Of a stretch of 64,000 bases of DNA, positions 1 to 64,000 are shown one piece after another. The notes below the pieces were generated by a model that was not told the origin of the DNA, ran no database searches, and worked only from the letters and a program-made list of their open reading frames with translations. Within the stretch, counting starts at the first letter, position 1. Each line of letters starts with the position of its first letter. The position numbers and the translations under genes are program-made. The stretch is from Candidatus Tectomicrobia bacterium (GTDB taxonomy: Bacteria > UBA8248), in the NCBI GenBank assembly GCA_016192135.1, contig JACPUR010000013.1, positions 1 through 64,000 of the forward strand, in the 5' to 3' direction.

Positions 1-11
1 CCTTGTTTTCC

Positions 12-88
12 TGGTCGGGGCGGGCGGATTTGAACCGCCGACATCCTGCTCCCAAAGCAGGTGCGCTACCGGGCTGCGCCACGCCCCG
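12..88 (-). tRNA. tRNA-Pro (anticodon TGG)
   Basis: On the minus strand this 77-nt sequence folds as a complete cloverleaf. The anticodon stem CCTGC/GCAGG encloses the loop TTTGGGA, giving anticodon TGG (proline). The T arm reads GGCGG-TTCAAAT-CCGCC and the acceptor stem CGGGGCG pairs with CGCCCCG. The 3' CCA is encoded in the DNA at positions 12-14. Confidence 0.97.
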
Positions 89-144
89 CCGGGGAAAGAG
101 TAGCATATCCGGGCATCCGCCGGCCTCAGGTGCCGCGGTAGATC

Positions 145-1728
145 CTAGGGGAAATAGGTTGCCCGCAGGGCGGCCCGGAGCGAGGCCTCGGGCGGCCCCG
201 AGGTGTCCACGAAGACCCTTTCCTCCTCCCAGGGCTCGAACGCCGCCTCCTGGGCCGCCATGATCTCGATCCGCCCGTCCGAGGCGCTCCCGCCCCTGGC
301 CTCCCGCCGGGCGAGGCGGCCCCGGCGCTCCTCCCATGGGCATTCGCAGGCGATCCAGTGGAGGCGGGCCCCCGCCTCCTCCGCCAGGCGGGCGAAGGAG
401 GCCCGGCCGGCCCGCCGCGCGAAGCTCGCGTCCACGACGGCCCCCCGGCCTCCCTCCAGATCGCGCCGTGCCCGGGCGAGGAGCTCGGCGTACACCCGGC
501 CGCTCATCCCCTCGGCGTAGAGGCCCCGGCCCCAGGCCTCCCGGGCCGGCGCCGTGGGGGCCAGCCCCGCCAGCTCCTTGCGCACCGGGTCGGAGTGATG
601 GGCCGCCATCCCCGACGCCCGGGCCAGACCCCGGGCGAGGGCGGACTTGCCCGTCGCCATGAGCCCCCCCACCAGGACGAGGCGCGGGCGGCGCTCCCGC
701 GCGGCCGCCTCCCCGGCCAGCCGGAAGAGCGCCCGGGAGCGCTCCCCCGCCCCCTCCCGCTCGGCGGGCGGGGCATCCTCGGAGGCCGCCAGGAGCCCCT
801 CCACCTTCGCCCGGACGAGGGCCCGGTGGAGGAAGTAGAGGGGGAGCAGCGGCAGCCCGGCGTCGTCTCCGGTCCGGTCCAGGTAGGCGCGCAGGAAGGC
901 CCGGGCCTCGGCCCGCCGCCCCGCCAGGCGGAGCTCCATCACCAGGGCCGCCGCCTCGTGGATGACGTCCATGCACCGGAAGTCGTCCCGGAAGTCCAGG
1001 CAGTCGAAGACGACCACCTTCCCGTCCTTGAAGACCACGTGCTCCATCCGGAGGTCCCCGTGCACGTCCCGCACGAAGCCCTCCCCGGCGCGGCGCCCGA
1101 GGACCTCGTCGAGCTCGCCCAGGAGCCGCTCCAGGGAGGCCCGGCAGTCCGCGGTGACCTTCTCCCCCGGCCGCTGGGAGGGGGGGAGCGAGGCGCACTC
1201 GCCGAGGTTCCCGAGGAGGAGATTTTTCACCGCCTCCGGGGCACCGTGGCGGGCGATCTCCCCTCCCCGCTCGGCCCGGAGGTGGAAGCCGGCCACCGCC
1301 TCCGCCGCGCGCTCCAGGAGGGGCTCACCCGGCTCCCCGCGCTCGAGGCGGGCGGGCAGGAAGCCCTCCGGCGGAAGCTCGGCCATCCGGAGGAGGAACT
1401 CGGCCGCCCCCGCCTCCTCCCCGGCCCGGCCCACCCGCAGGCGGCCCCCCTCCTCCAGGACGGGGAGGACGTCGAGGTACACGTCGGGGGCCAGGCGGCG
1501 GTTGAGCCTCAGCTCCCGCGCCAGGGCCTCCCGCCTTTTTTCGAGGGTGGAGAAGTCGAAGAAGGGGTACTTCACGGGCCGCTTCATCTTGAAGGCCCAT
1601 TGGCCCGTGAGGAAGACGAAGCTCCCGTGCGTCCGGCGGACCCGGACCGAGGCGGGCCTGGGATCGTAGGCCGCCGGGTCGCTCAGCCCCCGGACCACGT
1701 CCTCCGTCTTGCGCGCCGCGTCCGGCAT
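145..1728 (-). CDS. Aminoglycoside phosphotransferase-like kinase fused to P-loop ATPase (527 aa)
   Basis: This two-domain protein has an N-terminal half resembling aminoglycoside/choline-kinase-like phosphotransferases. It carries a Brenner-type loop near residue 230 (VHGDLRMEHV) followed by the metal-binding VFDCLDF. The C-terminal half is a zeta-toxin/gluconate-kinase-like P-loop domain with Walker A GGLMATGKSALA near residue 365. This is the architecture of 'bifunctional APH/ATP-binding' proteins of unknown substrate. The frame stays open far upstream, but the ATG at 1728 has GGAGG seven bases before it, so it is chosen over the ATG at 1758. No resistance role should be assumed. The 5' neighbour on the other strand is LhgO. 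Confidence 0.85.
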   Translation of the reverse strand: MPDAARKTEDVVRGLSDPAAYDPRPASVRVRRTHGSFVFLTGQWAFKMKRPVKYPFFDFSTLEKRREALARELRLNRRLAPDVYLDVLPVLEEGGRLRVGRAGEEAGAAEFLLRMAELPPEGFLPARLERGEPGEPLLERAAEAVAGFHLRAERGGEIARHGAPEAVKNLLLGNLGECASLPPSQRPGEKVTADCRASLERLLGELDEVLGRRAGEGFVRDVHGDLRMEHVVFKDGKVVVFDCLDFRDDFRCMDVIHEAAALVMELRLAGRRAEARAFLRAYLDRTGDDAGLPLLPLYFLHRALVRAKVEGLLAASEDAPPAEREGAGERSRALFRLAGEAAARERRPRLVLVGGLMATGKSALARGLARASGMAAHHSDPVRKELAGLAPTAPAREAWGRGLYAEGMSGRVYAELLARARRDLEGGRGAVVDASFARRAGRASFARLAEEAGARLHWIACECPWEERRGRLARREARGGSASDGRIEIMAAQEAAFEPWEEERVFVDTSGPPEASLRAALRATYFP

Positions 1729-1859
1729 GGAACGTCCTCCGAAGAGGCGGGAGAGCATCCCCTGAATTAAATGTAATGATTCGGCGCGACGGCGGCCAGC
1801 GGCACCACGAGATACCCGGCCATCCGTCGGGGCGGCCCCCCGTGGCCGCCCACTCCATA

Positions 1860-1890
1860 GGCAGGGGCAGGCACGGGGCCTGCCCCTGCC
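1860..1890. repeat. Perfect 13-bp inverted repeat, GGGGCAGGC type
   Basis: Arms GGCAGGGGCAGGC (1860-1872) and GCCTGCCCCTGCC (1878-1890) flank a 5-nt loop. It lies between two divergent genes. Related short palindromes occur at about 4264, 4853, 17641 and 58756, which suggests a dispersed repeat family. Confidence 0.75.
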
Positions 1891-1974
1891 AAACCGCTGC
1901 GCCGCGATCCTCCGCCCCTTGCCTCTCCCCCGCCCGCCCCGCCATGATGGCGCTTTCCGCTTCCGGAGGGGCCG

Positions 1975-3198
1975 ATGGCGCCGAGCCGCTGGGACGCCGT
2001 GATCGTCGGGGGAGGCATCCTGGGCCTCTCGAGCGCCATGGCGCTCTCCAAGCGCAACCCCGATCTGCGGCTCCTCGTCCTGGAGAAGGAGGCGGAGCCC
2101 GGCCGGCACCAGTCCGGCCGCAACAGCGGGGTCATCCACGCCGGGCTCTACTACCGCCCCGGCTCCCTCAAGGCGCGGATGTGCGTCGAGGGCGCCCGGG
2201 CGATGGTGGAGTTCGCCATCGAGCACGGAATCCCCCACGAGCTCTGCGGCAAGCTGGTCGTCGCCACCTCGGAGGCCGAGCTGCCCCGCCTGGAGGAGCT
2301 CCACCGCCGGGGGACGGCGAACGGGGCCCAGGGCCTGGAGCTGGTGGGTCCCGAGCGGCTTCGGGAGATCGAGCCTCACGCGGCGGGCATTCGCGCACTC
2401 TGGTCGCCGGGGACGGGGATCATCGACTACCCGGCCGTGGTGCGGGCCTACGCCCGCATCGTGAAGAGCCGGGGGAACGAGATCCGCACCGGGGCCGAGG
2501 TGAGGGGCATCCGCCGCCTGGGGGGGGAGACGGTGGTCGAGACCACCGACGGGGAGTTCGCGTGCGGCTTCCTCGTGAACTGCGCCGGGCTCCACGCCGA
2601 CCGGGTGGCGAGGCTGGCGGGCGGGCAGGTGGGACTCCAGATCGTGCCCTTCCGGGGGGAGTACTACGAGATCGTCCCGGAGCGCCGCTCCCTGGTGCGG
2701 GGTCTCATCTACCCGGTGCCGGACCCGGCCTTCCCCTTCCTGGGGGTGCACTTCACCCGCCGGGTGGGCGGGGCGGTCGAGGCCGGGCCCAACGCCGTGC
2801 TCGCCTTCATGCGCGAGGGCTACACCAAGATGAAGATCGATCCGAGGGACCTCTTCGAGACCCTCTCCTACCCCGGCTTCCGGAGGCTGGCGCGCAAGTG
2901 GTGGCGGGTGGGGGCGCGGGAGATGGCCCGCTCGTTCAGCAAGGCTGTCTTCACTCGGGACCTTCAGAAGCTCGTGCCGGAGATCGAGGAGCGCGACTTG
3001 GCGCCCGGCGGGGCCGGGGTGCGCGCCCAGGCGGTGGACCGGGAGGGGAACCTCCTCGACGACTTCGCCATCGTCCGCACCGAGGGGGCCATCCACGTCT
3101 GCAACGCCCCCTCGCCGGGGGCGACGGCCTCCCTCCTCATCGGGCGCGCCATCGCCGAGATGGCCGGGGAGGCCTGCCCGGCGCTGGCGCCGCGCTGA
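1975..3198 (+). CDS. lhgO: L-2-hydroxyglutarate oxidase (FAD-dependent, 407 aa)
   Basis: This DAO-fold flavoprotein is expected to oxidise L-2-hydroxyglutarate to 2-oxoglutarate, either delivering electrons to the membrane quinone pool or using oxygen. The N-terminal Rossmann motif DAVIVGGGILGLSSA and the family-specific HQSGRNSGVIHAGLYY segment near residue 45 are both present. The middle (NCAGLHADRVA, PFRGEYYE) and the C-terminal ARAQAVD-type substrate loop also match LhgO. The length is typical of the family. GGAGG lies six bases before the ATG. The preceding gene is divergent and the following gene convergent, so it appears to be a single-gene unit. Confidence 0.93.
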   Translation: MAPSRWDAVIVGGGILGLSSAMALSKRNPDLRLLVLEKEAEPGRHQSGRNSGVIHAGLYYRPGSLKARMCVEGARAMVEFAIEHGIPHELCGKLVVATSEAELPRLEELHRRGTANGAQGLELVGPERLREIEPHAAGIRALWSPGTGIIDYPAVVRAYARIVKSRGNEIRTGAEVRGIRRLGGETVVETTDGEFACGFLVNCAGLHADRVARLAGGQVGLQIVPFRGEYYEIVPERRSLVRGLIYPVPDPAFPFLGVHFTRRVGGAVEAGPNAVLAFMREGYTKMKIDPRDLFETLSYPGFRRLARKWWRVGAREMARSFSKAVFTRDLQKLVPEIEERDLAPGGAGVRAQAVDREGNLLDDFAIVRTEGAIHVCNAPSPGATASLLIGRAIAEMAGEACPALAPR

Positions 3199-3204
3199 GG
3201 TGCC

Positions 3205-4197
3205 TCAGCCCCCCACCGCCGCGGCGGCGGGCACCCCGCCCGCGACGAGCGTCCGGACCAGCTCCGGGGTAAGATTCCCCCCGCTGACCACGGCCACAAT
3301 CTTGCCCTTCGCCTTCACCTGCCCCGCCAGGCACGCCGCCACCGGGACGGCCCCCGCCCCCTCGGCCAGCACCTTCCCCCGGAAGAGGAGCTGGCGGAAG
3401 GCCTCGGCGATCTCCTCCTCCGTGACGAGCACCACCTCGTCCACCCGGGCCTGGATGTGGGCGAAGGGGAACTCGCTCGGCCGGGTGGCCGAGAGGCCGT
3501 CGGCCATGCTGTCCCAGTGATCCATGGTGAGGAGCTTCCCGGCCTGGAGGGAGTGGTAGATGGCCGCCGCCCCGACGGGCTGCGCCCCCACCACCCGAAT
3601 CTTCGGGTTCCGGAGCTTGGCGGCGCTGGCCACCCCCGCGATGAGCCCGCCCGAGCTGCAAGGGCACACGATGGTGTCCACGCCGGGCATGTCGTCGAGG
3701 ATCTCCATCCCGGCGCTCGCGTGCCCGATGGGGGTGCGGCGGTCCTCCGATGCGTCGATGGCGATCATGCCGCGCTCCTCGGCCACCCGCCGCATCATGG
3801 GCTTGCGGGCCATGGGGTCGTTCTCGGAGAAGACGACCTCCCCCCCCACGCGCCGCACGGCCTCCACCTTGAAGGGGCTCGCCTTCTTCATCATCACCAC
3901 CGCGACCTTCACCCCGTGCTCCCGGCCCGCCAGGGCGAAGGCCTGGCCGAAGTTGCCCGAGGAGCACATGACCACCCCCCGCGCGCGCTCCTCGGGCGCG
4001 AGGGAGCGCACGATGTGGAAGGCCCCCCTCGGCTTGTAGGCCCCGGTGATCTGCTGGTTCTCCTGCTTGAGGAAGAGGGTCTCCCGCCCCGCCTCCTCCG
4101 GCCGCAGGGCGAAGGGCGTGAGGGGGGTCCAGCGCACCAGGGGGGATATCCGCGCCCGGGCGTCCTCAATTTCCTGCAGGGTGATGAGCTCGGCCAT
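3205..4197 (-). CDS. PLP-dependent threonine dehydratase / hydroxyaspartate ammonia-lyase-like (330 aa)
   Basis: This is a fold-type II PLP enzyme of the threonine/serine dehydratase family, which deaminates beta-hydroxy amino acids to 2-oxo acids. The PLP lysine sits in ITGAYKPRGAFH near residue 50, the SSGNFGQAFA loop near residue 75, and a glycine-rich phosphate clamp SSGGLIAGVA near residue 175. There is no C-terminal ACT regulatory domain, so it is the short catabolic form. It could be a threonine ammonia-lyase, serine racemase or threo-3-hydroxyaspartate dehydratase, and sequence alone does not decide. The start at 4197 has GGAGG seven bases upstream. The stop is 6 nt from the LhgO stop (convergent). 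Confidence 0.88.
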   Translation of the reverse strand: MAELITLQEIEDARARISPLVRWTPLTPFALRPEEAGRETLFLKQENQQITGAYKPRGAFHIVRSLAPEERARGVVMCSSGNFGQAFALAGREHGVKVAVVMMKKASPFKVEAVRRVGGEVVFSENDPMARKPMMRRVAEERGMIAIDASEDRRTPIGHASAGMEILDDMPGVDTIVCPCSSGGLIAGVASAAKLRNPKIRVVGAQPVGAAAIYHSLQAGKLLTMDHWDSMADGLSATRPSEFPFAHIQARVDEVVLVTEEEIAEAFRQLLFRGKVLAEGAGAVPVAACLAGQVKAKGKIVAVVSGGNLTPELVRTLVAGGVPAAAAVGG

Positions 4198-4263
4198 GGG
4201 GCACCTCCGGGGGGGGGAGATGTATCCGACACGATTGGATTCAGCGAGCATGACACATTTGCA

Positions 4264-4282
4264 GGGGCGAGGCATGCCCCGC
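4264..4282. repeat. Short GGGGCGAGGCATGCCCCGC palindrome
   Basis: A slightly degenerate copy of the GGGCGAGGCATGCCTCGCC element seen intact at 17641. It lies in the divergent intergenic region between the PLP enzyme and the small membrane protein. Confidence 0.6.
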
Positions 4283-4324
4283 GCTAAATCATCCGATCCG
4301 CTAAGCGTCCCCTCGCCCCGGGCG

Positions 4325-4333
4325 TGGTAGAAT
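4325..4333 (+). promoter_or_regulatory. Extended -10 promoter motif TGGTAGAAT
   Basis: TG-G-TAGAAT matches an extended -10 and sits 31 nt before the ATG of the 64-aa gene at 4364. An almost identical context (GGCGTGGTAGAAT) lies before tctC at 13590. No clear -35 box is visible. Confidence 0.45.
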
Positions 4334-4363
4334 TCCGCTCCCACCCCAGGGGAGGAGACGCTG

Positions 4364-4558
4364 ATGCTTCCCGATCCTGCCTTGATGGACGGCTTCACCC
4401 GCCTCGAATGGCTCAATCAATGCGGCTCGGCCATCGCGGATCTCGGCTTCTGGCGAAGGATCAGTTTCCTCGGCGACGGGGACGCGGCCATCCTCGTCTT
4501 CGCGGGCATAGCCATCGGCGTCATCGCCTGCGTCACCAAGGACCACTTTGTGGGCTGA
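4364..4558 (+). CDS. Small single-span membrane protein (64 aa), unknown
   Basis: The family is not recognised. The protein has a polar N-terminal half (FTRLEWLNQ) and one hydrophobic segment near residues 40-58 (AAILVFAGIAIGVIACV) that would span the membrane once. GGAGG lies six bases before the ATG and a plausible extended -10 lies just upstream, so it is probably a real gene despite its size. It is followed 44 nt later by another small membrane protein on the same strand. Confidence 0.55.
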   Translation: MLPDPALMDGFTRLEWLNQCGSAIADLGFWRRISFLGDGDAAILVFAGIAIGVIACVTKDHFVG

Positions 4559-4602
4559 CCCAAGCTCATTTCGCCACCCCCACCCCACAGGAGGCGATGC
4601 CG

Positions 4603-4842
4603 ATGCAAAAAGGTGATGGCCTGGCCGTCATACTCGTTGCTTGTGGGTTATGGGCCATCTTAGTCATTCTGCTATCAACGAAAATGATCGGTGTTCTGGC
4701 CATGCTTTTTGCTCTGTCCTTGGGTGGAGCTTTTTTCTTCAATTGGCTGGGAGATTTACGCGGGCGCTCCGCAGTAATCGGATGGGGCGCCGTAACAATC
4801 ATTCTCATCGCTTCCGTCCTCATTCGGCTGTTTGAACCTTGA
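4603..4842 (+). CDS. Small multi-span membrane protein (79 aa), unknown
   Basis: A hydrophobic protein with about three predicted membrane spans: residues 6-24, 28-45 and 58-75. Two in-frame ATGs are possible. AGGAGG lies two bases before the ATG at 4597 but eight bases before the one at 4603, so 4603 is preferred. Base composition is noticeably less GC-rich than in the neighbours (TTTTTTCTTC, ATCATTCTCATC runs), hinting at a different origin or weak codon selection. No homologue family is recognised. Confidence 0.6.
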   Translation: MQKGDGLAVILVACGLWAILVILLSTKMIGVLAMLFALSLGGAFFFNWLGDLRGRSAVIGWGAVTIILIASVLIRLFEP

Positions 4843-4852
4843 GGCACCTGTA

Positions 4853-4872
4853 GGGGCGAGGCATACCTCGCG
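4853..4872. repeat. Short GGGGCGAGGCATACCTCGCG palindrome
   Basis: Another copy of the dispersed GGGCGAGGCATGCC palindrome, with one arm diverged. It begins 10 nt after the stop of the 79-aa membrane protein. Confidence 0.6.
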
Positions 4873-4912
4873 ACTACAAATCGCCGGCGCAGGTCGGCTT
4901 GATCATTCTTGC

Positions 4913-4987
4913 TGTCATTCTAAGGGAGCGAAGCGATCGAAGAATCTCGGTTTTGAACCGATATCCTTCGCTGCGCTCAGGATGACA
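4913..4987. repeat. TGTCATTC...GGATGACA inverted-repeat element
   Basis: A 75-bp element with TGTCATTCT at one end and AGGATGACA at the other, and internal inverted GAGCGAAGCGA / TCGCTGCGCTC segments. A related element with perfect 13-bp arms occurs at 49847. This is a small non-coding dispersed repeat of the type widespread in environmental bacterial genomes. Confidence 0.7.
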
Positions 4988-5014
4988 CCTACCGCAGAGT
5001 CCGTCCCCTTTCCC

Positions 5015-5683
5015 TCACACTTTGGGCCTGTACCGGCTGTCCGGGGGGTCGGGCTTGGTCCAGGGGGCGAGGAGCCTGCCGCCCCGGTAGGCCGCGCGCC
5101 AGGGGCCTTTCTCGGTGAGGACGACCACGGGCTTCTTCCGCCGGCTCATCAGCCGCCGGTAGTTGCGGCTCTGGTCCATGTAGAGGTCCTTCTCGCCCGG
5201 GAGCTTCTCGATCAGGCGCTCGAAGAAGCGGAGGAAGGAGCGGATGAAGTCCCGGGTCACGACGCGGTGGCGGTCCACGAGGTAGCACTTGTCCTCGATC
5301 ACGCGGTTGTACATGAGCCCCAGGAGGTTCCCCTCCGCGTCGAAGTAGGGCTCGTAGGGGAAGGTGCGGCAGGAGACGGAGCGGTTGTGGCGCTCGCAGT
5401 GGGCGGCGCCCCGGCACTCGATGAAGATGCTCTCCTTCCCGTCCACCTCATCCACCATCTTGAGCTCGGAGGGGGTGCGGGGGCGGAACTCGTGCCAGAG
5501 GCGGGTGTTCCGGCCCTGGAGGAAGGTCCACTCCTCCCGGTAGGCGATGGGGACGAGCCAGCCCGTGTCGCAGCAGAAGGGGACGCCCCCGTTGAAGGGG
5601 GAGCACTTCTTGCCGCAGTCGAAGCGCGCGGGCGGACTCTCGAGGTCCTTGTAGAGAGCGGCGAAGTCGTCAGGCTTGAGCAC
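5015..5683 (-). CDS. YkgJ-family cysteine-cluster protein (222 aa)
   Basis: This looks like a CxxxCC-type zinc/iron-cluster protein. The N-terminal FDCGKKCS and FCCDTG, together with HCERHNRSVSCRTFPYEPYF near residue 100, supply the conserved cysteines of the YkgJ family, whose function is unresolved. The start is a GTG at 5683 with GGAGG about seven bases upstream. The 5' end overlaps the stop of the EamA transporter by 14 nt, so the two are probably co-transcribed. The C-terminal third is basic and carries no recognised motif. Confidence 0.75.
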   Translation of the reverse strand: MLKPDDFAALYKDLESPPARFDCGKKCSPFNGGVPFCCDTGWLVPIAYREEWTFLQGRNTRLWHEFRPRTPSELKMVDEVDGKESIFIECRGAAHCERHNRSVSCRTFPYEPYFDAEGNLLGLMYNRVIEDKCYLVDRHRVVTRDFIRSFLRFFERLIEKLPGEKDLYMDQSRNYRRLMSRRKKPVVVLTEKGPWRAAYRGGRLLAPWTKPDPPDSRYRPKV

Positions 5684-6677
5684 GCGTTTCCTCCGAAAGC
5701 CCCAGGGCGGCCTCGGGCGTGGGTCCGGCCGGCGCCCCCCGGCCCCCGCGCCGGGAGGGCCAGCGCCCGCCCGCCGCCGAGAGGAAGAGCCCGGCCAGGA
5801 TGGCCCCCGCCCCCAGCAGGGAGACGCCCGAAGGCCACTCCCCCAGGAGCGCCAGGCCGAAGGCCAGGGCGAAGACGGGTTCCGAGAGCAGCCAGAGCGC
5901 TCCCCGGGCGGGCTCCAGGCGGGCCTGGGCCCAGGTCTGCAGGAAAAAGGCCAGGGTGGTCGCGAGCGCCCCCGTCACCCCCAGGGCCAGGATCACGGCG
6001 CCGCTCCAGCGCACCGGACCGCCCCACAGGATGGCCGCGGCCCCCGCCAGGGCGCCCGCCGCCAGGAGCTGGATGGCGAAGAGGTGGAAGGTGGCCATCC
6101 GCCTCCCGAAGGCGCCCAGGCAGAGGATGTGCCCGGCGAACAGCACGGCGCAGGCGAGGGTCAAGGCGTCGCCCCGGCCCGTGGCGGAGAGGTCCGCCCC
6201 CGAGAGCAGGAAGAGCCCGGCCACCGCCACCCCCGCCCCGGCGAGGTCGCTCCGACCGGGCCGGGGCCCCCAGGCCCACATGAGGAGGGGCACCAGGATC
6301 ACGCACAGGCCGGTGATGAAGGCGGAGTTGGCGGCGCTCGTGAAGCGGAGCCCCTCCGTCTGAAAGAAGAAGCCCCCGTAGAGGAAGAACCCGGCCGCGG
6401 CCCCCATGCCCCACTCCCCGCAGCGGGCGCGCCGGATGACGCGCGCCAGGGCGAAGGGGGCGGCAAGGGCCATCGCCAGGACCGCCGCCGCGAAGCGCCA
6501 GCCGAGGAAGCCGAGCGCCTCGGCCTCCCCGAGGGCGGCCTTCACCAGGGCGAAGGTCGAGCCCCAGACCAGCGACGCCAGGAGCAGCGCCGCGACGGGC
6601 CACGCCGCCCCGGCGGGATGTTTCGCCAAAACCCTCACGATCGGATTCCTCGCCGCCGGAGCCGGGACGAAGCGCAT
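5670..6677 (-). CDS. EamA/DMT-family transporter (335 aa, ten membrane spans)
   Basis: A drug/metabolite-transporter superfamily exporter with two EamA halves. The first begins near residue 22 (PVAALLLASLVWGSTFALVKAAL) and the second near residue 165. The repeated GFFFQTEGLRFTSAANSAFITGL and the later LLSEPVFALAFGLALLGEWPS segments are typical. The substrate cannot be told from sequence. The frame is open much further upstream, overlapping the GAF gene, but the homology-like region begins at the ATG at 6677, 16 nt after the upstream stop. It is probably the middle gene of a three-gene unit (GAF sensor, EamA, YkgJ). Confidence 0.88.
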   Translation of the reverse strand: MRFVPAPAARNPIVRVLAKHPAGAAWPVAALLLASLVWGSTFALVKAALGEAEALGFLGWRFAAAVLAMALAAPFALARVIRRARCGEWGMGAAAGFFLYGGFFFQTEGLRFTSAANSAFITGLCVILVPLLMWAWGPRPGRSDLAGAGVAVAGLFLLSGADLSATGRGDALTLACAVLFAGHILCLGAFGRRMATFHLFAIQLLAAGALAGAAAILWGGPVRWSGAVILALGVTGALATTLAFFLQTWAQARLEPARGALWLLSEPVFALAFGLALLGEWPSGVSLLGAGAILAGLFLSAAGGRWPSRRGGRGAPAGPTPEAALGLSEETRAQA

Positions 6678-6693
6678 CCCGCCCCGGCCGGTC

Positions 6694-8235
6694 TCAATGC
6701 ACCTCGGCGCCCCGCGGCGGCGGCTCGGCGAGGGAGAGCGCCCTCGCCACCGCCGACGCGCACTGGAGGGCGGCCAGGGAGCAGAACTCCACCTCCCGGC
6801 CCTCCAGCTCGCGCGGCTCATTGAAGAAGAAGGAGAGAAGGCCAAAGACCCGATCCTGGATGCGGATGGGGAAGACGGCGGCGGCCTTGGACCCTTCGGA
6901 GCGGAAAGCCTCGGGCGCGTCCTGCCAGCCATCGAGGGAGGTCACCTCGACGATGTCCCGCTCCCGGATGGCGATCCATTCGGGCAGGTCGGCGACCCCC
7001 ATCCCCACCGCCGCGCGGTAGCCTTCCCCGAGCTGGGAGCTCGCCACCTCGAGGACCTGGTTCAGCGAATCGTCGTAGAGGGCGGCGTAGTGGCGGTCGG
7101 CGCGGATGAAGCGGGCCGTTTCCTGCGCGGCCAGGGCAATGACGTCGCGGAAGTGATCCCCGCGCGCCACGGCCTCGCTCACCCGGTTCAGGCCGAACAG
7201 CGCGGACGGGGCGATGCCCTCGGGCCCCGCGGCCGGCCGCCCCGCAGGGAAGGCCTCCTCCCCCCCGGCGAGAGGCTCGGGGGCGGGCGCCCGGCGGCCC
7301 TGGGCGAAGCCGAATATCCCGACCAGCAGGATCCAGCCGGCCGCCAGGGTGCCGATGAGCAGCCGCTCCGTGGACGATTGCCCCGCCCCGGCCTCGCGCC
7401 GGTCCGCCACGCGGACGAGGAGGAAGTCCCGCGCGCCGGCCGTGAAGCGCGACTGGACCATCCACCGGTCCCCCTCGTTCACGGTGTTGAAGGCGGCGGG
7501 CTCGCAGCAGGCGACGATGTCGAGGGCGCTAGCCAGCCCCCGGTCGAAGGGGCGGCCCACCTCCTGGTGGAGGAACCTGGGACCCTGCCGGGCGTAGATC
7601 ACGGACTGCTCGTCCCCCGCCAGGAGGAACACCGCGTCGCGCGCCCCCGCCTCGGCGGGCTCGACCGGCAGCAGGGACTCCGAGGCCAGAATCACGCCCC
7701 AGAAGCCCTTGGTGGAGGGAGAGGGCCCCACGAAGTAGATCACGGGGACCCCGCTCAGGGCGCCCGCCTCCAGGTAGTGGCGGCCGTCGGGCGGCTTCTT
7801 CAGCGCGTCGGCCTTCTGCAGGGCCTCGGCGCCCCGGATCCAGGCGGCCTTCTCCGCCTCCCCGGGGGGAGGCACGCTCCCCTTCCGGCGCGAGGCGATG
7901 ATGGCGCCGCGCTCGTCCAGCACCACGGCGGCCAGGTAGCCCTCCTCGGAGTCCTCCCGGAGGGCGAAGGCCAGGGCCCGGGCGGCCGTGCGGGCGCTGG
8001 GCGGGGTGGCCGCGATGAGGAGTTCCGCCCCCTCGACGCGCACCCGGACGGCGCCCAGGCGCGAGAGAATCCGGTCCTGGAAGATCTGGACGAGGCGGCG
8101 GTCGCGCTCGAGGAGGCGCGCCCGCTGGGCCTCGCCGACGGTCTGGCGCACGAAGAAATACAAGGCCACGGCGGCGAGGGCCGTGACCAGCGAGAAAGCG
8201 ATCAGGGGCAGGCGGGAGACTTTTCGATCATCCAT
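6694..8235 (-). CDS. Membrane sensor protein: extracytoplasmic domain plus cytoplasmic GAF (513 aa)
   Basis: The N-terminal membrane span covers about residues 9-29 (LIAFSLVTALAAVALYFFV). It is followed by a roughly 260-residue periplasmic region that resembles a Cache-type sensor (QDRILSRLGAVRVR, GYLAAVVLDERGAII). A second span lies near residues 296-315 and a GAF domain near 360-500. There is no kinase, GGDEF, HAMP or methyl-accepting region, so it has an input module without a visible output domain. The EamA gene lies directly downstream and could be its functional partner; that is inference. Confidence 0.75.
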   Translation of the reverse strand: MDDRKVSRLPLIAFSLVTALAAVALYFFVRQTVGEAQRARLLERDRRLVQIFQDRILSRLGAVRVRVEGAELLIAATPPSARTAARALAFALREDSEEGYLAAVVLDERGAIIASRRKGSVPPPGEAEKAAWIRGAEALQKADALKKPPDGRHYLEAGALSGVPVIYFVGPSPSTKGFWGVILASESLLPVEPAEAGARDAVFLLAGDEQSVIYARQGPRFLHQEVGRPFDRGLASALDIVACCEPAAFNTVNEGDRWMVQSRFTAGARDFLLVRVADRREAGAGQSSTERLLIGTLAAGWILLVGIFGFAQGRRAPAPEPLAGGEEAFPAGRPAAGPEGIAPSALFGLNRVSEAVARGDHFRDVIALAAQETARFIRADRHYAALYDDSLNQVLEVASSQLGEGYRAAVGMGVADLPEWIAIRERDIVEVTSLDGWQDAPEAFRSEGSKAAAVFPIRIQDRVFGLLSFFFNEPRELEGREVEFCSLAALQCASAVARALSLAEPPPRGAEVH

Positions 8236-8351
8236 GATTCACGGCCGAACGCCCGACGGGCGGGATAGGGACCCCCATGAGGGCACTCTAACCCCGCCGG
8301 ATTGGATGGAGCAACACGGCCGGCGGACGGCCCCGGCGGATCGGGCTCCGC

Positions 8352-9365
8352 TCACCCCACGGAGAGCGGGGATGATTTGGTTTCGATCCCGTAGAGCTTC
8401 TCGGAGAAGTGGCAGGCCGCCTGGTGGCCCGAGAGGATCTCCCGCAAAGGAGGCTCTTCCTTGACGCAGAGGTCCTCCTTGTAGGGGCACCGGGTGTGGA
8501 AGCGACAGCCCGAGGGAGGATTCACCGGGCTCGGCACGTCCCCCCGCAGGAGGATGCGCTTCTTCTTGACCTTGGGGTCCGGCACCGGGGCGGCCGAGAG
8601 AAGCGCCTCGGTATAGGGGTGCTTCGGCATCATGACCAGGTCGTCGGCGTCCGCCACCTCCACGATTTTGCCGAGGTACATGACGGCGATGCGGTCGCTC
8701 ACGTGCTGGACCACGGCCAGGTCGTGGGCGACAAGGACATAGGCGATGCCGAACTCCTTCTGGAGGTCCTCGAGGAGGTTGAGCACCTGGGCCTGGATGG
8801 AGACGTCCAGGGCGCTCACCGGCTCATCGGCGATGATGAGGTCGGGGTTGAGGGCGAGGGCGCGCGCGATGCCGATGCGCTGGCGCTGGCCGCCGGAGAA
8901 CTCGTGGGGGTAGCGCCGCATGTGCTCGGGCCGCAGGCCCACCCGGTGGAGAAGCTGGGCCACGCGCTCCTCGCGCGCCTTGCCCGAGGCGATGTGGTGA
9001 ATGGCGAGGGGCTCGCCCACGATGCTCCCGACCGTCATCCGCGGGTTCAGCGAGGCGTAGGGATCCTGGAAGATGATCTGCATCTTCCGCCTGAGCTTGC
9101 GCATGGATTCCCGGTCGAGCTTCACCACGTCCTGGCCCTGGAACCAGACCTCTCCGGAGGTGGGCTCGATGAGCCGCAGGATGGCCCGGCCCGTCGTGGA
9201 CTTGCCGCAGCCGCTCTCCCCCACGAGGCCCAGGGTTTCGCCCTTCGCCACGCTGAAGCTCACGCCGTCCACGGCGCGCACATAGGCCCTGACCTGGGAG
9301 AAGACGCCTCCCCGGACAGGGAAGTGCTTGACCAAATCCTTGACTTCCAGGAGCGCTTCAGCCAT
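8352..9365 (-). CDS. Oligopeptide/dipeptide ABC transporter ATP-binding protein, OppF/DppF type (337 aa)
   Basis: A complete ABC ATPase with Walker [10 protein letters not shown] near residue 58, signature [14 protein letters not shown] near 158 and Walker [13 protein letters not shown] near 175. The C-terminal oligo_HPY extension ([26 protein letters not shown]) marks peptide/nickel importers of the OppF/DppF class. It stands alone: no permease, binding protein or OppD partner lies beside it. A peptide-type permease pair lacking ATPases lies at 29.7-31.5 kb. The start at 9365 has AGGTG about eight bases upstream. Confidence 0.92.
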
Positions 9366-9734
9366 TTCGGGCACACCTTTAGAGAGAATAAGAATCGGCA
9401 AATGTGCGCAGAACCCTCGAGACTTCGTATGTACCAGACGGGGAGAGCCCGGGCAAGTCCCGAAAAACAAGGACTTTTAATTATTCGCCCGGGCTGGGCA
9501 AAATTTGCTCCTCTCCAAGCCCGTCGTTCGGGACCGGGAGAAGACGCGGGGCAAAAAAACCGCTGATTTCAGCCTCTTTTTCGGGAGCCGCGCCCCCCGG
9601 CATACTCCTTGCTGTAGAATGCGCCGGGTTGCGCGCGGGCCCGGGATTTTCCCCCTTTGAGGCGCCCCGCGGAACGGATATGATTTTCGCATCGCCCGGC
9701 GAGGGTCGTTCTCCCCGGGAGGGAGGCAGCGGAC
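9366..9734. other. Divergent intergenic region (369 nt)
   Basis: No supportable gene. It should hold the promoters of the minus-strand OppF-like gene and the plus-strand 155-aa gene. It contains the stem-loop at 9446-9495 and a TAGAAT -10-like hexamer at 9615-9620, in a locally AT-richer stretch. Confidence 0.5.
9446..9495. repeat. Two-part inverted repeat upstream of the OppF-like gene
   Basis: Outer arms AGCCCGGGC (9446-9454) and GCCCGGGCT (9487-9495) and inner arms AAGTCC (9455-9460) and GGACTT (9471-9476) form a hairpin with a 10-nt AT-rich bulge on one side. It lies 80-130 nt upstream of the ATPase start and could be a 5'-UTR structure or an operator. Confidence 0.55.
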
Positions 9735-10202
9735 ATGACGGACATCACGCCCATCCAGCCCTCCGGCGCCCCGGGAAGGCCCGATCCGGCGCACGGGACG
9801 CACCCGGCCGGCCAGCCGGACGGCTCCTTCGCCAAGTTCCTGGAGGAAGCCGCGCGGACCGGCGGGGCGGGCGCCCTTGGCGCTCCCGCCGCCGGGCAGG
9901 GCGTGCCCATCTCGCCCGCCCCCTACATCGGCCCCATCGAGTCCGGAGCCGGGACCCCGATCCGGGAGCTGGGCCGCCAGTTCCTCGCCCTGGCCGAGCA
10001 GTTCCAGGCCCGGCTCGCCGACCCCAAGTCCACCCTGCGGGACATCGCCCCGCTGGTGCGAGACCTGGAGGCCCACCGCGACCGGCTGGCCGGGGAGCTC
10101 CAAAGCCTTCCCGCGGAGGATCCGGGCCGGGGCCTCCTCGAGGAAATGGCCGCCCTCATCTCGTCCGAGTCGGTCAAGTTCCACCGGGGGGATTACATCT
10201 AG
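9735..10202 (+). CDS. Hypothetical protein (155 aa), possibly flagellum-associated
   Basis: The family is not recognised. The N-terminal third is rich in Pro, Gly and Ala and disordered-looking, ending in SFAKFLEEA near residue 37. The C-terminal half is helical (IRELGRQFLALAEQFQARLAD, LVRDLEAHRDRLAGELQSL). A short 'SFxxxL' segment after a disordered N-terminus is also seen in FliE/rod-associated proteins, but that resemblance is weak. GGAGG precedes the ATG and a clear terminator follows, so expression as a single gene is likely. Confidence 0.6.
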   Translation: MTDITPIQPSGAPGRPDPAHGTHPAGQPDGSFAKFLEEAARTGGAGALGAPAAGQGVPISPAPYIGPIESGAGTPIRELGRQFLALAEQFQARLADPKSTLRDIAPLVRDLEAHRDRLAGELQSLPAEDPGRGLLEEMAALISSESVKFHRGDYI

Positions 10203-10230
10203 CCCTGTCCGGCAATCCAGCGAACGCAGG

Positions 10231-10259
10231 GAGCGGCGCACGAGCGCCGCTCTTTTTTT
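10231..10259 (+). terminator. Rho-independent terminator
   Basis: Perfect 9-bp stem GAGCGGCGC/GCGCCGCTC with loop ACGA, followed by seven Ts (10253-10259), 29 nt after the stop of the 155-aa gene. Confidence 0.93.
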
Positions 10260-10336
10260 GGGGGGCGCCATTGATCCCCCCGCCCGCTTTTGCTAGCTTT
10301 GCCCCTCCAGACGGACCTCATTGGGAGAGAAGAGAA

Positions 10337-10702
10337 ATGGCTGACGAGGAAAAGACCGAAGCGGCGGTGCCCGCCGAGGAAGGCCCGAAGCTGACCGCCC
10401 GCGAAATCGAGAAGATGAACGTTCCCAAGCTCAAGGAAGCGGCCCTCGCGTACAAGGGGCGCATCTCGGGCGTCCACGGGATGGACAAGGCCCAGCTCAT
10501 GCGGGCCCTGAAGGAGATCAACGGCATTCCCCTTCAGGAGGCCAAGCGGGCCTCGAAGATCGATCGCACCGCCGTCAAGCAGAAGATCAAGAACCTCAAG
10601 AAGGCGCGCACCCAGCATGTTGAAGCCAAGGAGGGGGTCCAGCTCGGCCGGGTGCGCAAGCGGATCAAGGCCCTCAAGCGCAAGCTCGCCCGCTCAGCCT
10701 GA
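10337..10702 (+). CDS. Small basic protein with Rho-N/SAP-like domain (121 aa)
   Basis: The N-terminal about 20 residues are acidic. Next comes a helix-extended-helix segment (REIEKMNVPKLKEAALAY...GVHGMDKAQLMRALKEI) resembling the Rho N-terminal / SAP-like nucleic-acid-binding domain. The C-terminal half is a lysine- and arginine-rich helix pair (KQKIKNLKKAR, RVRKRIKALKRKLARSA). This suggests a DNA- or RNA-binding accessory protein. GAGAGAAGAG precedes the ATG. The terminator just upstream separates it from the preceding gene. Confidence 0.75.
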   Translation: MADEEKTEAAVPAEEGPKLTAREIEKMNVPKLKEAALAYKGRISGVHGMDKAQLMRALKEINGIPLQEAKRASKIDRTAVKQKIKNLKKARTQHVEAKEGVQLGRVRKRIKALKRKLARSA

Positions 10703-10798
10703 GAACCCCCAGGGCCGTTTGACCCCCGGGGGCGCCTCTCCGCATACTGCCCGCACCCGGAGAGCGCCGGCTTTCCGATCTTCGCTGAGGGTTCCGCC

Positions 10799-11038
10799 AT
10801 GCGACGCCTTCTCTCGGCCACTGTCTTGAGCCTGTTCCTCGCCGCGCCGGCCTTCGCCGGGGAGTATCAGATATTTCCCGAGTACAGCTGCGACGACGCC
10901 CCGGATCTGCTCTCCACCGCACAAGACCTTCTGGCCGAGACGAAGAAACCAGAGGCCTCCGCTAAGGCCGAAGCCGCACCGAAGAAAAAAAAGATGCCCT
11001 CCGAAGAGAACCAAGCTCTCGCGCGCATTCACAAGTAG
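10799..11038 (+). CDS. Small secreted protein (79 aa), unknown
   Basis: A typical Sec signal peptide (MRRLLSATVLSLFLAAPAFA, cleavage after AFA near residue 20) is followed by a short mature region with a single cysteine. It then has an Ala/Lys/Glu-rich tail (AEAAPKKKKMP). No family is recognised. The mature peptide of about 59 residues would be periplasmic. It stands alone between the Rho-N-like gene and ArsS. Confidence 0.6.
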   Translation: MRRLLSATVLSLFLAAPAFAGEYQIFPEYSCDDAPDLLSTAQDLLAETKKPEASAKAEAAPKKKKMPSEENQALARIHK

Positions 11039-11148
11039 GGCGGGCCGTCTCACGGGCATTTTTCCGGAATATTTCCACTTGTGGGAACGTTCGACTGGGT
11101 AGTATGCGCTGAGTTTGCGCTAGAAGCGCGTCCCGCCATGAGGTTCGA

Positions 11149-12132
11149 ATGAGTTCCCTTCTTCTCACCATCTCACGCGAGCGGAATGGCTTCGCCCGGC
11201 GCGTGAGCGAGGACATCGAGCGGCTCGATCGCCTCGCGCTGGCCACCCTCCAGGTGAACGTGGGCAAGCTCTGCAACCAGACCTGTGCCCACTGCCACGT
11301 GGGGGCGGGGCCCCACCGCCGCGAGATCATGACCCCGGAGACGGCCGGGCGCGTCCTCGCCTGGCTCGCGGAAACCTCCATCCCCACAATGGACATCACG
11401 GGAGGCGCCCCCGAGCTCTGCCCCAGCTTCCGGCACCTGGCGGCCTCGGCCCGGGCGATGGGCCGCCACGTCATGGTGCGCCACAACCTGACCGTGACGT
11501 TCGAGCCCGGGCAGGAAGACCTCCCGGAATTCTTCCGCGAGCAGGGCGTCGAGCTCGTCTGCTCCCTGCCCTGCTATCTCGAGGAGAACGTGGACGCCCA
11601 GCGGGGCGAGGGGGCCTTCGTGAAATCCATCGCGGCCCTCAAGCGACTGAACGCGGAGGGCTTCGGCCTCCCCGGAGGGCTCCCCCTCCACCTCGTCTAC
11701 AACCCGGTGGGCGAGCACCTGCCACCCCCTCAGGACACCCTGGAGGCGGACTACCGCCGCGAGCTGGGCGCCCGCTACGGCGTCGCCTTCAACAGCCTCT
11801 TCACCCTCGCCAACATGCCCATCACCCGCTTCGCCAGCCACCTCAAGCGCTCGGGCAAGATGGCGAACTACATGGGGCTCCTGCGCGGCGCCTACAACCC
11901 CACGACCCTCCCCGGACTCATGTGCCGCCATCTCATCAGTGTGGGCTGGGAGGGCACCCTCTACGATTGCGACTTCAACCAGATGCTCGGCCTGGCGCTC
12001 GCGAACGGCCGGCCCCTCAAGCTCTGGGACCTCTCCCCCGAAGACCTCCTCGGCCGCGAGATACTGACCGGCGAGCACTGCTACGGCTGCACCGCCGGGG
12101 CCGGCTCCTCGTGCGGAGGGGCGCTGGTGTAG
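11149..12132 (+). CDS. arsS: Arsenosugar biosynthesis radical SAM protein ArsS (327 aa)
   Basis: This radical SAM enzyme carries the cluster motif CNQTCAHCHV near residue 43 and the MDITGGAPEL strand. It also has the family-specific YNP-G-LPPPQ segment and the C-terminal CYGCTAGAGSSCGGAL cysteine patch. These together identify ArsS, proposed to transfer a deoxyadenosyl group to dimethylarsenite in arsenosugar synthesis. The length and the SLPCYLEENVDAQRG block match the family. The usual partner, the arsenite methyltransferase ArsM, is not nearby. The first of two possible ATGs was taken; an upstream RBS is not obvious. Confidence 0.9.
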   Translation: MSSLLLTISRERNGFARRVSEDIERLDRLALATLQVNVGKLCNQTCAHCHVGAGPHRREIMTPETAGRVLAWLAETSIPTMDITGGAPELCPSFRHLAASARAMGRHVMVRHNLTVTFEPGQEDLPEFFREQGVELVCSLPCYLEENVDAQRGEGAFVKSIAALKRLNAEGFGLPGGLPLHLVYNPVGEHLPPPQDTLEADYRRELGARYGVAFNSLFTLANMPITRFASHLKRSGKMANYMGLLRGAYNPTTLPGLMCRHLISVGWEGTLYDCDFNQMLGLALANGRPLKLWDLSPEDLLGREILTGEHCYGCTAGAGSSCGGALV

Positions 12133-12237
12133 GGATTCCACCCCCTTCCCATTCTCCACGCCTCATCTCCCGGCGGAAGCCCTTCGCGACCCTTCGTACC
12201 GCAAAGCATTTGCCAGGCCCGGGCGCGCCCCGCGTCC

Positions 12238-12957
12238 TCAGGGAGAAGCGGCTTCCGCGCCGGCCGGCGCGGAAGCCGCCGGGGCCGCGGTTTCGAGCGC
12301 GCGCACCCTGTGCATCACCTGGTCGGCCACCACCACGCCCGAGGGCGAGAGGTCCGGGCGCGCCCCGCTCAGCATGCGGGCGGTCCAGGTGTTGCACGTG
12401 TTGAACAGATGGGACTTTCCGCGCGCGGCATAGAAAAAACTCCCCGGGTAGAGGCCGGGACTGTAGACCTTGGCCCGCTCAGCTCCGGCGCGGTCGAAGG
12501 AGGCGTCGATCCGCTCGATCAGGGCGGCGAGGGCCTTCGGCCCGAGCCGGATGGCGGCCACATCCGCGTCCGGGTAGGCCTCCTGCGGGGGCCGCGCCAG
12601 GCCAGCCACATGCAGCACCGAGGGTGTGGGCACCAGGAGGGCCGAGAGCGCGATGCCGGGGCCCGGCCGGGGCGCGGGGAAATACTTGCGGTCGCCCAGG
12701 CTGAACTCGAAGAAGGCCGCGTGGGGGAGGTCGGCCGCCTCGGGGATGAGCCCGGAGGCCTCGAGGTCGCCGCGCGCGAGGGTGATGCTCGTGTGCCAGC
12801 GGTTGCTGAGGACATAGACGACGTGGGCGGCGGCGCCCTCCTCAGCCGCGGGCGGGGCGGGGCGCGCACTATCGAGCGCCGCGCAGCCCGCGAGGCCGCC
12901 CAGGCAGGCGAGCACCAGCCCGCCCTTCATCCGCCGCGCCAAGGCCCGCCAGCTCAT
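12238..12957 (-). CDS. DUF2459 (TIGR02117-like) lipoprotein (239 aa)
   Basis: The N-terminus has a hydrophobic stretch ending in the lipobox LAGC near residue 25, so this is a predicted lipoprotein. The body carries the family features NRWHTSI near residue 52, SLGDRKYF near 88, and FNTCNTWTARML near 185, which resemble DUF2459. Its biochemical role is unknown; the paired His and Cys-Asn suggest a cysteine-peptidase-like fold, which is inference. The C-terminal 25 residues are Ala/Pro-rich. GGGAG lies six bases upstream of the start. Confidence 0.75.
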   Translation of the reverse strand: MSWRALARRMKGGLVLACLGGLAGCAALDSARPAPPAAEEGAAAHVVYVLSNRWHTSITLARGDLEASGLIPEAADLPHAAFFEFSLGDRKYFPAPRPGPGIALSALLVPTPSVLHVAGLARPPQEAYPDADVAAIRLGPKALAALIERIDASFDRAGAERAKVYSPGLYPGSFFYAARGKSHLFNTCNTWTARMLSGARPDLSPSGVVVADQVMHRVRALETAAPAASAPAGAEAASP

Positions 12958-13062
12958 CCATTTCTCCCGCGGGCGGCCAGGAAAGCGGCACGGATACGAT
13001 GAGACAGCAGGGCGGCATCGTCAATTTGCCGCCAAGCGCGGATTTTCGCCCGGAGGCCCGCC

Positions 13063-13452
13063 TTAGCTCCCCGCCTCCCATCTCTTCCGCGCCGCCTCGT
13101 CCTCCCAGCGGGCATGCTTGACGCTGAAACCGGGGACCACCTCCTTGCAGTTGATCACCTCGAGATCCTCCATTACCTCGAGGATGCCGTGCTTGACGTT
13201 GGGCGGGGCGACGTGGACGAGATCGCCCGGCCCCACCACGCGCTCCTCGCCCCCGATGGAGAAGCGGGCCCGGCCCCGGAGCACCACCTGCATCTGCTCG
13301 TTGGGGTGGGAGTGGAACTTGGCCTGGGTTCCCTTGGGATAGAGGAAGCGGCCCACCTCGATCTTCTTCCCGCAGACGTTGGGGCCGAAGGCGGAGGAGT
13401 ATTCCGGAGTGATGAGATCGGGTTTCACGTCGTCCAAGTGGTGATAGGGCAT
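13063..13452 (-). CDS. Single-domain cupin (129 aa)
   Basis: A small conserved beta-barrel with metal-ligand motif FHSHPNEQ (motif 1, near residue 45) and PNVKHG (motif 2, near 87), both consistent with a metal-binding cupin. The C-terminal basic-acidic helix (ARWEDEAARKRWE) is unusual. It lies directly upstream of, and divergent from, the first tctCBA operon. The window contains four more stand-alone cupin genes, three of them also close to transporters. The substrate is unknown. Confidence 0.85.
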   Translation of the reverse strand: MPYHHLDDVKPDLITPEYSSAFGPNVCGKKIEVGRFLYPKGTQAKFHSHPNEQMQVVLRGRARFSIGGEERVVGPGDLVHVAPPNVKHGILEVMEDLEVINCKEVVPGFSVKHARWEDEAARKRWEAGS

Positions 13453-13589
13453 CGGAGTCCTCTTTCTTCCCGTCCCGGGAATGATGTGGAAGCCTGGCGG
13501 CCTGTTGTTTTTTTCTTCACCCATTCCGGAGCCCCGCGCAACCCCCCGGGGAGCGGGCCGATTATTTCTCTTTCCCTTCTCCCGGGGCG

Positions 13590-13598
13590 TGGTAGAAT
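13590..13598 (+). promoter_or_regulatory. Extended -10 promoter motif TGGTAGAAT before tctC
   Basis: TG-G-TAGAAT, the same nine bases as at 4325, lies 41 nt before the tctC start in the divergent cupin/tctC intergenic region. Confidence 0.45.
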
Positions 13599-13638
13599 CA
13601 CGTCCACACCCGTATCCCATCGCATGGAGGTTTATTCC

Positions 13639-14598
13639 ATGAAAAAGTTCGCCCTCGCTCTGCTCGCTTTCGCGGCGTTCGGCCTTTGGGCCTTCCCCGC
13701 GGCGGCCGCCTACCCGGAGCGCCCGATCAAACTCATCGTCCCCTGGCCGGCGGGCGGGGACACGGACGGCATCTTCCGGCCCTTCGGGCCCCAACTCCAG
13801 AAGTACCTGGGGCAGACGGTGGTCGTCGCCAACGTGGGCGGAGCCTCGGGCACCAAGGGGGCCCGCGAGGCGAAGGGCTCTCCCCCCGATGGCTACACCC
13901 TCTACGCCATCCACGACTACATTCACCTGACCTATTACACCGGGGTCGCGAACGTGAAGTTCAGCGATTTCGCTCCCATCTGCTCCCTTTCCTCTACGCC
14001 CGCCATTCTGACGGCGAGCCCCAAGACCCCCTGGAAGACCTGGCAGGAGTTCCTGGCCGACGCCAAGAAGCGGCCGGGGCAGATCAGCGCCGCCGTCACC
14101 CTGGGATCGACCAGCCACATCTTCCCCGCCCTCGTCGAGAAGGCGGCGGGCATCAAGCTCAAGTACGTCTCCTATGAAGGCCTGGCCCCCCGCATGAACG
14201 CCCTCCTGGGCGGCCACGTGGACCTGGGCGAATCCAACCTCACCCAGAAGGGCAAGGTCCAGGCCGGCCAGCTCAAGTTCCTCGCCATCGCCACCGAGAA
14301 GCGCCATCCCGAGATCCCCAACGTGCCCACGTTCAAGGACATGGGCCTCGACATCGTGTACGACGTGACGCGCGGGCTGGTGGTGCCCAAGGGCACCCCG
14401 GAGGCCATCCAGGCCAAGCTCGAGGACGCCTGCAAGAAGGCCGCGGCCGAGCCCAAGTTCGCCGATGACATGGCCAAGCAGGGGACGGAGGTGCGCTTCC
14501 GGGACCGGAAGGGCTACGCCGCTTACCTCAAGCGGACCGACGACCTCAGCCTGAGCAAGGTGAAGGAGCTGGGCCTTTTCAAAGCTCCCAAGAACTGA
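13639..14598 (+). CDS. tctC: Tripartite tricarboxylate transporter substrate-binding protein TctC/Bug (319 aa)
   Basis: A periplasmic binding protein of the TTT/Bug family. It has a signal peptide (residues 1-23, ending PAAAA) followed by the diagnostic YPERPIKLIVPWPAGGDTD near residue 24. The FGP...GQTVVVANVGGASGTKGA and the later ATEKRHPEIPNVPTFKDMG segments are also standard. It captures a carboxylate for the TctB/TctA channel encoded directly downstream. The frame is open far upstream, but GGAGG eight bases before the ATG at 13639 and the signal peptide fix the start. Confidence 0.93.
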   Translation: MKKFALALLAFAAFGLWAFPAAAAYPERPIKLIVPWPAGGDTDGIFRPFGPQLQKYLGQTVVVANVGGASGTKGAREAKGSPPDGYTLYAIHDYIHLTYYTGVANVKFSDFAPICSLSSTPAILTASPKTPWKTWQEFLADAKKRPGQISAAVTLGSTSHIFPALVEKAAGIKLKYVSYEGLAPRMNALLGGHVDLGESNLTQKGKVQAGQLKFLAIATEKRHPEIPNVPTFKDMGLDIVYDVTRGLVVPKGTPEAIQAKLEDACKKAAAEPKFADDMAKQGTEVRFRDRKGYAAYLKRTDDLSLSKVKELGLFKAPKN

Positions 14599-14616
14599 TC
14601 GGCGGGGACTCTGGCT

Positions 14617-15075
14617 ATGAGCCGCGACGGCGCCGCCGGGCTGGCCTTGCTGGGCGGCTCGCTGATCCTGCTGTGGGCGACGCTGCACCTGCCCCGCTCG
14701 CCCCTCGTGCCGATCGGGCCGGAGTTCTATCCCCGCATCCTGCTCAGCGTCACGGCGGGGCTGAGCGCCCTGCTCTTCGTCTCGGACCTCCTGCGCCGCC
14801 GCCCCCGGGCGGCGGCGCAGGAGGGGCATTACCGCAAGGTCATCCTCTCCTTCCTCATCTTCGGGGTCTATGTCTTCACCCTCTCCCCGCTCGGCTACCG
14901 GACGGCGACCTTCCTCTTCATGCTCGTCCTCCAGGCCGTACTCGACCCCCCGGAGGACTGGGGGAAACGGGCGCGCATCCTGGGGATAGCCCTGGGGACC
15001 ACCGCGGTGACCTATTACACTTTTGAAATCTACTTGTTCGTCCTGCTGCCGCGCGGCTGGGTCACGGGGTTCTAG
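14617..15075 (+). CDS. tctB: Tripartite tricarboxylate transporter small subunit TctB (152 aa)
   Basis: The four-helix small membrane subunit of the TTT system. It has a short N-terminus, predicted spans near residues 7-25, 40-58, 78-96 and 110-150, and the family's PIGPEFYPRILLS segment near residue 29. It starts 19 nt after the tctC stop and ends 2 nt before the tctA start, so the three genes form one operon in the classic CBA order. Confidence 0.9.
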   Translation: MSRDGAAGLALLGGSLILLWATLHLPRSPLVPIGPEFYPRILLSVTAGLSALLFVSDLLRRRPRAAAQEGHYRKVILSFLIFGVYVFTLSPLGYRTATFLFMLVLQAVLDPPEDWGKRARILGIALGTTAVTYYTFEIYLFVLLPRGWVTGF

Positions 15076-15077
15076 GC

Positions 15078-16604
15078 ATGTTCTCCCAGCTCGGGACGAG
15101 CCTTGTAGAAGTCATGCAGTTCAAGTTCCTGATCCCGCTCGTCATCGGCACCTGGGCGGGACTGCTCGGGGGCGCCATCCCCGGCGTCACCATCACGATG
15201 ACCATCATCCTCGTCCTGCCCTTCACCTTCGGGCTCGACCCGCTTCAGGGGCTGGCGGCGATGACGGGAGTCTATGTAGGAGGCTGCGCGGGAGGGCTCG
15301 TGACCGCCGTCCTGCTGGGAATCCCGGGGACGCCCGCGGCCATCGCCACCACCTTCGACGGCTTCCCGATGGCCCGCAAGGGGGAGCCCGGCCGCGCCGT
15401 CTGGCTGGGCTCGTGGGCCTCCTTCTTCGGGGGGCTGCTGGGGGGCATCTTCCTCGTCGGCCTGACCCTCCCCCTGGCCACCTTCGCCCTCCAGTTCGGC
15501 CCCTGGGAGTTCTTCTCGCTCTTCATCTTCGCCCTCTCCATGGTGGCCGGTCTGACGGAGCAATCCCTCCTCAAGGGGTTCATCGCCGGGGCCATCGGGC
15601 TCGTCATCACGGTCATCGGGACGGACCCCATCATGGCGGTGCCACGGCTGGAATTCGGGACCGACTTCCTCCAGGGCGGCTTCCAGTTCCTGCCCGTCCT
15701 GATCGGCGTCTTCGCCTTCGCGCAAATCATGACCGACCTGGAGAAACTCCCCTCGGCCCGCCGCCGGGAAGCGCAAGCCGCCCCGGACCTGTCGGTCTCC
15801 CACCCGGCCGTCATCTGGGAGATTCTCCAGCGGCCCTTCCTTCTCCTCTGGTCCACCCTCGTGGGGATATTGATCGGCGTCCTTCCGGCCATCGGGAGCA
15901 GCGCCGCCAACGTCATGGCCTACGACCAGGCGAAGAAGATCTCGCGCCATCCGGAAAAGTTCGGCACCGGCATCCCCGAGGGCATCATCGCAAGCGAGGC
16001 CTCGAACAACGCGAACGTGGGAGGCTCCCTCGTCACCATCATGGCCTTCGGCATCCCCGGAGACGCGGTGACGGCCGTCATGCTCGGGGCCATGATCATC
16101 CACGGAATCCAGCCGGGCCCGCTGTTCATCAGCCAGCAGCCCCGCATCGCCTACGGGATCTTCGCCGCCTATATCCTGGCCCACCCGGTGATGATGCTCC
16201 TCCAGTGGGTGGGGGCGCGCTTCTATCTCCGGATCGTGACGGTGCCCAAGGACATCCTTTTCCCCGTGGTGCTGGTGCTGTGCACCGTGGGGGCGTTCGC
16301 CCTGAACAACACCGTGGACAACGTGTACGCCCTCCTCATCTTCGGCGTGCTGGGCTACCTGATGGTGAAGTTCGGCTTCCCGCTCGCCCCCCTCATCCTG
16401 GGCGTCATCCTCGGCGACGAGATCGAGAAGAACCTCATCCGCGCCCTGATGACGGACCCCAACCTCTGGCTCTTCCTGACGCGCCCGATATCCGGCGTCC
16501 TGCTCGCCCTCTCGGCCGGTTCCATCATCCTGGCGCTATGGCAGCACCATCGCTCCCAGGCACGGCTCGCCGGGGCGGAGCCCGAGGCCGAGGCGGATTT
16601 CTAA
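15078..16604 (+). CDS. tctA: Tripartite tricarboxylate transporter large subunit TctA (508 aa)
   Basis: The large channel subunit of the first TTT system, with about twelve hydrophobic segments. The family blocks GAIPGVTITMT, GIPGTPAAIATTFDG near residue 80 and GSSAANVMAYDQAKK near 275 are present, as is the second repeat AFGIPGDAVTAVMLGAMIIHGIQPGP near 320. It starts 2 nt after tctB, so translation is coupled. It ends about 20 nt from the stop of the convergent small ORF at 16626. Confidence 0.95.
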   Translation: MFSQLGTSLVEVMQFKFLIPLVIGTWAGLLGGAIPGVTITMTIILVLPFTFGLDPLQGLAAMTGVYVGGCAGGLVTAVLLGIPGTPAAIATTFDGFPMARKGEPGRAVWLGSWASFFGGLLGGIFLVGLTLPLATFALQFGPWEFFSLFIFALSMVAGLTEQSLLKGFIAGAIGLVITVIGTDPIMAVPRLEFGTDFLQGGFQFLPVLIGVFAFAQIMTDLEKLPSARRREAQAAPDLSVSHPAVIWEILQRPFLLLWSTLVGILIGVLPAIGSSAANVMAYDQAKKISRHPEKFGTGIPEGIIASEASNNANVGGSLVTIMAFGIPGDAVTAVMLGAMIIHGIQPGPLFISQQPRIAYGIFAAYILAHPVMMLLQWVGARFYLRIVTVPKDILFPVVLVLCTVGAFALNNTVDNVYALLIFGVLGYLMVKFGFPLAPLILGVILGDEIEKNLIRALMTDPNLWLFLTRPISGVLLALSAGSIILALWQHHRSQARLAGAEPEAEADF

Positions 16605-16625
16605 AGGCCTTCCCCCGCGCCCCGA

Positions 16626-16838
16626 TCAACCGCCGCGTCTCCTGCTCCTTCCCGTGCCGGAGAGGCCGGTCGGATCCACCTTCTTGCCGCCCGCCTCCTT
16701 CTTCTTGCCCCGGGTGACGTTCGGTTCGATTTCCCCGCCATCTCCGGGAGAAGTTTCGTCACGGTAAACGCTGGCCTTGTCCTTTTCCTTCTTGAGCACC
16801 TCCACGGGATCCTTTTTTGCTTTTTTTCGTATCGCCAT
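16626..16838 (-). CDS. Small lysine-rich protein (70 aa), unknown
   Basis: A highly charged, presumably disordered protein: MAIRKKAKKDPVEVLKKEKDK at the start, an acidic middle (ETSPGDGGEIEP) and a basic tail (GTGRSRRRGG). No family is recognised. The ATG at 16838 has AGGAG eight bases upstream, which favours a real gene. It is convergent with tctA and divergent from the PlsY-like gene. Confidence 0.5.
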   Translation of the reverse strand: MAIRKKAKKDPVEVLKKEKDKASVYRDETSPGDGGEIEPNVTRGKKKEAGGKKVDPTGLSGTGRSRRRGG

Positions 16839-16991
16839 TACCGGACTCCTCGGGCGACGCCTCCCCACGCATCCAATATGGGAGGCCCCGAGGTTCAACG
16901 CCAAGAAGGGCCCGCCCCGCCCTCCCCGCATTGGCCCGGGCGCGCGGATATGCGATTCTCCCCGGCACGTCCACCGAAGGAGCGCGCCATC

Positions 16992-17591
16992 ATGCAGGCC
17001 CTGCTCCAGGGCGCCCTCGCCTGCGCCCTGGCCTACCTCATCGGCTCGATCTCGCCCGCCTGGTTCGCCGGGCGCGCGCGGGGGCTCGACCTGCGCTTCG
17101 AGGGGGAGGAAACCCTCGACGGGGAAAACGCCTGGCGGGTGCTGGGCCGGGGGGCGGGGGCGCTCGTCTTCCTGGCGGACATGCTGAAGGGGCAGGCGGC
17201 GGTGGAGCTCGCCTATCGAATCGCGGAAACGCCCCTCGCGATAGCGCTGGCGGGGCTTGCGGTGACGGCGGGCCACGTCTGGCCCCTCTTCCACGGCGGG
17301 GCGGGGGGCCGCGGGCTCGCCCCCGCGGCGGGGGTGCTGCTCGCGGCCTCGCCCTGGACCCTGGCCATCTCGGCCACCCTCTTCGCCCTCCTCGCCTCCC
17401 TCACTGGGAGGCTCGCCCACGCGGAGCTCTTCGCGATCGCGCTGATGCCCGGGGCGGCCATCCTGGCCGGGCGGGGGGACCCCTCCCTCATGCTCCTGGC
17501 CATCGGCCTGGCGGGGATACTCATCTGGGCGCGCTGGAGGCTGGTGGAGGTGTTCTTGGGGGTGAGGAAAGAGGAGGAAGAAGAAAAATAG
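16992..17591 (+). CDS. PlsY-like membrane protein, divergent (199 aa)
   Basis: It resembles glycerol-3-phosphate acyltransferase PlsY: an N-terminal YLIGSISPAWFAGRARGLDLR near residue 16, VLGRGAGALVFLADMLKG near 52, AGHVWPLF near 93, and about five membrane spans. The second catalytic block, normally GSGNxGATN, reads GEETLDGENAW here, and GGKG is replaced by GGAGGRG. It may therefore be an inactive or re-specialised paralogue rather than the housekeeping acyltransferase. The C-terminus is a run of acidic residues (KEEEEEK). AAGGAG lies ten bases before the ATG. Confidence 0.7.
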   Translation: MQALLQGALACALAYLIGSISPAWFAGRARGLDLRFEGEETLDGENAWRVLGRGAGALVFLADMLKGQAAVELAYRIAETPLAIALAGLAVTAGHVWPLFHGGAGGRGLAPAAGVLLAASPWTLAISATLFALLASLTGRLAHAELFAIALMPGAAILAGRGDPSLMLLAIGLAGILIWARWRLVEVFLGVRKEEEEEK

Positions 17592-17640
17592 GCGCGGGTG
17601 GAAACCCGCCCCAGGAAAGATCGATGCATCCCGGCCGCAG

Positions 17641-17660
17641 GGGCGAGGCATGCCTCGCCC
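17641..17660. repeat. Perfect 20-bp palindrome GGGCGAGGCATGCCTCGCCC
   Basis: The best-preserved copy of the dispersed palindrome also found at about 4264 and 4853 and, in GGGCAGGG form, at 1860 and 58756. It sits 49 nt after the PlsY-like gene, in the convergent gap before 17680, where it could also form a terminator-like hairpin. Confidence 0.8.
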
Positions 17661-17679
17661 TCGCGAAATTATCTCCCCC

Positions 17680-18423
17680 CTACGGCTTCTCGACCGCCGG
17701 CCAGATGCGGGGCCCCACGAAGGGCGAGCAGGGGGCGTGGACGACGTATTGGTGAACGCGGTGGGTCCAGGAGCCGGCCTCGTGGCCCAGCTCCTCGTGG
17801 CCGACGAACTCCCGCTCCCGCGCCTCGGCCGAGACGTACTCGTAGAGGATGGAGTGCCGCCCCCAGCCCACGGTGGCGGCGAGCTTCCGGGCGCCGATGG
17901 AGCCCTTCATCCTCTCCATGAAGGGGAGGCGGTGCTGGGCATACCAGCCTCCTAGGTCGTGGCCGTCGCCGAGCGACTTGACGTTGAAGTTACCCATCTG
18001 GATGTAGGGGCCGGCGGTGAGGCCCGGTCCCCGCTTGGCCGCCGCGGGGCCCTCCACCCGGGCCTCCTCGGTGAAGACACAGGAGTAGGACCCGATCCTC
18101 CGGCCGAGCATCCCGCGCTCCTCGGCTGTCTGGCGCTCCCGGAGCTGGTCCCGGTTCGGGTCGAAAAAGGCGAAGCTGGTCTCGGCGCCGATGAGGACGA
18201 GGAAGTCCTTTCCCGCCCCCACGGCGGAGTCGTCGGACCGGGCCATGTCCTTGATCACCTTGTGGAAGCGCTCGCCCCCGCCCGTGTTCTCGAAGTGCGC
18301 CGCCCAGAGATAGCCCTTGTGCTCGAGTACGCGGGGGAGGTGGACTTCGTGGAGCCAGGCGAGGTACTCGCCCCGGCCCTTCTCCGGCAGATCGTACCAA
18401 GTGGCCCAGATGCCGCGGTCCAC
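17680..18423 (-). CDS. Dimeric alpha/beta-barrel-like two-domain protein (247 aa), unknown
   Basis: No named family is recognised. The first half contains WLHEVHLPRVLEHKGYLWAAHF near residue 24 and the second half WYAQHRLPFMERMKGS near 155. This is a repeated 'W-x(3)-H-x(3-5)-R-x-PGYL'-like pattern of ferredoxin-like alpha/beta domains such as EthD and YCII. Two tandem relatives lie at 44858-46314. The start is a GTG at 18423 with GGAGGG seven bases upstream. It is followed upstream by a cupin on the same strand, the same pairing of families as at 44 kb. Confidence 0.65.
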   Translation of the reverse strand: MDRGIWATWYDLPEKGRGEYLAWLHEVHLPRVLEHKGYLWAAHFENTGGGERFHKVIKDMARSDDSAVGAGKDFLVLIGAETSFAFFDPNRDQLRERQTAEERGMLGRRIGSYSCVFTEEARVEGPAAAKRGPGLTAGPYIQMGNFNVKSLGDGHDLGGWYAQHRLPFMERMKGSIGARKLAATVGWGRHSILYEYVSAEAREREFVGHEELGHEAGSWTHRVHQYVVHAPCSPFVGPRIWPAVEKP

Positions 18424-18482
18424 GATAGGCCCTCCAGCGCGCGGGGCGCCTCATTCGACGCCGGGGGCGTCGGGACGAACGC

Positions 18483-18866
18483 CTATTCGACGAAAGTGGT
18501 GCCGGCCTTGTCCTGGTGGGGGCAGTTGCCGTAGCTCGCGATGAGCTCGGCGTGATCGGTCTGGCTGGGATTCTCCTGGCCGTGCACTTCCCCGGCCGGA
18601 ACATAGCAGAAATGCCCCGGCTGGACGAGGTGGCGCTCGGGCCGCTTGGGATCGCCGCAGTAAACGTAGATGGGGCCCTTCACCACGTAGAAGGTGGCGT
18701 CGCAGGCGTGGTAGTGGAGCTTGTTCTTGCCGCCCGGGGGGATGATGGTGCGCTGCATGGTCATCACCCTCGTCCCCGCCGTCTCCTCGTTCACTCCCCA
18801 CATGATGGTGTAGGGGGACTCGTAGCGAAGGTCCTTCTCCAGCCCCAGCGAGTTGATGATCTTCAT
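18483..18866 (-). CDS. Single-domain cupin (127 aa)
   Basis: Cupin fold with LHYHACDATFYVVKG (motif 1, near residue 50) and VPAGEVHGQ (motif 2, near 90). The usual first HxH is HYH, and a cysteine follows immediately, which is unusual. It lies 59 nt upstream of the alpha/beta-barrel-like gene at 17680 on the same strand and is probably co-transcribed with it. The kelch gene upstream is separated by a strong terminator. Enzyme or sugar/aromatic-binding role unknown. Confidence 0.82.
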   Translation of the reverse strand: MKIINSLGLEKDLRYESPYTIMWGVNEETAGTRVMTMQRTIIPPGGKNKLHYHACDATFYVVKGPIYVYCGDPKRPERHLVQPGHFCYVPAGEVHGQENPSQTDHAELIASYGNCPHQDKAGTTFVE

Positions 18867-18894
18867 TGGCCATCCCCATTCAATGAAAACGAAA

Positions 18895-18927
18895 ATGCCC
18901 CTCCCGCCCCGGGGGAGCGGGAGGGGC
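18895..18927 (-). terminator. Rho-independent terminator after the kelch gene
   Basis: On the minus strand an 11-bp stem (GCCCCTCCCGC/GCGGGAGGGGC, plus-strand arms 18897-18907 and 18917-18927) is followed by a T-rich tail (ATTTTCGTTTTC). It lies 20 nt beyond the kelch stop. Confidence 0.85.
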
Positions 18928-18946
18928 GCGGATGGCGCATTCTAGC

Positions 18947-19993
18947 CTATTTCAGCTCCAGCATCTCGTTCGAGGTGAGGCCCAGGTGGGGGCCGCCGCC
19001 GCCGGCCACGTTCGCTCCGCTGATGGCGAAGATCTTGTTGCCGACGGCCGCGCCCAGGAAGCCGTGGCGCGGAGTCAGCAGGGGGGTCTCCGTCCGCCAG
19101 CTGTTGGTCTTGGGATCGTAGGACTCGTGGGTCTTGTGCACCCCGATGAAGGTGCCCTTCCATTCCTCGCCGCCCATCACATGAATGCGGCCGTTCACCG
19201 CCACGCCCACGATGGAGCTGCGGGGGGTGATCATGGGCCGCTTCACCGACCAGGTGTCGGCGGCGGGATCGTACATCTCGTTCGCCCCCACCGGGACGGA
19301 CCATCCGCTCACGAACGGCCCGCCGACGCGGCCGCCGATGGCGTAGAGCTTGCCGCCCACGGCGTTGAGGGCGAAGTGGTTGCGCGGGGTGATCATCGGG
19401 GCCTTCTTGGACCACTTGTTGGAGGCGATGTCATAGACCAGGAGATCGACCGGCTGCTCGAGAGGCTGGCCCGGCCGGATGCCGTTCTCCTTGGAGCCGT
19501 CGGGCAGGCGAACACCGCCGGTGCAGTAGATCTTGCCCTCCAGCGCCGCGCAGGCCGGGGAGCCCAGGGGCTTGGGCAGGCCGGCGAGTTTCTTCCAGCC
19601 GTCGGTCTTGGGGTCGTATTCCCAGGCGGAATTCACCGGGGTCCAGGCGGGCCGCCCCTGGGGAAGCAGAAAGCCGCCCATCAGGTATATCTTCCCGTTG
19701 GCCTCGGCGACGCCGACGTGGTGGATGAGCTGGGGCATGTGCTTCTTCTTTGCCCACTTATTCGATGCTGGGTCGTACTCGGCCACGATCCCGAGAGGCT
19801 TCCAGCCGGGGGCGATGCCGCCCATCAGGTAGACCTTGCCGCCCGACGCCGTGCCGTACACCTCCTCCTCGCCCTCGGGCGCGTCCGCCATTTTCTTCCA
19901 GGGCGACATCTGGGCCAAGGCCTTCCCGGGGGCCATCGAGATCCCGAGCGCCGCGATGAGAATGGTTGCCGCCGCGAGCCAAGCTCTGCGCAT
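18947..19993 (-). CDS. Secreted kelch-repeat protein (348 aa)
   Basis: A signal peptide (MRRAWLAAATILIAALG..., cleavage probably after KALA near residue 27) is followed by six kelch units. Each has the GG-K/R-x-Y/H-x-x-GG core: GGKVYLMGG, NGKIYLMGG, EGKIYCTGG, GGKLYAIGG, NGRIHVMGG and GNKIFAISG. This predicts a six-bladed beta-propeller outside the cytoplasm, for binding or, as in galactose oxidase relatives, catalysis. No catalytic Cys/Tyr pair can be assigned. AGGAGG lies seven bases before the ATG at 19993. It is divergent from the second tct operon. Confidence 0.85.
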   Translation of the reverse strand: MRRAWLAAATILIAALGISMAPGKALAQMSPWKKMADAPEGEEEVYGTASGGKVYLMGGIAPGWKPLGIVAEYDPASNKWAKKKHMPQLIHHVGVAEANGKIYLMGGFLLPQGRPAWTPVNSAWEYDPKTDGWKKLAGLPKPLGSPACAALEGKIYCTGGVRLPDGSKENGIRPGQPLEQPVDLLVYDIASNKWSKKAPMITPRNHFALNAVGGKLYAIGGRVGGPFVSGWSVPVGANEMYDPAADTWSVKRPMITPRSSIVGVAVNGRIHVMGGEEWKGTFIGVHKTHESYDPKTNSWRTETPLLTPRHGFLGAAVGNKIFAISGANVAGGGGPHLGLTSNEMLELK

Positions 19994-20262
19994 CGTACCC
20001 TCCTCCTCCTGGATGAATCCGGGGCGCGAGCGGACACGCCGGCCCCGGCCCTCCCCGCGAATGAATTCTCCGAGCAAGCTGTGTGGTGCCATTCTAGCCC
20101 ATCGGGGTGAAACGCGCCAGGTTTCCGGCCGTTGCTTGCGGGGAGAAGCCGAGGGATAATCCCGCCACTGATGGGCAGTGCAAGTCGCTATGGTTACGAT
20201 GAAGGTTTCGTCCCGCGAAGCGGCATGAAGCCATCCGTTTGCGTCCGCACGAAGGGAGCCCC

Positions 20263-20871
20263 ATGGAAACCGAAAAGATCCCCCTGCCCGCCGACGTACT
20301 TTCCGCTACCGCCGCCCCGCCCACCGCTGCCCTGGCGCGCCTGGAATTCGCGATTGCTATCGCATTCACCGCCGGCGCAGCCCTCCTAAGTATCTTCATG
20401 GACCGCCTGATTGCGGAGGGGGGAATGCGCGAGGCCCAGCAGTTCATCCGCCTCACCCCCGTCTTCTTCCCCCGGGTGGCGTTCGGGCTGATGGCCGTCC
20501 TGGGGGCCATTCATGGGTACAGGGCCTGGCGCCAGCTTTCCGAAACGGCCCCCCCCGGCCCCGGAAGCTGGATCGAGAAGTACCGGAACGTCGTCCTGGT
20601 GGGAGCCTTCATCCTGGCCTACGCCCTCCTGCTTCCAAAGCTTGGATTCACCGCGGCGACCCTTGTGGGAATCGCGGCCGTCACCGCTACCCTGGGCAGC
20701 CGCACGTGGTGGGAGATCCTCCCCGTCTCGCTCCTCTCCCCCCTGGTCATCCGGTTCGTGTTCGAGCGCGTGCTGCTCATCGCGCTGCCGAGGTCCGACT
20801 TCGAATTCATCGCGGTACCCGAGGAAGCTCTGATGAAGTTCCTCGTTCGCCTCTTCTTCTTCCAGTTCTGA
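20263..20871 (+). CDS. tctB: TctB-like small subunit with long N-terminus (202 aa)
   Basis: It is the small membrane subunit of the second tripartite tricarboxylate transporter. It has predicted spans near residues 25-45, 65-85, 110-128 and 130-150, then a final hydrophobic segment. At 202 residues it is longer than the first TctB (152), with extra residues at both ends. GGGAG precedes the ATG. It starts 270 nt after the divergent kelch gene and ends 7 nt before tctA, placing it first in a B-A-C-C operon rather than the C-B-A order of the first system. Confidence 0.82.
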   Translation: METEKIPLPADVLSATAAPPTAALARLEFAIAIAFTAGAALLSIFMDRLIAEGGMREAQQFIRLTPVFFPRVAFGLMAVLGAIHGYRAWRQLSETAPPGPGSWIEKYRNVVLVGAFILAYALLLPKLGFTAATLVGIAAVTATLGSRTWWEILPVSLLSPLVIRFVFERVLLIALPRSDFEFIAVPEEALMKFLVRLFFFQF

Positions 20872-20878
20872 GGCCGCC

Positions 20879-22378
20879 ATGCTCGACGCCTTCTTCCAGG
20901 CTTTCCAACTCATCTTCCGATTGGATATCTACCTGTACGTCATCGTCGGCCTCGTGGTGGGGATGTTCGTGGGGGCCATGCCTGGTCTGACCACGGTCCT
21001 GGCCCTGGCAGTCCTGCTCCCGGTCACCTTCAAGGTGGAGCCCATGCTGGGCGTCCCCTTCCTGATCGGCATCGTCAAGGGCGGCATCTTCGGGGGCAGC
21101 ATTCCCGCCGTGCTGGTGGGCATCCCCGGCACCGGGGCCGCCATCGCGACCTGCATCGACGGCCCCCCGCTCACCCGGAAGGGCTACGGACGCAAGGGGC
21201 TGGAGATGGCTCTCTTCGCCTCCGTCACGGGCGACACCATCGGGAGCATCCTCACCCTCTCCCTCATCGGCCTCTTCGCCCTGCTCGTCCTCCTCATCGG
21301 CCCGCCCGAGGTGTTCGCCATCATCGTCTTCTCCCTCGTCCTCATCGCGAGCGTCTCGAGCGAGTCCGGCCTCAAGGGGGCCATCGCCGCTTTCTTCGGC
21401 CTGGGCCTAGGCTTCATCGGCACGGACGCCACCACCGGCGCCACCCGCATGACCTTCGGCCTGAATGCCCTGAGCGGCGGGATTCCCCTCATCCCGCTCA
21501 TCATCGGCGTGTTCGCGATCCCGGAAATCCTGATGGCGGTGGAGTCCAAGGAGCCCCGCTTCGTGACGGGGAAGGTGTCGGGGGCGACGGGAGAGCGCCT
21601 GCATCTCCGCGAGTTCATGGCGTCGTGGCGCACCCTGTTGCGCTCGTCGATGATCGGAGGATGGATCGGCGCCGTGCCGGGGGTGGGCCAGGTGGTGGCG
21701 GCCTTCGTGGGATACAGCGCGGCCAAGCGCGCCTCCTCCCACCCGGAAACCTACGGCAAGGGCGAGCTGGACGGCGTCGCCGCGCCCGAGGCCGCGAACA
21801 ACGCCGTGAACGGACCGGCGATGGTCCCGCTCCTCACACTGGGCATCCCGGGGGACAACACCACCGCCATCATGCTGGGGGCCTTCGTGGCCCACGGCAT
21901 CCGGCCCGGACCCCAGATTTTTCAGGAACAAGGGGCGCTCATGTACGCCCTGCTCATCGTCATGGTGCTGGCCAATCTGCTCTTCCTGGCGGTGGGCTAT
22001 CTCCTCCTCAAGCCCTTCGCCATGGCCATCCAGATCAAGAAAGCCTACCTCATCCCCATCATCGTCATCCTGGCCTTCGTGGGCACCCTCTCGACGGGCG
22101 ACATCTCCGATCTGGGCATCATGCTCGCGGTCGGGTTCTTCTCCTATGTCCTCCGGAAGCTGGGCTTCGACCTGGCGCCCCTGGTCATCGCGTTCGTGCT
22201 GGCGGAGCCGCTCGAGTATACCCTGAGCCAGTCCCTCCTTTACGCCCGCGGGGCGGTGCTGGGCTATTTCTTCCTGGCCAGGCCCATCGCCGGCGTCTTC
22301 CTCGCCGCCACTTTGATATGGGTTGCTTGGATGTCGGTGCGCCACCGTTTCCGCGCACCTCGGCCCGCAGAGCCGTAG
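20879..22378 (+). CDS. tctA: Tripartite tricarboxylate transporter large subunit TctA (499 aa)
   Basis: The large channel subunit of the second system. The TctA blocks GAMPGLTTVLALAVLLP, GIPGTGAAIATCIDGPP near residue 80, AAPEAANNAVNGPAMVPLLTLGIPGDNTTAIMLGAF near 305 and the C-terminal span cluster are present. It is clearly related to, but diverged from, the TctA at 15078. It begins 7 nt after its TctB partner. Confidence 0.95.
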   Translation: MLDAFFQAFQLIFRLDIYLYVIVGLVVGMFVGAMPGLTTVLALAVLLPVTFKVEPMLGVPFLIGIVKGGIFGGSIPAVLVGIPGTGAAIATCIDGPPLTRKGYGRKGLEMALFASVTGDTIGSILTLSLIGLFALLVLLIGPPEVFAIIVFSLVLIASVSSESGLKGAIAAFFGLGLGFIGTDATTGATRMTFGLNALSGGIPLIPLIIGVFAIPEILMAVESKEPRFVTGKVSGATGERLHLREFMASWRTLLRSSMIGGWIGAVPGVGQVVAAFVGYSAAKRASSHPETYGKGELDGVAAPEAANNAVNGPAMVPLLTLGIPGDNTTAIMLGAFVAHGIRPGPQIFQEQGALMYALLIVMVLANLLFLAVGYLLLKPFAMAIQIKKAYLIPIIVILAFVGTLSTGDISDLGIMLAVGFFSYVLRKLGFDLAPLVIAFVLAEPLEYTLSQSLLYARGAVLGYFFLARPIAGVFLAATLIWVAWMSVRHRFRAPRPAEP

Positions 22379-22405
22379 CGCTCTGTCCATCCGGAGGAAC
22401 ACAAC

Positions 22406-23380
22406 ATGAGACGACGAATATTCCTGCTGACCGCCGCCGGCCTGGCCGCCGCCCTGGCCGCGCCGGTCCCCGCCCCGGCCGCCTACCCCGACCGGCCCAT
22501 CACCCTCGTCATCCCAGTCGGCGCGGGCGGGAGCCACGACCTCCATGCCCGGGGCATCACGGGGATCATCAGCGACATCATCGGCCAGCCGATGATCGTG
22601 AAGCTCCTCCCCGGCGGCGCTGGGATGAAGGGGACGGGCTTCGTCGCCGGCGCGAACCCCGACGGCTATACCATCCTCTTCAGCCACAACGGCTGGGACC
22701 AGCTCGTGCCCCAGACCCAGAAGGTGCCCTTCAACACCCTCAAGGCCTTCAAGGCCGTCGCCCGCATCAACTACGGCGATACGGTTTTTATCACCAACGC
22801 CCAAAAGCCCTGGAAGAGCCTCAAGGACCTCATTGACTACGCGAAGAAAAATCCCGGCAAGGTCAACTGGGGCCACAGCGGAGTCTGGGGGGCCGGCCAC
22901 GTGCCCGCCGCCCAGCTCGTGCGGGCCGCTGGCATCAAGGTGAACTTCATCCCCCACAAGGGCGGCGGCCCCAGCCTCCAGGCCGTCCTCTCAGGCCAGG
23001 ACGACATGGGAATCGCGTTCCCCACGCAGATACGCCCCCACGTCAAGGCCGGCAGGATCCGCGCCCTCGCCGTCGCGGGCGACAAGCGGATGGAGAAAGA
23101 CTCCGACTTCAAGGACGTACCCACGACGGCCGAGCTGGGCTATCCCCAGTCCTCCTTCACCATGGAGCGCATCTTCCTGGCCCCTTCGGGCATTCCCGAG
23201 GACCGGCTCAAGGTGCTGCGCGACGCCTTCGAAAAGCTGACGAAGAACCCCTCCTTCCTGGCGTTCATGAAGAACATCGGCGAGCCCGTCCAGTTCATGC
23301 GGGGCGAGGAGTACGAGAAGCTCCGCCCAAAGCGGTATGCCGAGTACAAGGAACTCATCAAGGAGATGACCAGGAAGTAG
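22406..23380 (+). CDS. tctC: TctC/Bug substrate-binding protein, first tandem copy (324 aa)
   Basis: The periplasmic binding protein of the second system. It has a signal peptide to about residue 24 (PAPAA), then YPDRPITLVIPVGAGGSHDLHARGIT, IIGQPMIVKLLPGGAGMKGTGF, and FIPHKGGGPSLQAVLSGQDDMG near residue 180. It is about 70% identical by eye to the next gene, so the pair is a recent tandem duplication. GGAGG lies eight bases before the start. A terminator follows it, so the second copy has its own promoter. Confidence 0.93.
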   Translation: MRRRIFLLTAAGLAAALAAPVPAPAAYPDRPITLVIPVGAGGSHDLHARGITGIISDIIGQPMIVKLLPGGAGMKGTGFVAGANPDGYTILFSHNGWDQLVPQTQKVPFNTLKAFKAVARINYGDTVFITNAQKPWKSLKDLIDYAKKNPGKVNWGHSGVWGAGHVPAAQLVRAAGIKVNFIPHKGGGPSLQAVLSGQDDMGIAFPTQIRPHVKAGRIRALAVAGDKRMEKDSDFKDVPTTAELGYPQSSFTMERIFLAPSGIPEDRLKVLRDAFEKLTKNPSFLAFMKNIGEPVQFMRGEEYEKLRPKRYAEYKELIKEMTRK

Positions 23381-23404
23381 CGGACACACAACCAGTTTCC
23401 GCGG

Positions 23405-23435
23405 CCGGCCCCGGTCCGCCGGGGCCGGTTTTTTT
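23405..23435 (+). terminator. Rho-independent terminator after the first TctC
   Basis: 10-bp stem CCGGCCCCGG/CCGGGGCCGG with a 4-nt loop, followed by seven Ts, 25 nt after the stop. Confidence 0.93.
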
Positions 23436-23463
23436 ATGGGGATTTCCGCATGCATTCCGCCGC

Positions 23464-23492
23464 TTGGCCGAGCGTGCCGGGAGCGCTATATT
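23464..23492 (+). promoter_or_regulatory. Candidate sigma-70 promoter for the second TctC
   Basis: TTGGCC (23464-23469) and TATATT (23487-23492) are separated by 17 nt and lie about 80 nt before the start at 23574, downstream of the terminator. Confidence 0.5.
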
Positions 23493-23573
23493 AGGACCGG
23501 GCCCTCCCGATTAATGGACGTGGGCGGAAGCCCGCCGGGCCGAGCCCGGTCCACCCAACGGGAGGGAGGTTTC

Positions 23574-24554
23574 ATGCGCAGACGCTTCATCATCCTGGCG
23601 GCCGCTTCGATCACGGCCGCCGCCCTGGCCGGGCCGATCCCGGCCGGGGCCGCGAGCTATCCCGAGCGGCCCATCACCCTGGTCATCCCCCTGGGCGCGG
23701 GGGGGAGCCACGACCTCCACGCCCGGGGCATCACGGGGATCATCAGCGACATCCTGGGCCAGCCGATGATCGTGAAGCTCCTCCCGGGCGGTGCCGGCAT
23801 GCAGGGCACCGCCTTCGCCGCCCAGGCGAAGCCGGACGGCTACACCGTCCTCTTCACCCACAACGGACTCGATCTCCTCGTCCCCCAGACCCAGAAGGTG
23901 CCCTTCAATTCCCTAAAGGACTTCAAGGCCGTCGCCCGGGTGAACTACGGCTACAACATGTTCATCACCCACCCGAAAGCGCCCTTCAAGACCATGAAGG
24001 AGTTCGTCGAGTACGCCAAGAAGAACCCGGGGAAGGTGAACTTCGGCCACAGCGGCGTCTGGGGCGCCATCTATACCCCGGCGGCCCAGCTCATGAAGGA
24101 AACCGGAATCAAGCTGAACATGATCCCTCACAAGGGGGGCGGCCCCTCCCTCCAGGCCCTGCTCTCCGGGCAGGACGACGTGGGCGGCGCCTTCCCCACC
24201 CAGGCCCGGGTGCACGTGAAGGCCGGGAAAATCATCCCCCTCGCCGTAATCGGCGACACCCGCATCAAGAACGACCCCGACTTCAAGGACGTTCCCACCA
24301 CGGCCGAGCTGGGCTACAAGAACGTCTCGTTCGTGATGGACCGTTACTTCCTGGCTCCGGCCCAGACCCCCCCGGACCGCTTGAAGGTCCTCCAGGGCGC
24401 CTTCGCCAAGCTGATGGAACACCCCTCCTTCAAGGCCTTCATGAAGAACATCGGCGAGCCCATCGATTTCATGAGCGGCGCCGACTATGACAAGCAGCGC
24501 ACCAAGCTCTGGAGCGAGTACACCGCGCTCATCAAGGAGATGACCAAGAGGTAG
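23574..24554 (+). CDS. tctC: TctC/Bug substrate-binding protein, second tandem copy (326 aa)
   Basis: A paralogue of the gene at 22406 with the same blocks (YPERPITLVIPLGAGGSHDLHARGIT, GGGPSLQALLSGQDDVGG) but a distinct signal peptide and C-terminal third. Two binding proteins for one TctAB channel would widen or alternate substrate range. The frame is open upstream, but GGAGGGAGG four bases before the ATG at 23574 together with the signal peptide fix the start. It is flanked by its own promoter-like motif and a strong terminator. Confidence 0.93.
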   Translation: MRRRFIILAAASITAAALAGPIPAGAASYPERPITLVIPLGAGGSHDLHARGITGIISDILGQPMIVKLLPGGAGMQGTAFAAQAKPDGYTVLFTHNGLDLLVPQTQKVPFNSLKDFKAVARVNYGYNMFITHPKAPFKTMKEFVEYAKKNPGKVNFGHSGVWGAIYTPAAQLMKETGIKLNMIPHKGGGPSLQALLSGQDDVGGAFPTQARVHVKAGKIIPLAVIGDTRIKNDPDFKDVPTTAELGYKNVSFVMDRYFLAPAQTPPDRLKVLQGAFAKLMEHPSFKAFMKNIGEPIDFMSGADYDKQRTKLWSEYTALIKEMTKR

Positions 24555-24575
24555 CGGATACCCGAAATCCGCGCG

Positions 24576-24608
24576 CCGGCCCCGGGCCCGCCCGGGGCCG
24601 GTTTTTTT
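24576..24608 (+). terminator. Rho-independent terminator after the second TctC
   Basis: 11-bp stem CCGGCCCCGGG/CCCGGGGCCGG with loop CCCG and seven Ts (24602-24608). Its stem is nearly the same as that of the terminator at 23405, as expected if the duplication included it. Confidence 0.93.
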
Positions 24609-24636
24609 CCGGGACATCAGGGGATTTCGGAGCCGC

Positions 24637-24664
24637 TTGCCCCAGCGCCCCCTCCCGCTATATT
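24637..24664 (+). promoter_or_regulatory. Candidate sigma-70 promoter before the 24.8-kb cupin
   Basis: TTGCCC (24637-24642) and TATATT (24659-24664) are spaced by 16 nt, about 100 nt before the cupin start. The TATATT box matches the one before the second TctC. Confidence 0.45.
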
Positions 24665-24765
24665 TTCCCCCCAGGCCGAATGCGCTCCCGGCGGGGTTTC
24701 CCCCGCGGCCCGGGATCGCGCGCGGCCCCGATTCGTCCCGCAACCATCCAGCGGCGGAGGACCCG

Positions 24766-25194
24766 GTGCCCAAGACCTACTACTTCAGCACCAAGAAGAT
24801 GGCGGCCAAGCACGCCGGCGGCGACTACAGCACGGCCCACGGGCCCTTCGTGGTGGGCGAGCGCATCATCTTCGGCCACATCACCATCACCAGGGGGACC
24901 CAGGCGGAGCTCCACAGCCATCCGAACGAGCAGTTCATGCTGATTGAGAAGGGCCGGGCCCGGATGGAGGTGGGCGGCCAGAAGAAGACCGTGGGCCCGG
25001 GCGACATGATCCTGATCCCCGCCAACACCCTCCACAGCTGCAAGGTGACGGGGAACCAGGACCTGGTCTTCACCACCGCCAAGGACACCTCCTGGAGCAT
25101 CCACGGGGTGAAGGCGGCCCAAAAGGCGCCGGCAGGGCCGAAGAAGGCGGCGCCCCGGAAGAAGGCCCCCGCGGGGCGCAAGGCCGCCCGCTAG
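24766..25194 (+). CDS. Cupin with lysine/alanine/proline-rich tail (142 aa)
   Basis: A single cupin domain with LHSHPNEQF (motif 1, near residue 46) and PANTLHS (motif 2, near 86), then a basic tail from about residue 118 (KKAAPRKKAPAGRKAAR) that may contact nucleic acid or be disordered. The start is a GTG at 24766 with GGAGG six bases upstream; the open frame continues upstream without a better start. It follows the second tct operon, echoing the cupin beside the first one. Confidence 0.8.
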   Translation: MPKTYYFSTKKMAAKHAGGDYSTAHGPFVVGERIIFGHITITRGTQAELHSHPNEQFMLIEKGRARMEVGGQKKTVGPGDMILIPANTLHSCKVTGNQDLVFTTAKDTSWSIHGVKAAQKAPAGPKKAAPRKKAPAGRKAAR

Positions 25195-25259
25195 CCCGGC
25201 TCCCCTTCATCCCGGCGCGCCCGGCGCGCGCCGCGCCCACTCGAGACGGAGACTCCGCT

Positions 25260-25676
25260 TTGGCCGACATCATCACCGGGATGATCAAGCGCTTCTCCTC
25301 GGACTCTCGCTTCACCCCCCAGCCCGACCCCTCGGGCCGGTTGCTCCGCCTGCGCCTGAACGAGAAAAGCTGGTTCGAGTTCGAGAAGCTCGAGGACGAG
25401 AACAAGCTGCGCGTCAGCTTCGCCACCGACGACCGGTACTTGAACGAGGACATCGAGCACGCCATCCTCGACAGCAAGGACCCCATCGACGACTTCGTCT
25501 ACGACGGCATGGAGGAGGCGGGCGAGGAGGAGGAGCACGAGGTGAAGCATTACCACGACGGCGCCTTCCGCTACGCCATCGAGCTCCCGCTCGACAAGCC
25601 CAAGGTGGACGAGCAGGCCGCCCGCGTCCTCGACGGCCTCTTCAACACCTTCGAGGAGTACGCGGAAGGGGACTAG
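25260..25676 (+). CDS. Hypothetical acidic protein (138 aa)
   Basis: No family is recognised. It is soluble, rich in Asp/Glu and mostly extended: WFEFEKLEDENKLRVSF near residue 38, an acidic linker MEEAGEEEEHEVKHYHDG near 83, and a C-terminal helix DGLFNTFEEYAEGD. The start is TTG at 25260 with GGAG nine bases upstream. The stop is 7 nt from the intact stop of the convergent yjbQ frame. Confidence 0.55.
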   Translation: MADIITGMIKRFSSDSRFTPQPDPSGRLLRLRLNEKSWFEFEKLEDENKLRVSFATDDRYLNEDIEHAILDSKDPIDDFVYDGMEEAGEEEEHEVKHYHDGAFRYAIELPLDKPKVDEQAARVLDGLFNTFEEYAEGD

Positions 25677-25682
25677 CTTCCC

Positions 25683-26102
25683 CTACTCCCCCACCACCAT
25701 GATCTCCACCCGCCGCGCCCGCGGGCGGTTATCGAAGTCCACGAGCACGACCTGCTACCAGGTGCCCACCACCAGGCGTCCCCCCCGGAAGGGGAGGGCC
25801 AGGCTTGGGCCCAGGAGGGCCGCGCGCACGTGGGAGAAGCCGTTGCCGTCCCCCCAGCGCTTGTCGTGGGCGTAGGAGATGCCCTCGGGCGCCAGGCGGG
25901 CGATGGCGGCCTTCAAGTCCTCCACCGCGCCGGGCTCATACTCGATGGTGGTGACGCCGGCCGTGGAGCCGGGCACCGAAACCAGAGCGATTCCCTCTCG
26001 CAATCCGCTGCCCTCGACGGCCGCCTCCACCTCCCCGGTGATGTCTCGGACGTCCGTGAAGCCCCGGCACTCCACCTGGATGCTCCGGGCGTAGCTGCCC
26101 AT
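25683..26102 (-). pseudogene. yjbQ: YjbQ-family protein interrupted by in-frame TAG
   Basis: A UPF0047/YjbQ protein (secondary thiamine-phosphate synthase-like) with the family blocks GVTTIEYEPGAVEDL, GDGNGFSHVRAALLGPSLALPF and GGRLVVGTW. The frame then meets TAG at 25755-25757 where the family normally has glutamine (GTWQQ), and continues in frame as QVVLVDFDNRP to a second stop at 25683, giving the usual family C-terminus. One C-to-T change from CAG explains it. The truncated 115-aa product loses the last strand. TAG serves as an ordinary stop elsewhere in the window. It could be a true nonsense mutation, an assembly error or read-through. Confidence 0.8.
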
Positions 26103-26117
26103 CCCCGCCTCCCTGTG

Positions 26118-26127
26118 TTATACAATC
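26118..26127 (+). promoter_or_regulatory. TTATACAATC motif upstream of the first peptide-binding protein
   Basis: TTATACAATC occurs 67 nt before the SBP start and again at 27938 before the second SBP. TACAAT fits a -10 hexamer. The pair suggests a shared promoter or operator. Confidence 0.45.
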
Positions 26128-26193
26128 GGCCGTAGAATCAAATTCCGCGTTCGCCGAGTCCGTTTTGGCGTCCTCAATCGAAAGGAATCTATC

Positions 26194-27723
26194 ATGCGCA
26201 GATGGCCCCTCATCCTCCTCGCGCTCATCTTGGTGGGCTTTGGTGCCCCCCGCGCCGAGGCCTTCAAGGGCACGGTGACCATCGCCCTCTCGGGCGAGCC
26301 CCTGACGATGGACCCCCACCGGGAGACGGACTTCATCGGGACGATGGTCTGGCCCTGGGTGACAGACCGGCTGGTCACGACCCAGCTCGGGACGGGGAAG
26401 ATCGTCCCCTGGCTCGCCGAGAAGTTCGAGAGGCTCGACGCCAAGCGCACCAAGATGACCCTCCGCAAGGACGCCAAGTTCTTCGACGGGAGCCCCGTCA
26501 CCTCCGAGGCGGTCCAGTACTCCATCGGGCGGATCCTCGACCCGCAGATGAAGAGCCGCCAGCGGTCCTTGTGGAACACCTTCGACCGGGTCGAGATCCT
26601 CGACGAGCGCACCTTCATTCTCCACAACAAGGTGCCGGACAACGGCCTCCTCAACCGGTTCCTCAACTGGGGACAGATCCTCTCCCCCAAGTCGCGGACC
26701 TTGGACCCGGCTGCGATCTCCCGCAACCCCCTGGGCTCGGGGCCCTACATGGTGAAGGAGTTGGTGAAGGGCCAGCGGACGGTCTTCGAGGCCAACCCCA
26801 ACTGGTGGGGCAACTCCCTTTATCCCAACCGGCCCAAAACCGTCATCCTCCGGCGCATTCAGGAAGCGACCACCCGGATCAAGGCGCTCGAGACGGGCGA
26901 GGTGGACGTGATCACGGGCGTCCCCCACCACTTCATCCCCGAGATCAAGAAGCACGCCGGCCTGGAGGTCGCGGCCGTCCCCGCGGTGCGCATCCTCTTC
27001 ATCGGCTTCTTCACCCGATTCGGGGGGCCCTTCGGGGACGTGAAGGTGCGCCAGGCCGTGAACCACGCCATCGACGCCGAGAAGATCCGGACCACCCTGC
27101 TCGGCGGCTACGCCGACATCTTCCACCAGCTGCTCCACCCGTGGAACTACGCGGGCTACAACCCGGACAAGCGCTGGTACGGCTACGACCCGGCCAAGGC
27201 CAAGCAGCTCATGAAGGAGGCCGGCTACGAGAAGGGCTTCCGGGCGGAGTTCATCACGACGAACGGGCGCTACCCCGCCGACCGGGAAACCTGCGAGGCC
27301 GTGGCGGGCATGCTCCGGGACATCCAGGTCCAGACCACCTGCTCCGCCCTGGCCTTCCCCCTTTTCCGGAAGACCTTCACCGCCTACCAGAACGAGCAGA
27401 AGAAGGGCGCCGCCATGTACTACATGGGCTGGGGGAACGGGTCGGGCGAGGCCGGGCTCGTCCTGCGCGGCTCGACCTCCTGCAAGGGCTCGTTCAGCGG
27501 CAGCTGCTTCCCGGATCTGGATGGGGCCATCGAGAAGGCGGCCACCACCGCGGATCCCAAGGAGCAGCAGGCGGCCTTCGAGCGCGTCACCGACCTCATG
27601 AAAGAGAAAGCTTCCCACAAGGTCATGTTCAAGATCCACGACATATTCGGCTTCAATAAGCGCCTCAACTTCCAGCCCAGGCACGACGAACAGCTCCAGC
27701 CATGGGAGATAAGCCTCAAGTAG
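26194..27723 (+). CDS. Peptide/nickel-type ABC transporter substrate-binding protein (509 aa)
   Basis: A family 5 solute-binding protein: signal peptide (MRRWPLILLALILVGFG..., cleavage near residue 24), then the family start GEPLTMDPHRETD. It continues with LVTTQLGTGKIVPWLAEKFE, the DPQMKSRQ substrate-domain block near residue 115, and the C-terminal PVDPKEQQAAFERVTDLM region. It should deliver peptides or other large solutes to the permeases at 29.7 kb. AAGGA precedes the ATG. It is divergent from yjbQ and is followed by a strong terminator, so it is its own unit. Confidence 0.92.
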   Translation: MRRWPLILLALILVGFGAPRAEAFKGTVTIALSGEPLTMDPHRETDFIGTMVWPWVTDRLVTTQLGTGKIVPWLAEKFERLDAKRTKMTLRKDAKFFDGSPVTSEAVQYSIGRILDPQMKSRQRSLWNTFDRVEILDERTFILHNKVPDNGLLNRFLNWGQILSPKSRTLDPAAISRNPLGSGPYMVKELVKGQRTVFEANPNWWGNSLYPNRPKTVILRRIQEATTRIKALETGEVDVITGVPHHFIPEIKKHAGLEVAAVPAVRILFIGFFTRFGGPFGDVKVRQAVNHAIDAEKIRTTLLGGYADIFHQLLHPWNYAGYNPDKRWYGYDPAKAKQLMKEAGYEKGFRAEFITTNGRYPADRETCEAVAGMLRDIQVQTTCSALAFPLFRKTFTAYQNEQKKGAAMYYMGWGNGSGEAGLVLRGSTSCKGSFSGSCFPDLDGAIEKAATTADPKEQQAAFERVTDLMKEKASHKVMFKIHDIFGFNKRLNFQPRHDEQLQPWEISLK

Positions 27724-27750
27724 GCGGCGCCGCGGGGAGAGGCGATTTTG

Positions 27751-27782
27751 GGCCGGCGGGGACTCGTTCCCCGCCGGCCTTT
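27751..27782 (+). terminator. Rho-independent terminator after the first peptide SBP
   Basis: 12-bp stem GGCCGGCGGGGA/TCCCCGCCGGCC with a 5-nt loop, followed by TTT. It starts 28 nt after the stop. Confidence 0.85.
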
Positions 27783-27917
27783 GTGACTCCCTCCCGCCCG
27801 GCCTCCATCCGCCGGCGATGGCGCGGGCGTCCGCGAAGCCCGGCACTCCATCCCGGCGCGGGCCGGCCCCATCCCCGCCTCCCGCCTCGGGCCAAAAAGA
27901 GCCGTAAAAAAGGGCAA

Positions 27918-27946
27918 TTTCACATCCTCCCCGGTTGTTATACAAT
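27918..27946 (+). promoter_or_regulatory. Candidate sigma-70 promoter for the second peptide SBP
   Basis: TTTCAC (27918-27923) and TACAAT (27941-27946) with a 17-nt spacer, 105 nt before the SBP start. The -10 region shares TTATACAATC with the upstream SBP gene. Confidence 0.55.
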
Positions 27947-28050
27947 CTGGATGCGCAACCGATAACCCCATTCCACCTGCCCGGGCGGGACGGCCCCCCT
28001 TCGGGACCCGTCTCACCTCCCGCCGCAGCGCAGGAGAGGGAGGATTTTCC

Positions 28051-29658
28051 ATGCCGCGCACGACTCGCTCGATCCGCTCCGCCGCCCGCGCCTTCCTGGC
28101 GGCCCTGCTGCCGGCGGCCCTTCTGGCGGCGGCGCCCGCCGAGGGCGCGCGCCGCTTCATCATCGCTTTCCAGGGCGACGCAGCCACCCTCGATCCCCAG
28201 GGCCGGAACGAGACCACGACCATCTCCATCCAGATGCACATGTTCGACACCCTCGTCTTCCGGGGGATCGAGGGCTATGAGCCCGGCCTCGCCACCTCCT
28301 GGAAGGCGGTGAGCCCGACCAAGTGGGTCATCAAGCTGCGCCAGGGGGTGAAGTTCCACGACGGCTCGCCCTTCACGGCCGAGGTGGCCAAGGAGAGCCT
28401 CCTCCGGGCCCAGGGCAAGAATTTCCCCAAGAGCCAGATGAAGCACTTCACCAAGGGCATCAAGTCCATCCGAGTGGCGGACGCCTCGACCCTCGAAGTC
28501 GACACGGGCGTCCCCTGGCCTACCCTGCACGAGGACCTGGCGAATATCGCCATCGTGCCCATCGACTACATCAAGAAGGTGGGCGACGCGATCTTCGCCC
28601 GCAAGCCCGTGGGCACCGGCCCCTACAAGTTCGTCGAGTGGGTGAAGGACGATCACATCGACCTCGACGCCTTCCCGGGCTACTGGGGGAAGCAGCCCAC
28701 CGTCAAGCAGGTGCGCATCCGCCCCGTCCCGGTGGACGCGGCGCGGACGGCGGGGCTCATCTCGGGCGAGATCGACGTGGTGTGGGGCGTTTCCCCGGTG
28801 GACGCCAAGACGCTGGAGAAGAACCCGGACGTGAAGGTCCTCCGCACCATTACCCAGCGGAACATCTACTTGGCCTTCGACCATTGGCGGAAGGAGGGAG
28901 GCGCCTTCCAGAAGGGCGGCTCCCGCTCGCCCGGGCTTCCGGCCGGGGCCCCCAACCCCTTCCTGAAGCTCAAGGTGCGCCAAGCGGTGGCCCACGCCAT
29001 CGACGTGCCCGAGCTCATCCGCTCCGTCATGCACGGAAGCGGCGCCCCGGCCACCCACCTCGCCCCGCCCCAGGCCTTCGGCTTCAACAAGAAGCTCTCC
29101 CGGCTCCCCTACGACCCGGCCCGGGCGAAGAAGCTCCTGGCCGAGGCCGGCTTCCCGAACGGCTTCCAGGTGCGGCTCGACTGCTCGAACGACCGCTACA
29201 TCAACGATGGGCCCATGTGCGAGGCCATCACGGGCATGCTCCGCAAGGTGGGCATCAACGCGACGCCCAGCCCGCGCACCAAGGCGGTCTTCTTCCCGGC
29301 CCTGGACAACGGCGACTTCTCCATCTACCAGGCGGGCTGGGGCACGGAGTCCGTCGGCCCCACCTTCAGCGCCGTCTTCCACACCCAAGACCTGAAGAAG
29401 GGCGTGGGCCGCATCAACCGCGGCCACTACAGCAACAAGGAGGTGGACGCCCTCATCGCCCAGGCCTCCTCCGAGATGGACGACTCCAAGCGCCAGGCCC
29501 TGTGGGAGAAGGCGTGGTCCATCTCCATGGGGGAAATAGCCGTGCTGCCCCTCTACCAGCAGGAAGCGATCATCGGGGTGCAGAAGAACGTCCAGCTCAA
29601 GCCCCGCTTCAACGAGTGGATCCTGGCCCAGGAGATCACCCTCGCGGGCCGGAACTGA
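28051..29658 (+). CDS. Peptide/nickel-type ABC transporter substrate-binding protein (535 aa)
   Basis: The second family 5 solute-binding protein: signal peptide (residues 1 to about 32), GDAATLDPQGRNET, LATSWKAVSPTKWVIKLRQGVKFHDGSPF, and GWGTESVGPTFSAVFHTQD near residue 430. It shares the fold with the SBP at 26194 but is not closely similar and would bind a different solute. GGAGG lies seven bases before the ATG. The two permeases follow after a hairpin, so this is the operon's binding protein. Confidence 0.93.
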   Translation: MPRTTRSIRSAARAFLAALLPAALLAAAPAEGARRFIIAFQGDAATLDPQGRNETTTISIQMHMFDTLVFRGIEGYEPGLATSWKAVSPTKWVIKLRQGVKFHDGSPFTAEVAKESLLRAQGKNFPKSQMKHFTKGIKSIRVADASTLEVDTGVPWPTLHEDLANIAIVPIDYIKKVGDAIFARKPVGTGPYKFVEWVKDDHIDLDAFPGYWGKQPTVKQVRIRPVPVDAARTAGLISGEIDVVWGVSPVDAKTLEKNPDVKVLRTITQRNIYLAFDHWRKEGGAFQKGGSRSPGLPAGAPNPFLKLKVRQAVAHAIDVPELIRSVMHGSGAPATHLAPPQAFGFNKKLSRLPYDPARAKKLLAEAGFPNGFQVRLDCSNDRYINDGPMCEAITGMLRKVGINATPSPRTKAVFFPALDNGDFSIYQAGWGTESVGPTFSAVFHTQDLKKGVGRINRGHYSNKEVDALIAQASSEMDDSKRQALWEKAWSISMGEIAVLPLYQQEAIIGVQKNVQLKPRFNEWILAQEITLAGRN

Positions 29659-29666
29659 CCTTCGCA

Positions 29667-29703
29667 GCCCCCGGCGGCCGCCCCCGCGGCGGCCGCCGGG
29701 GGC
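29667..29703 (+). promoter_or_regulatory. 16-bp GC stem-loop between SBP and permease genes
   Basis: Perfect inverted arms GCCCCCGGCGGCCGCC (29667-29682) and GGCGGCCGCCGGGGGC (29688-29703) with loop CCCGC and no T-run. It lies between the SBP stop and the DppB GTG and overlaps its likely ribosome-binding region. Such hairpins stabilise the SBP message and lower permease expression. Confidence 0.7.
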
Positions 29704-29715
29704 GGGACGGCTGCC

Positions 29716-30633
29716 GTGCCGGCATTCCTCGTCAAGCGCCTCTTGCAGAGCCTGGCTGTCTTCCTGGGCGTGAGCCTCGCCATGTTCCTCATGCTCCGCA
29801 TGGCCGGGGATCCCGTCCAGCTCCTCCTCGGGGAAGAGGGCACGCCGGAGGACATCGCCCGCCTGCAGGTGGTCTTCGGCCTCGACCGCTCCCTGCCCGT
29901 CCAGTACCTCTACTTCCTGCGGAACGCCCTGCGCGGGGACCTGGGGGTCTCCTACCACCACGGCGTGCCCGCCATGGAGCTCGTGCTGGAGCGCGTGCCC
30001 GCCACCCTGGAGCTGGCCGGGGCGGCCATGCTCATCGCGATCGTGCTGGCCGTGCCGCTCGGGGTGATCGCGGCGAACCGCCGGGGGGGAGTGCTCGACC
30101 GGCTGTTCCTCTCGGGCTCGCTCGTCGGCATCTCGGCCCCGCCCTTCTGGGTGGGGATCGTCTTCATCCTGGTCTTCGGCGTCATGTTCCGATGGCTCCC
30201 GACCTCCGGGCGGGGGGGCTGGGAGCACCTCGTCCTCCCCGCCGGCTCCCTGGCCCTCTACCGGCTGGCCCTCTTCATCCGCCTCGTGCGCTCCGGGATG
30301 CTCGACGTCCTCGGGCAGGACTACGTGCGCACGGCGCGCTCCAAGGGCCTGGCCGAGCGGGCGGTGGTCTTCAAGCACGCCCTCAAGAACACCCTCATCC
30401 CCTTCATCACCATCGCGGGGCTCCAGATGGGGAGCCTCCTGGCGGGGGCGGTGGTGACCGAGCGCGTCTTCGCCTGGCCGGGGATGGGGCGGCTCATCCT
30501 CGACTCGATCCAGAAGCTCGACTACCCGGTGGTGATGTGCTGGGCGCTGGTGACGGCGGCCATCTTCATCCTGATCAACCTGGTGGTGGACATCTCCTAC
30601 TCCTTCGTGGACCCCCGGGTGAGGAGCGGCTGA
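29716..30633 (+). CDS. Peptide-type ABC transporter permease, DppB type (305 aa)
   Basis: An inner-membrane permease with six predicted spans. It begins GTG-CCG (FLVKRLLQSLAVFLGVSLAMF). The EAA cytoplasmic loop DYVRTARSKGLAERAVVFKHALKNTLIP near residue 200 binds the ATPase. The GDPVQLLLGEEGTPEDIARL segment near residue 35 is typical of DppB. The stop overlaps the start of the DppC gene (TGATG). No ATPase gene follows; the nearest of the right class is at 8352. Confidence 0.93.
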   Translation: MPAFLVKRLLQSLAVFLGVSLAMFLMLRMAGDPVQLLLGEEGTPEDIARLQVVFGLDRSLPVQYLYFLRNALRGDLGVSYHHGVPAMELVLERVPATLELAGAAMLIAIVLAVPLGVIAANRRGGVLDRLFLSGSLVGISAPPFWVGIVFILVFGVMFRWLPTSGRGGWEHLVLPAGSLALYRLALFIRLVRSGMLDVLGQDYVRTARSKGLAERAVVFKHALKNTLIPFITIAGLQMGSLLAGAVVTERVFAWPGMGRLILDSIQKLDYPVVMCWALVTAAIFILINLVVDISYSFVDPRVRSG

Positions 30634-31535
30634 TGGCCCAGGAGACGGCCCTCCGGGCCTACGAGGCGGAGGCCCCGCCCGCCCCCGGAGGGGCTCCGGG
30701 GCGCGCCCTCCTCCGGGCCGACGCCCTGGCGGGGATGGCCGTCCTCCTCGCCGCCTGCCTCGTCGCCCTGCTGGCCCCCTGGATCTCCCCCCACGACCCC
30801 ATCGGCCAGAACCTGCGCTCGGTCCTCCGGCCCCCCTTCTTCCTCGAGGGCGCCCTTCCCGGCTACCTCCTCGGGACGGACGGACTGGGGCGGGACCTCC
30901 TGAGCTACATCTTCCACGGCTTCCGCATCTCCATGGCCGTGGGCCTGGCCTCGGTGGCCATCTCGGCTGTCCTGGGCGTGACGCTCGGGGTGTGGGCGGG
31001 CTACCGCGGCGGCCGGGTGGACGCCCTGGTCATGCGGCTCGCGGACTTCCAGCTCACCCTCCCCACCGTGCTCGTGGCGCTGGCCGTCATCGCGCTGTTC
31101 GGCTCAGGGGTGGGGAAGCTCATCCTCTTGATCGGCCTGACCCACTGGGCGGTCTACGGCCGCACGGTGCGGGGGTCGGTCCTGGCCATCCGGGAGCGGG
31201 AGTTCGTGGAGTCCGCCCGGGCGCTGGGGGCCTCCCCCTGGACCGTCATCCGGTGCCACGTCCTCCCCAACGTGATGACCCCCATCCTCATCATCGCGGC
31301 GGTGGAGCTGCCCCGGGTCATGCTTCTCGAGTCCACCCTGAGCTTCCTGGGGCTGGGGGTGCCCCCCACGGTGCCTTCCCTGGGCGGCGCCATCGCCCAC
31401 GGCTACGGCTACCTCCTGAGCGGCTACTGGTGGCTCACCGTGCTGCCGGGCCTGGCCCTCATGGTGGTGGTCGTGGCCATCAACCTCCTGGGCGACTGGC
31501 TCCGGGACGTGCTGGACCCGAGGGTGGTGAGGTAG
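30633..31535 (+). CDS. Peptide-type ABC transporter permease, DppC type (300 aa)
   Basis: The second permease, with the N-terminal extension and first span (LAGMAVLLAACLVALLAPWI) of DppC, LLGTDGLGRDLLSYIFHG near residue 80 and the EAA loop EFVESARALGASPWTVIRCHVLPN near 190. ATG overlaps the DppB stop by 1 nt, so translation is coupled. The operon ends here: a bidirectional terminator follows and the next gene, citrate synthase, is convergent. DppD/DppF-type ATPases normally found next are missing. Confidence 0.93.
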   Translation: MAQETALRAYEAEAPPAPGGAPGRALLRADALAGMAVLLAACLVALLAPWISPHDPIGQNLRSVLRPPFFLEGALPGYLLGTDGLGRDLLSYIFHGFRISMAVGLASVAISAVLGVTLGVWAGYRGGRVDALVMRLADFQLTLPTVLVALAVIALFGSGVGKLILLIGLTHWAVYGRTVRGSVLAIREREFVESARALGASPWTVIRCHVLPNVMTPILIIAAVELPRVMLLESTLSFLGLGVPPTVPSLGGAIAHGYGYLLSGYWWLTVLPGLALMVVVVAINLLGDWLRDVLDPRVVR

Positions 31536-31560
31536 GAAACCCCAGGTCGTCACAACAAAA

Positions 31561-31589
31561 ACGGGAGGCCCTTCCGGGCCTCCCGTTTT
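31561..31589. terminator. Bidirectional terminator between DppC and citrate synthase
   Basis: 11-bp stem ACGGGAGGCCC/GGGCCTCCCGT with loop TTCC, flanked by A-rich sequence on one side and TTT on the other, between two convergent genes. Confidence 0.9.
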
Positions 31590-31606
31590 GATTCTCGCTC
31601 GGAGGG

Positions 31607-32773
31607 CTACTTGCGCTTCTCGATGGAGACGTACTCGGCCTCGAGCTCCCCGACGTAGATCGAGGTGGGCCGGAAGAGCCGGTTCTCGGGGAGGTACTCG
31701 AGGATGCTCGCGCACCAGCCGGCGATGCGGGGTACGGCGAAGATGGGGGTGAAGATCGCGGAGTCGATCCCCATGGCGTCGTAGATGACGCCCGAGAAGT
31801 AGTCCACGTTCGGGAAGATGCCCTTCCCGCCCAGGTCGGCCACGACGAGGGCCTCGAGCTTCTTGGCGATCTGGTAGAGGTGGCCGTGGCCTCCCCGCTC
31901 GGAGAACTCCTTGGCGATGGGGTCGAAGATGCGGGCGCGGGGGTCGTAGGCCTTGTAGACGCGGTGGCCGAAGCCCGGGACCTTCACCTTCCGCTCTTTG
32001 GCCTTCTTGAACCACGTGTCGACCGTGTTCGGGTCCTTGATCTCCATGAAGGTGCGCAGCGTCTGCTCGTTCGCCCCGCCGTGCAGGGGGCCCTTGAGGG
32101 CGCCGATGCCGGCGGTAACAGAGCTGTAGAGGTCGGTCAAGGTGCTGTTCACCACCATGGCGCTGAAGGTGGAGGCGTTCATGCCGTGCTCGGCGTGGAT
32201 GATGAGGGCCATGTCCATCACCTCGGCCGTGCGCTCGTCGGGCTTCTTGCCCGTCATCATGCGCAGGAAGTCGGCCGAGTGCCCGAGGGAGGGGTCCGGG
32301 TCGAGGATGGGCTGGCTCCGCCGCACCCGGGCGATGGCCGCCACGAGGGTGGGGAACTGCGCGGTCAAGTCGAGGGCGATGCGCATGTCGTTCTCGACGT
32401 TGACCTCGAACTCCTTGGGGTCGAGGCAGCCCAGCAGGGAGACGGCCGAGCGGAGGGTGTTCATGGGGTGGGTGCCCTTGGCCACCAGGGAGATGAGGTC
32501 CTTCACCTCCTTGGGGACGCCCCGCCGCTTGGAGAGGTCGGCCTTGAAGGCGTCGAGCTCCCGGCGGGTGGGAAGCTTGCCCTTGAGGAGAAGGTAGGCC
32601 GTCTCCTCGTAGCCTCCCCCGCCCCGGCAGAGGTCGTCGATGCTGTAGCCGCGGTAGATGAGCTTCCCGTTCTGGCCGTCCACGTAGCTGAGGGTGCTCT
32701 CGTGGGTGATGGCCCCCTCCAGCCCCTTCACGAAGTCGGTCTTCCCTACGTATTTGCGCTCTTTCTCAGGCAT
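31607..32773 (-). CDS. gltA: Citrate synthase (388 aa)
   Basis: It condenses oxaloacetate with acetyl-CoA in the TCA cycle. The N-terminal domain carries YVDGQNGKLIYRGYSIDDL. The catalytic motifs are present: LHGGANE near residue 235 with the catalytic histidine, VPGFGHRVY near 280 with the second, and the C-terminal IAGWCASILEYL and RPTSIYVG. The size is that of short-chain citrate/2-methylcitrate synthases, so a methylcitrate role cannot be excluded. The frame is open to 32935, but the ATG at 32773 begins the conserved region. The RBS is weak. Confidence 0.92.
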   Translation of the reverse strand: MPEKERKYVGKTDFVKGLEGAITHESTLSYVDGQNGKLIYRGYSIDDLCRGGGGYEETAYLLLKGKLPTRRELDAFKADLSKRRGVPKEVKDLISLVAKGTHPMNTLRSAVSLLGCLDPKEFEVNVENDMRIALDLTAQFPTLVAAIARVRRSQPILDPDPSLGHSADFLRMMTGKKPDERTAEVMDMALIIHAEHGMNASTFSAMVVNSTLTDLYSSVTAGIGALKGPLHGGANEQTLRTFMEIKDPNTVDTWFKKAKERKVKVPGFGHRVYKAYDPRARIFDPIAKEFSERGGHGHLYQIAKKLEALVVADLGGKGIFPNVDYFSGVIYDAMGIDSAIFTPIFAVPRIAGWCASILEYLPENRLFRPTSIYVGELEAEYVSIEKRK

Positions 32774-32820
32774 GGCCCGTCCACCCGTATCTGGGGCAGC
32801 GCCCCGCTCAATGAAGGCCC

Positions 32821-32840
32821 CGCGGGCGGCGCCGCCCGCG
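32821..32840. promoter_or_regulatory. Perfect 20-bp palindrome upstream of citrate synthase
   Basis: CGCGGGCGGC followed at once by its reverse complement GCCGCCCGCG, 47 nt upstream of the citrate synthase start. It could be an operator or a 5'-UTR hairpin. Confidence 0.5.
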
Positions 32841-33001
32841 CTAATGTTTTTCGAGAACTCCGAAAGCGTGAATGGCTGGCGCTCATGGGCCGGGTGATCC
32901 TGTCCGAACATAGCACCAAGCCCGGCCAGTGACAATCCGCCGGGGGCTTTTGGGCGTTTCGGATAGTGGAATCGAAAAAAGGCCGTGGGACGAGAAACGA
33001 C

Positions 33002-33874
33002 TCAGCCGGGAAGGGCCAGGAGAAGCTCCCGGACGGCCTTGGCCGCCGCCACCGAGCTGGCGCCCGAGGGGTCGAGCATGGGCGAGAGCTCCACGGCGTC
33101 CAGGGCAACGATGCGGGCCCCCTCCCGCCGCAGGAGGGCGATGCAGGCGGCCAGCTCGCCGAAGCGGACGCCTCCGGGCTCGGGGGTGCCCGTCCCCGGG
33201 AACTCCCCCGGGTCGAGCACGTCGAGGTCCAGGGTGAGGTAGATGGGCTTCCCGGCGTGGCGGGCCAGGGCGCTTGTCAGGGCTTCGGGGCTGAGCGGGT
33301 GGACGGTGCCGTGCTGGCGCATCCAGTTCCACTCCTCCCGGGTGCCGGAGCGGATGCCGAACTGGACGAGCCGCCCGGGCCCCACGCGGTCCGCCGCGAG
33401 GCGCATGACGCTCGCGTGGGAGAGGGCGGCCCCCAGGTAGCCCTCCCGGAGGTCGGCGTGGGCGTCCCACTGGAACACCACGAGGTCCGGATAGACCTCC
33501 AGAGCCGCCTCGATGAGGGGGAAGCTCACCAGGTGCTCCCCGCCCAGGGCGAAGGGCACCTTGCCCGCCCCCAGGATGCGCCGGGCCTCCTCCCGGATAC
33601 GGCCCAGGGCGGCCTCGGCGTCCCCCGGGGCCAGGGGGAGGTCCCCCAGGTCGCAGTAGGGGAGGTCCTCCAGGTCGGCATCGAGGAGGGGGCTGTAGGT
33701 CTCCAGGCCGTCCGAGACGCTGCGGATGGCCTCGGGGCCAAAGCGGGCGCCCGGGCGGAAGCTAGCGGTGCCGTCGAAGGGGCAGCCGAATAGGACGGCG
33801 CGGGCCTTGTCGAAGGGCGTATCCGCCCAGAGGAAGGGGGTGCGCGGGAGGTAGGGCGGAAGCCCCCCCGTCAT
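33002..33874 (-). CDS. speB: Agmatinase (290 aa)
   Basis: Hydrolyses agmatine to putrescine and urea. The ureohydrolase manganese motifs are all present: GGEHLV near residue 112, DAHADLR near 139, LDLDVLDP near 213. The N-terminal FDGTASFRPGARFGP is typical. The ATG overlaps the SpeE stop by 4 nt, so it is co-translated with the polyamine genes upstream. Together with pyruvoyl ArgDC, SpeD and SpeE it completes the arginine-agmatine-putrescine-spermidine route. Confidence 0.94.
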   Translation of the reverse strand: MTGGLPPYLPRTPFLWADTPFDKARAVLFGCPFDGTASFRPGARFGPEAIRSVSDGLETYSPLLDADLEDLPYCDLGDLPLAPGDAEAALGRIREEARRILGAGKVPFALGGEHLVSFPLIEAALEVYPDLVVFQWDAHADLREGYLGAALSHASVMRLAADRVGPGRLVQFGIRSGTREEWNWMRQHGTVHPLSPEALTSALARHAGKPIYLTLDLDVLDPGEFPGTGTPEPGGVRFGELAACIALLRREGARIVALDAVELSPMLDPSGASSVAAAKAVRELLLALPG

Positions 33875-34746
33875 CGGATGAAATCCCGCACGAAGGGAGG
33901 CAGCACGAAGGCGGCCGTATGGATCTCGGGGGAGTAGTAGCGGGTCTTCGTCCCCCTGGGCAGGGGGCGTGGCTTGAGGCCGGCGGGGTGCTTGGCCCCC
34001 CGGGCCCCGATGAGGTAGGTCCAGTGCCCGCCCGGGTAGGTGGGCGTGGGCCCCATGAAATGCGCGGCGTGGCGGAACACCTTGCGCGCCGCCCGGGCGA
34101 TGCGGCCGATCTCCTTGCCGTCGAAGACGGGCCCCTGGGACTGGGCCACGTAGAGCCCCTCGGAGGTCAGGGCGTTCATGGCGGTGCGGAAAAAGGGGGC
34201 CTGCGTCAAGGGGCTGGCCATGCCGACCGGGTCGGTCGAGTCGACGATGATGACGTCGAAGCTGCCCCGGTTGTCCTTCATGAACTTCACTCCGTCCTGG
34301 ATGAGGACGCGGACCCGGGGATCGCCCAGCTTCGAGGAGACGGAGGGGATGTGCTCGCGGCAGGCCTCGACCACCTCGCCGTCGATCTCGACGAGGGTGA
34401 CCTCCGCGACGCCCGGGTGGAGCAGGGCCTCGCGGACGCAGCCGCCGTCCCCGCCCCCCACGATGAGCACCCGGCGGGGCCGGGGGTGGATGGAGAGGGG
34501 CACATGGACCAGCATCTCATGGTAGAAGAACTCGTCGCGCTCCGTGAACTGGACCGTGCCGTCCAGGAAGAGGGCCCGGCCCATGTCCTCGGTTTCGACG
34601 AGGGCGAGCTCCTGGAAGGGTGTCCTGGCCCAGTGGAGGACCCGCTTCACCCGGAAGGTGATGCCCGTCCCCGGCGCATGGAGCTCGGTGAACCAGAACT
34701 CCCCCTGGTGGAGGACTCCCAGGGAGGCCGAAGGCTCTTTCTTCAA
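33871..34746 (-). CDS. speE: Spermidine synthase (291 aa)
   Basis: The aminopropyltransferase transfers the aminopropyl group of decarboxylated SAM to putrescine. Motifs: [19 protein letters not shown] near residue 60, [16 protein letters not shown] near 93 for SAM binding, [12 protein letters not shown] near 165 with the catalytic Asp. The start is probably TTG at 34746, which overlaps the PvlArgDC stop by 4 nt; TTG at 34752 is an alternative. No ATG precedes the conserved region. The 3' end overlaps SpeB. Confidence 0.93.
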
Positions 34747-35210
34747 TTCCAAAGCACCACGGCCGCGAAGGCGGCACCGGTCTTCACGACCCTGTGCTCG
34801 CAGGCGATGCTCTTGACCGCGCGGACGGCCTGGCCCCGGAACTTCATCCCCTCCTCGGCCATCCGGCGCACCTTCTCCTCCACCGCGCCGCGCGGGGCGA
34901 GGTCGTGGTACTCCATGATGAGGCCGCAGTGGTCCGGGTCCTCGGGGTAGGCGATGGAGACGGCCGCCGTCAGCACCTGGCCCGGCTCCGCCGAGGTGAT
35001 GGCGGAGTAGGCCACCGGCACGAGCGCGCCCTGGGGCAGGCGCACGGGGGCGATCTCCTGGCAGTGCGGGGGCAGGATGCTGCTCATCCGCACCAGGTTG
35101 GTGTTGCCGACGCCGGCGTTCAGGAGGGCTCCGTCGAACGCGTTGAGCTCGGTGAAGCCCTCGGCGCAGCCGGCCACGAGATAGTATTTGGTCGGGGTGG
35201 CGAAGATCAT
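34743..35210 (-). CDS. Pyruvoyl-dependent arginine decarboxylase (155 aa)
   Basis: PvlArgDC decarboxylates arginine to agmatine and self-cleaves to form its pyruvoyl group. The self-cleavage serine lies in VRMSSILPP near residue 42, giving beta and alpha chains, and the alpha-chain core [15 protein letters not shown] follows. The length matches the family. It lies between SpeD and SpeE in one strand-consistent, overlapping operon. This PLP-independent route is common in archaea and scattered bacteria and replaces biosynthetic SpeA here. Confidence 0.94.
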
Positions 35211-35240
35211 CGCTTGTCTCCCCCTCCGGGAAAAGCCTCG

Positions 35241-35663
35241 TTAAAGGGCCGGCTCGCGCCATTGGGTGGGAAAGAGGCCCTTCGCGGGGGAGAAGCTGGA
35301 GCCCTCCTCCACCGCGGGAGCCAGCACGCCGCGCTCGACTTCCTTCGCTTCCACGGTCATGGCGCCGAACCTCTCCTCGAGGTGGCGGATGGCCCCCTCG
35401 CAGTCCACCGGGCCGCACGAGAAGTAGTCCACGGCCGCGTAGCCGTGCTCGGGCCAGGTATGGACGGCGAGATGGCTCTCGGACACGACGACCACGCCGC
35501 TCACCCCGTGCGGGCTGAACATGTGGAACACGCTCTGCACGATGGTGGCGCCGCTCACCACTGCGGCCTCGCGCATGTACCGCTCGATCAGCCCCTGATC
35601 ATTGAGCACGTCCCTGTCGCAATCGTAGAACTCAGCAAGGATGTGGCGGCCCAACGAGTTCAA
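35241..35663 (-). CDS. speD: S-adenosylmethionine decarboxylase, prokaryotic class (140 aa)
   Basis: It makes decarboxylated SAM for SpeE. The pyruvoyl serine lies in the SESHLAVHTWPEHGYAAVD motif near residue 61, and CGPVDCEGAIRHLEERF follows. The start is TTG at 35663 with GGAGGA about six bases upstream; no ATG fits. The C-terminal extension after residue 115 is unconserved. It lies 30 nt upstream of PvlArgDC and is the first biosynthetic gene of the polyamine operon. Confidence 0.93.
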   Translation of the reverse strand: MNSLGRHILAEFYDCDRDVLNDQGLIERYMREAAVVSGATIVQSVFHMFSPHGVSGVVVVSESHLAVHTWPEHGYAAVDYFSCGPVDCEGAIRHLEERFGAMTVEAKEVERGVLAPAVEEGSSFSPAKGLFPTQWREPAL

Positions 35664-35730
35664 GGCTTCCTCCTCCCATCCCGGGCGAGTGGGGCGACCG
35701 CCCCTTCTCCGTCTCTACGATCCGGCTTCG

Positions 35731-36330
35731 CTAGAAGCTGGGCGGAGCCGAAATCCACAGCAGCTTGGCCCGTTCCTCGAACGGATTCCAGACCTTATGG
35801 CTCCGGTCGGCCACCAGGTAGAACCATTCCCCCCGCTTCACGGGGCTCTGGCGCCGGCCGTACTGCACCATGACCTTCCCCTGCAGCACGTACCCAAATT
35901 CCTCTCCCGCGTGGGCGCGCTCCTCGATCCCCTGCTCCGGATCGAGCGTCACCAGGGCGGGCTCCATGTTGCAGTTCGCCGCCCCCGGGACCATCAGCTC
36001 GAAGGCGGCCACATCGGGATAGGTGTCCGCGTTCGTGCAATCGGCGGGGCCGAAGGCGACGCGCGCCTCGGACTGCCCGCGGAAGAATTCGACGATGTCG
36101 GTGTCCAGCGCCCGGAGAATCCCCATGAGACTCTCCAGCGAGGGGGACGTGAGGTCCCGCTCGAGCTGGCTGATGAAACCCTTCGTCAGATTCGAGCGGT
36201 GGGCCAGCTCCTCCTGAGTGAGGCTATAGGCCATCCGGAGATCCCGGATCCGCTCGCCGACCTGGAGCCTCCCTTCCCCGTCCCGCGGGACCGGCTCCTT
36301 CATCCGCCTCCCGTTGGCTGTGGAGGCCAT
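35731..36330 (-). CDS. XRE-family regulator with C-terminal cupin (199 aa)
   Basis: A one-component regulator with a helix-turn-helix near residues 22-75 (IRDLRMAYSLTQEELAHRSNLTKGFISQLERDLTSPSLESL). Its C-terminal cupin sensor lies at about 115-195 (EERAHAGEEFGYVLQGKVMV). This is the PuuR/HTH-cupin architecture that often controls polyamine or amino-acid genes. It lies just upstream of speD on the same strand, so it is the likely repressor of the polyamine operon. The start at 36330 gives the full HTH; an ATG at 36303 is a shorter alternative. Confidence 0.88.
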   Translation of the reverse strand: MASTANGRRMKEPVPRDGEGRLQVGERIRDLRMAYSLTQEELAHRSNLTKGFISQLERDLTSPSLESLMGILRALDTDIVEFFRGQSEARVAFGPADCTNADTYPDVAAFELMVPGAANCNMEPALVTLDPEQGIEERAHAGEEFGYVLQGKVMVQYGRRQSPVKRGEWFYLVADRSHKVWNPFEERAKLLWISAPPSF

Positions 36331-36646
36331 CTTTCAACTCCTTCCTCGGCGCGCCCGTCGCGGCCCGGCGGAGCCCCGGGGCGCCTCATCCGCCCGGGCC
36401 AGAACCCTGCCGCCCGGTTTGTTTAATATACCAAACACGCCGGGAGCGTTTCCCTAAACCCGAAGCGAAGCTTATATATAGCCATTCGGCGGGCATGTCA
36501 ACGAAAAATGCGGCGGCTGGCACGGAAAATCGAGGTTTTTTCGGGGGAAGGGGACCGAAGGGAAAATGGCGCCAGAAAACAAGGTTTTTCAGGCGGCGGG
36601 CGGGCTCCCGCCTGCGCGTCTCAAGCCGAAATGCCCGCCAAAGGGC
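36331..36646. other. Intergenic region upstream of the XRE regulator (316 nt)
   Basis: No gene is supported. It separates the ABC operon from the regulator. It contains the AT-rich imperfect palindrome at 36421-36436, a TTATATATAG stretch near 36471-36480, and a GC-rich hairpin at 36590-36614 without a T-run. Confidence 0.5.
36421..36436. promoter_or_regulatory. Candidate operator GTTTAATATACCAAAC
   Basis: Imperfect dyad (GTTT...AAAC arms) about 90 nt upstream of the XRE-cupin regulator in a GC-rich region. GTTTAATATATTAAAC-like sites are typical operators for HTH-cupin repressors, so autoregulation is plausible. Confidence 0.5.
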
Positions 36647-37717
36647 TCAGTTCATGCGCTCGCCCGTGCCCCCGTCGAAAAGGTGGAAGCCCGCCTCCTC
36701 CAGGGAAAAGGTGACGCCGCTCCCCGGCGAGAGCTGGAGCTCGGGGGAGACCTTGACCACCAGGGAGGCATCCCCGCCGTAGTCGAAGAAGACGAGGGTC
36801 TCGTCCCCCAGGGGCTCGGTCAGGATGACGCGGCCCGGCTGGGCGCCCTTCCCGACCCGGACATGCTCGGCCCGGATTCCGAGGGTGATCTCCTCCTCCT
36901 TCCGGGGGAGGCGCACCCCGGCCGGGAGGAGCAGGTCGATGTTCTTGCCCCGGAAGCGGAGCCGGCCGTTCTCCTCCTCCACCCCTCCCCGAATGAAATT
37001 CATGGTGGGGGTGCCGAAGAAACCGGCGACGAACTGGTTGGCCGGCCGACGGTAGATCTCGAGGGGCCCGCCCACCTGCTGGATGTGCCCCCCCCGCATG
37101 ACCACGATGCGGTCGGCCATGGTCATGGCCTCGGCCTGGTCGTGGGTGACGTAGACGAAGGTGGCCCTGAGGCGCTCGTGGAGGTGCTTGAGCTCGGTCC
37201 GCATGTCGAGGCGGAGCTTGGCGTCCAGGCTGGAGAGAGGCTCGTCCATCAGGAAGACGGCCGGATTGGTCACGATGGTGCGCGCCAGCGCCACCCGCTG
37301 GGCCTCCCCGCCCGAGCACTGGGAAGGGCGCTTCTCGAGCAGGGGGGCGATGTGCATGGCCGTCGCCGCCTGGAGCACCCGGCTGCGGACCTCCTCGCCG
37401 CGGGTATTTTTGACCCGGAGGCCGAAGGCGATGTTTTCGAAGACAGTCATGTGGGGGAAGAGGGCCAGGTCCTGGAACACCATGCCCAGGCCCCGCTCGC
37501 CGGGCTCGATCTCGTTCACCACCCGGTCACCGATGACGATCTCCCCGCTGGTGGGAGTTTCGAGGCCCGAGATCATGTTCAGGGTAGTCGTCTTCCCGCA
37601 GCCCGACGGCCCCACCATGATGAGGAACTCGCCGTCCCGGATCTCGAGGTTGACCCCGTCCACGGCGGTCACCCGCCCGAACTGCTTCACCAGGTTTCTC
37701 AGCACGATCTGCGCCAC
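36647..37717 (-). CDS. CUT1-type carbohydrate ABC transporter ATPase (356 aa)
   Basis: A MalK/UgpC-like importer ATPase: Walker A GPSGCGKTT near residue 38, Q-loop FQDLALFPHMTV near 83, Walker B VFLMDEPLSSLDAKLR near 155, and H-loop THDQAEAM near 190. The C-terminal OB/TOBE regulatory region begins near residue 240. The signature reads CSGGEAQRVALAR rather than the usual LSGGQRQR, a variant that retains the SGG. GTG start at 37717 with AGGGGG upstream. It is the last gene of the binding protein-permease-permease-ATPase operon. Confidence 0.9.
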   Translation of the reverse strand: MAQIVLRNLVKQFGRVTAVDGVNLEIRDGEFLIMVGPSGCGKTTTLNMISGLETPTSGEIVIGDRVVNEIEPGERGLGMVFQDLALFPHMTVFENIAFGLRVKNTRGEEVRSRVLQAATAMHIAPLLEKRPSQCSGGEAQRVALARTIVTNPAVFLMDEPLSSLDAKLRLDMRTELKHLHERLRATFVYVTHDQAEAMTMADRIVVMRGGHIQQVGGPLEIYRRPANQFVAGFFGTPTMNFIRGGVEEENGRLRFRGKNIDLLLPAGVRLPRKEEEITLGIRAEHVRVGKGAQPGRVILTEPLGDETLVFFDYGGDASLVVKVSPELQLSPGSGVTFSLEEAGFHLFDGGTGERMN

Positions 37718-37743
37718 GCGGCGCCCCCCTTCTGAAAAACGCC

Positions 37744-38691
37744 CTACTTGCGAATCATGCCGAAACTGAAGCCCTTGATCAGGTGCTTCTGGATCAGGAT
37801 GCCCAGCACGACCACCGGGATGGTGATGACCGTCCCGATGGCGGCCTGGGGGCCGTAGAGCCTCCCCTCGACGGCGCTCTGGAACTTATTGAGCAGGATG
37901 GGGAGGGTCGTCACCTTCGGGTGCGTCAGGGTGAGGGCCAGCAGGAACTCGCTCCAGTTCAGGATGAAGATGAAGAGGAAGGTGACCACCATCCCCGAGG
38001 CCACCAGGGGGAGCACCACCCGGCGGAGGGTGTAGATGCGCCCGGCGCCCATCATCCGGGCCGCGTGCTCCAGGGTGTAGGGCACCTCGTCGATGAAGCT
38101 CAGCATCATCCAGATGACGAACGGGAGCGTGGTTGCCGTGTAGAGAGACCCCAGGCCCGTGTAGGAATCGAAGAAGCTGATCCGGGCGCCGAAGAGCACG
38201 TCCGTCGTGTAGGGGATCATGATGGCGTAGTACATGAGGATGGGGATGGCGATGACGATGGGAGGCACCATCCGGATGGTCAGGATGAGGTAGCGGAAGT
38301 TCCGGCCCCCGACGCCGAAGCGCGAGACGGAGTAGGCCAGGAAGGTTCCCAGCAGCAGCGAGATGAGGGAGCTGACCGTACAGATGAGGAGCGAGTCGTA
38401 CATCGCCCCCCAGATGCTGAACACCTGCTCGGAGGCCTCGCGGCTCAGGCCCTCGGACAGTGTGCTGAAGGCGAAGATCTGACGGTAGTTGTAGAGCGTG
38501 GGATAGTGCGGATACCAGTGGGGCGGCCAGGTCACCCACTCACCCGCGTCCTTGAAGGAGGTGGCCAGCATCCAATAGATGGGGAACATGACGAAGAGCG
38601 TCCACGCCAGGAGGGCCGCGTGGCGGAACCACCAGAACAGGTGATGGCGCCGGGCGAAGGAGGCCCGCGCCCCCGGGGCGGCGGCCATCAT
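37744..38691 (-). CDS. CUT1-type carbohydrate ABC permease, MalG-like (315 aa)
   Basis: Second permease of the operon. It has a cytoplasmic N-terminus, six predicted spans (first near 27-45, LLAWTLFVMFPIYWMLATSF), a large periplasmic loop near 50-100 and the EAA loop HAARMMGAGRIYTLRRVVLPL near residue 215. The ATG at 38691 overlaps the previous permease's stop by 4 nt. The frame is open further upstream but that is the MalF coding region. Confidence 0.9.
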   Translation of the reverse strand: MMAAAPGARASFARRHHLFWWFRHAALLAWTLFVMFPIYWMLATSFKDAGEWVTWPPHWYPHYPTLYNYRQIFAFSTLSEGLSREASEQVFSIWGAMYDSLLICTVSSLISLLLGTFLAYSVSRFGVGGRNFRYLILTIRMVPPIVIAIPILMYYAIMIPYTTDVLFGARISFFDSYTGLGSLYTATTLPFVIWMMLSFIDEVPYTLEHAARMMGAGRIYTLRRVVLPLVASGMVVTFLFIFILNWSEFLLALTLTHPKVTTLPILLNKFQSAVEGRLYGPQAAIGTVITIPVVVLGILIQKHLIKGFSFGMIRK

Positions 38692-39668
38692 CCTGCCTCC
38701 CGCTGCAGGGCCGCCCGTTCGCGCACGAGCAGGTAGATTCCGCAGTAAATGAGGGCCGCGAACATCACGAGCAGCAGGATGGAGGCGGCCGCCCCGAAGC
38801 CGAACTTGTTGAACTGCCACACTTGGCGCCACAGGTAGAAGGCCACGGTTTGGGTCGAGTTGCCAGGTCCCCCGAAGGTGAGCAGCACCGCCTGGTCGAA
38901 GACCTTGAGCGCCTCCATCGAGCGGATGACCACCGCGATCACGATGACCGGCTTGAGTAGCGGGAGCTGCACCCGCCAGAAGATCTGCCACCGGCTCGCG
39001 CCCAGGATGCGCGCCGCCCGGATGAGCTGCGGCGGCAGCGCCGAGAAGCCCGACAGGAAAATGAGGAAAGTCAGCGAGGTCCACTGCCACACGTCGGCCA
39101 GGATGATGGCCCACTGGGCGGCGATGGGGTGGGAGAGCCAGCGCACGCGGGGATCCCCGCCGAAGGCCTCGATGAAGGGAGCCAGGATCTCGTTCAGCGG
39201 CCCCGAGTCGATGTAGATCATCGAGAAGTTGTAGCCCACCACCACCGGCACCACCATCATCGGGACGAGGAACACGGTGATGTAGAAGCGCCGCCCCCGG
39301 AACTGCTGGGCGCAGAGCATGGCGAGGCAGAAGCCGATGAGGAGCTCCAGCAAGACGGCCACGCCGGCGAAATAGAAGGTCCGGGCCAGCGCCCACCAGA
39401 ACGCCGCGTCCGCCATGACGTCGAAGTAGTTGTCGAAGCCCTGGAAGAAGGCCTGCTCGAAGGGCCGGTTGGCCCGCCACTTGAGGAGGCTGATGTAGAG
39501 CGTGAGGGCGAAGGGCACCGCCAGCAGGAGGAGGAACATCGCTTCCACGAGGACGAAGGGGATGAGGCGAAAGACGCGCTCCCGTGCCAGCCACGCCCCC
39601 AGGCCGCCCCGCGCGGCGCGTGTGCCCTTTGCCGTCCCGCCCGCGGGGCGGGCCTCGGCCTCAGCCAT
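38688..39668 (-). CDS. CUT1-type carbohydrate ABC permease, MalF-like (326 aa)
   Basis: First permease of the importer. It has a positively charged N-terminus, six predicted spans, and the EAA loop LIRAARILGASRWQIFWRVQLPLLKP near residue 224. The substrate cannot be told from sequence; the family imports sugars, polyols and glycerol phosphodiesters. It ends inside the start of the MalG-like gene, so both are co-translated. Confidence 0.9.
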   Translation of the reverse strand: MAEAEARPAGGTAKGTRAARGGLGAWLARERVFRLIPFVLVEAMFLLLLAVPFALTLYISLLKWRANRPFEQAFFQGFDNYFDVMADAAFWWALARTFYFAGVAVLLELLIGFCLAMLCAQQFRGRRFYITVFLVPMMVVPVVVGYNFSMIYIDSGPLNEILAPFIEAFGGDPRVRWLSHPIAAQWAIILADVWQWTSLTFLIFLSGFSALPPQLIRAARILGASRWQIFWRVQLPLLKPVIVIAVVIRSMEALKVFDQAVLLTFGGPGNSTQTVAFYLWRQVWQFNKFGFGAAASILLLVMFAALIYCGIYLLVRERAALQREAG

Positions 39669-39734
39669 GATTCCGCCTCGGGGCCCCCGCCCCCGCCCGG
39701 CGTGCCCGGGAGGGGGCGGGCGGCCGAAATTGGC

Positions 39735-41195
39735 CTACTTGAACTTGTCGATGTAGATGCCGCTCTCGACGCTCTGCCGCCAGGCCTTGACCTGGTAGGA
39801 GCGGCCGATGTCGCTCGTGACCTTGTTCCAGCCGGCCTCGATCCGCTTGGCGGCCTCCTCGGCCGTGTTGTTGTTGTTCATCACGTCGGCCAGGTTCTTG
39901 TCGAGGATGTTGAAGTACTCGTAGTTGCCCTCGATCATGAGGAGCGAGACGGCGTTCTTTGAGTTCTCCATCGTGACCTTGAGGAACTCCTCGCCGAACT
40001 TCTTCTTGATCCCCTCATGCTTGAAGTTCGTCTCCCGGAAGGGGTCCCAGAAGCCGCGCGGATGGGCGATGGCGTCGTCGCCCACGCTCGGGCTGGTGAA
40101 CCACTGGATGAACCAGTAGGCCAGCTCGGGATGCTTGCTGTAGGCACTCACCATGTAGCCGGTGCCCGCCGCCTGGGGGGCGCGGCGCACGACCTTGCCG
40201 CCCCGCTCCACCCCCGGGATGAGACAGGGGAGCTGCTTGCCCTTCACCACGCTCTTGGGATTCGCGTTGCCGAAACCCACGATGGAGGGGAAGGACACGA
40301 TCGAGAAAGCCTGGCCGCTGGCCCAGAAGGGATAGATTTGCGGGGTGCCCCAGCCCTGCACGTCGGGGGGCATATACTTCACGCTGGAGGCGAAGTTCCG
40401 GATGGCCTGAATGCCGGCCGGGGTGTTGATCTGGGGCTTCATGTCCTTGTCGAAGAGCAAGTGCCCGGCCATGTACATGGGGAAATGGCGGTAGGAGAAG
40501 TTGATGCTCCGGTAGGCCAGGGCGCCATAGAGGTCCTGGTCGAACTTCATCCCCCAGCGCGTCTGGCCCTTCTTCGTGTGGAAGAAGGCCGCCATCTGCT
40601 CCCACTCTTGGACGGTGTCGGGGCAGCCGGGGTCCTTGCCGAACTTGGCCCGGTACTCGGCCTTGGCCTGCGGATTCTCCACGATGTCCTTGCGCAGCAC
40701 GAGCATCAGGTGGTCGCCGTCCAACACCATGTTGACCAGCTTGCCCTGGTAGAATTGCTGATAGGAGAGGCCGGGCGCCACGCCGGAGAAATCGGGTTTG
40801 CCCCTCGTGGCGAACGCGTCCATCGGCAGGACGACCTTCGCCCCCACGCCGTCCGGCGCGGTGTAGGGGAAGTCGTTGAAGAGGTCGAACTGGCCCGTCT
40901 TGGCCACCGACTCGGCCATGATCTTGGCCGGGATATCGGTGTAGCCCAGGGGCACGATGTTGAACTTCACCCCGGTGAGCTCGGTCCACTTCTTCGCGAA
41001 ATCCGGGAAGGAGTTGTTGTAGAGGGAGCTCAAGAGGATGGTGAGCTGGGGATTCTGGAGGCTCTTTTTCTTGACGTAGTCCTTCGCCCCCTGGATGGCC
41101 CGCTCCGCCACCGGATCGGACGCCGCCCAGGCGGGCCCGGCCGCCAGCGCCAGGGCGATGGCGAGGCCGAGGACTTTCAGCAGTGTGCCTTTCAT
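39735..41195 (-). CDS. Family 1 extracellular solute-binding protein (486 aa)
   Basis: The binding protein of the CUT1 importer: signal peptide to about residue 24 (LAAGPAWAA), then PQLTILLSSLYNNSFPDFAKKWTELTGVKFNIVPL, GQFDLFNDFPYTAPDGVGAKVVLPMDAF near residue 100, and a C-terminal helical region. It is long for a sugar SBP (486 residues). The gene is upstream of both permeases and the ATPase on the same strand, giving the classic order. The promoter should lie in 41196-41491, opposite the glutaredoxin. Confidence 0.9.
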   Translation of the reverse strand: MKGTLLKVLGLAIALALAAGPAWAASDPVAERAIQGAKDYVKKKSLQNPQLTILLSSLYNNSFPDFAKKWTELTGVKFNIVPLGYTDIPAKIMAESVAKTGQFDLFNDFPYTAPDGVGAKVVLPMDAFATRGKPDFSGVAPGLSYQQFYQGKLVNMVLDGDHLMLVLRKDIVENPQAKAEYRAKFGKDPGCPDTVQEWEQMAAFFHTKKGQTRWGMKFDQDLYGALAYRSINFSYRHFPMYMAGHLLFDKDMKPQINTPAGIQAIRNFASSVKYMPPDVQGWGTPQIYPFWASGQAFSIVSFPSIVGFGNANPKSVVKGKQLPCLIPGVERGGKVVRRAPQAAGTGYMVSAYSKHPELAYWFIQWFTSPSVGDDAIAHPRGFWDPFRETNFKHEGIKKKFGEEFLKVTMENSKNAVSLLMIEGNYEYFNILDKNLADVMNNNNTAEEAAKRIEAGWNKVTSDIGRSYQVKAWRQSVESGIYIDKFK

Positions 41196-41351
41196 CCCTC
41201 AATCCTCCTTCGGTGGAAGACCATACCCTCGGCCGGGGCCGCGGCCACCTCCCCGGGCCCGACGGGCTCCAGCGGACACTCACAGAATTCCCCGGCCCAA
41301 CCAGCGGAGAAAACCCCTGGGCCCGGAATAAAAACAATCGCACCGATGTTG

Positions 41352-41369
41352 GAATGCTATTTTGCATTC
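41352..41369. promoter_or_regulatory. Inverted repeat GAATGC-N6-GCATTC between divergent genes
   Basis: A perfect 6-bp dyad with an AT-rich 6-nt spacer (TATTTT) in the 296-nt gap between the SBP operon and the glutaredoxin-selenoprotein operon. It has the form of an operator and could serve both directions. Confidence 0.45.
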
Positions 41370-41491
41370 TCTGCGGAGTCAATCCCCGGGCGGGGGTGCG
41401 GGTGACGCAGCGCAGGCGTCCCTGCTATCTTCTCTGACGGCCCGGGTCCGGAACCGGAGCCCGCTGGATTGACGCGCACGGGAGGGATTCC

Positions 41492-41755
41492 ATGCCCTAC
41501 GAGATCGAGATGTACACCACCAATCCCTGCCCCTTCTGCCTGGCGGCGAAGAACCTCCTCCAGAAGCGGGGCCTGAAATGGAAGGAGCACCTCGTTTTCG
41601 GCGGCACCCCCGAGTGGGCCGCCATGATGAAGCGGACGAACGGCAAGACCGTCCCCCAGGTTATCATCAACGGCGAGGTGATCGGCGGCTTCCCCGAACT
41701 GTCCGCGCTGGACAAGGAGGACCGCCTGAAGGAGCTGGCGAACGGGAGAGAGTAA
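41492..41755 (+). CDS. Glutaredoxin, Grx3-like (87 aa)
   Basis: A thioredoxin-fold thiol-disulphide oxidoreductase using glutathione or a comparable thiol. The active site is CPFC (residues 13-16, TTNPCPFCLAAKNLLQK), with TVPQVIINGEVIGGFPEL near residue 52 as the cis-proline and GSH-binding region. GGAGGG precedes the ATG. It ends 16 nt before the selenoprotein candidate, so the pair is an operon and the glutaredoxin probably supplies reducing power to the peroxidase-like protein. Confidence 0.9.
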   Translation: MPYEIEMYTTNPCPFCLAAKNLLQKRGLKWKEHLVFGGTPEWAAMMKRTNGKTVPQVIINGEVIGGFPELSALDKEDRLKELANGRE

Positions 41756-41771
41756 AAAGGGGAGTTCACGC

Positions 41772-42350
41772 ATGGTCTGGATCCGTACGATCCCGGAAGA
41801 CGAAGCGACGGGGATGCTCAAGCGGTATTATGAGGGAGCGAGGAAGAGCCGGGGCTTCCTCTCCGAGCGGATTACGGTTTTCAGCATCAAGGAAAACAAC
41901 CTTCGGGCCAACCAGACGTTGACTTCCACCCTGATGGAAGGCGAATCGGGGCTTTCCAGGCCCGAGAAGGAGATGATTGCCGTCCGGGTGTCCGCCTTGA
42001 ACCACTGTCATTACTGAACGGTGTCGCACGGGCAGGCGCTCGTTCAGCTGACCGCGGATGTGAACCTTCCCGTGGCCATTGAAAACGGGGACTTTGAAGG
42101 GCTCGGCCGCAGAATGCAGGCCGTTCTGCCATACGTGGAGAAACTCACTCTGCGCCCGGGCGAGATGGCTGAGGAAGACCTCGGGCCTCTGCGCGAAGCG
42201 GGGCTGTCCGACGAGGACATTCTCGATATGGTGATGATCGCCAGCTATTACGGCTACATCAACCGCGTCGTGGACGCCCTCGGCGTCCGCTTGTCCGCGG
42301 AGCAGGAGAAGCGGCAGGAGGAAATTGCCCTTTCGCGCAGCCGGGGGTGA
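41772..42350 (+). CDS. AhpD/carboxymuconolactone decarboxylase-like selenoprotein candidate with in-frame TGA (192 aa)
   Basis: Two adjacent in-frame segments join across TGA at 42015-42017. Residues 1-81 end NHCHY and the downstream part begins TVSHGQAL. Reading TGA as selenocysteine gives C79-H-Y-U82-T-V-S-H86, the exact CxxCxxxH redox motif of AhpD-like proteins with the second cysteine replaced. Both halves belong to one AhpD-type helical domain (RPEKEMIAVRVSALN before, LSDEDILDMVMIASYYGYINRVVDAL after). A stem pairing CTGAACG (42014-42020) with CGTTCAG (42041-42047) spans the TGA, as expected for a bacterial SECIS, although the exact fold is not resolved. GGAG precedes the ATG. It could instead be a nonsense-mutated gene, but the position makes that unlikely. 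YqeC at 50077 shows that this organism handles selenium. Confidence 0.82.
42014..42047 (+). promoter_or_regulatory. Candidate SECIS stem-loop at the TGA codon
   Basis: CTGAACG (42014-42020) and CGTTCAG (42041-42047) form a perfect 7-bp stem containing the TGA. Further pairs (GTG with CGC; GC with GC around ACGG) can extend it with single-base bulges. The TGA-to-loop distance of about 10 nt is shorter than usual for bacterial SECIS elements, so the active fold may be different. Confidence 0.5.
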
Positions 42351-42546
42351 GGGCGGCCCCCCGTGGGCCCCCAAGAGGGACAAGCCTTCTTTTGAGTGGC
42401 GATGCCCGCCCGCGCCAGGGCGCTGGGGCGGAGGGGGCCTGCCCCCTGCCCGTTTCTGCCGCACATTTCCCCCTCTCCCCCTTCCCCCTCCCCGCCAAAA
42501 GGGCTAGGCTTGGGGCCTCCTGACAACGCGAGCCGGAGGAAGCGCC

Positions 42547-43983
42547 ATGCCGCTGATGAGCCCGGGGCAGTACAAGGAGAGCCTGCGCGACGGCCGGACG
42601 GTCTACTACCGGGGGGAGCGGGTGGAGGACGTGGCCGCCCATCCCGTCCTCGGGGTGGCCGTCGAGCACGCCTCGATCGACTACCGCATGGCCGAGGATC
42701 CGGCCGGACGGCCCCTCGCCGTGGTGGATGGGCCCGACGGCCCCGCCTCCCGCTACTACCACATCCCCCGCTCGGCGGATGACCTCCTGAAGCGCAGCGC
42801 CCTCATCGAGCGCGCCACCGCCCTGGGCGGCACCCTGGTGGTGCTCATCAAGGAGATCGGCACCGACGCCCTCTTCGCCCTCCACCTCCTGGCCGGCCAT
42901 ATGGACCGCACGAAGGGCACCTCCTATCTTCCCCGCGTCCAGAAGTTCTTTGAGCATTGCCGCTCCAAAGATCTCGCCGTGGCGGTGGCCCAGACCGACG
43001 TGAAGGGCGACCGGGGCAAGGGTCCGGGGGAGCAGGCCCACCCGGATTACTACGTGCGCGTCGTCTCCGAGGATAAGGAGGGCATCACCCTCCGGGGCGC
43101 TAAGGTCCACACCTCGGTCTCGGTGAACGCCCACGAGATCATCGTCCTCCCCACCCGGAACATGGGCCAGGGCGAGGAGGCCTATGCCGTCGCCTGCGCC
43201 GTCCCGGCCAACGCCCCGGGCCTCACCATGATCGCCAGCCCCTACGGGAGCCGGAAGTCCAACGCCTTCGAGGCCCCCATCAGCGCCCGCCACAAGATGA
43301 TCGAGGCCCTCACCGTCTTCGAGGACGTGAAGGTGCCCTGGGAGCGCGTGTTCCTGAAGGGGGAAGCGGACATGGCCGGGCCCCTGGCCAAGACCTTCGT
43401 CGAGTTCCACCGCTTCACGGCGGTGAGCTACAAGCTCCCCCTGGTGGACCTCTTCGTCGGGGCCTCCCGCCTCATGGCCGAGTACAACGGCATCCTCCGG
43501 GCCAACCACGTGCGCGACAAGCTCGCCCGCCTCATCAGCTACGCCCAGATATGCCGGGGCATGGCCCGCGAGGCCGCCCGCGAGTGCAAGGTGGTGGACG
43601 GCATCGCCGTCCCCAGCGCCGAGCTCATCAACATCGCCAAACTCCACTTCGCCGAGAACTACCACCAGACGCTGGCCTGGGTCATCGACATCGCCGGGGG
43701 CCTCCTCGTCACCGGCCCCTCCGAGGAAGACCTGAACCACCCCCGCCTGGGCGAGATGGTTTCGAAGTACCTCGGCGGGGCGGGGGGCGTCCCGGCCGAG
43801 GACCGCCTCCGGCTCATCAACCTCATCGCCGAGATCACCACCACCGACTTCGCCGGCTACCAGGCCGTCCTCGCCATCCACGCCGAGGGCTCCATCGAGG
43901 CCGAGAAGCTCACCATCTTCGCCAGCCACGACGCCCGGGCCTCGGTCGCCTACGCCAAGCGGCTGGCGGGGATTGGGGATTGA
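42547..43983 (+). CDS. HpaB-family flavin-dependent monooxygenase, oxygenase component (478 aa)
   Basis: An acyl-CoA-dehydrogenase-fold enzyme of the 4-hydroxyphenylacetate 3-hydroxylase family. The HpaB N-terminal domain starts SPGQYKESLRDGRTVYYRGERVEDV. It has the flavin and substrate blocks YLPRVQKFFEHCRSKDLAVAVAQTDVKGDR near residue 150, SVNAHEIIVLPTRNM near 195 and VPWERVF near 265. The iron-sulphur cysteines of the related 4-hydroxybutyryl-CoA dehydratase are absent, so a two-component hydroxylase fits better. No flavin reductase is beside it. GGAGG precedes the ATG. It heads the gene run ending near 46.9 kb. Confidence 0.88.
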   Translation: MPLMSPGQYKESLRDGRTVYYRGERVEDVAAHPVLGVAVEHASIDYRMAEDPAGRPLAVVDGPDGPASRYYHIPRSADDLLKRSALIERATALGGTLVVLIKEIGTDALFALHLLAGHMDRTKGTSYLPRVQKFFEHCRSKDLAVAVAQTDVKGDRGKGPGEQAHPDYYVRVVSEDKEGITLRGAKVHTSVSVNAHEIIVLPTRNMGQGEEAYAVACAVPANAPGLTMIASPYGSRKSNAFEAPISARHKMIEALTVFEDVKVPWERVFLKGEADMAGPLAKTFVEFHRFTAVSYKLPLVDLFVGASRLMAEYNGILRANHVRDKLARLISYAQICRGMAREAARECKVVDGIAVPSAELINIAKLHFAENYHQTLAWVIDIAGGLLVTGPSEEDLNHPRLGEMVSKYLGGAGGVPAEDRLRLINLIAEITTTDFAGYQAVLAIHAEGSIEAEKLTIFASHDARASVAYAKRLAGIGD

Positions 43984-44049
43984 ACACGAGGGGATACCCC
44001 CTGCTCTTTTTGAATACCGGCCGTAATCATTCATAACAGGAGGAGCGCC

Positions 44050-44463
44050 ATGGCCTATCTCTTCCGTCAGGACGAACTGCCCAAGCTGGTCTCGGTGACG
44101 CCGGGTCGGGAGCGCATCTTCTTCGTGAGCCCCGAGCTCGCGGGCACGGACGCCTTCCTCGCCGGCATCCTCCGCTACAAGAAGGGCGCCGCCTCGCCCT
44201 ACCACTTCCACGAGAACTGTGAGCACTTCTACTTCTTCATCTCGGGCAACGCCTCGGTGGAGACCGAGGAGGGAACGCGGCCCGTCGCGCCGGGCACCCT
44301 GGTCTTCATCCCGGCGATGGAGAAGCACCGCCTGCGCGCGAGCGAGGACATCCTCTACCTGGAGTACCAGGCCCCCAACCGCTTCAAGACCACCATCCTG
44401 GAGGGGACCGAGGACGACCTGCGCTGGGCGAAGGTGGACGGCAAGATCTGGGTGCAGAGCTGA
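44050..44463 (+). CDS. Single-domain cupin (137 aa)
   Basis: A cupin with HFHENCEHF (motif 1, near residue 57) and MEKHRL (motif 2, near 96), compatible with a metal-dependent isomerase, dioxygenase or binding role. The GGAGG before the ATG is strong. It follows the HpaB-like gene by 66 nt and precedes a second, degenerate cupin by 14 nt, so it belongs to the same operon. The product of an aromatic hydroxylase would be a natural substrate, but that is inference. Confidence 0.85.
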   Translation: MAYLFRQDELPKLVSVTPGRERIFFVSPELAGTDAFLAGILRYKKGAASPYHFHENCEHFYFFISGNASVETEEGTRPVAPGTLVFIPAMEKHRLRASEDILYLEYQAPNRFKTTILEGTEDDLRWAKVDGKIWVQS

Positions 44464-44477
44464 GAGGGGGTGACATC

Positions 44478-44819
44478 ATGATCCAGTTCATCGACACCGA
44501 GGCGTGCGAGCGCGTGGGGGTGGGGCCGGGGCTCGGGACGGCCGCCGAGATCATGGGGCCGGAGCGCTGCGGGGCCCAAAACGGCCGGGGCCTCCTGCGC
44601 CGGGTGGGGCCGGGGGAGCGGGTCGAGGCCGAGGCCCTGCCCGGCGCCCGGCAGCTCCTCTACCTCATGGAGGGGGCCGGCACCATCGAGCTGGGCGGCA
44701 AGGCCCACCCCGCCGGCGCGGGCATGGGGGTGTTCCTGGACCTGGGCGAGGGCGCCGTCGTCCGCCACACGGGGGGCGCCCCCCTCAAGGTCTTCCACCT
44801 CATCGTGCCGAAGGAGTAG
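44478..44819 (+). CDS. Degenerate cupin-like protein (113 aa)
   Basis: Likely a cupin fold lacking the usual metal-binding histidines: LLYLMEGAGTIELGGKAHPAGAGMGVFLDLGEGA near residue 60 has the beta-strand and glycine pattern, while the first motif has no HxH. It could be a non-metal cupin that binds or dimerises with the neighbouring cupin. It starts 14 nt after the cupin at 44050, ends 38 nt before the alpha/beta-barrel pair, and is in the same operon. Confidence in the fold is moderate. Confidence 0.65.
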   Translation: MIQFIDTEACERVGVGPGLGTAAEIMGPERCGAQNGRGLLRRVGPGERVEAEALPGARQLLYLMEGAGTIELGGKAHPAGAGMGVFLDLGEGAVVRHTGGAPLKVFHLIVPKE

Positions 44820-44857
44820 GCCGGGCGCGGCCTGCTCACATCCGCCAGGAGACGCGA

Positions 44858-45592
44858 ATGCCCGAAGCCAAGGCCATCACCGCCATCTGGTCGAACGTCC
44901 CCAAGGAGCACGAGGAGGCCAGCCGCAAGTGGCACAACCTCGAGCACACGACCGAGCGCCTCGAGGGCCCCGGCTACCTCTGCTGCCGCCGCTACAACCG
45001 CGAGGGGGGCGAGGGCAAGCACGGGCGCTTCAACATGTTCGAGGCCGAGGATCTCTCCGCCTTCACCAGCGCCTACTACCTGCGCTCCCGCAACAACCCC
45101 ACCCCCTGGACGCGCGCCTCGATGAAGCTCTCCCGGGACGGGGAGCGCAGCATCGCCTCCCTCGCCGCCTCGCACGGGCCCCGGCCGCGCATCGAGCCGC
45201 CCTACCTCTACCTGGTGCGCTTCAACCCGGCGCCGGGGGCGGAAGAGGAGATCGCCGCCTGGTACCGGGAGGAGCACCTCCCCCGCATGTGCGCCGTCGG
45301 GAGCGTGCTGCGCGGGCGGCTCTTCCGCCACTCGGAGGAGGTCACGAACGTCGAGACGGTGGAGTCCAAGATCCACGGCTCGACGGGCATGCGGCCGGGC
45401 GCCCGGGCTTTCCTGGCTCTCTACGACCTGACCACCGTCGAGCCCGTCGGAGGGGCCGCCTGGAAGGAGGCCGCGGCGGGCACCCCGCGCAGCGCCGAAA
45501 TGATCCGGAAGCTCCTCGACCCCGTCCGCGAGACCTGGTGGCTCGACTTCGTGAAGTACTCCCCCGCCGTGCTCGCCCGGCTGGGGGGGTGA
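44858..45592 (+). CDS. Dimeric alpha/beta-barrel-like two-domain protein A (244 aa)
   Basis: Not assigned to a named family. Each half has the ferredoxin-like pattern: the first KWHNLEHTTERLEGPGYLCCRRY near residue 28, the second AAWYREEHLPRMCAVGSVLRGRLF near 135. A conserved signature FTSAYYLRSRNNPTPWTR lies near residue 67. Relatives with this pattern act on aromatic or polyketide-like substrates, but no activity can be claimed. The tandem paralogue follows at 45604 and a more distant one lies at 17680. AGGAG precedes the ATG. Confidence 0.7.
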   Translation: MPEAKAITAIWSNVPKEHEEASRKWHNLEHTTERLEGPGYLCCRRYNREGGEGKHGRFNMFEAEDLSAFTSAYYLRSRNNPTPWTRASMKLSRDGERSIASLAASHGPRPRIEPPYLYLVRFNPAPGAEEEIAAWYREEHLPRMCAVGSVLRGRLFRHSEEVTNVETVESKIHGSTGMRPGARAFLALYDLTTVEPVGGAAWKEAAAGTPRSAEMIRKLLDPVRETWWLDFVKYSPAVLARLGG

Positions 45593-45603
45593 GGAGGCCC
45601 CCC

Positions 45604-46314
45604 TTGCCCGAACCGCAGGCCGTCACCGCCGTCTGGGTCAACGCCCCGGAGGCCCACGTCGAGGAGTTCCGCCGGTGGCACAACTGCGAGCACACGACCG
45701 ACCGCCTCGAGGGGCCGGGCTACCGGTGCGTCCACCGCTACCGCCGGGCGGGCGGGGACGGCCGGCACGAGTTCTTCATCCTCTTCGGGGGGGATGACCT
45801 CTCGGCCTTCGACAGCCCGTATTACATGCGCTCGCGCAACAACCCCACCCCCTGGACGCGCAAGTGCATGGCCTTTCTCCGGGACGCCGAGCGCAGCGTT
45901 TGCGCCCTCGCCGCCTCCTTCGGGGAGCGGCCCCGCTATGACGCCCCCTACGTCTACACCGTCCGGGTCGACCCCTCCTGGGGACCGGGGGCGGAGGCGG
46001 AGCTCGCCGCCTGGTACCGCGAGGAGCACCTCGCCCGGATGTGCGCGGTCGAGGGGGTGCTGCGCGGCCGGCTCTTCGTCCGGGACGAGAGGCTCTCGGG
46101 CGAGGAGACCGAGGAGACGAAGATCCAGAGCATGGCGGCCGGGAGGCTGCCCCTCCTCGCCCTCTACGAGATGTCCACCCTCGGCCCCATCGACACCGGC
46201 GCCTGGCACGAGGCGGCCTACGGCACCCCGCGCAGCGCCGCCATGCGGGAGAAGGTGGCGAAGGGCGTCCGCGAGCGCTGGTGGCTCGACTTCGCGAAGT
46301 GGAGGGAGGCCTAG
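45604..46314 (+). CDS. Dimeric alpha/beta-barrel-like two-domain protein B, tandem paralogue (236 aa)
   Basis: It is about half identical to protein A: RWHNCEHTTDRLEGPGYRCVHRYRR near residue 23, FDSPYYMRSRNNPTPWTRKCM near 65, AAWYREEHLARMCAVEGVLRGRLF near 130, and a C-terminus RWWLDFAKW mirroring TWWLDFVKY in A. The start is probably TTG at 45604, with GGAGG six bases upstream and no ATG in frame. It begins 12 nt after protein A stops, and its TAG stop abuts the ATG of the SGNH hydrolase. Confidence 0.72.
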   Translation: MPEPQAVTAVWVNAPEAHVEEFRRWHNCEHTTDRLEGPGYRCVHRYRRAGGDGRHEFFILFGGDDLSAFDSPYYMRSRNNPTPWTRKCMAFLRDAERSVCALAASFGERPRYDAPYVYTVRVDPSWGPGAEAELAAWYREEHLARMCAVEGVLRGRLFVRDERLSGEETEETKIQSMAAGRLPLLALYEMSTLGPIDTGAWHEAAYGTPRSAAMREKVAKGVRERWWLDFAKWREA

Positions 46315-46911
46315 ATGGACCTCCGCCTCTGCTTCATCGGCGACTCCTTCGTGAACGGCACCTCCGACCCCGAGTACCTCGGCTGGCCGGGGCGGCTCTG
46401 CCGGGCCGAGCGGGCGAAGGGCCACGCCCTGACCCTCTACAACCTGGGAATCCGCGGGGCCACGAGCCGGGACATCCTCGGCTGGTGGGAGGAGGAGGCC
46501 CTGCGCCGCCTGCCCCAGGGGACGGAGGGCCGCCTCATCCTCGCCTTCGGGGCGAACGACACCCGGCCCGCGGAGGGAGGAGGCCTGCGGGTCCCGCGGG
46601 AGGAGTCCATCGCGAACGCGGCCCGAGTCCTCCGCCGGGCCAAGCAGCTCCGTCCTCTCTTGATGGTGGGGCCGCCGCCGGTCGGGGACGAGGCGAACAA
46701 CCGCCGCATCGCGGACCTTTCGGGCGCTTTGGCGGGAATGTGCCGGGAGGAGGGAACCCCCTGCCTCGAGGTGCATGCGCCCCTCGCCCGCTCGGGCACC
46801 TGGCAGAAGGAGGCGGCGGCGGGGGACGGCGCCCATCCCGGCGCCAGGGGCTACGCCGAGCTTGCGGCCCTGGTGGAATCCTGGTCTGCTTGGCGGGCGT
46901 GGCTGGATTGA
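46315..46911 (+). CDS. SGNH/GDSL-family hydrolase (198 aa)
   Basis: An esterase/lipase-like hydrolase with the four SGNH blocks: GDSFVNG (nucleophile serine, near residue 9), the glycine block LGIRGATSRD near 42, the asparagine block GANDTRP near 78, and the catalytic DGAHPGARG near 167. No signal peptide, so cytoplasmic. The ATG directly abuts the previous TAG with GGGAGG just upstream, tying it to the alpha/beta-barrel genes. It would hydrolyse an ester or amide in the pathway; that is inference. Confidence 0.88.
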   Translation: MDLRLCFIGDSFVNGTSDPEYLGWPGRLCRAERAKGHALTLYNLGIRGATSRDILGWWEEEALRRLPQGTEGRLILAFGANDTRPAEGGGLRVPREESIANAARVLRRAKQLRPLLMVGPPPVGDEANNRRIADLSGALAGMCREEGTPCLEVHAPLARSGTWQKEAAAGDGAHPGARGYAELAALVESWSAWRAWLD

Positions 46912-46925
46912 CCCAAGGAGCCCCC

Positions 46926-46964
46926 ATGCCGCCGATCGACCTCCCGTCCCTCCTGGAAGCCTGA
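46926..46964 (+). CDS. Possible 12-codon leader peptide overlapping the lipoprotein start
   Basis: ATG-CCG...TGA encodes MPPIDLPSLLEA. AAGGAG lies just before its ATG, and its stop TGA overlaps the ATG of the lipoprotein gene (TGATG). It may be a translationally coupled leader or only a small remnant. Confidence 0.35.
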   Translation: MPPIDLPSLLEA

Positions 46965-48013
46965 TGCGCCTCCTCCAGCGGCCCCGCGTCCCGACCGCCT
47001 TCGGCCTTTGGCTGCGCCTGGCGCTCCTGGCCCTGGCCCTTCTCCTCTGGGGGCTGATGGCGATGGGCTGCGCCATGCCCCCCTCGCCCCCCGCCCGGGC
47101 GGACGGCCTTCCCGAAGCTCGGGCGGCGCGCCTCGCCCTCTACGAGAAGACCCTGCGCCACTACCTGGAGCGGGGCTGGCTCCCCTTTCTCGACCTGGGC
47201 GTCTCCCTGGCCGATCTCAAGGACCCGGACCGCCTGATCGAGGGCATGGACGCCGCCGGGGTGGCGCTCGCCGCCGTGAGCGCGCCGGACGAAGACGCCC
47301 TCTGGGAGGCGGTGCGCCGGCACCCGGGCCGCCTCGTGCCCTTGACCGGGGAGGCCCCGGCGGAGGCCTGGGCCGGGAGGCCGGCCGAGTTCCGCGAAGG
47401 GCTGGAGCGGCGGCTCGGCCGGGGGGCGCTCGGCATCGGTCCCATCCGGGCCGGGAGGCTCGCCGAAGGGGAGGAGAGCCGGCCCCGGCTGGAGGCCCTC
47501 GCGGCCCTCCTCGCCTTCGCGGCGGGGCGGCGCATCCCGGTCGTCCTCGACCTGCCCCCCGCCGACCCCGACGTCGGGCGGCTCGAAAAACTCCTGGCCG
47601 ACCACCCGGCCGCCCAGGTGGTCTGGACCGGCGCGGGCCACCTCCCCCGGCGCGAGATGAACCCGGGCTACGGCCACGCCCTGCTGCGCGCCCTGAGCCT
47701 GCGGCACGCCAACCTCTCCTTCGCCCTGAGCACCCTCCAGCCCCCCGAGGCCTCCCCCGTCATCCGCCCCCAGCGGAACCTCCTCTACGACCCGGGCGGG
47801 CGCTTCACGCTGGAGTGGGGGGCCGTCATCGACTCCCGCGTTGGGCACTTCTTGACCGGCAGCTCCCCCGGCGCCGGGAGCGCCGCGGCCTACGCCGCCC
47901 GGATGAAGGCCTACCGGCGGCTCGCCATCGAATCCCTGGCTCCCGCCTCCCGCCCCAGGGTCGCCTACCAGAACGCCTGGCGCCTCCTGGCGGGGGAGGA
48001 TTGGAAGGAGTAG
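46964..48013 (+). CDS. Lipoprotein of amidohydrolase-like type (349 aa)
   Basis: A predicted lipoprotein: hydrophobic segment LALLALALLLWGLMAMGC near residue 20 with lipobox-like MGC. The body resembles an amidohydrolase_2-type TIM barrel: FLDLGVSLADLKDPDRLIEGMDAAGVALAAV near residue 80, VVLDLPPADPDV near 190, LLYDPGGRFTLEWGAVIDSRVGHFLTGSS near 270. Metal-binding histidines of the usual HxH type are not evident, so it may be inactive or a binding protein. It starts at the TGATG junction described above and ends the 42.5-48 kb gene run. Confidence 0.65.
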   Translation: MRLLQRPRVPTAFGLWLRLALLALALLLWGLMAMGCAMPPSPPARADGLPEARAARLALYEKTLRHYLERGWLPFLDLGVSLADLKDPDRLIEGMDAAGVALAAVSAPDEDALWEAVRRHPGRLVPLTGEAPAEAWAGRPAEFREGLERRLGRGALGIGPIRAGRLAEGEESRPRLEALAALLAFAAGRRIPVVLDLPPADPDVGRLEKLLADHPAAQVVWTGAGHLPRREMNPGYGHALLRALSLRHANLSFALSTLQPPEASPVIRPQRNLLYDPGGRFTLEWGAVIDSRVGHFLTGSSPGAGSAAAYAARMKAYRRLAIESLAPASRPRVAYQNAWRLLAGEDWKE

Positions 48014-48070
48014 GGGCGGCCTCCAGGGGCCCCCCAGCCCACACGGAACCCTTCCCTCGCGCGCGCGTAA

Positions 48071-48110
48071 AAATAAGCCTGAATAAGCCTGAACATCCCT
48101 GAATATCCCT
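48071..48110. repeat. Four tandem 10-bp repeats (GAATAAGCCT type)
   Basis: Units AAATAAGCCT, GAATAAGCCT, GAACATCCCT and GAATATCCCT in direct head-to-tail order, 58 nt after the lipoprotein stop. The array is too short and regular for CRISPR and has no spacers. It could be a regulator-binding array. Confidence 0.7.
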
Positions 48111-48515
48111 GAAACCTCTCCTCCCTCCCGCACGCCCCGCATGGACCGGCCGTGACAACCCATCCCCCCTTTATTGGGGAAGTACCCGGTACTAGCGGCA
48201 ACTATCCGGCATTCCCGCAACTATCCGGTACGCCCCGCCCCATCTTCTCCCCGCCCACGGGCGCATTCCCCTATGCGCGGGCGCACCCGCCCGCCGGCCG
48301 GCCCCGGGGGCCGGATCGGGAATGTAGGGCTTGCCGGGGAAAAGCCGGTTACCGCAAATGACAGCGATTTCGTGCAGGTTCGTGGGTGGGGAAGGATTTT
48401 GGGGGGGGGAGAGGTGCTTCAGCAGTCGAAGCCGGAGTTACGGCGGCGATTATCCCCTTGGCAAAGAATCCGGAGCGGGCGATGAGTAGGGACGTATTGC
48501 AATACGCCCCCACGG

Positions 48516-48550
48516 CCCTCACCCCAGCCCTCTCCCATAGGGAGAGAGAG
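48516..48550. repeat. CCCTCACCCC...CCCTCTCCC...GGGAGAG element
   Basis: Short dispersed repeat with an inverted CTCTCCC/GGGAGAG core. Similar copies lie at 50000-50023 and 52698-52720. Confidence 0.55.
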
Positions 48551-48652
48551 CCCCCCCCGCATTGCGCCCCCCCTTCCCCCCGGGGATAATGAACGCCCCC
48601 TCCCGGGGCGGCGATCATCCATCCATACCCATCGGGCGAAGGAGCTTCCGCG

Positions 48653-49804
48653 ATGTCGAGCATCCGCCATCCGCGCAGGACCTGGTTCGGGGCCGGGACG
48701 ATCGAGAGGCTGAAGGAGGAGGCCCTGTTCCTGAAGGCCAGGCGCGCGCTTTTCTTCACCGACAAGGGGGTGCGGGGGGCGGGGGTGGCCGACAAGGCGC
48801 TGGCGCCGCTCGAGGAGGCGGGGGTGGAGGCCGTGATCTACGACGAGTGCCCGCCCGAGCCGGCCATCGGGGATTTGGAGGCGGCCCACGAGCGCTTCAA
48901 GGACGCGCGCCCGGACCTCGTGCTGGGGGTGGGGGGCGGGAGCTCGATGGACATGGCCAAGTCGGTCGCCGCCATCCTGGCGAACGGGGGAAAGCCCCGG
49001 GACTACCTGGGGGTGGAGCTCCTCCCCAAGCCCTCGGTGCCCACCATCCTCGTCCCCACCACGAGCGGCACGGGGGCCGAGGCCACGCCCAACGCGATTT
49101 TTTCGGTGCCCGAGCAGGGGGTGAAGCTCGCCATCGTGAGCACCTACATCATCCCCTGGGTGGCCATCGTGGACCCGGCCCTCACCCTCTCGGCCCCCCA
49201 GAAGGTGACCGCCGCCTCGGGTGTGGACGCCCTGACGCACTGCCTGGAGTCCTTCGTGAACCCGAACTCCCACCCCCTGAGCGAGCTCTACAGCGTGCGG
49301 GGGATGGAGCTCATCGCGGGCTCGCTCCGGCAGGTGTGCCGGGACGGGAGCGATTTAAAGGCGCGTTCGGACATGGCGCTGGGCTCCCACTACGGGGGCG
49401 TCTGCCTGGCGGGGGCGGGGGCGGGGGCCATCCACGCCCTGGCCTATCCCCTGGGCTCGCGCTTCCACATCCCCCACGGGGTGAGCAACTCGCTCATGTT
49501 CTCCCACGTCATGCGGTGGAACTTCGAGGCCGCGCCGGCCAAGTTCGCCCGCATCGCCCGCATCCTGGGGGAGAAGACCGACGGGCTTGCCGAGCGGGAG
49601 GCGGCCGAGCGCTCGGTGGGGGCGGTGGAGCGCCTGTGCCGGGACTGCGGGGTGCCCACCCGGCTGTCGGAGGTGGGGGTGCCGGCCCACGTCATCCCCG
49701 AGCTGGCCGAGGCGGCCTTCAGCACCCAGCAGCGCCTCCTGGGCTTCAACCCCCGCAAGCTCACCCAGGAGGACATCGAGGCCATCTACCGGGCGGCGGC
49801 GTGA
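48653..49804 (+). CDS. Iron-containing alcohol dehydrogenase (383 aa)
   Basis: A group III NAD(P)-dependent alcohol dehydrogenase. NAD-binding motif GVGGGSSMDMAK near residue 94, TTSGTGAEATPNAIF near 138 and the iron-ligand region GVDALTHCLESF near 190. HALAYPLGSRFHIPHGVSNSLM near 262 supplies further metal ligands. It reduces an aldehyde or oxidises a primary or secondary alcohol; substrate unknown. AAGGAG lies eight bases before the ATG. It stands alone: repeats flank it on both sides. Confidence 0.92.
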   Translation: MSSIRHPRRTWFGAGTIERLKEEALFLKARRALFFTDKGVRGAGVADKALAPLEEAGVEAVIYDECPPEPAIGDLEAAHERFKDARPDLVLGVGGGSSMDMAKSVAAILANGGKPRDYLGVELLPKPSVPTILVPTTSGTGAEATPNAIFSVPEQGVKLAIVSTYIIPWVAIVDPALTLSAPQKVTAASGVDALTHCLESFVNPNSHPLSELYSVRGMELIAGSLRQVCRDGSDLKARSDMALGSHYGGVCLAGAGAGAIHALAYPLGSRFHIPHGVSNSLMFSHVMRWNFEAAPAKFARIARILGEKTDGLAEREAAERSVGAVERLCRDCGVPTRLSEVGVPAHVIPELAEAAFSTQQRLLGFNPRKLTQEDIEAIYRAAA

Positions 49805-49846
49805 GGGATGGGAGGGAATGGCATCTTCATTTGGGGCGGTTTTGCA

Positions 49847-49965
49847 CTGTCATTCCGAGCGCAGCGAGGAATCTGCTTCTCAAGATCGAAAGCGGATTCC
49901 TCGGTCGCCCTTTTTGGGGGTCCCCAGGCGGCGAGCCGCCTGCGCGGGCTCCCTCGGAATGACAG
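49847..49965. repeat. Inverted repeat element with perfect 13-bp arms CTGTCATTCCGAG
   Basis: Arms CTGTCATTCCGAG (49847-49859) and CTCGGAATGACAG (49953-49965) enclose about 93 nt containing a second inverted segment. Related to the 4913 element. It lies between the alcohol dehydrogenase and YqeC genes. Confidence 0.8.
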
Positions 49966-49999
49966 GGATACATTCCGGCTGAACCCGGGATTCCCCGAC

Positions 50000-50023
50000 C
50001 CCCTCTCCCCCTGGGAGAGGGAG
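50000..50023. repeat. CCCTCTCCCCCTGGGAGAGGG element
   Basis: Second copy of the CCCTCACCCC/CCCTCTCCC dispersed repeat, here an almost perfect inverted pair, in the upstream region of YqeC. Confidence 0.55.
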
Positions 50024-50076
50024 TTTCGCGCGGTTTCATCCGCGGGAAACCTTCCGGCGGAAAGCGCCCGCCCCCG

Positions 50077-50862
50077 ATGAGTGGCACCCCCCAGCCCCTC
50101 CCCTCCCTCTCGGCCGTCCTGGGCCTCAAGCCCGGGGACATGGCGGCCGTCATGGGCGCGGGGGGGAAGGCCACCCTGATGAAGCGGCTCGTGCGCGAGC
50201 TCCTGGACGCGGGCACCCCCGTCATCGTCACGAGCACCACCAACCTCCATGGCCTGGGGGCGGAGGAAGGCGTCTCCCTCCTCCTGAGCGGGGAGGGGCG
50301 CGATCGGGTGCGGGAGGCGGCGGCGGCCTGGGCCGCGCGGGGGCCGGTCGTCTGGGTCGAGAAGAAGCTGCCCCAGAACATGTTCCGGGGGCTCCCGCCC
50401 GCGCAGGTCGAGGCGCTCCACGCCCAGCGGTTCGGGGGCGTCCTGGTGGTGAAGACCGACGGCGCCCGCAAGCGCCTCGTCAAGGCGCCCGGGAAGGGCG
50501 AGCCCGTCATCCCCCGGGGGGCCACGCACTGCCTCGTGGTGCTGGGCCTGAGCGCCATCGGCCAGCGGGCGGAGCCGGGCATCGTCCACCGGGGGGAGCG
50601 CGTGGCGGCGCTCACGGGGCTGCGGCTGGGGGATGTCATCGCCCCGTCGCACCTGGCCGCCCTGGCCTCCCACCCCGAGAGCTACCCTTCGCGCCTCCCG
50701 CCGGGAAGCCGGAGGGTGCTCTACCTCAGCCACTGCACGGACGCGGAACGGCTCCGGCTGGCCGGGGAGGTGTGGCGCGGGGTCCCCCCGGGCCGCTACG
50801 ATCTCCTCGTGGCGGGGGACACGGCCGAGGGGAATTTCTACGTCCAGGGGGAAAACGCATGA
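50077..50862 (+). CDS. yqeC: Selenium-cofactor biosynthesis protein YqeC (261 aa)
   Basis: Matches the YqeC family (TIGR03172), the putative accessory protein of selenium-dependent molybdenum hydroxylases. A P-loop-like VMGAGGKATLMKRLVRELL lies near residue 25 and TSTTNLHG near 52. The diagnostic KTDGARKRLVKAPGKGEPVIP is near 128 and VHRGERVAAL near 171. It supports selenium handling by the host and so strengthens the selenoprotein call at 41772. No molybdenum hydroxylase, SelD or SelA is in the window. Its stop overlaps the ATG of the M20 peptidase (ATGA), so the two are co-translated. Confidence 0.85.
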   Translation: MSGTPQPLPSLSAVLGLKPGDMAAVMGAGGKATLMKRLVRELLDAGTPVIVTSTTNLHGLGAEEGVSLLLSGEGRDRVREAAAAWAARGPVVWVEKKLPQNMFRGLPPAQVEALHAQRFGGVLVVKTDGARKRLVKAPGKGEPVIPRGATHCLVVLGLSAIGQRAEPGIVHRGERVAALTGLRLGDVIAPSHLAALASHPESYPSRLPPGSRRVLYLSHCTDAERLRLAGEVWRGVPPGRYDLLVAGDTAEGNFYVQGENA

Positions 50863-52046
50863 TCGGCGGAAAGGCCCTGCTCGCCCGGCTCAAGGCCCGC
50901 CTTCCCCGGATGGTGGAGACGCTCGCCGAGGCGGTCGCCATCGACTCCCCGACCTTCCCCTGCGCGGGGACGAACGCCGTCGCCTCCCTCTTCGCGGAGC
51001 GCTACCGGGCGCTGGGCGCCGGGGTGGAGCGGATTCCCGGCGATCACGGGGCGGGGGACCACATGCTCGCCCGCTTCCCGGGGGCGACCCCGGGCGGGCC
51101 GAAGGTCATCCTCCTCGGGCACTGCGACACCGTCTTCCCGGAGGGCGAGGCCGCGCGGCGGCCCTTCACGGTGCGGGGGGAGCGCGCCCACGGCCCGGGC
51201 GTGGCCGACATGAAGGGGAGCCTCACCGCCTGCCTCTACGCCATGGAGGCGCTGCTGGAGGCGGGCTTCCGGCCCCGGGGCGAGGTGCTCGTGCTCTACG
51301 ACACGGACGAGGAGCGGGGGAACCCCTCCTCCCGGCCCCACATCGAGCGCAAGGGCGGGGACGCGGCCGCCGCCCTCGTCATCGAGCCCGGCCGGGCGGA
51401 CGGTTCGGTGGTCTCCTCCCGGAAGGGGAGCGTCTTTTACCGCCTCGGCGTGACGGGCGTCGAGGCCCACGCGGGGGTGGACCCGGAGAAGGGCCGGAGC
51501 GCGGTGGTGGAGCTGGCCCACCAGATCCTCCGCGCCCAGGCCCTGGAGCGGCCCGGGGGCACGGTGAACGTGACGGGCCTCTCGGGCGGGGAGCGGCCCC
51601 ACATCGTGGCCGGGGAGGCCGCCTGCTTCATCGAGGCGCGGGCCGAGACCCAGGCCGTCCTCGACCAGATGGAGTGGGAGCTCCTCGCCCTCGCCAAGCA
51701 GCCCGCCCTGCGCGGCACCAGGCTCGGCTTCGAGCGCAAGGGCGGGCGCCCCGCCATGGAGCGGAACCGCAAGACCGACGCCCTCATCGGCCTCGCCGCC
51801 GAGGCCGCGCGCGAGGCCGGCTTCATCCTCATCCACACCCCCACGGGCGGGGGCTCGGACGGCAACTTCCTCTCGCCGCTCGGCGTGCCCGTGCTGGACG
51901 GCCTGGGCCCCGTCGGCGGCAACCTCCACACGGAGGACGAGTACCTCGATCTCCCCACCCTCCCTGAGCGCGCGGCCCTGATAGCGGGCTTGGTGGAGCG
52001 CATCGCGGGAGAAGAAGGTGAAAACCGGATTGAACGCCGCGCCTAG
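50859..52046 (+). CDS. M20-family metallopeptidase, CPG2-like (395 aa)
   Basis: A zinc aminoacylase/carboxypeptidase with the metal residues in GHCDTVFPEG near residue 85, VADMKGSL near 112 and DTDEERGN near 145. The lid domain carries VTGVEAHAGVDPEKGRSAV near 205, and GGNLHTEDEYLDLP near 368 contains the last ligand. It should remove an amino acid from an N-acyl or peptide substrate. No signal peptide. Its ATGA start overlap with YqeC shows translational coupling, an uncommon pairing. Confidence 0.9.
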   Translation: MIGGKALLARLKARLPRMVETLAEAVAIDSPTFPCAGTNAVASLFAERYRALGAGVERIPGDHGAGDHMLARFPGATPGGPKVILLGHCDTVFPEGEAARRPFTVRGERAHGPGVADMKGSLTACLYAMEALLEAGFRPRGEVLVLYDTDEERGNPSSRPHIERKGGDAAAALVIEPGRADGSVVSSRKGSVFYRLGVTGVEAHAGVDPEKGRSAVVELAHQILRAQALERPGGTVNVTGLSGGERPHIVAGEAACFIEARAETQAVLDQMEWELLALAKQPALRGTRLGFERKGGRPAMERNRKTDALIGLAAEAAREAGFILIHTPTGGGSDGNFLSPLGVPVLDGLGPVGGNLHTEDEYLDLPTLPERAALIAGLVERIAGEEGENRIERRA

Positions 52047-52137
52047 GCGCGCTGTAATGGCGCCGCGGCGGCTCCCCGTCTCCTGAGCCGCGCACCCCTC
52101 CCCATCCAGGCTCCCGCCGCCGTCCAGGTCCACGGCA

Positions 52138-52665
52138 ATGGCCAACGCTCAGTCCCACCTCGATTTCCCGGGCATGGCCCTCTGGTTCAAGTTCCGGAAC
52201 TTCCTCCACCCCCGGGACAAGCTCCTCGCGGAGATCCCCGTCCGCCCGGGCGACGCCGTGATGGACTACGGCTGCGGGCCGGGCGCCTCCATCCTTCCGC
52301 TGGCGGAGCGGGTGGGGCCGGAGGGGATCGTGTACGCCGTGGACATCCATCCGCTCTCGATCAAGTACGTCCAGGAGATCGTCGAGAAGCACCGGCTCGG
52401 GAACGTCCGCACCATCCTGACGGACGCCATCACGGGCCTGCCGATGGCGACGGTGGACGCCGTATGCCTCTTCGACGTGTTCCACGCGCTGGAGCAGCCC
52501 GCGCGCGCGATCCGGGAGATCCACCGCGTCCTCAAGCCGGAGGGCATCCTCTTCTTCAGCGACCACGCCATGAGGCACGAAGAAATCATCGCGGGGGTGA
52601 CGCGCGGAGGGCTCTTCTGGCTGGCGGGCCGGGGCGAGAGGACCTACAGCTTCTCGAAGGGGTAG
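52138..52665 (+). CDS. Class I SAM-dependent methyltransferase (175 aa)
   Basis: A short Rossmann-fold methyltransferase: VMDYGCGPGASILPLAERVGPEGIVYAVDIHPLSI near residue 40 (motif I and II), LGNVRTILTDAITGLPMATVDAVCLFDVFHAL near 90 (motif III/IV), and RVLKPEGILFFSDHAMRHEEII near 130. The substrate is unknown; the length suits the UbiE/ArsM-like small methyltransferases. ArsM's conserved cysteines are absent, so it is not a partner for ArsS. It has its own RBS, 91 nt after the M20 stop. Confidence 0.85.
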   Translation: MANAQSHLDFPGMALWFKFRNFLHPRDKLLAEIPVRPGDAVMDYGCGPGASILPLAERVGPEGIVYAVDIHPLSIKYVQEIVEKHRLGNVRTILTDAITGLPMATVDAVCLFDVFHALEQPARAIREIHRVLKPEGILFFSDHAMRHEEIIAGVTRGGLFWLAGRGERTYSFSKG

Positions 52666-52697
52666 ATTCGGAAAAATACGGCTCCGTGATGGCATTT

Positions 52698-52720
52698 CCC
52701 CTCACCCCTTCCCCCTCTCC
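52698..52720. repeat. CCCCTCACCCCTTCCCCCTCTCC element
   Basis: Third copy of the CCCTCACCCC family, 33 nt after the methyltransferase stop. The remaining gap to 52943 shows no gene. Confidence 0.5.
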
Positions 52721-52942
52721 GGGGGGGGCGCCGGGGCCCGCGAACCGCCTCCCTCAACGGATGAACGCGCCGAATTCCTCCCTCTCCCTCCAGGCCTCCG
52801 CCCGCCGGCCTTCCTCCGCCCGCCGAAGCGGGCTACGCGAAGGCGGGAGCGAGGTTCGCCAAAGCGGGAGGGGGCCGGGGCGAGGGAAGGGTGCGCGGGC
52901 ATCCATTGAAACCGGGAGCCGAGCGGGTGGGACTTTACCCCG

Positions 52943-53224
52943 TCAGGCCCGGGTGTTGACGCGGCCCCCGCGGCCCTGCTTCAGCAGGATGGGCTTGAGG
53001 GCGGCGTCCTGGAGGGCCTGGACGACGGCGGGCGAGGTGGGCGGGATGCCCTGGTCCGGCCCCGCCTTGTCCGAGATGGACTTGGTGGACATGGGGAAGC
53101 GCTGGTTCGTCTGCTCGACCGGGGGCGGGATGGGCAGGGGCTTGCCCCGCGAGCCGAGGTCGGGCAGGAAGCGCGACCTCCCCGCCCCCTGCTGCGCCAG
53201 CTCTCTCCCATCGATGGCCGCCAT
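52943..53224 (-). CDS. Small hypothetical protein (93 aa), possibly flagellum-related
   Basis: No family is recognised. Proline-rich N-terminal half (SRGKPLPIPPPVEQTNQRFP) followed by a helical C-terminal segment (SPAVVQALQDAALKPILL). It starts 25 nt after the stop of the Pro/Gly-rich gene at 53250 and is probably co-transcribed. The flagellar suggestion rests only on the composition and the sigma-28-like motif upstream of the operon; weak. Confidence 0.5.
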   Translation of the reverse strand: MAAIDGRELAQQGAGRSRFLPDLGSRGKPLPIPPPVEQTNQRFPMSTKSISDKAGPDQGIPPTSPAVVQALQDAALKPILLKQGRGGRVNTRA

Positions 53225-53249
53225 CGCCCTACCTCATGAGCGGGACTTC

Positions 53250-53888
53250 CTAGACGAGCACGTCCACGACCGAACCGCGCGGCTCGCCCCCGCCCTGGGG
53301 GTCGGCCGCCGATCCGGGGCCGCCCGGGCCGCTCAGCGGGGGCTCGGGGGCCCGAAGCTCCGGCGCGGCGGGCCCGGCGCCGGGCTGCGCGCCTCCCAGC
53401 GGGCGCGGCCCGGGCACGTCCTCGCCGCCCCCGGTCTCCCCGAGAGGAGCGATGTCGCGCACCAGCGGGCTCGAGGGCCCCGCGGGCCCGAAGCCCCCGC
53501 CGCCGAACAAGGGAGCTCCCGCCTGGCCGGTGCCGGGCACGGGGAGCTGGACCTCGGGGCCCAGGCTCCGCTCCAGGGCCACGTCCGCCGGCCCCGTCGG
53601 CTCGCCCGTGTTCTGGTTCGGGCCGAGGGCGGCATTGCCTTCCTGGGGCGCCCCCGGCAGGTTCGCCGCGTTGCGGGCGGCCTCGTCGCGGGGGGTGCGC
53701 CGGGCGTCGTCCTGCTCGGGCCGCTCCTGGCGCTGGGGCGCCTCGGGCGCGGGCCGGGACTCGGATGCGCCGATGCGCGGGGCCTCGGTGACCAAGGAAT
53801 TGAGGAGCGCCTGGCGCGCCTCGCGCTGCGCGAAAAGCTGGCGCGGGTCCACGCCGCCAAGGGGACTGAACTCGATCCGGTCAACCAT
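53250..53888 (-). CDS. Pro/Gly/Ala-rich low-complexity protein (212 aa), unknown
   Basis: The N-terminal about 40 residues look folded (MVDRIEFSPLGGVDPRQLFAQREARQALLNSL) and the rest is low-complexity, rich in P, G, A and E (PGPRPLGGAQPGAGPAAPEL). Such proteins often act as disordered linkers, secreted regulators or hook-length-like factors. The ATG has an AAGGTGGG stretch upstream. A sigma-28-like promoter motif lies about 150 nt upstream, so a motility connection is possible but unproven. Confidence 0.5.
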   Translation of the reverse strand: MVDRIEFSPLGGVDPRQLFAQREARQALLNSLVTEAPRIGASESRPAPEAPQRQERPEQDDARRTPRDEAARNAANLPGAPQEGNAALGPNQNTGEPTGPADVALERSLGPEVQLPVPGTGQAGAPLFGGGGFGPAGPSSPLVRDIAPLGETGGGEDVPGPRPLGGAQPGAGPAAPELRAPEPPLSGPGGPGSAADPQGGGEPRGSVVDVLV

Positions 53889-54042
53889 GGGTCACCCACC
53901 TTCCTTGCAGAATCTCCTTCATTCGCAGGGCCCGCCGGAGCGCCCGCCCATGCGGCGCCCCGCCCTCCCGGCCCTTGGCCCTCCTTGGCCGACCCGGAAA
54001 CAACCTAAGGGGCAATCCTCCCTTTGGAGGGCCCCGTTGTCT

Positions 54043-54070
54043 ATATCGGCTGGACATAACCGCCACTTGA
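54043..54070 (-). promoter_or_regulatory. Sigma-28-like motif upstream of the low-complexity operon
   Basis: On the minus strand GCCGATAT (plus 54043-54050) resembles the FliA -10 GCCGATAA, preceded after 16 nt by TCAA (54067-54070) where TAAA is expected. Next to it lies an unusually AT-rich run (54072-54121). Confidence 0.35.
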
Positions 54071-54106
54071 GCTTTTTTTTACAAAAATTTTCTTTATTTA
54101 TTTGAA

Positions 54107-55138
54107 TTATTTATCTTTTAAGTGGTCCCACCCCCCCGCCCGAAGAGGAAGGAGGTCCTCCCCCCGCTTGAGCCGCAGGCCCTGCCCGGCGGGGACAATC
54201 TCACCGATCGGCGTGAGGGGGAGGGCTCCCGCCTCCCGGACCGCCTTTTGGAGGGCGGGCACGGCCTCGACGGGGGCGGTCAGGAGGAGCTGGTAGTCCT
54301 CCCCCCCGTAGAGCGCCCATTCCTCGGGGCGCAGTCGCGCGGCGGCGGCCAGCTCCAGGGCGGCGGGGGAGATGGGGAGCTCCTGCTCCCAGACGACCGC
54401 CCCCACCCCGCTGGCCTCGCAGAGGTGCCCCAGGTCCCCCGCCAGGCCGTCGCTCAGGTCCATCATGGCGGTGGCCTTCTTGAGGGCGGCGACGGCCTTC
54501 CCCTCTTCCACCCGGGCGGTGGGGCGGAGCTGGGCGTAGATGAGGGCCGTGCGGGCCTCGTCGCGCACCTTCGCCTCGGGGTGGCCCAGCAGGTGAAGGC
54601 CCGCCGCCGCGTCGCCGAGAAAACCCGTCACCAGGATCTGATCCCCGAGGCGGGCGCCGGAGCGGAGGAGGAGCCGGTCGCGCTCCACCGTCCCAACCAT
54701 GAAGATGTCGATGAAGAAGGGCCCCTCGGTCCGGCTGACGTTGCCGCCGAGGACGGCGACTCCCCACCGCCCCGCCCGGGCGTTGATCCCCTCGTACACC
54801 TCGTCGAGGAAGGCGACGGGCGTGTCGGCGCGCACCCCGAGCGAGATGAGGGCGTAGCGGGGCGTCCCTCCCATCGCGGCCACGTCGCTCGCGTTCACCG
54901 CGAGGGCCTTCTGCCCCACCGAGATGCCCGACGCCCCCTCCGGGAAGTGCACCCCCTGGACCTGCACGTCGCAGGTCATCACCCAGCACCGGCCCTCCCC
55001 CGCCTCCACCACGGCGGCGTCGTCGCCGTTGCCCACGACGATGTCCGGCCCCGCCGAGGCGGCGAGCTTGCGGCGCAGCCGGCCGATCAGGGCGAACTCC
55101 CCCATCCCGCCCGCCGCGCCCTCCGGAGGCCCCGTCAC
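54107..55138 (-). CDS. thiL: Thiamine-monophosphate kinase (343 aa)
   Basis: It phosphorylates thiamine monophosphate to the active cofactor, thiamine pyrophosphate. Family blocks: GEFALIGRLRRKLA near residue 12, VVGNGDDAAVVEAG near 35 (metal-binding Asp pair), DVQVQGVHFPEG near 60, MMDLSDGLAGDLGHLCEASGVGA near 225 and GGEDYQLLLTAP near 275. The GTG at 55138 overlaps the ThiE stop by 4 nt and has AGGAGG upstream, so it is preferred; ATG at 55105 would give a 332-aa protein of more typical length. Confidence 0.93.
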   Translation of the reverse strand: MTGPPEGAAGGMGEFALIGRLRRKLAASAGPDIVVGNGDDAAVVEAGEGRCWVMTCDVQVQGVHFPEGASGISVGQKALAVNASDVAAMGGTPRYALISLGVRADTPVAFLDEVYEGINARAGRWGVAVLGGNVSRTEGPFFIDIFMVGTVERDRLLLRSGARLGDQILVTGFLGDAAAGLHLLGHPEAKVRDEARTALIYAQLRPTARVEEGKAVAALKKATAMMDLSDGLAGDLGHLCEASGVGAVVWEQELPISPAALELAAAARLRPEEWALYGGEDYQLLLTAPVEAVPALQKAVREAGALPLTPIGEIVPAGQGLRLKRGEDLLPLRAGGWDHLKDK

Positions 55139-55779
55139 CCGCGCGCCTCCTCGATGCGCCGGCGGATCTCGCGGGCCGCGCGGCCGGGATCGGGCGCGCC
55201 CATCACCGCCCCGATCACCGCCACCCCCCGCGCCCCCGCCGCGATGACGGGGGCGAGGTTCTCCGCCGTGACGCCCCCGATGCCGGCCGCCGGCACCCCG
55301 CCCGCCCGGGCGAGCACCTCCCGCAGCCCCTCGGGCCCGATGGGGGCCCGGGCGCCGGGCTTGCTGCCCGTGGGGTATACGGGGCCTACGCCGATATAGT
55401 CCGCCCCCTCCGCCGCGGCGCGCTCCGCCCACTCGGGGCGCCCGGCCGAGACGCCGAAGCCCAGCCTGCCTCCCGCAACGGCCTTCGCCCGCGGGAGCGG
55501 GAGATCCTCCTGCCCCAGGTGGACCCCCGCCGCCCCGCACGCCAGCGCCACGTCGAGCCGGTCGTTGATCGTCAGGGCGCAGCCCGTGCCCTCCAGCGCG
55601 GCGCGCAGCGCGTCCGCCAGGCGGAGGAACTCCGCCCCTCCGGCGTCCTTCTCCCGGAGCTGGATGAGGGTGGCGCCCCCTTCCGCCGCGGCGCGCGCGG
55701 CGTCCGCGAGGGGCATGCCCGAGGCCCGGGCGAGGATGGCCCGGTCGGTGATGACGATGAGGGTGGGATCGAGCGGCAC
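55135..55779 (-). CDS. thiE: Thiamine-phosphate synthase (214 aa)
   Basis: It joins HMP-pyrophosphate and thiazole phosphate to thiamine monophosphate. TIM-barrel motifs: IQLREKDAGG near residue 37, NDRLDVALACGAAGVHLGQEDLP near 70, GVGPVYPTGSKPGA near 130, AAGIGGVTAENL near 168. The start is GTG at 55779 with GGAGG six bases upstream. Its stop is embedded in the ThiL start, so ThiE and ThiL act as one unit at the end of thiamine synthesis. Confidence 0.94.
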   Translation of the reverse strand: MPLDPTLIVITDRAILARASGMPLADAARAAAEGGATLIQLREKDAGGAEFLRLADALRAALEGTGCALTINDRLDVALACGAAGVHLGQEDLPLPRAKAVAGGRLGFGVSAGRPEWAERAAAEGADYIGVGPVYPTGSKPGARAPIGPEGLREVLARAGGVPAAGIGGVTAENLAPVIAAGARGVAVIGAVMGAPDPGRAAREIRRRIEEARG

Positions 55780-55896
55780 GGCGCGCCTCCGGGCGCGGGG
55801 GAAGGGGCCTTTCCGGGGCCCCGCCGGGCTCCCTTGAGAGGGACGGCCCGGGACACTACACTGCCTCCGCCGCATCGCCGCACCAGGAGGGCCGAT

Positions 55897-57786
55897 ATGG
55901 CCGCGCCCGATCCGAGCGTCCTCCCGCCGGCCCCTCCATTGTTAGGGGAAGAGGCGCCCGCCGCGCAAGCCGGGCCCGTGGAGACGTGGGCCTGGGAGTG
56001 GCGCCTTGCCGTCCCGCCCGGGCGCCTCTGGCCCTTCGCCTCCGACACCGACCGCCTGAACCGCCTGGCGGGCCTGCCCCCCGTCCGCTACCGCTTCGAG
56101 CCCCGGCCCGGGGGAGGCTCCCGCACCCTGGCGGAGATGCGCCTCCTCTTCGGGCTCGTCCGGCTTCGCTACGAGGAGACTCCCTTCGAGTGGGTCCTGA
56201 ACCGCCGCTACGCCGTGCGCCGCACCTTCGCGCGGGGGCCCCTGCGGGAGTATGTCGCGGCCAGCGAGCTTCATCCGGAGGGGGAGGGCACCCGCCTCGT
56301 CCAGACCGTGGCCTTCCGGCTTCGCTGGCCGCTTCTCCGTCCCCTGCTTCCCCTGGTTGAAGCGCATGTGCGGAGGCGGTTCGGCCGCGCCCTGGCGCGG
56401 GCCGCCGGGGAAGCCGCCGGCCCGCCCCCCGTAGGCCGCCGGGAAGACTCCGCCACCGAAGAAAGAGTCCTCCGGCTGCTGGCGGCCGCCCGTCCCCCCG
56501 TCGAGGGGGAGCCCGCGCGCCTGCTGGCCCGCCACGTCGCCTCCGCGCCCGACGGCGAGGTGCGCCTCATCCGCCCCTTCGCCCTGGCGCGGCGCCACGG
56601 CCGCCCCCGCGCCGAGATGCTCGAGGCCTGCCTGGCGGGGGTCGAGACGGGGGCGCTCAACCTGACCTGGGCCGTCCTGTGCCCCCACTGCCGGGGCGCC
56701 CAGCAGCGCGCGGGCTCCCTCGCCGAGCTCGAGCGGGAGAGCTACTGCCCCGCCTGCAACGTCCGCTTCGAGGCGCAGTTCGATCTCTCGGTCGAGGCGA
56801 CCTTCTCCTCCGTCCCCTCCCTCCGCGCGGTGAAGGAGGAGACGTACTGCACGGGGTCACCCCAGAACACTCCCCACATCCTCCAGCAGATCCTCCTCCC
56901 CCCGGGGCGGGAGCGCGCGGAGGAGCTGGAGCTTCCGCCCGGCACCTACCGGCTCCGTTCCCCCCAGAGCGCCGGCTACGCCTCGCTGCGCCTCCACCCC
57001 GAGGGCCCGCCGGGCGGGAGGCCGCTGGAGGTCGAGGTCTTCCCCGGCGGCATCCGCCCCCCTCAGATCGACCTCGCCGCGGGCAGGCTCCTCTTCCGCT
57101 GCCGCAACCGGGGCGAGGCCGATGCCCTGCTCGTGCTCGAGCGCACCGCCTGGGCCGACGACGCGGCCACGGGAATCGATGTGGCCTTCTTCGAGCGCTA
57201 CCGCCGGCTCTTCGGCGCGGACGCCTTCCGCCCGGGCGAGGGCCTGGCGGCCCACAACGTGACGCTTCTCTTCACGGACCTCAAGGGCTCGACCGCGATG
57301 TACGAGGCCATCGGGGACGCCCCGGCCTACGGGCGCGTGCGCGACCACTTCGGGATCCTGGAGGAGGCCATCCGGACGAACGGGGGCGGGCTGGTCAAGA
57401 CCATCGGAGACGCGGTCATGGCCTCTTTCAAGACGCCGGGAGATGCCGTGCGCGCGGCGCTCGCGATGCACGCCGGGATCGGCCGCTGGAACGCGGAGCA
57501 CGGCCGGGAGCCGCTCGTCCTCAAGATGGGGGCTCACGCGGGCCACGCCCTGGTCGTCACCTCGAACGGCCGGCTCGACTTCTTCGGCCGGATGGTGAAC
57601 ATCGCGGCCCGGGCGCAGGAGGCGAGCCAGGGCGGGGACATCGTCCTCACCCCGCCCGTGTACGAGGACCCGGAGGCCGCCCGGCTGCTCGCCGAGACCC
57701 CCCACCGGGCGGAAGCCCTTTCCCTGCCGCTCCGGGGAATCGAGGGCAGCTTCCTCCTGCGGCGCGTCCGGCCGCTGGGCGGATGA
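55897..57786 (+). CDS. SRPBCC - zinc ribbon - class III adenylate/guanylate cyclase (629 aa)
   Basis: A cytoplasmic signalling protein with three parts. Residues 28-175 resemble the START/SRPBCC lipid- or ligand-binding fold (VPPGRLWPFASDTDRLNRL). Next are a CPHC...CPAC zinc ribbon near 265-290 and a DUF5939-like region. A class III cyclase domain lies near 450-610, with VTLLFTDLKGSTAMYE (metal Asp), GDAVMASFKTPGD (second Asp) and FGRMVNIAARAQEAS (catalytic Asn/Arg). There is no membrane span, so the SRPBCC part may sense an internal hydrophobic ligand. AGGAGG precedes the ATG. Divergent from thiE. Confidence 0.9.
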   Translation: MAAPDPSVLPPAPPLLGEEAPAAQAGPVETWAWEWRLAVPPGRLWPFASDTDRLNRLAGLPPVRYRFEPRPGGGSRTLAEMRLLFGLVRLRYEETPFEWVLNRRYAVRRTFARGPLREYVAASELHPEGEGTRLVQTVAFRLRWPLLRPLLPLVEAHVRRRFGRALARAAGEAAGPPPVGRREDSATEERVLRLLAAARPPVEGEPARLLARHVASAPDGEVRLIRPFALARRHGRPRAEMLEACLAGVETGALNLTWAVLCPHCRGAQQRAGSLAELERESYCPACNVRFEAQFDLSVEATFSSVPSLRAVKEETYCTGSPQNTPHILQQILLPPGRERAEELELPPGTYRLRSPQSAGYASLRLHPEGPPGGRPLEVEVFPGGIRPPQIDLAAGRLLFRCRNRGEADALLVLERTAWADDAATGIDVAFFERYRRLFGADAFRPGEGLAAHNVTLLFTDLKGSTAMYEAIGDAPAYGRVRDHFGILEEAIRTNGGGLVKTIGDAVMASFKTPGDAVRAALAMHAGIGRWNAEHGREPLVLKMGAHAGHALVVTSNGRLDFFGRMVNIAARAQEASQGGDIVLTPPVYEDPEAARLLAETPHRAEALSLPLRGIEGSFLLRRVRPLGG

Positions 57787-57914
57787 GGAGGTTTCTCCCT
57801 CCCCCTAGGTTTTTCACCGGATACGTCCGGCCCCCGCGCTTGTTCTATAGTTGATGAATTGCTTCGTCGAATGACGGGCGAACCATACCTTTCCCTCCAG
57901 AAAAGGAACCGGCC

Positions 57915-58664
57915 ATGGGCTTCCAGCAGCGTCTTTCGCTTCTTTCCTACCTGGGGCTGATCCTCACCCTGGCGGCGGGGCTGATGCTTCTGGTCTCGGG
58001 GCCGGGGCACCGCCTGGGCCTATGGCACTGGCGGACGGGCTTCTGGCTGATGACCTGGGTGGGGACGGCCGGCATGTGGGGCGCCCTGATCTCGGTGGCG
58101 GGAGGCCTCTTCGCCATCATAGGTGCGCGGAAGAAGCGGACCGCCGCAGCCCTCGCGGGGGCGGTCATCGGCTTCTTCCTGATGGGATGGCCGACCCTCC
58201 GGCAGCAGCGGCTCGCCGCCAACCCGCGCATCCACGAGGTCTCGACCGACACGGAGAAGCCGCCCCAGTTCCAGGCCGCGCTGGACCTGCGCAAGAAGGC
58301 GGGTGCCGACAATCCGCCCGAGTACAACGCCAAGTTCGCCCCCCTGCAGAAGAAGGCCTTCCCGGACATCCAGCCGGCCTACCTCCAGGGCACCCCCAAG
58401 GAGGCCTTCGAGCGGGCCCTCGCCGCCGCCCGGGGCATGGGGTGGGAGATCGTGGCCTCCGACCCCGAGTCGGGCCGCATCGAGGCCGTCGCCACCACCT
58501 TCTGGTACGGCTTCAAGGACGACGTGATCATCCGCGTCCAGCGGGAGGGGGAACGCAACCGGGTGGACGTGCGCTCCAAATCCCGGGTGGGGGGCAGCGA
58601 CTTCGGCACCAACGCCAAGCGCGTGCGCGCCTACCTCAAGGCGCTGGGGGGGAAGAAATCTTGA
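57915..58664 (+). CDS. DUF1499 membrane protein (249 aa)
   Basis: Three N-terminal hydrophobic spans (near residues 8-30, 38-65 and 72-92) precede a DUF1499 domain. That domain carries FPDIQPAYLQGTPKEAFERALAAARGMGWEIVASD near residue 155, VATTFWYGFKDDVIIRV near 195 and RVDVRSKSRVGGSDFGTNAKRVRAYLKAL at the C-terminus. DUF1499 proteins sit at the membrane and their function is not established. AAGGAACC precedes the ATG. It follows the cyclase by 128 nt. Confidence 0.85.
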   Translation: MGFQQRLSLLSYLGLILTLAAGLMLLVSGPGHRLGLWHWRTGFWLMTWVGTAGMWGALISVAGGLFAIIGARKKRTAAALAGAVIGFFLMGWPTLRQQRLAANPRIHEVSTDTEKPPQFQAALDLRKKAGADNPPEYNAKFAPLQKKAFPDIQPAYLQGTPKEAFERALAAARGMGWEIVASDPESGRIEAVATTFWYGFKDDVIIRVQREGERNRVDVRSKSRVGGSDFGTNAKRVRAYLKALGGKKS

Positions 58665-59148
58665 TTGAGGCCGTGAACAACGATGCCTCCGCCAAAATCC
58701 GGCCAAATGGGCAGAGGACGAATACAATACCGCCCACGTCTAATGTGCACATGTAGGGGCAGGGCTCGTCCCTGCCCTGGGTGAGAAGCGGATCTTTTCC
58801 AACTGACCGTCATTCGACCGCGGCGACCGCCAGCCCTATCTATCTCAGCCGTGAGACGGCGTGCGGGTCATTGCCAAAGGCCTACACGCCCCCCCGAAAA
58901 AAGCACCGCCGACGCTCCCCGCACGGAGCATCGGCGGACTTACCGAAAACGCCCCGCCCCCGAAAGGGAGGTGCGAAATCGGACACCCGGAATCTACCCC
59001 ACCAATCGCGCGAGGGTTTTATCCGGTTCCGCCAATGTTAAATTATTTTCCGGCGGGGGAACGGGACTCGGGGAGAGGCTGGCAGCCCCTTGATTTTACC
59101 GAACTTGCGCGGCCGGCGGGCCCCGGCCGCCGCCTTCCCCGCCCCCGT
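58665..59148. other. Intergenic region (484 nt)
   Basis: No gene. It contains the GGGCAGGG/CCCTGCCC inverted repeat at 58756-58778 and an imperfect GC hairpin near 58910-58936. It lies between convergent DUF1499 and PilZ genes. Confidence 0.5.
58756..58778. repeat. GGGCAGGG...CCCTGCCC inverted repeat
   Basis: Arms flanking CTCGT in the gap after the DUF1499 gene. The preceding ATGTAGGGGC is shared with the 4853 element, linking it to the dispersed palindrome family. Confidence 0.6.
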
Positions 59149-59499
59149 CTAGTAGTCGGGCCGCATGGCCAGGCCGAGCCGCTCGGCGAGGCCCTGGAGG
59201 AGGCTGGCGAGGCGGGCGCGGTCGCTCCCGATGGATTTGACCGAGATGCCCATGTTCCACTTCCCGGCGCTCCCGCGCGCCCAGACGACCTCGGCCACGC
59301 AGTTGCGGAACACCTCGTCCCCGGCCTGGATGGAACAGACGAAGGTTTCGCCCATCTCGGGCCTCCGGGCGCTCGTCACGCAGAACCCTCCGGCGCTCAC
59401 GTCGTCGGGGATGAACGGAAGCTCGGACACCGAGGGCGCGTCGATCACCACCGGGATCCGGTGCCTCCCGTGCTCCCGCCTCTCCTCTCCGGCGCTCAT
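59149..59499 (-). CDS. PilZ-domain protein (116 aa)
   Basis: A single PilZ fold. RREHGRHRIP near residue 7 supplies the arginine pair and DDVSAGGFCV near 32 the DxSxxG motif, the two elements of a cyclic-di-GMP-binding site. The C-terminal part (KWNMGISVKSIGSDRARL) completes the barrel. It presumably reports c-di-GMP levels to motility or surface functions; no diguanylate cyclase is in the window. Confidence 0.85.
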   Translation of the reverse strand: MSAGEERREHGRHRIPVVIDAPSVSELPFIPDDVSAGGFCVTSARRPEMGETFVCSIQAGDEVFRNCVAEVVWARGSAGKWNMGISVKSIGSDRARLASLLQGLAERLGLAMRPDY

Positions 59500-59701
59500 G
59501 GCGAACCTCCTCTCCGGACGGGGGCATCATACCCCGCCGGCTGGATATCGTCCTCCGGGCGCTCCCGCCGCCGCCCCGGCTTCCCGCGGCTCGAGGGAAA
59601 GATGGGCGTCATGAGCTCCCTCGCCCGTTAGCTCTCTCGCATGGCGGAAAAAAAAACACAAAACCGCGCCCGGCGGGGGCGGGCGGAGCCATCCGGGAGG
59701 C

Positions 59702-60172
59702 TCAGCGGGCCTTGCGGTCCTGCCCCCGGCGGATGGGGATGACGGGGGCCGGGCGGGCGGGGGGACGGGCGGGACGGCCGCGGCGCTGGAAGAGGGAAGC
59801 CGCGATCGAGAGCGCGCCGGCCGCGGCGCGCGACGCGAACCATCCGGCGGCGCGCAGGCCGTCCCCCACGGCGCGGAATGCCTCCTCCCCGCCCCGGCCG
59901 CCCAGGGAGGCCCAGCGCGAGGTTGTATCCTTGGCCGCGCCCAGGGGGCGCAACACCTGCCGGACGACCTGGAGGGCCGCCCACCGGAGGAAGACGAGGA
60001 ACAGGCCCGACAGCAGGATGAAGACGATGAGCACCTGGAGGCCGCGGACGGGGTCGTCCACCATCATCACGCTCAGGCCGCCGATGCCGTAGAAGGCCAG
60101 GCCCACCAGGGCGAGCGAGACGGCGATGGCGCCTCCCGAGCGCGCCATCAAACGCAGGAGCAGCATCTCCAT
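59702..60172 (-). CDS. Two-span membrane protein with basic tail (156 aa), unknown
   Basis: Predicted spans near residues 13-35 and 43-63 (IAVSLALVGLAFYGIGGLSVM, LQVLIVFILLSGLFLVFLRWA). An amphipathic region follows, then a proline/arginine-rich cytoplasmic tail (RRGRPARPPARPAPVIPIRR). No family is recognised. GGAGG lies three bases before the ATG at 60172 and nine before the one at 60166, so the shorter start may be the real one. It is in the same orientation as the PilZ gene but 202 nt apart. Confidence 0.6.
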   Translation of the reverse strand: MEMLLLRLMARSGGAIAVSLALVGLAFYGIGGLSVMMVDDPVRGLQVLIVFILLSGLFLVFLRWAALQVVRQVLRPLGAAKDTTSRWASLGGRGGEEAFRAVGDGLRAAGWFASRAAAGALSIAASLFQRRGRPARPPARPAPVIPIRRGQDRKAR

Positions 60173-61852
<1,680 letters not shown>

Positions 61853-61913
61853 GCCCGCGCTTCCCCCCCTGCCCGGAGGGCATGGGGGCCGCCCGGCGCA
61901 TGGGGAGTTCGGG

Positions 61914-62006
<93 letters not shown>

Positions 62007-62142
62007 GCGATAGGCTGTGCCGCCCCGGAAGGAACACCCCGGGGCCTTCCTGCAGCTTGGTGGATATCGCCCTTCTTCGCCAAGGCTGATCTCGCTTCGG
62101 CTTGCCTTGACGTAAGCCAGCCGAAGCTCGAAGAGGGAAGGC

Positions 62143-62228
62143 TGGCGGAGGGAGAGGGATTCGAACCCCCGGAGCTTTCGCTCAGCGGTTTTCAAGACCG
62201 CCGCCTTCGACCGCTCGGCCATCCCTCC
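62143..62228 (-). tRNA. tRNA-Ser (anticodon TGA)
   Basis: An 86-nt class II tRNA. Acceptor stem GGAGGGA/TCCCTCC, anticodon stem GCGGT/ACCGC with loop CTTGAAA giving anticodon TGA, T arm with GGTTCGAATCC, 3' CCA encoded. This reads UCN serine codons and is not a selenocysteine tRNA (anticodon TCA). Confidence 0.97.
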
Positions 62229-62337
62229 GCGCTTCGAGCGAGGAAGGAGGTGGGATTCTAGCATGGCTCCCCGCCCGGGGCGAAAGGCGGGGGATCGAGG
62301 AACCGTCCGGGGACGCGCCCGGGGGCCGGGTCCCCTC

Positions 62338-63537
62338 CTACTCCACCACCCACAGGTCGCGGCGGTTCGGGATGAGGCGCTCGTGGCCGCGCTCCGTCAC
62401 CACCAGGCTGTACTCGAGCTGGAAGCCGCCGTAGCCCATCTCGTAGTAGGGGACCTCCACGTTGATCACCATCCCGGGCTCGATGACAAGCGCGTTCCCC
62501 CGCATGAGGTCCGGCACGCGGGGCTCGATCCCGATGCCATGGCCGAGATCGGAGCGGAGGACGTCGTAGCCCTTGATGCCCCGCCCCGCGACCGTCTCCA
62601 CGCCGGCCCGCCAGACGTCCTCGTAGGTCGCGCCGGGGCGGACTTTCTCCAGGGCGGCCTCCATGCCGGCGGTGATGGTGGCGTAGATCTCGCGCTGGCG
62701 CGGCGTGGGAGGCCCCAGCACGGCGACGCCGCCCGTGTCCGCATGATAGTGGTCCAGGACCATGCCCGCGTCGAAGCGGTAGGTGTCCCCCTTCCGGAGC
62801 CTGTAGGCGCCGGACTGGAAGAAGTCCCCCGCCCTGCGGCCCCCGGCCGAGTTCCAGAACTCGATCGCGCCGCCCCGGCGGGCCACCGCCTCGCTGTAGA
62901 CCTGGAGAAGTTCCGCTTCGCTGACGCCCTCGCGAAGCCGGGCCATCACTTCGGCGACGGCCTCCTCGTTGGCCTGGGCGGCGCGGCGGAGGCGGGCCAG
63001 CTCCTCCTCGGTCTTGATGAGCTCGATCTCCTGCCAGATGGCCCGCGCCGGGCGGAAATCCGCCTTCGGACAGGCGGCCCTGAGCTCCGCATCCAGGCCG
63101 ACGTTCAGCCCGCTCTCGTCCAGGCCGATGGTCCCCCCGCTCAGCCCTCTGGCGTCCAGCGCGCGCGCGAGGAGCTCCGGCAGGGAGCGGGCGTTTCGGG
63201 CCTTGTCCTTGAGAATGGCGAGCAGGCACTCCTCGTCCGGGTCGGGCCGCAGGTCCTCCGGCCAGGTGATCTTGGAGGTGCCATAGGTCCAGATCTCCGG
63301 CATCCACATCTCTTGCCGCCGCTCCGCCAAGTAGGACGCCTCCCCGATGGACGCCAGGAGGGCCGCCCGGGAGGCATCGCGCGGCAGAAGGGCGAGGACC
63401 TCCTTGTCCTCGTAGATGCGGGGGGTGTGCCCGCCGTAATTGGAGGCGTAGGTGACGTGATTGGGATGGGTGGCAATCAGGGCGTCGAGTCCGTGCCTCT
63501 CCATCAGGGCGATTGCGCGGGGCTTGTTCAGAAGCAT
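62338..63537 (-). CDS. M24-family Xaa-Pro dipeptidase/aminopeptidase-like protein (399 aa)
   Basis: A two-domain creatinase-fold metallopeptidase. The N-terminal domain is smaller (IALMERHGLDALIATHPNHVTYASNYGG). The catalytic domain has the dimetal ligands: DAGMVLDHYHADTGG near residue 260 (two Asp), DLGHGIGIEPR near 330 (His), VIEPGMVINVEVPYYE near 360 (Glu) and FQLEYSLVV near 380 (Glu). AAGGAG precedes the ATG at 63537. The frame is open further upstream but the conserved region starts here. It acts on peptides with a proline at the second position. Confidence 0.9.
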   Translation of the reverse strand: MLLNKPRAIALMERHGLDALIATHPNHVTYASNYGGHTPRIYEDKEVLALLPRDASRAALLASIGEASYLAERRQEMWMPEIWTYGTSKITWPEDLRPDPDEECLLAILKDKARNARSLPELLARALDARGLSGGTIGLDESGLNVGLDAELRAACPKADFRPARAIWQEIELIKTEEELARLRRAAQANEEAVAEVMARLREGVSEAELLQVYSEAVARRGGAIEFWNSAGGRRAGDFFQSGAYRLRKGDTYRFDAGMVLDHYHADTGGVAVLGPPTPRQREIYATITAGMEAALEKVRPGATYEDVWRAGVETVAGRGIKGYDVLRSDLGHGIGIEPRVPDLMRGNALVIEPGMVINVEVPYYEMGYGGFQLEYSLVVTERGHERLIPNRRDLWVVE

Positions 63538-63812
63538 CGCGGCTCCTTCCGGGGTGGACAGGATGGCTGGGGGCGCTCCCTGGCCGGGGGGCGCGCCCTG
63601 GATGCGGTTCCCGAAATCTACCCGAACCCGCGGGGATTCCGCCAACCCCGCGGGGCTCGGCGGGCTTTCCCGGGGCTGGCAGGCGCCCCCCAAAGCCCGT
63701 ACAATGCGGCCGCGCATTTCCTTCGGGAAAGGGGATGCGCGGCCGCCCGCCGCACCGGCGCCCCGTTCTTTCTCTCCCATGCCGCCGCTTCCCCGATCAC
63801 GGAGGCAATCGA

Positions 63813-64000
63813 ATGAGGCTGTTCCTGGCGCTCGTCCTCACGCTCGTGGCCGCGGCCGCGGGCGCCCAGGGGCTCAAGGTGGAGAACCCGGCCCATCCGG
63901 TGGCCGTCATCAAGACCAGCCAAGGGGACATCCACCTGGAGCTCTTCCCCCAGGAGGCCCCCCAGACGGTCGAAAACTTCGTCGGGCTGGCGGAGGGCAC
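63813..64000 (+). CDS. Peptidyl-prolyl cis-trans isomerase, cyclophilin type, 5' part only
   Basis: The first 62 codons of a cyclophilin. A Sec signal peptide (MRLFLALVLTLVAAAAGAQG) indicates a periplasmic enzyme, followed by the cyclophilin start AVIKTSQGDIHLELFPQEAPQTVENFVGLAEGT. GGAGG lies seven bases before the ATG. The gene runs off the right edge of the window, so length and catalytic residues cannot be checked. Confidence 0.85.
   Translation, partial: MRLFLALVLTLVAAAAGAQGLKVENPAHPVAVIKTSQGDIHLELFPQEAPQTVENFVGLAEG

Follow-up and report, generated by a model that had tools for sequence, protein, structure and literature searches.

A highly probable AhpD-like selenoprotein of the TIGR01926 subfamily in a Candidatus Tectomicrobia bacterium and probable Sec-type relatives in its phylum

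An AhpD-like gene (TIGR01926, CMD fold; positions 41772-42350, plus strand, as for all features given between 41492 and 43983) with TGA as codon 82 was analysed in a window of 64,000 nucleotides (Candidatus Tectomicrobia bacterium, assembly GCA_016192135.1, contig JACPUR010000013.1, positions 1 to 64,000). By comparison with its relatives, this UGA is shown to be translated and to occupy the place of the second Cys in the CxxC motif of AhpD. With high confidence, the gene is assigned to the selenoproteins of the TIGR01926 subfamily; this explanation as a whole comprises Sec insertion through SelB and a SECIS element, peroxidase-type chemistry and a recent insertion of the gene at its present place. 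The original prediction of a selenoprotein of the AhpD/CMD superfamily is thereby upheld, on the strength of the TGA in 5/5 orthologous genes, the Cys homologues aligned to it, and the tRNA-Sec, SelA and SelB encoded in the genome.

Frame, coordinates and residue numbers predicted for a TGA at the second position of CxxCxxxH were confirmed by re-reading 41772-42350. The gene starts with ATG at 41772, preceded at a distance of 7 nt by GGGGAG (41759-41764), on inspection a plausible ribosome-binding site. It runs through the active-site stretch NHC79-HY-TGA82-TVS-H86 (C79 codon, 42006-42008; Sec codon, U82, 42015-42017) and ends at its real stop, the final TGA (42348-42350). Read-through of TGA82 gives a protein of 192 residues; two short ORFs result when the gene is handled by a mechanical ORF call.

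The family assignment was made by profile search with the read-through protein, which matched PF02627 with 50.7 bits and the peroxidase-related model TIGR01926 with 132.5 bits (cut-off 81.8) over residues 3-174 and hence across the TGA, in agreement with the earlier observation of family-like sequence on either side of it. When the AhpD/CMD signature (E-x11-CxxC-x3-H, with Sec allowed in place of Cys) was tested, it was found in full as E67-x11-C79-x2-U82-x3-H86. An alignment of 25 rows shows no variation at E67 and H86 and almost none at columns 79 and 82. The AlphaFold model (pLDDT 92.5) has the all-helical AhpD fold; its best PDB matches are 3c1l and 6k40 (TM 0.84-0.90), and the debrominase Bmp8 (6ohi) is among its fold neighbours. 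Cys is aligned to the TGA in the solved homologues 6k40, 3c1l and 2pfx, as the original prediction had anticipated for column 82.

Orthologues were searched for in 18 genomes of the phylum, the window's own genome being designated G000. The four closest homologues, all from other species (G013, G015, G016 and G017; 56-60% identity), have TGA at the same codon. Ratios of dN/dS (Nei-Gojobori, ten orthologue pairs, dS saturated for one) were 0.09-0.27 on the upstream side of the TGA and 0.13-0.32 on the downstream side. Judged from these sequences, both sides of the TGA are under purifying selection in the orthologues, and the TGA is kept far beyond chance. A real stop, produced by a sequencing error or by decay of a CxxC-type AhpD gene into a pseudogene, would give the same picture if this one gene were viewed in isolation; we regard this reading as already refuted by the conserved TGA and the low dN/dS in independent genomes, and with TGA at the same codon position in five other CMD genes of the genome, its probability is negligible. 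Reassignment of TGA in this organism to, for example, Trp or Cys would likewise account for its use as a sense codon. It is just as improbable: this very gene is terminated by TGA, and the ends of the orthologues lie only a few codons away; tRNA-Sec, SelA and SelB are encoded in the genome; and in CMD proteins, the in-frame TGAs coincide with the motif Cys. A broken copy of the orthologue was also seen in a further genome of the phylum (G014:C162:4084-4438, L057); it consists of fragments corresponding to residues 2-57 and 126-189, contains one TAA and lacks the active-site part, and is either a pseudogene or an assembly fault.

The Sec machinery, on whose presence the original prediction depended, was sought in the genome (3.92 Mb, 41 contigs, 96.8% complete). 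A tRNA-Sec with UCA anticodon (74.8 bits, gathering threshold 47) was found, together with SelA (540 bits) and SelB (389 bits), both above cut-off and neighbours on contig C15, where their matches lie about 900 nt apart. Of the four components named for this search, only SelD was not found in the assembly by profile search. An AIRS-domain protein encoded in the window beside a ThiE-like gene (54341-55048) stayed under the SelD cut-off with 83.5 bits and was read as ThiL instead. A scan of the genome's contigs gave just one distant relative. Across the phylum, tRNA-Sec is present in 16/18 genomes and SelD in 14/18, including both other genomes of the same genus. The 9 kb around selD of one of these (G001) gave only short scattered matches in G000. 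Since the flanks of selD are missing as well, its absence is probably due to an assembly gap, with which the matches are consistent. SelD itself has one in-frame TGA in all 14 genomes that carry it (L073-L082).

A candidate bacterial SECIS hairpin (42028-42043; stem ACGGGC/GCUCGU, loop AGGC) follows the UGA at a spacing of 16 nt, with a 6-bp stem and G at the second loop position. Its folding energy is -8.6 kcal/mol with flanks, the bare stem (-7.0) falling just short of the threshold. The layout was taken from a 2026 review (PMC13188914), which gives a stem of 4-16 bp, a loop of 3-9 nt with G in the first two positions, a spacing of 16-37 nt and MFE <= -7.5. All five orthologues retain the stem core CGGGC/GCUCG, and hairpins at a spacing of 16-17 occur in several other TIGR01926-type Sec genes. 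Synonymous randomisation gave p = 0.13, and the base rate in the window genes is a passing hairpin 3' of 13% of codons; the hairpin fits the bacterial layout in stem length, loop and spacing and, taken alone, is weak evidence. The 7-bp perfect stem noted originally across the TGA (CUGAACG, 42014-42020, paired with CGUUCAG, 42041-42047) does exist, but a role as signal was not borne out: it is present in this gene only and not conserved in the four orthologues. The region proposed for folding (42010-42070) did not exceed dinucleotide shuffles in stability (z -0.5). The stem across the TGA is probably incidental, and the downstream hairpin is the better candidate for the signal element.

Upstream of the AhpD-like gene, at a distance of 16 nt, lies a glutaredoxin gene (NPCPFC; 41492-41755), and 196 nt downstream the gene of an HpaB-like flavin-dependent monooxygenase (42547-43983). 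In G001, glutaredoxin and HpaB stand side by side with 85-89% DNA identity and without the AhpD-like gene. The segment 41721-42469 has no DNA match in that genome, its first 35 nt being the diverged end of the glutaredoxin gene. GC3 is 0.79-0.80 in the AhpD-like gene, as against 0.89-0.99 in its neighbours. From this lower GC3 and from the unmatched segment between flanks shared with G001, the AhpD-like gene is probably a recent acquisition that entered between the two. A palindromic repeat of about 75 bp (GTAGGGGC...GCCCCTAC), dispersed through the genome in many copies and folding into a long hairpin, was also observed (window 1822-1887; L101:246-325; L119, L120, L122 and L125).

In the mechanism that we propose, SelB with Sec-tRNA would read the SECIS hairpin just downstream of the UGA and insert selenocysteine. 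The residues of the M. tuberculosis AhpD mechanism are Glu118, Cys130, His132, Cys133 and His137 (PMC3141380). U82 corresponds to Cys133 and, by analogy, is taken as the attacking residue, C79 being taken as the resolving one. Activated by the E67/H86 proton relay, U82 would attack a (hydro)peroxide or a similar oxidised substrate, and the resulting selenenic acid would be resolved by C79 to a selenenylsulfide. Reduction of the latter might be accomplished by a general cellular dithiol (thioredoxin, glutaredoxin/glutathione or dihydrolipoamide); M. tuberculosis AhpD is lipoamide-linked.

The partner and the substrate might each be otherwise. The original prediction had put forward the neighbouring glutaredoxin as reductant, and as a dedicated one in an operon arrangement it would be compatible with the 16-nt gap on the same strand and with plausible chemistry. 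This is unlikely, however, as glutaredoxin adjoins HpaB without the AhpD-like gene not only in G001: most genomes of the phylum contain this pair, so that glutaredoxin is a phylum-wide neighbour of HpaB rather than of the AhpD-like gene. The orthologues of genus g6, moreover, sit behind an SDR gene with no relative of the window glutaredoxin nearby. From this pairing and from the other neighbours of the orthologues, we infer that glutaredoxin is not a dedicated partner. As for the substrate, the fold shared with the debrominase Bmp8 means that it could differ from a peroxide. The protein would then be a selenol-dependent reductant for an aromatic or halogenated catabolite or for by-products of HpaB, which would suit the adjoining HpaB gene and the location of homologues beside genes of aromatic/steroid oxygenases (HsaBC in Tsukamurella, a ring dioxygenase in Paracoccus). 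Association with any one pathway is not conserved, though, and the nearest relatives that have been described are of the peroxidase type (6k40 by name; PA0269 in PMC3141380), so this proposal is rather improbable, if less so than that of a dedicated glutaredoxin. Peroxidase activity is kept as the presumed function of the AhpD-like selenoprotein.

The use of Sec in such proteins extends beyond the window gene. In six CMD genes of G000, TGA takes the place of the second motif Cys (CPFU, CDFU, CAYU, CHYU, CNYU and CQPU), five of them being additional to the window gene (L090, L092, L094, L096 and L098, on contigs C21, C4, C4, C32 and C40, respectively). Two forms with CxxC, CHFC and CVPC, were observed besides. 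A codon-bias scan of the window for further genes that read through TGA gave three weak candidates; the scan is insensitive, having missed the AhpD-like gene itself at its threshold. In eleven related genomes, from genera g2 and g6, a TIGR01926-type protein has TGA at each of the two motif positions (UYGU in 11/11, in the context GGUYGUxxNHG; L070:7211-7735 in G007; L038, L048, L049, L050, L051 and L052; copies in L107-L111). The one UYGU protein tested scored 86.5 bits against TIGR01926, and dN/dS of 0.06-0.42 on both sides of the TGAs in the nine pairs compared indicates purifying selection. For the UYGU genes and for one CxxU group, no clear hairpin was detected by the simple test used above. 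It seems probable that many CxxC-type AhpD/CMD proteins have become selenoproteins in this small phylum, a TIGR01926-type subgroup carrying Sec at both positions. If this is true, UYGU is an AhpD-type active site with a diselenide redox pair, and one downstream SECIS perhaps serves two UGAs separated by 9 nt. The occurrence of Sec in the majority of CxxC-type AhpD/CMD proteins encountered in G000 offers material for testing the preference for Sec at the attacking position, and the double-Sec form in the relatives for testing whether a diselenide active site works. Such lineage-wide use of Sec is of more interest than the single window gene. A double-Sec (UxxU) AhpD was not found in a non-exhaustive search of the literature, the published descriptions consulted giving AhpD-type families only as CxxU.

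The window gene adds a well-supported case to a selenoprotein family known since 2005. CxxU AhpD-like selenoproteins were described in the Sargasso Sea set of that year (27 sequences; PMC1088965) and in the GOS set of 2008 (299 sequences in AhpD-like 1, COG2128; PMC2398784), and Table 1 of the 2026 review lists TIGR01926 as CxxU with one Sec (PMC13188914). The arrangement, originally thought to be undescribed, therefore has precedents in the same subfamily, with the same Sec position and a single Sec; relative to these published accounts, only the species and the glutaredoxin/HpaB neighbourhood are new. Family NF041238 (AhpD_rel_CFYUT, alkylhydroperoxidase-related (seleno)protein; 357 positions) shares the Sec position and has a related C-terminal domain, but the window protein, with 60.1 bits against a cut-off of 175, is not a member. 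The TIGR01926-like proteins of Cys type 6k40 (D. radiodurans AhpD), 3c1l (Mlr4105), 2pfx, 2oyo and 2prr share fold and signature at 25-38% identity (structure alignment) and have Cys where the window protein has Sec. M. tuberculosis AhpD and P. aeruginosa PA0269 (PMC3141380) are distant in sequence and have Cys at both positions, yet they possess, like the window protein, a CxxC-type catalytic pair with a Glu/His proton relay.
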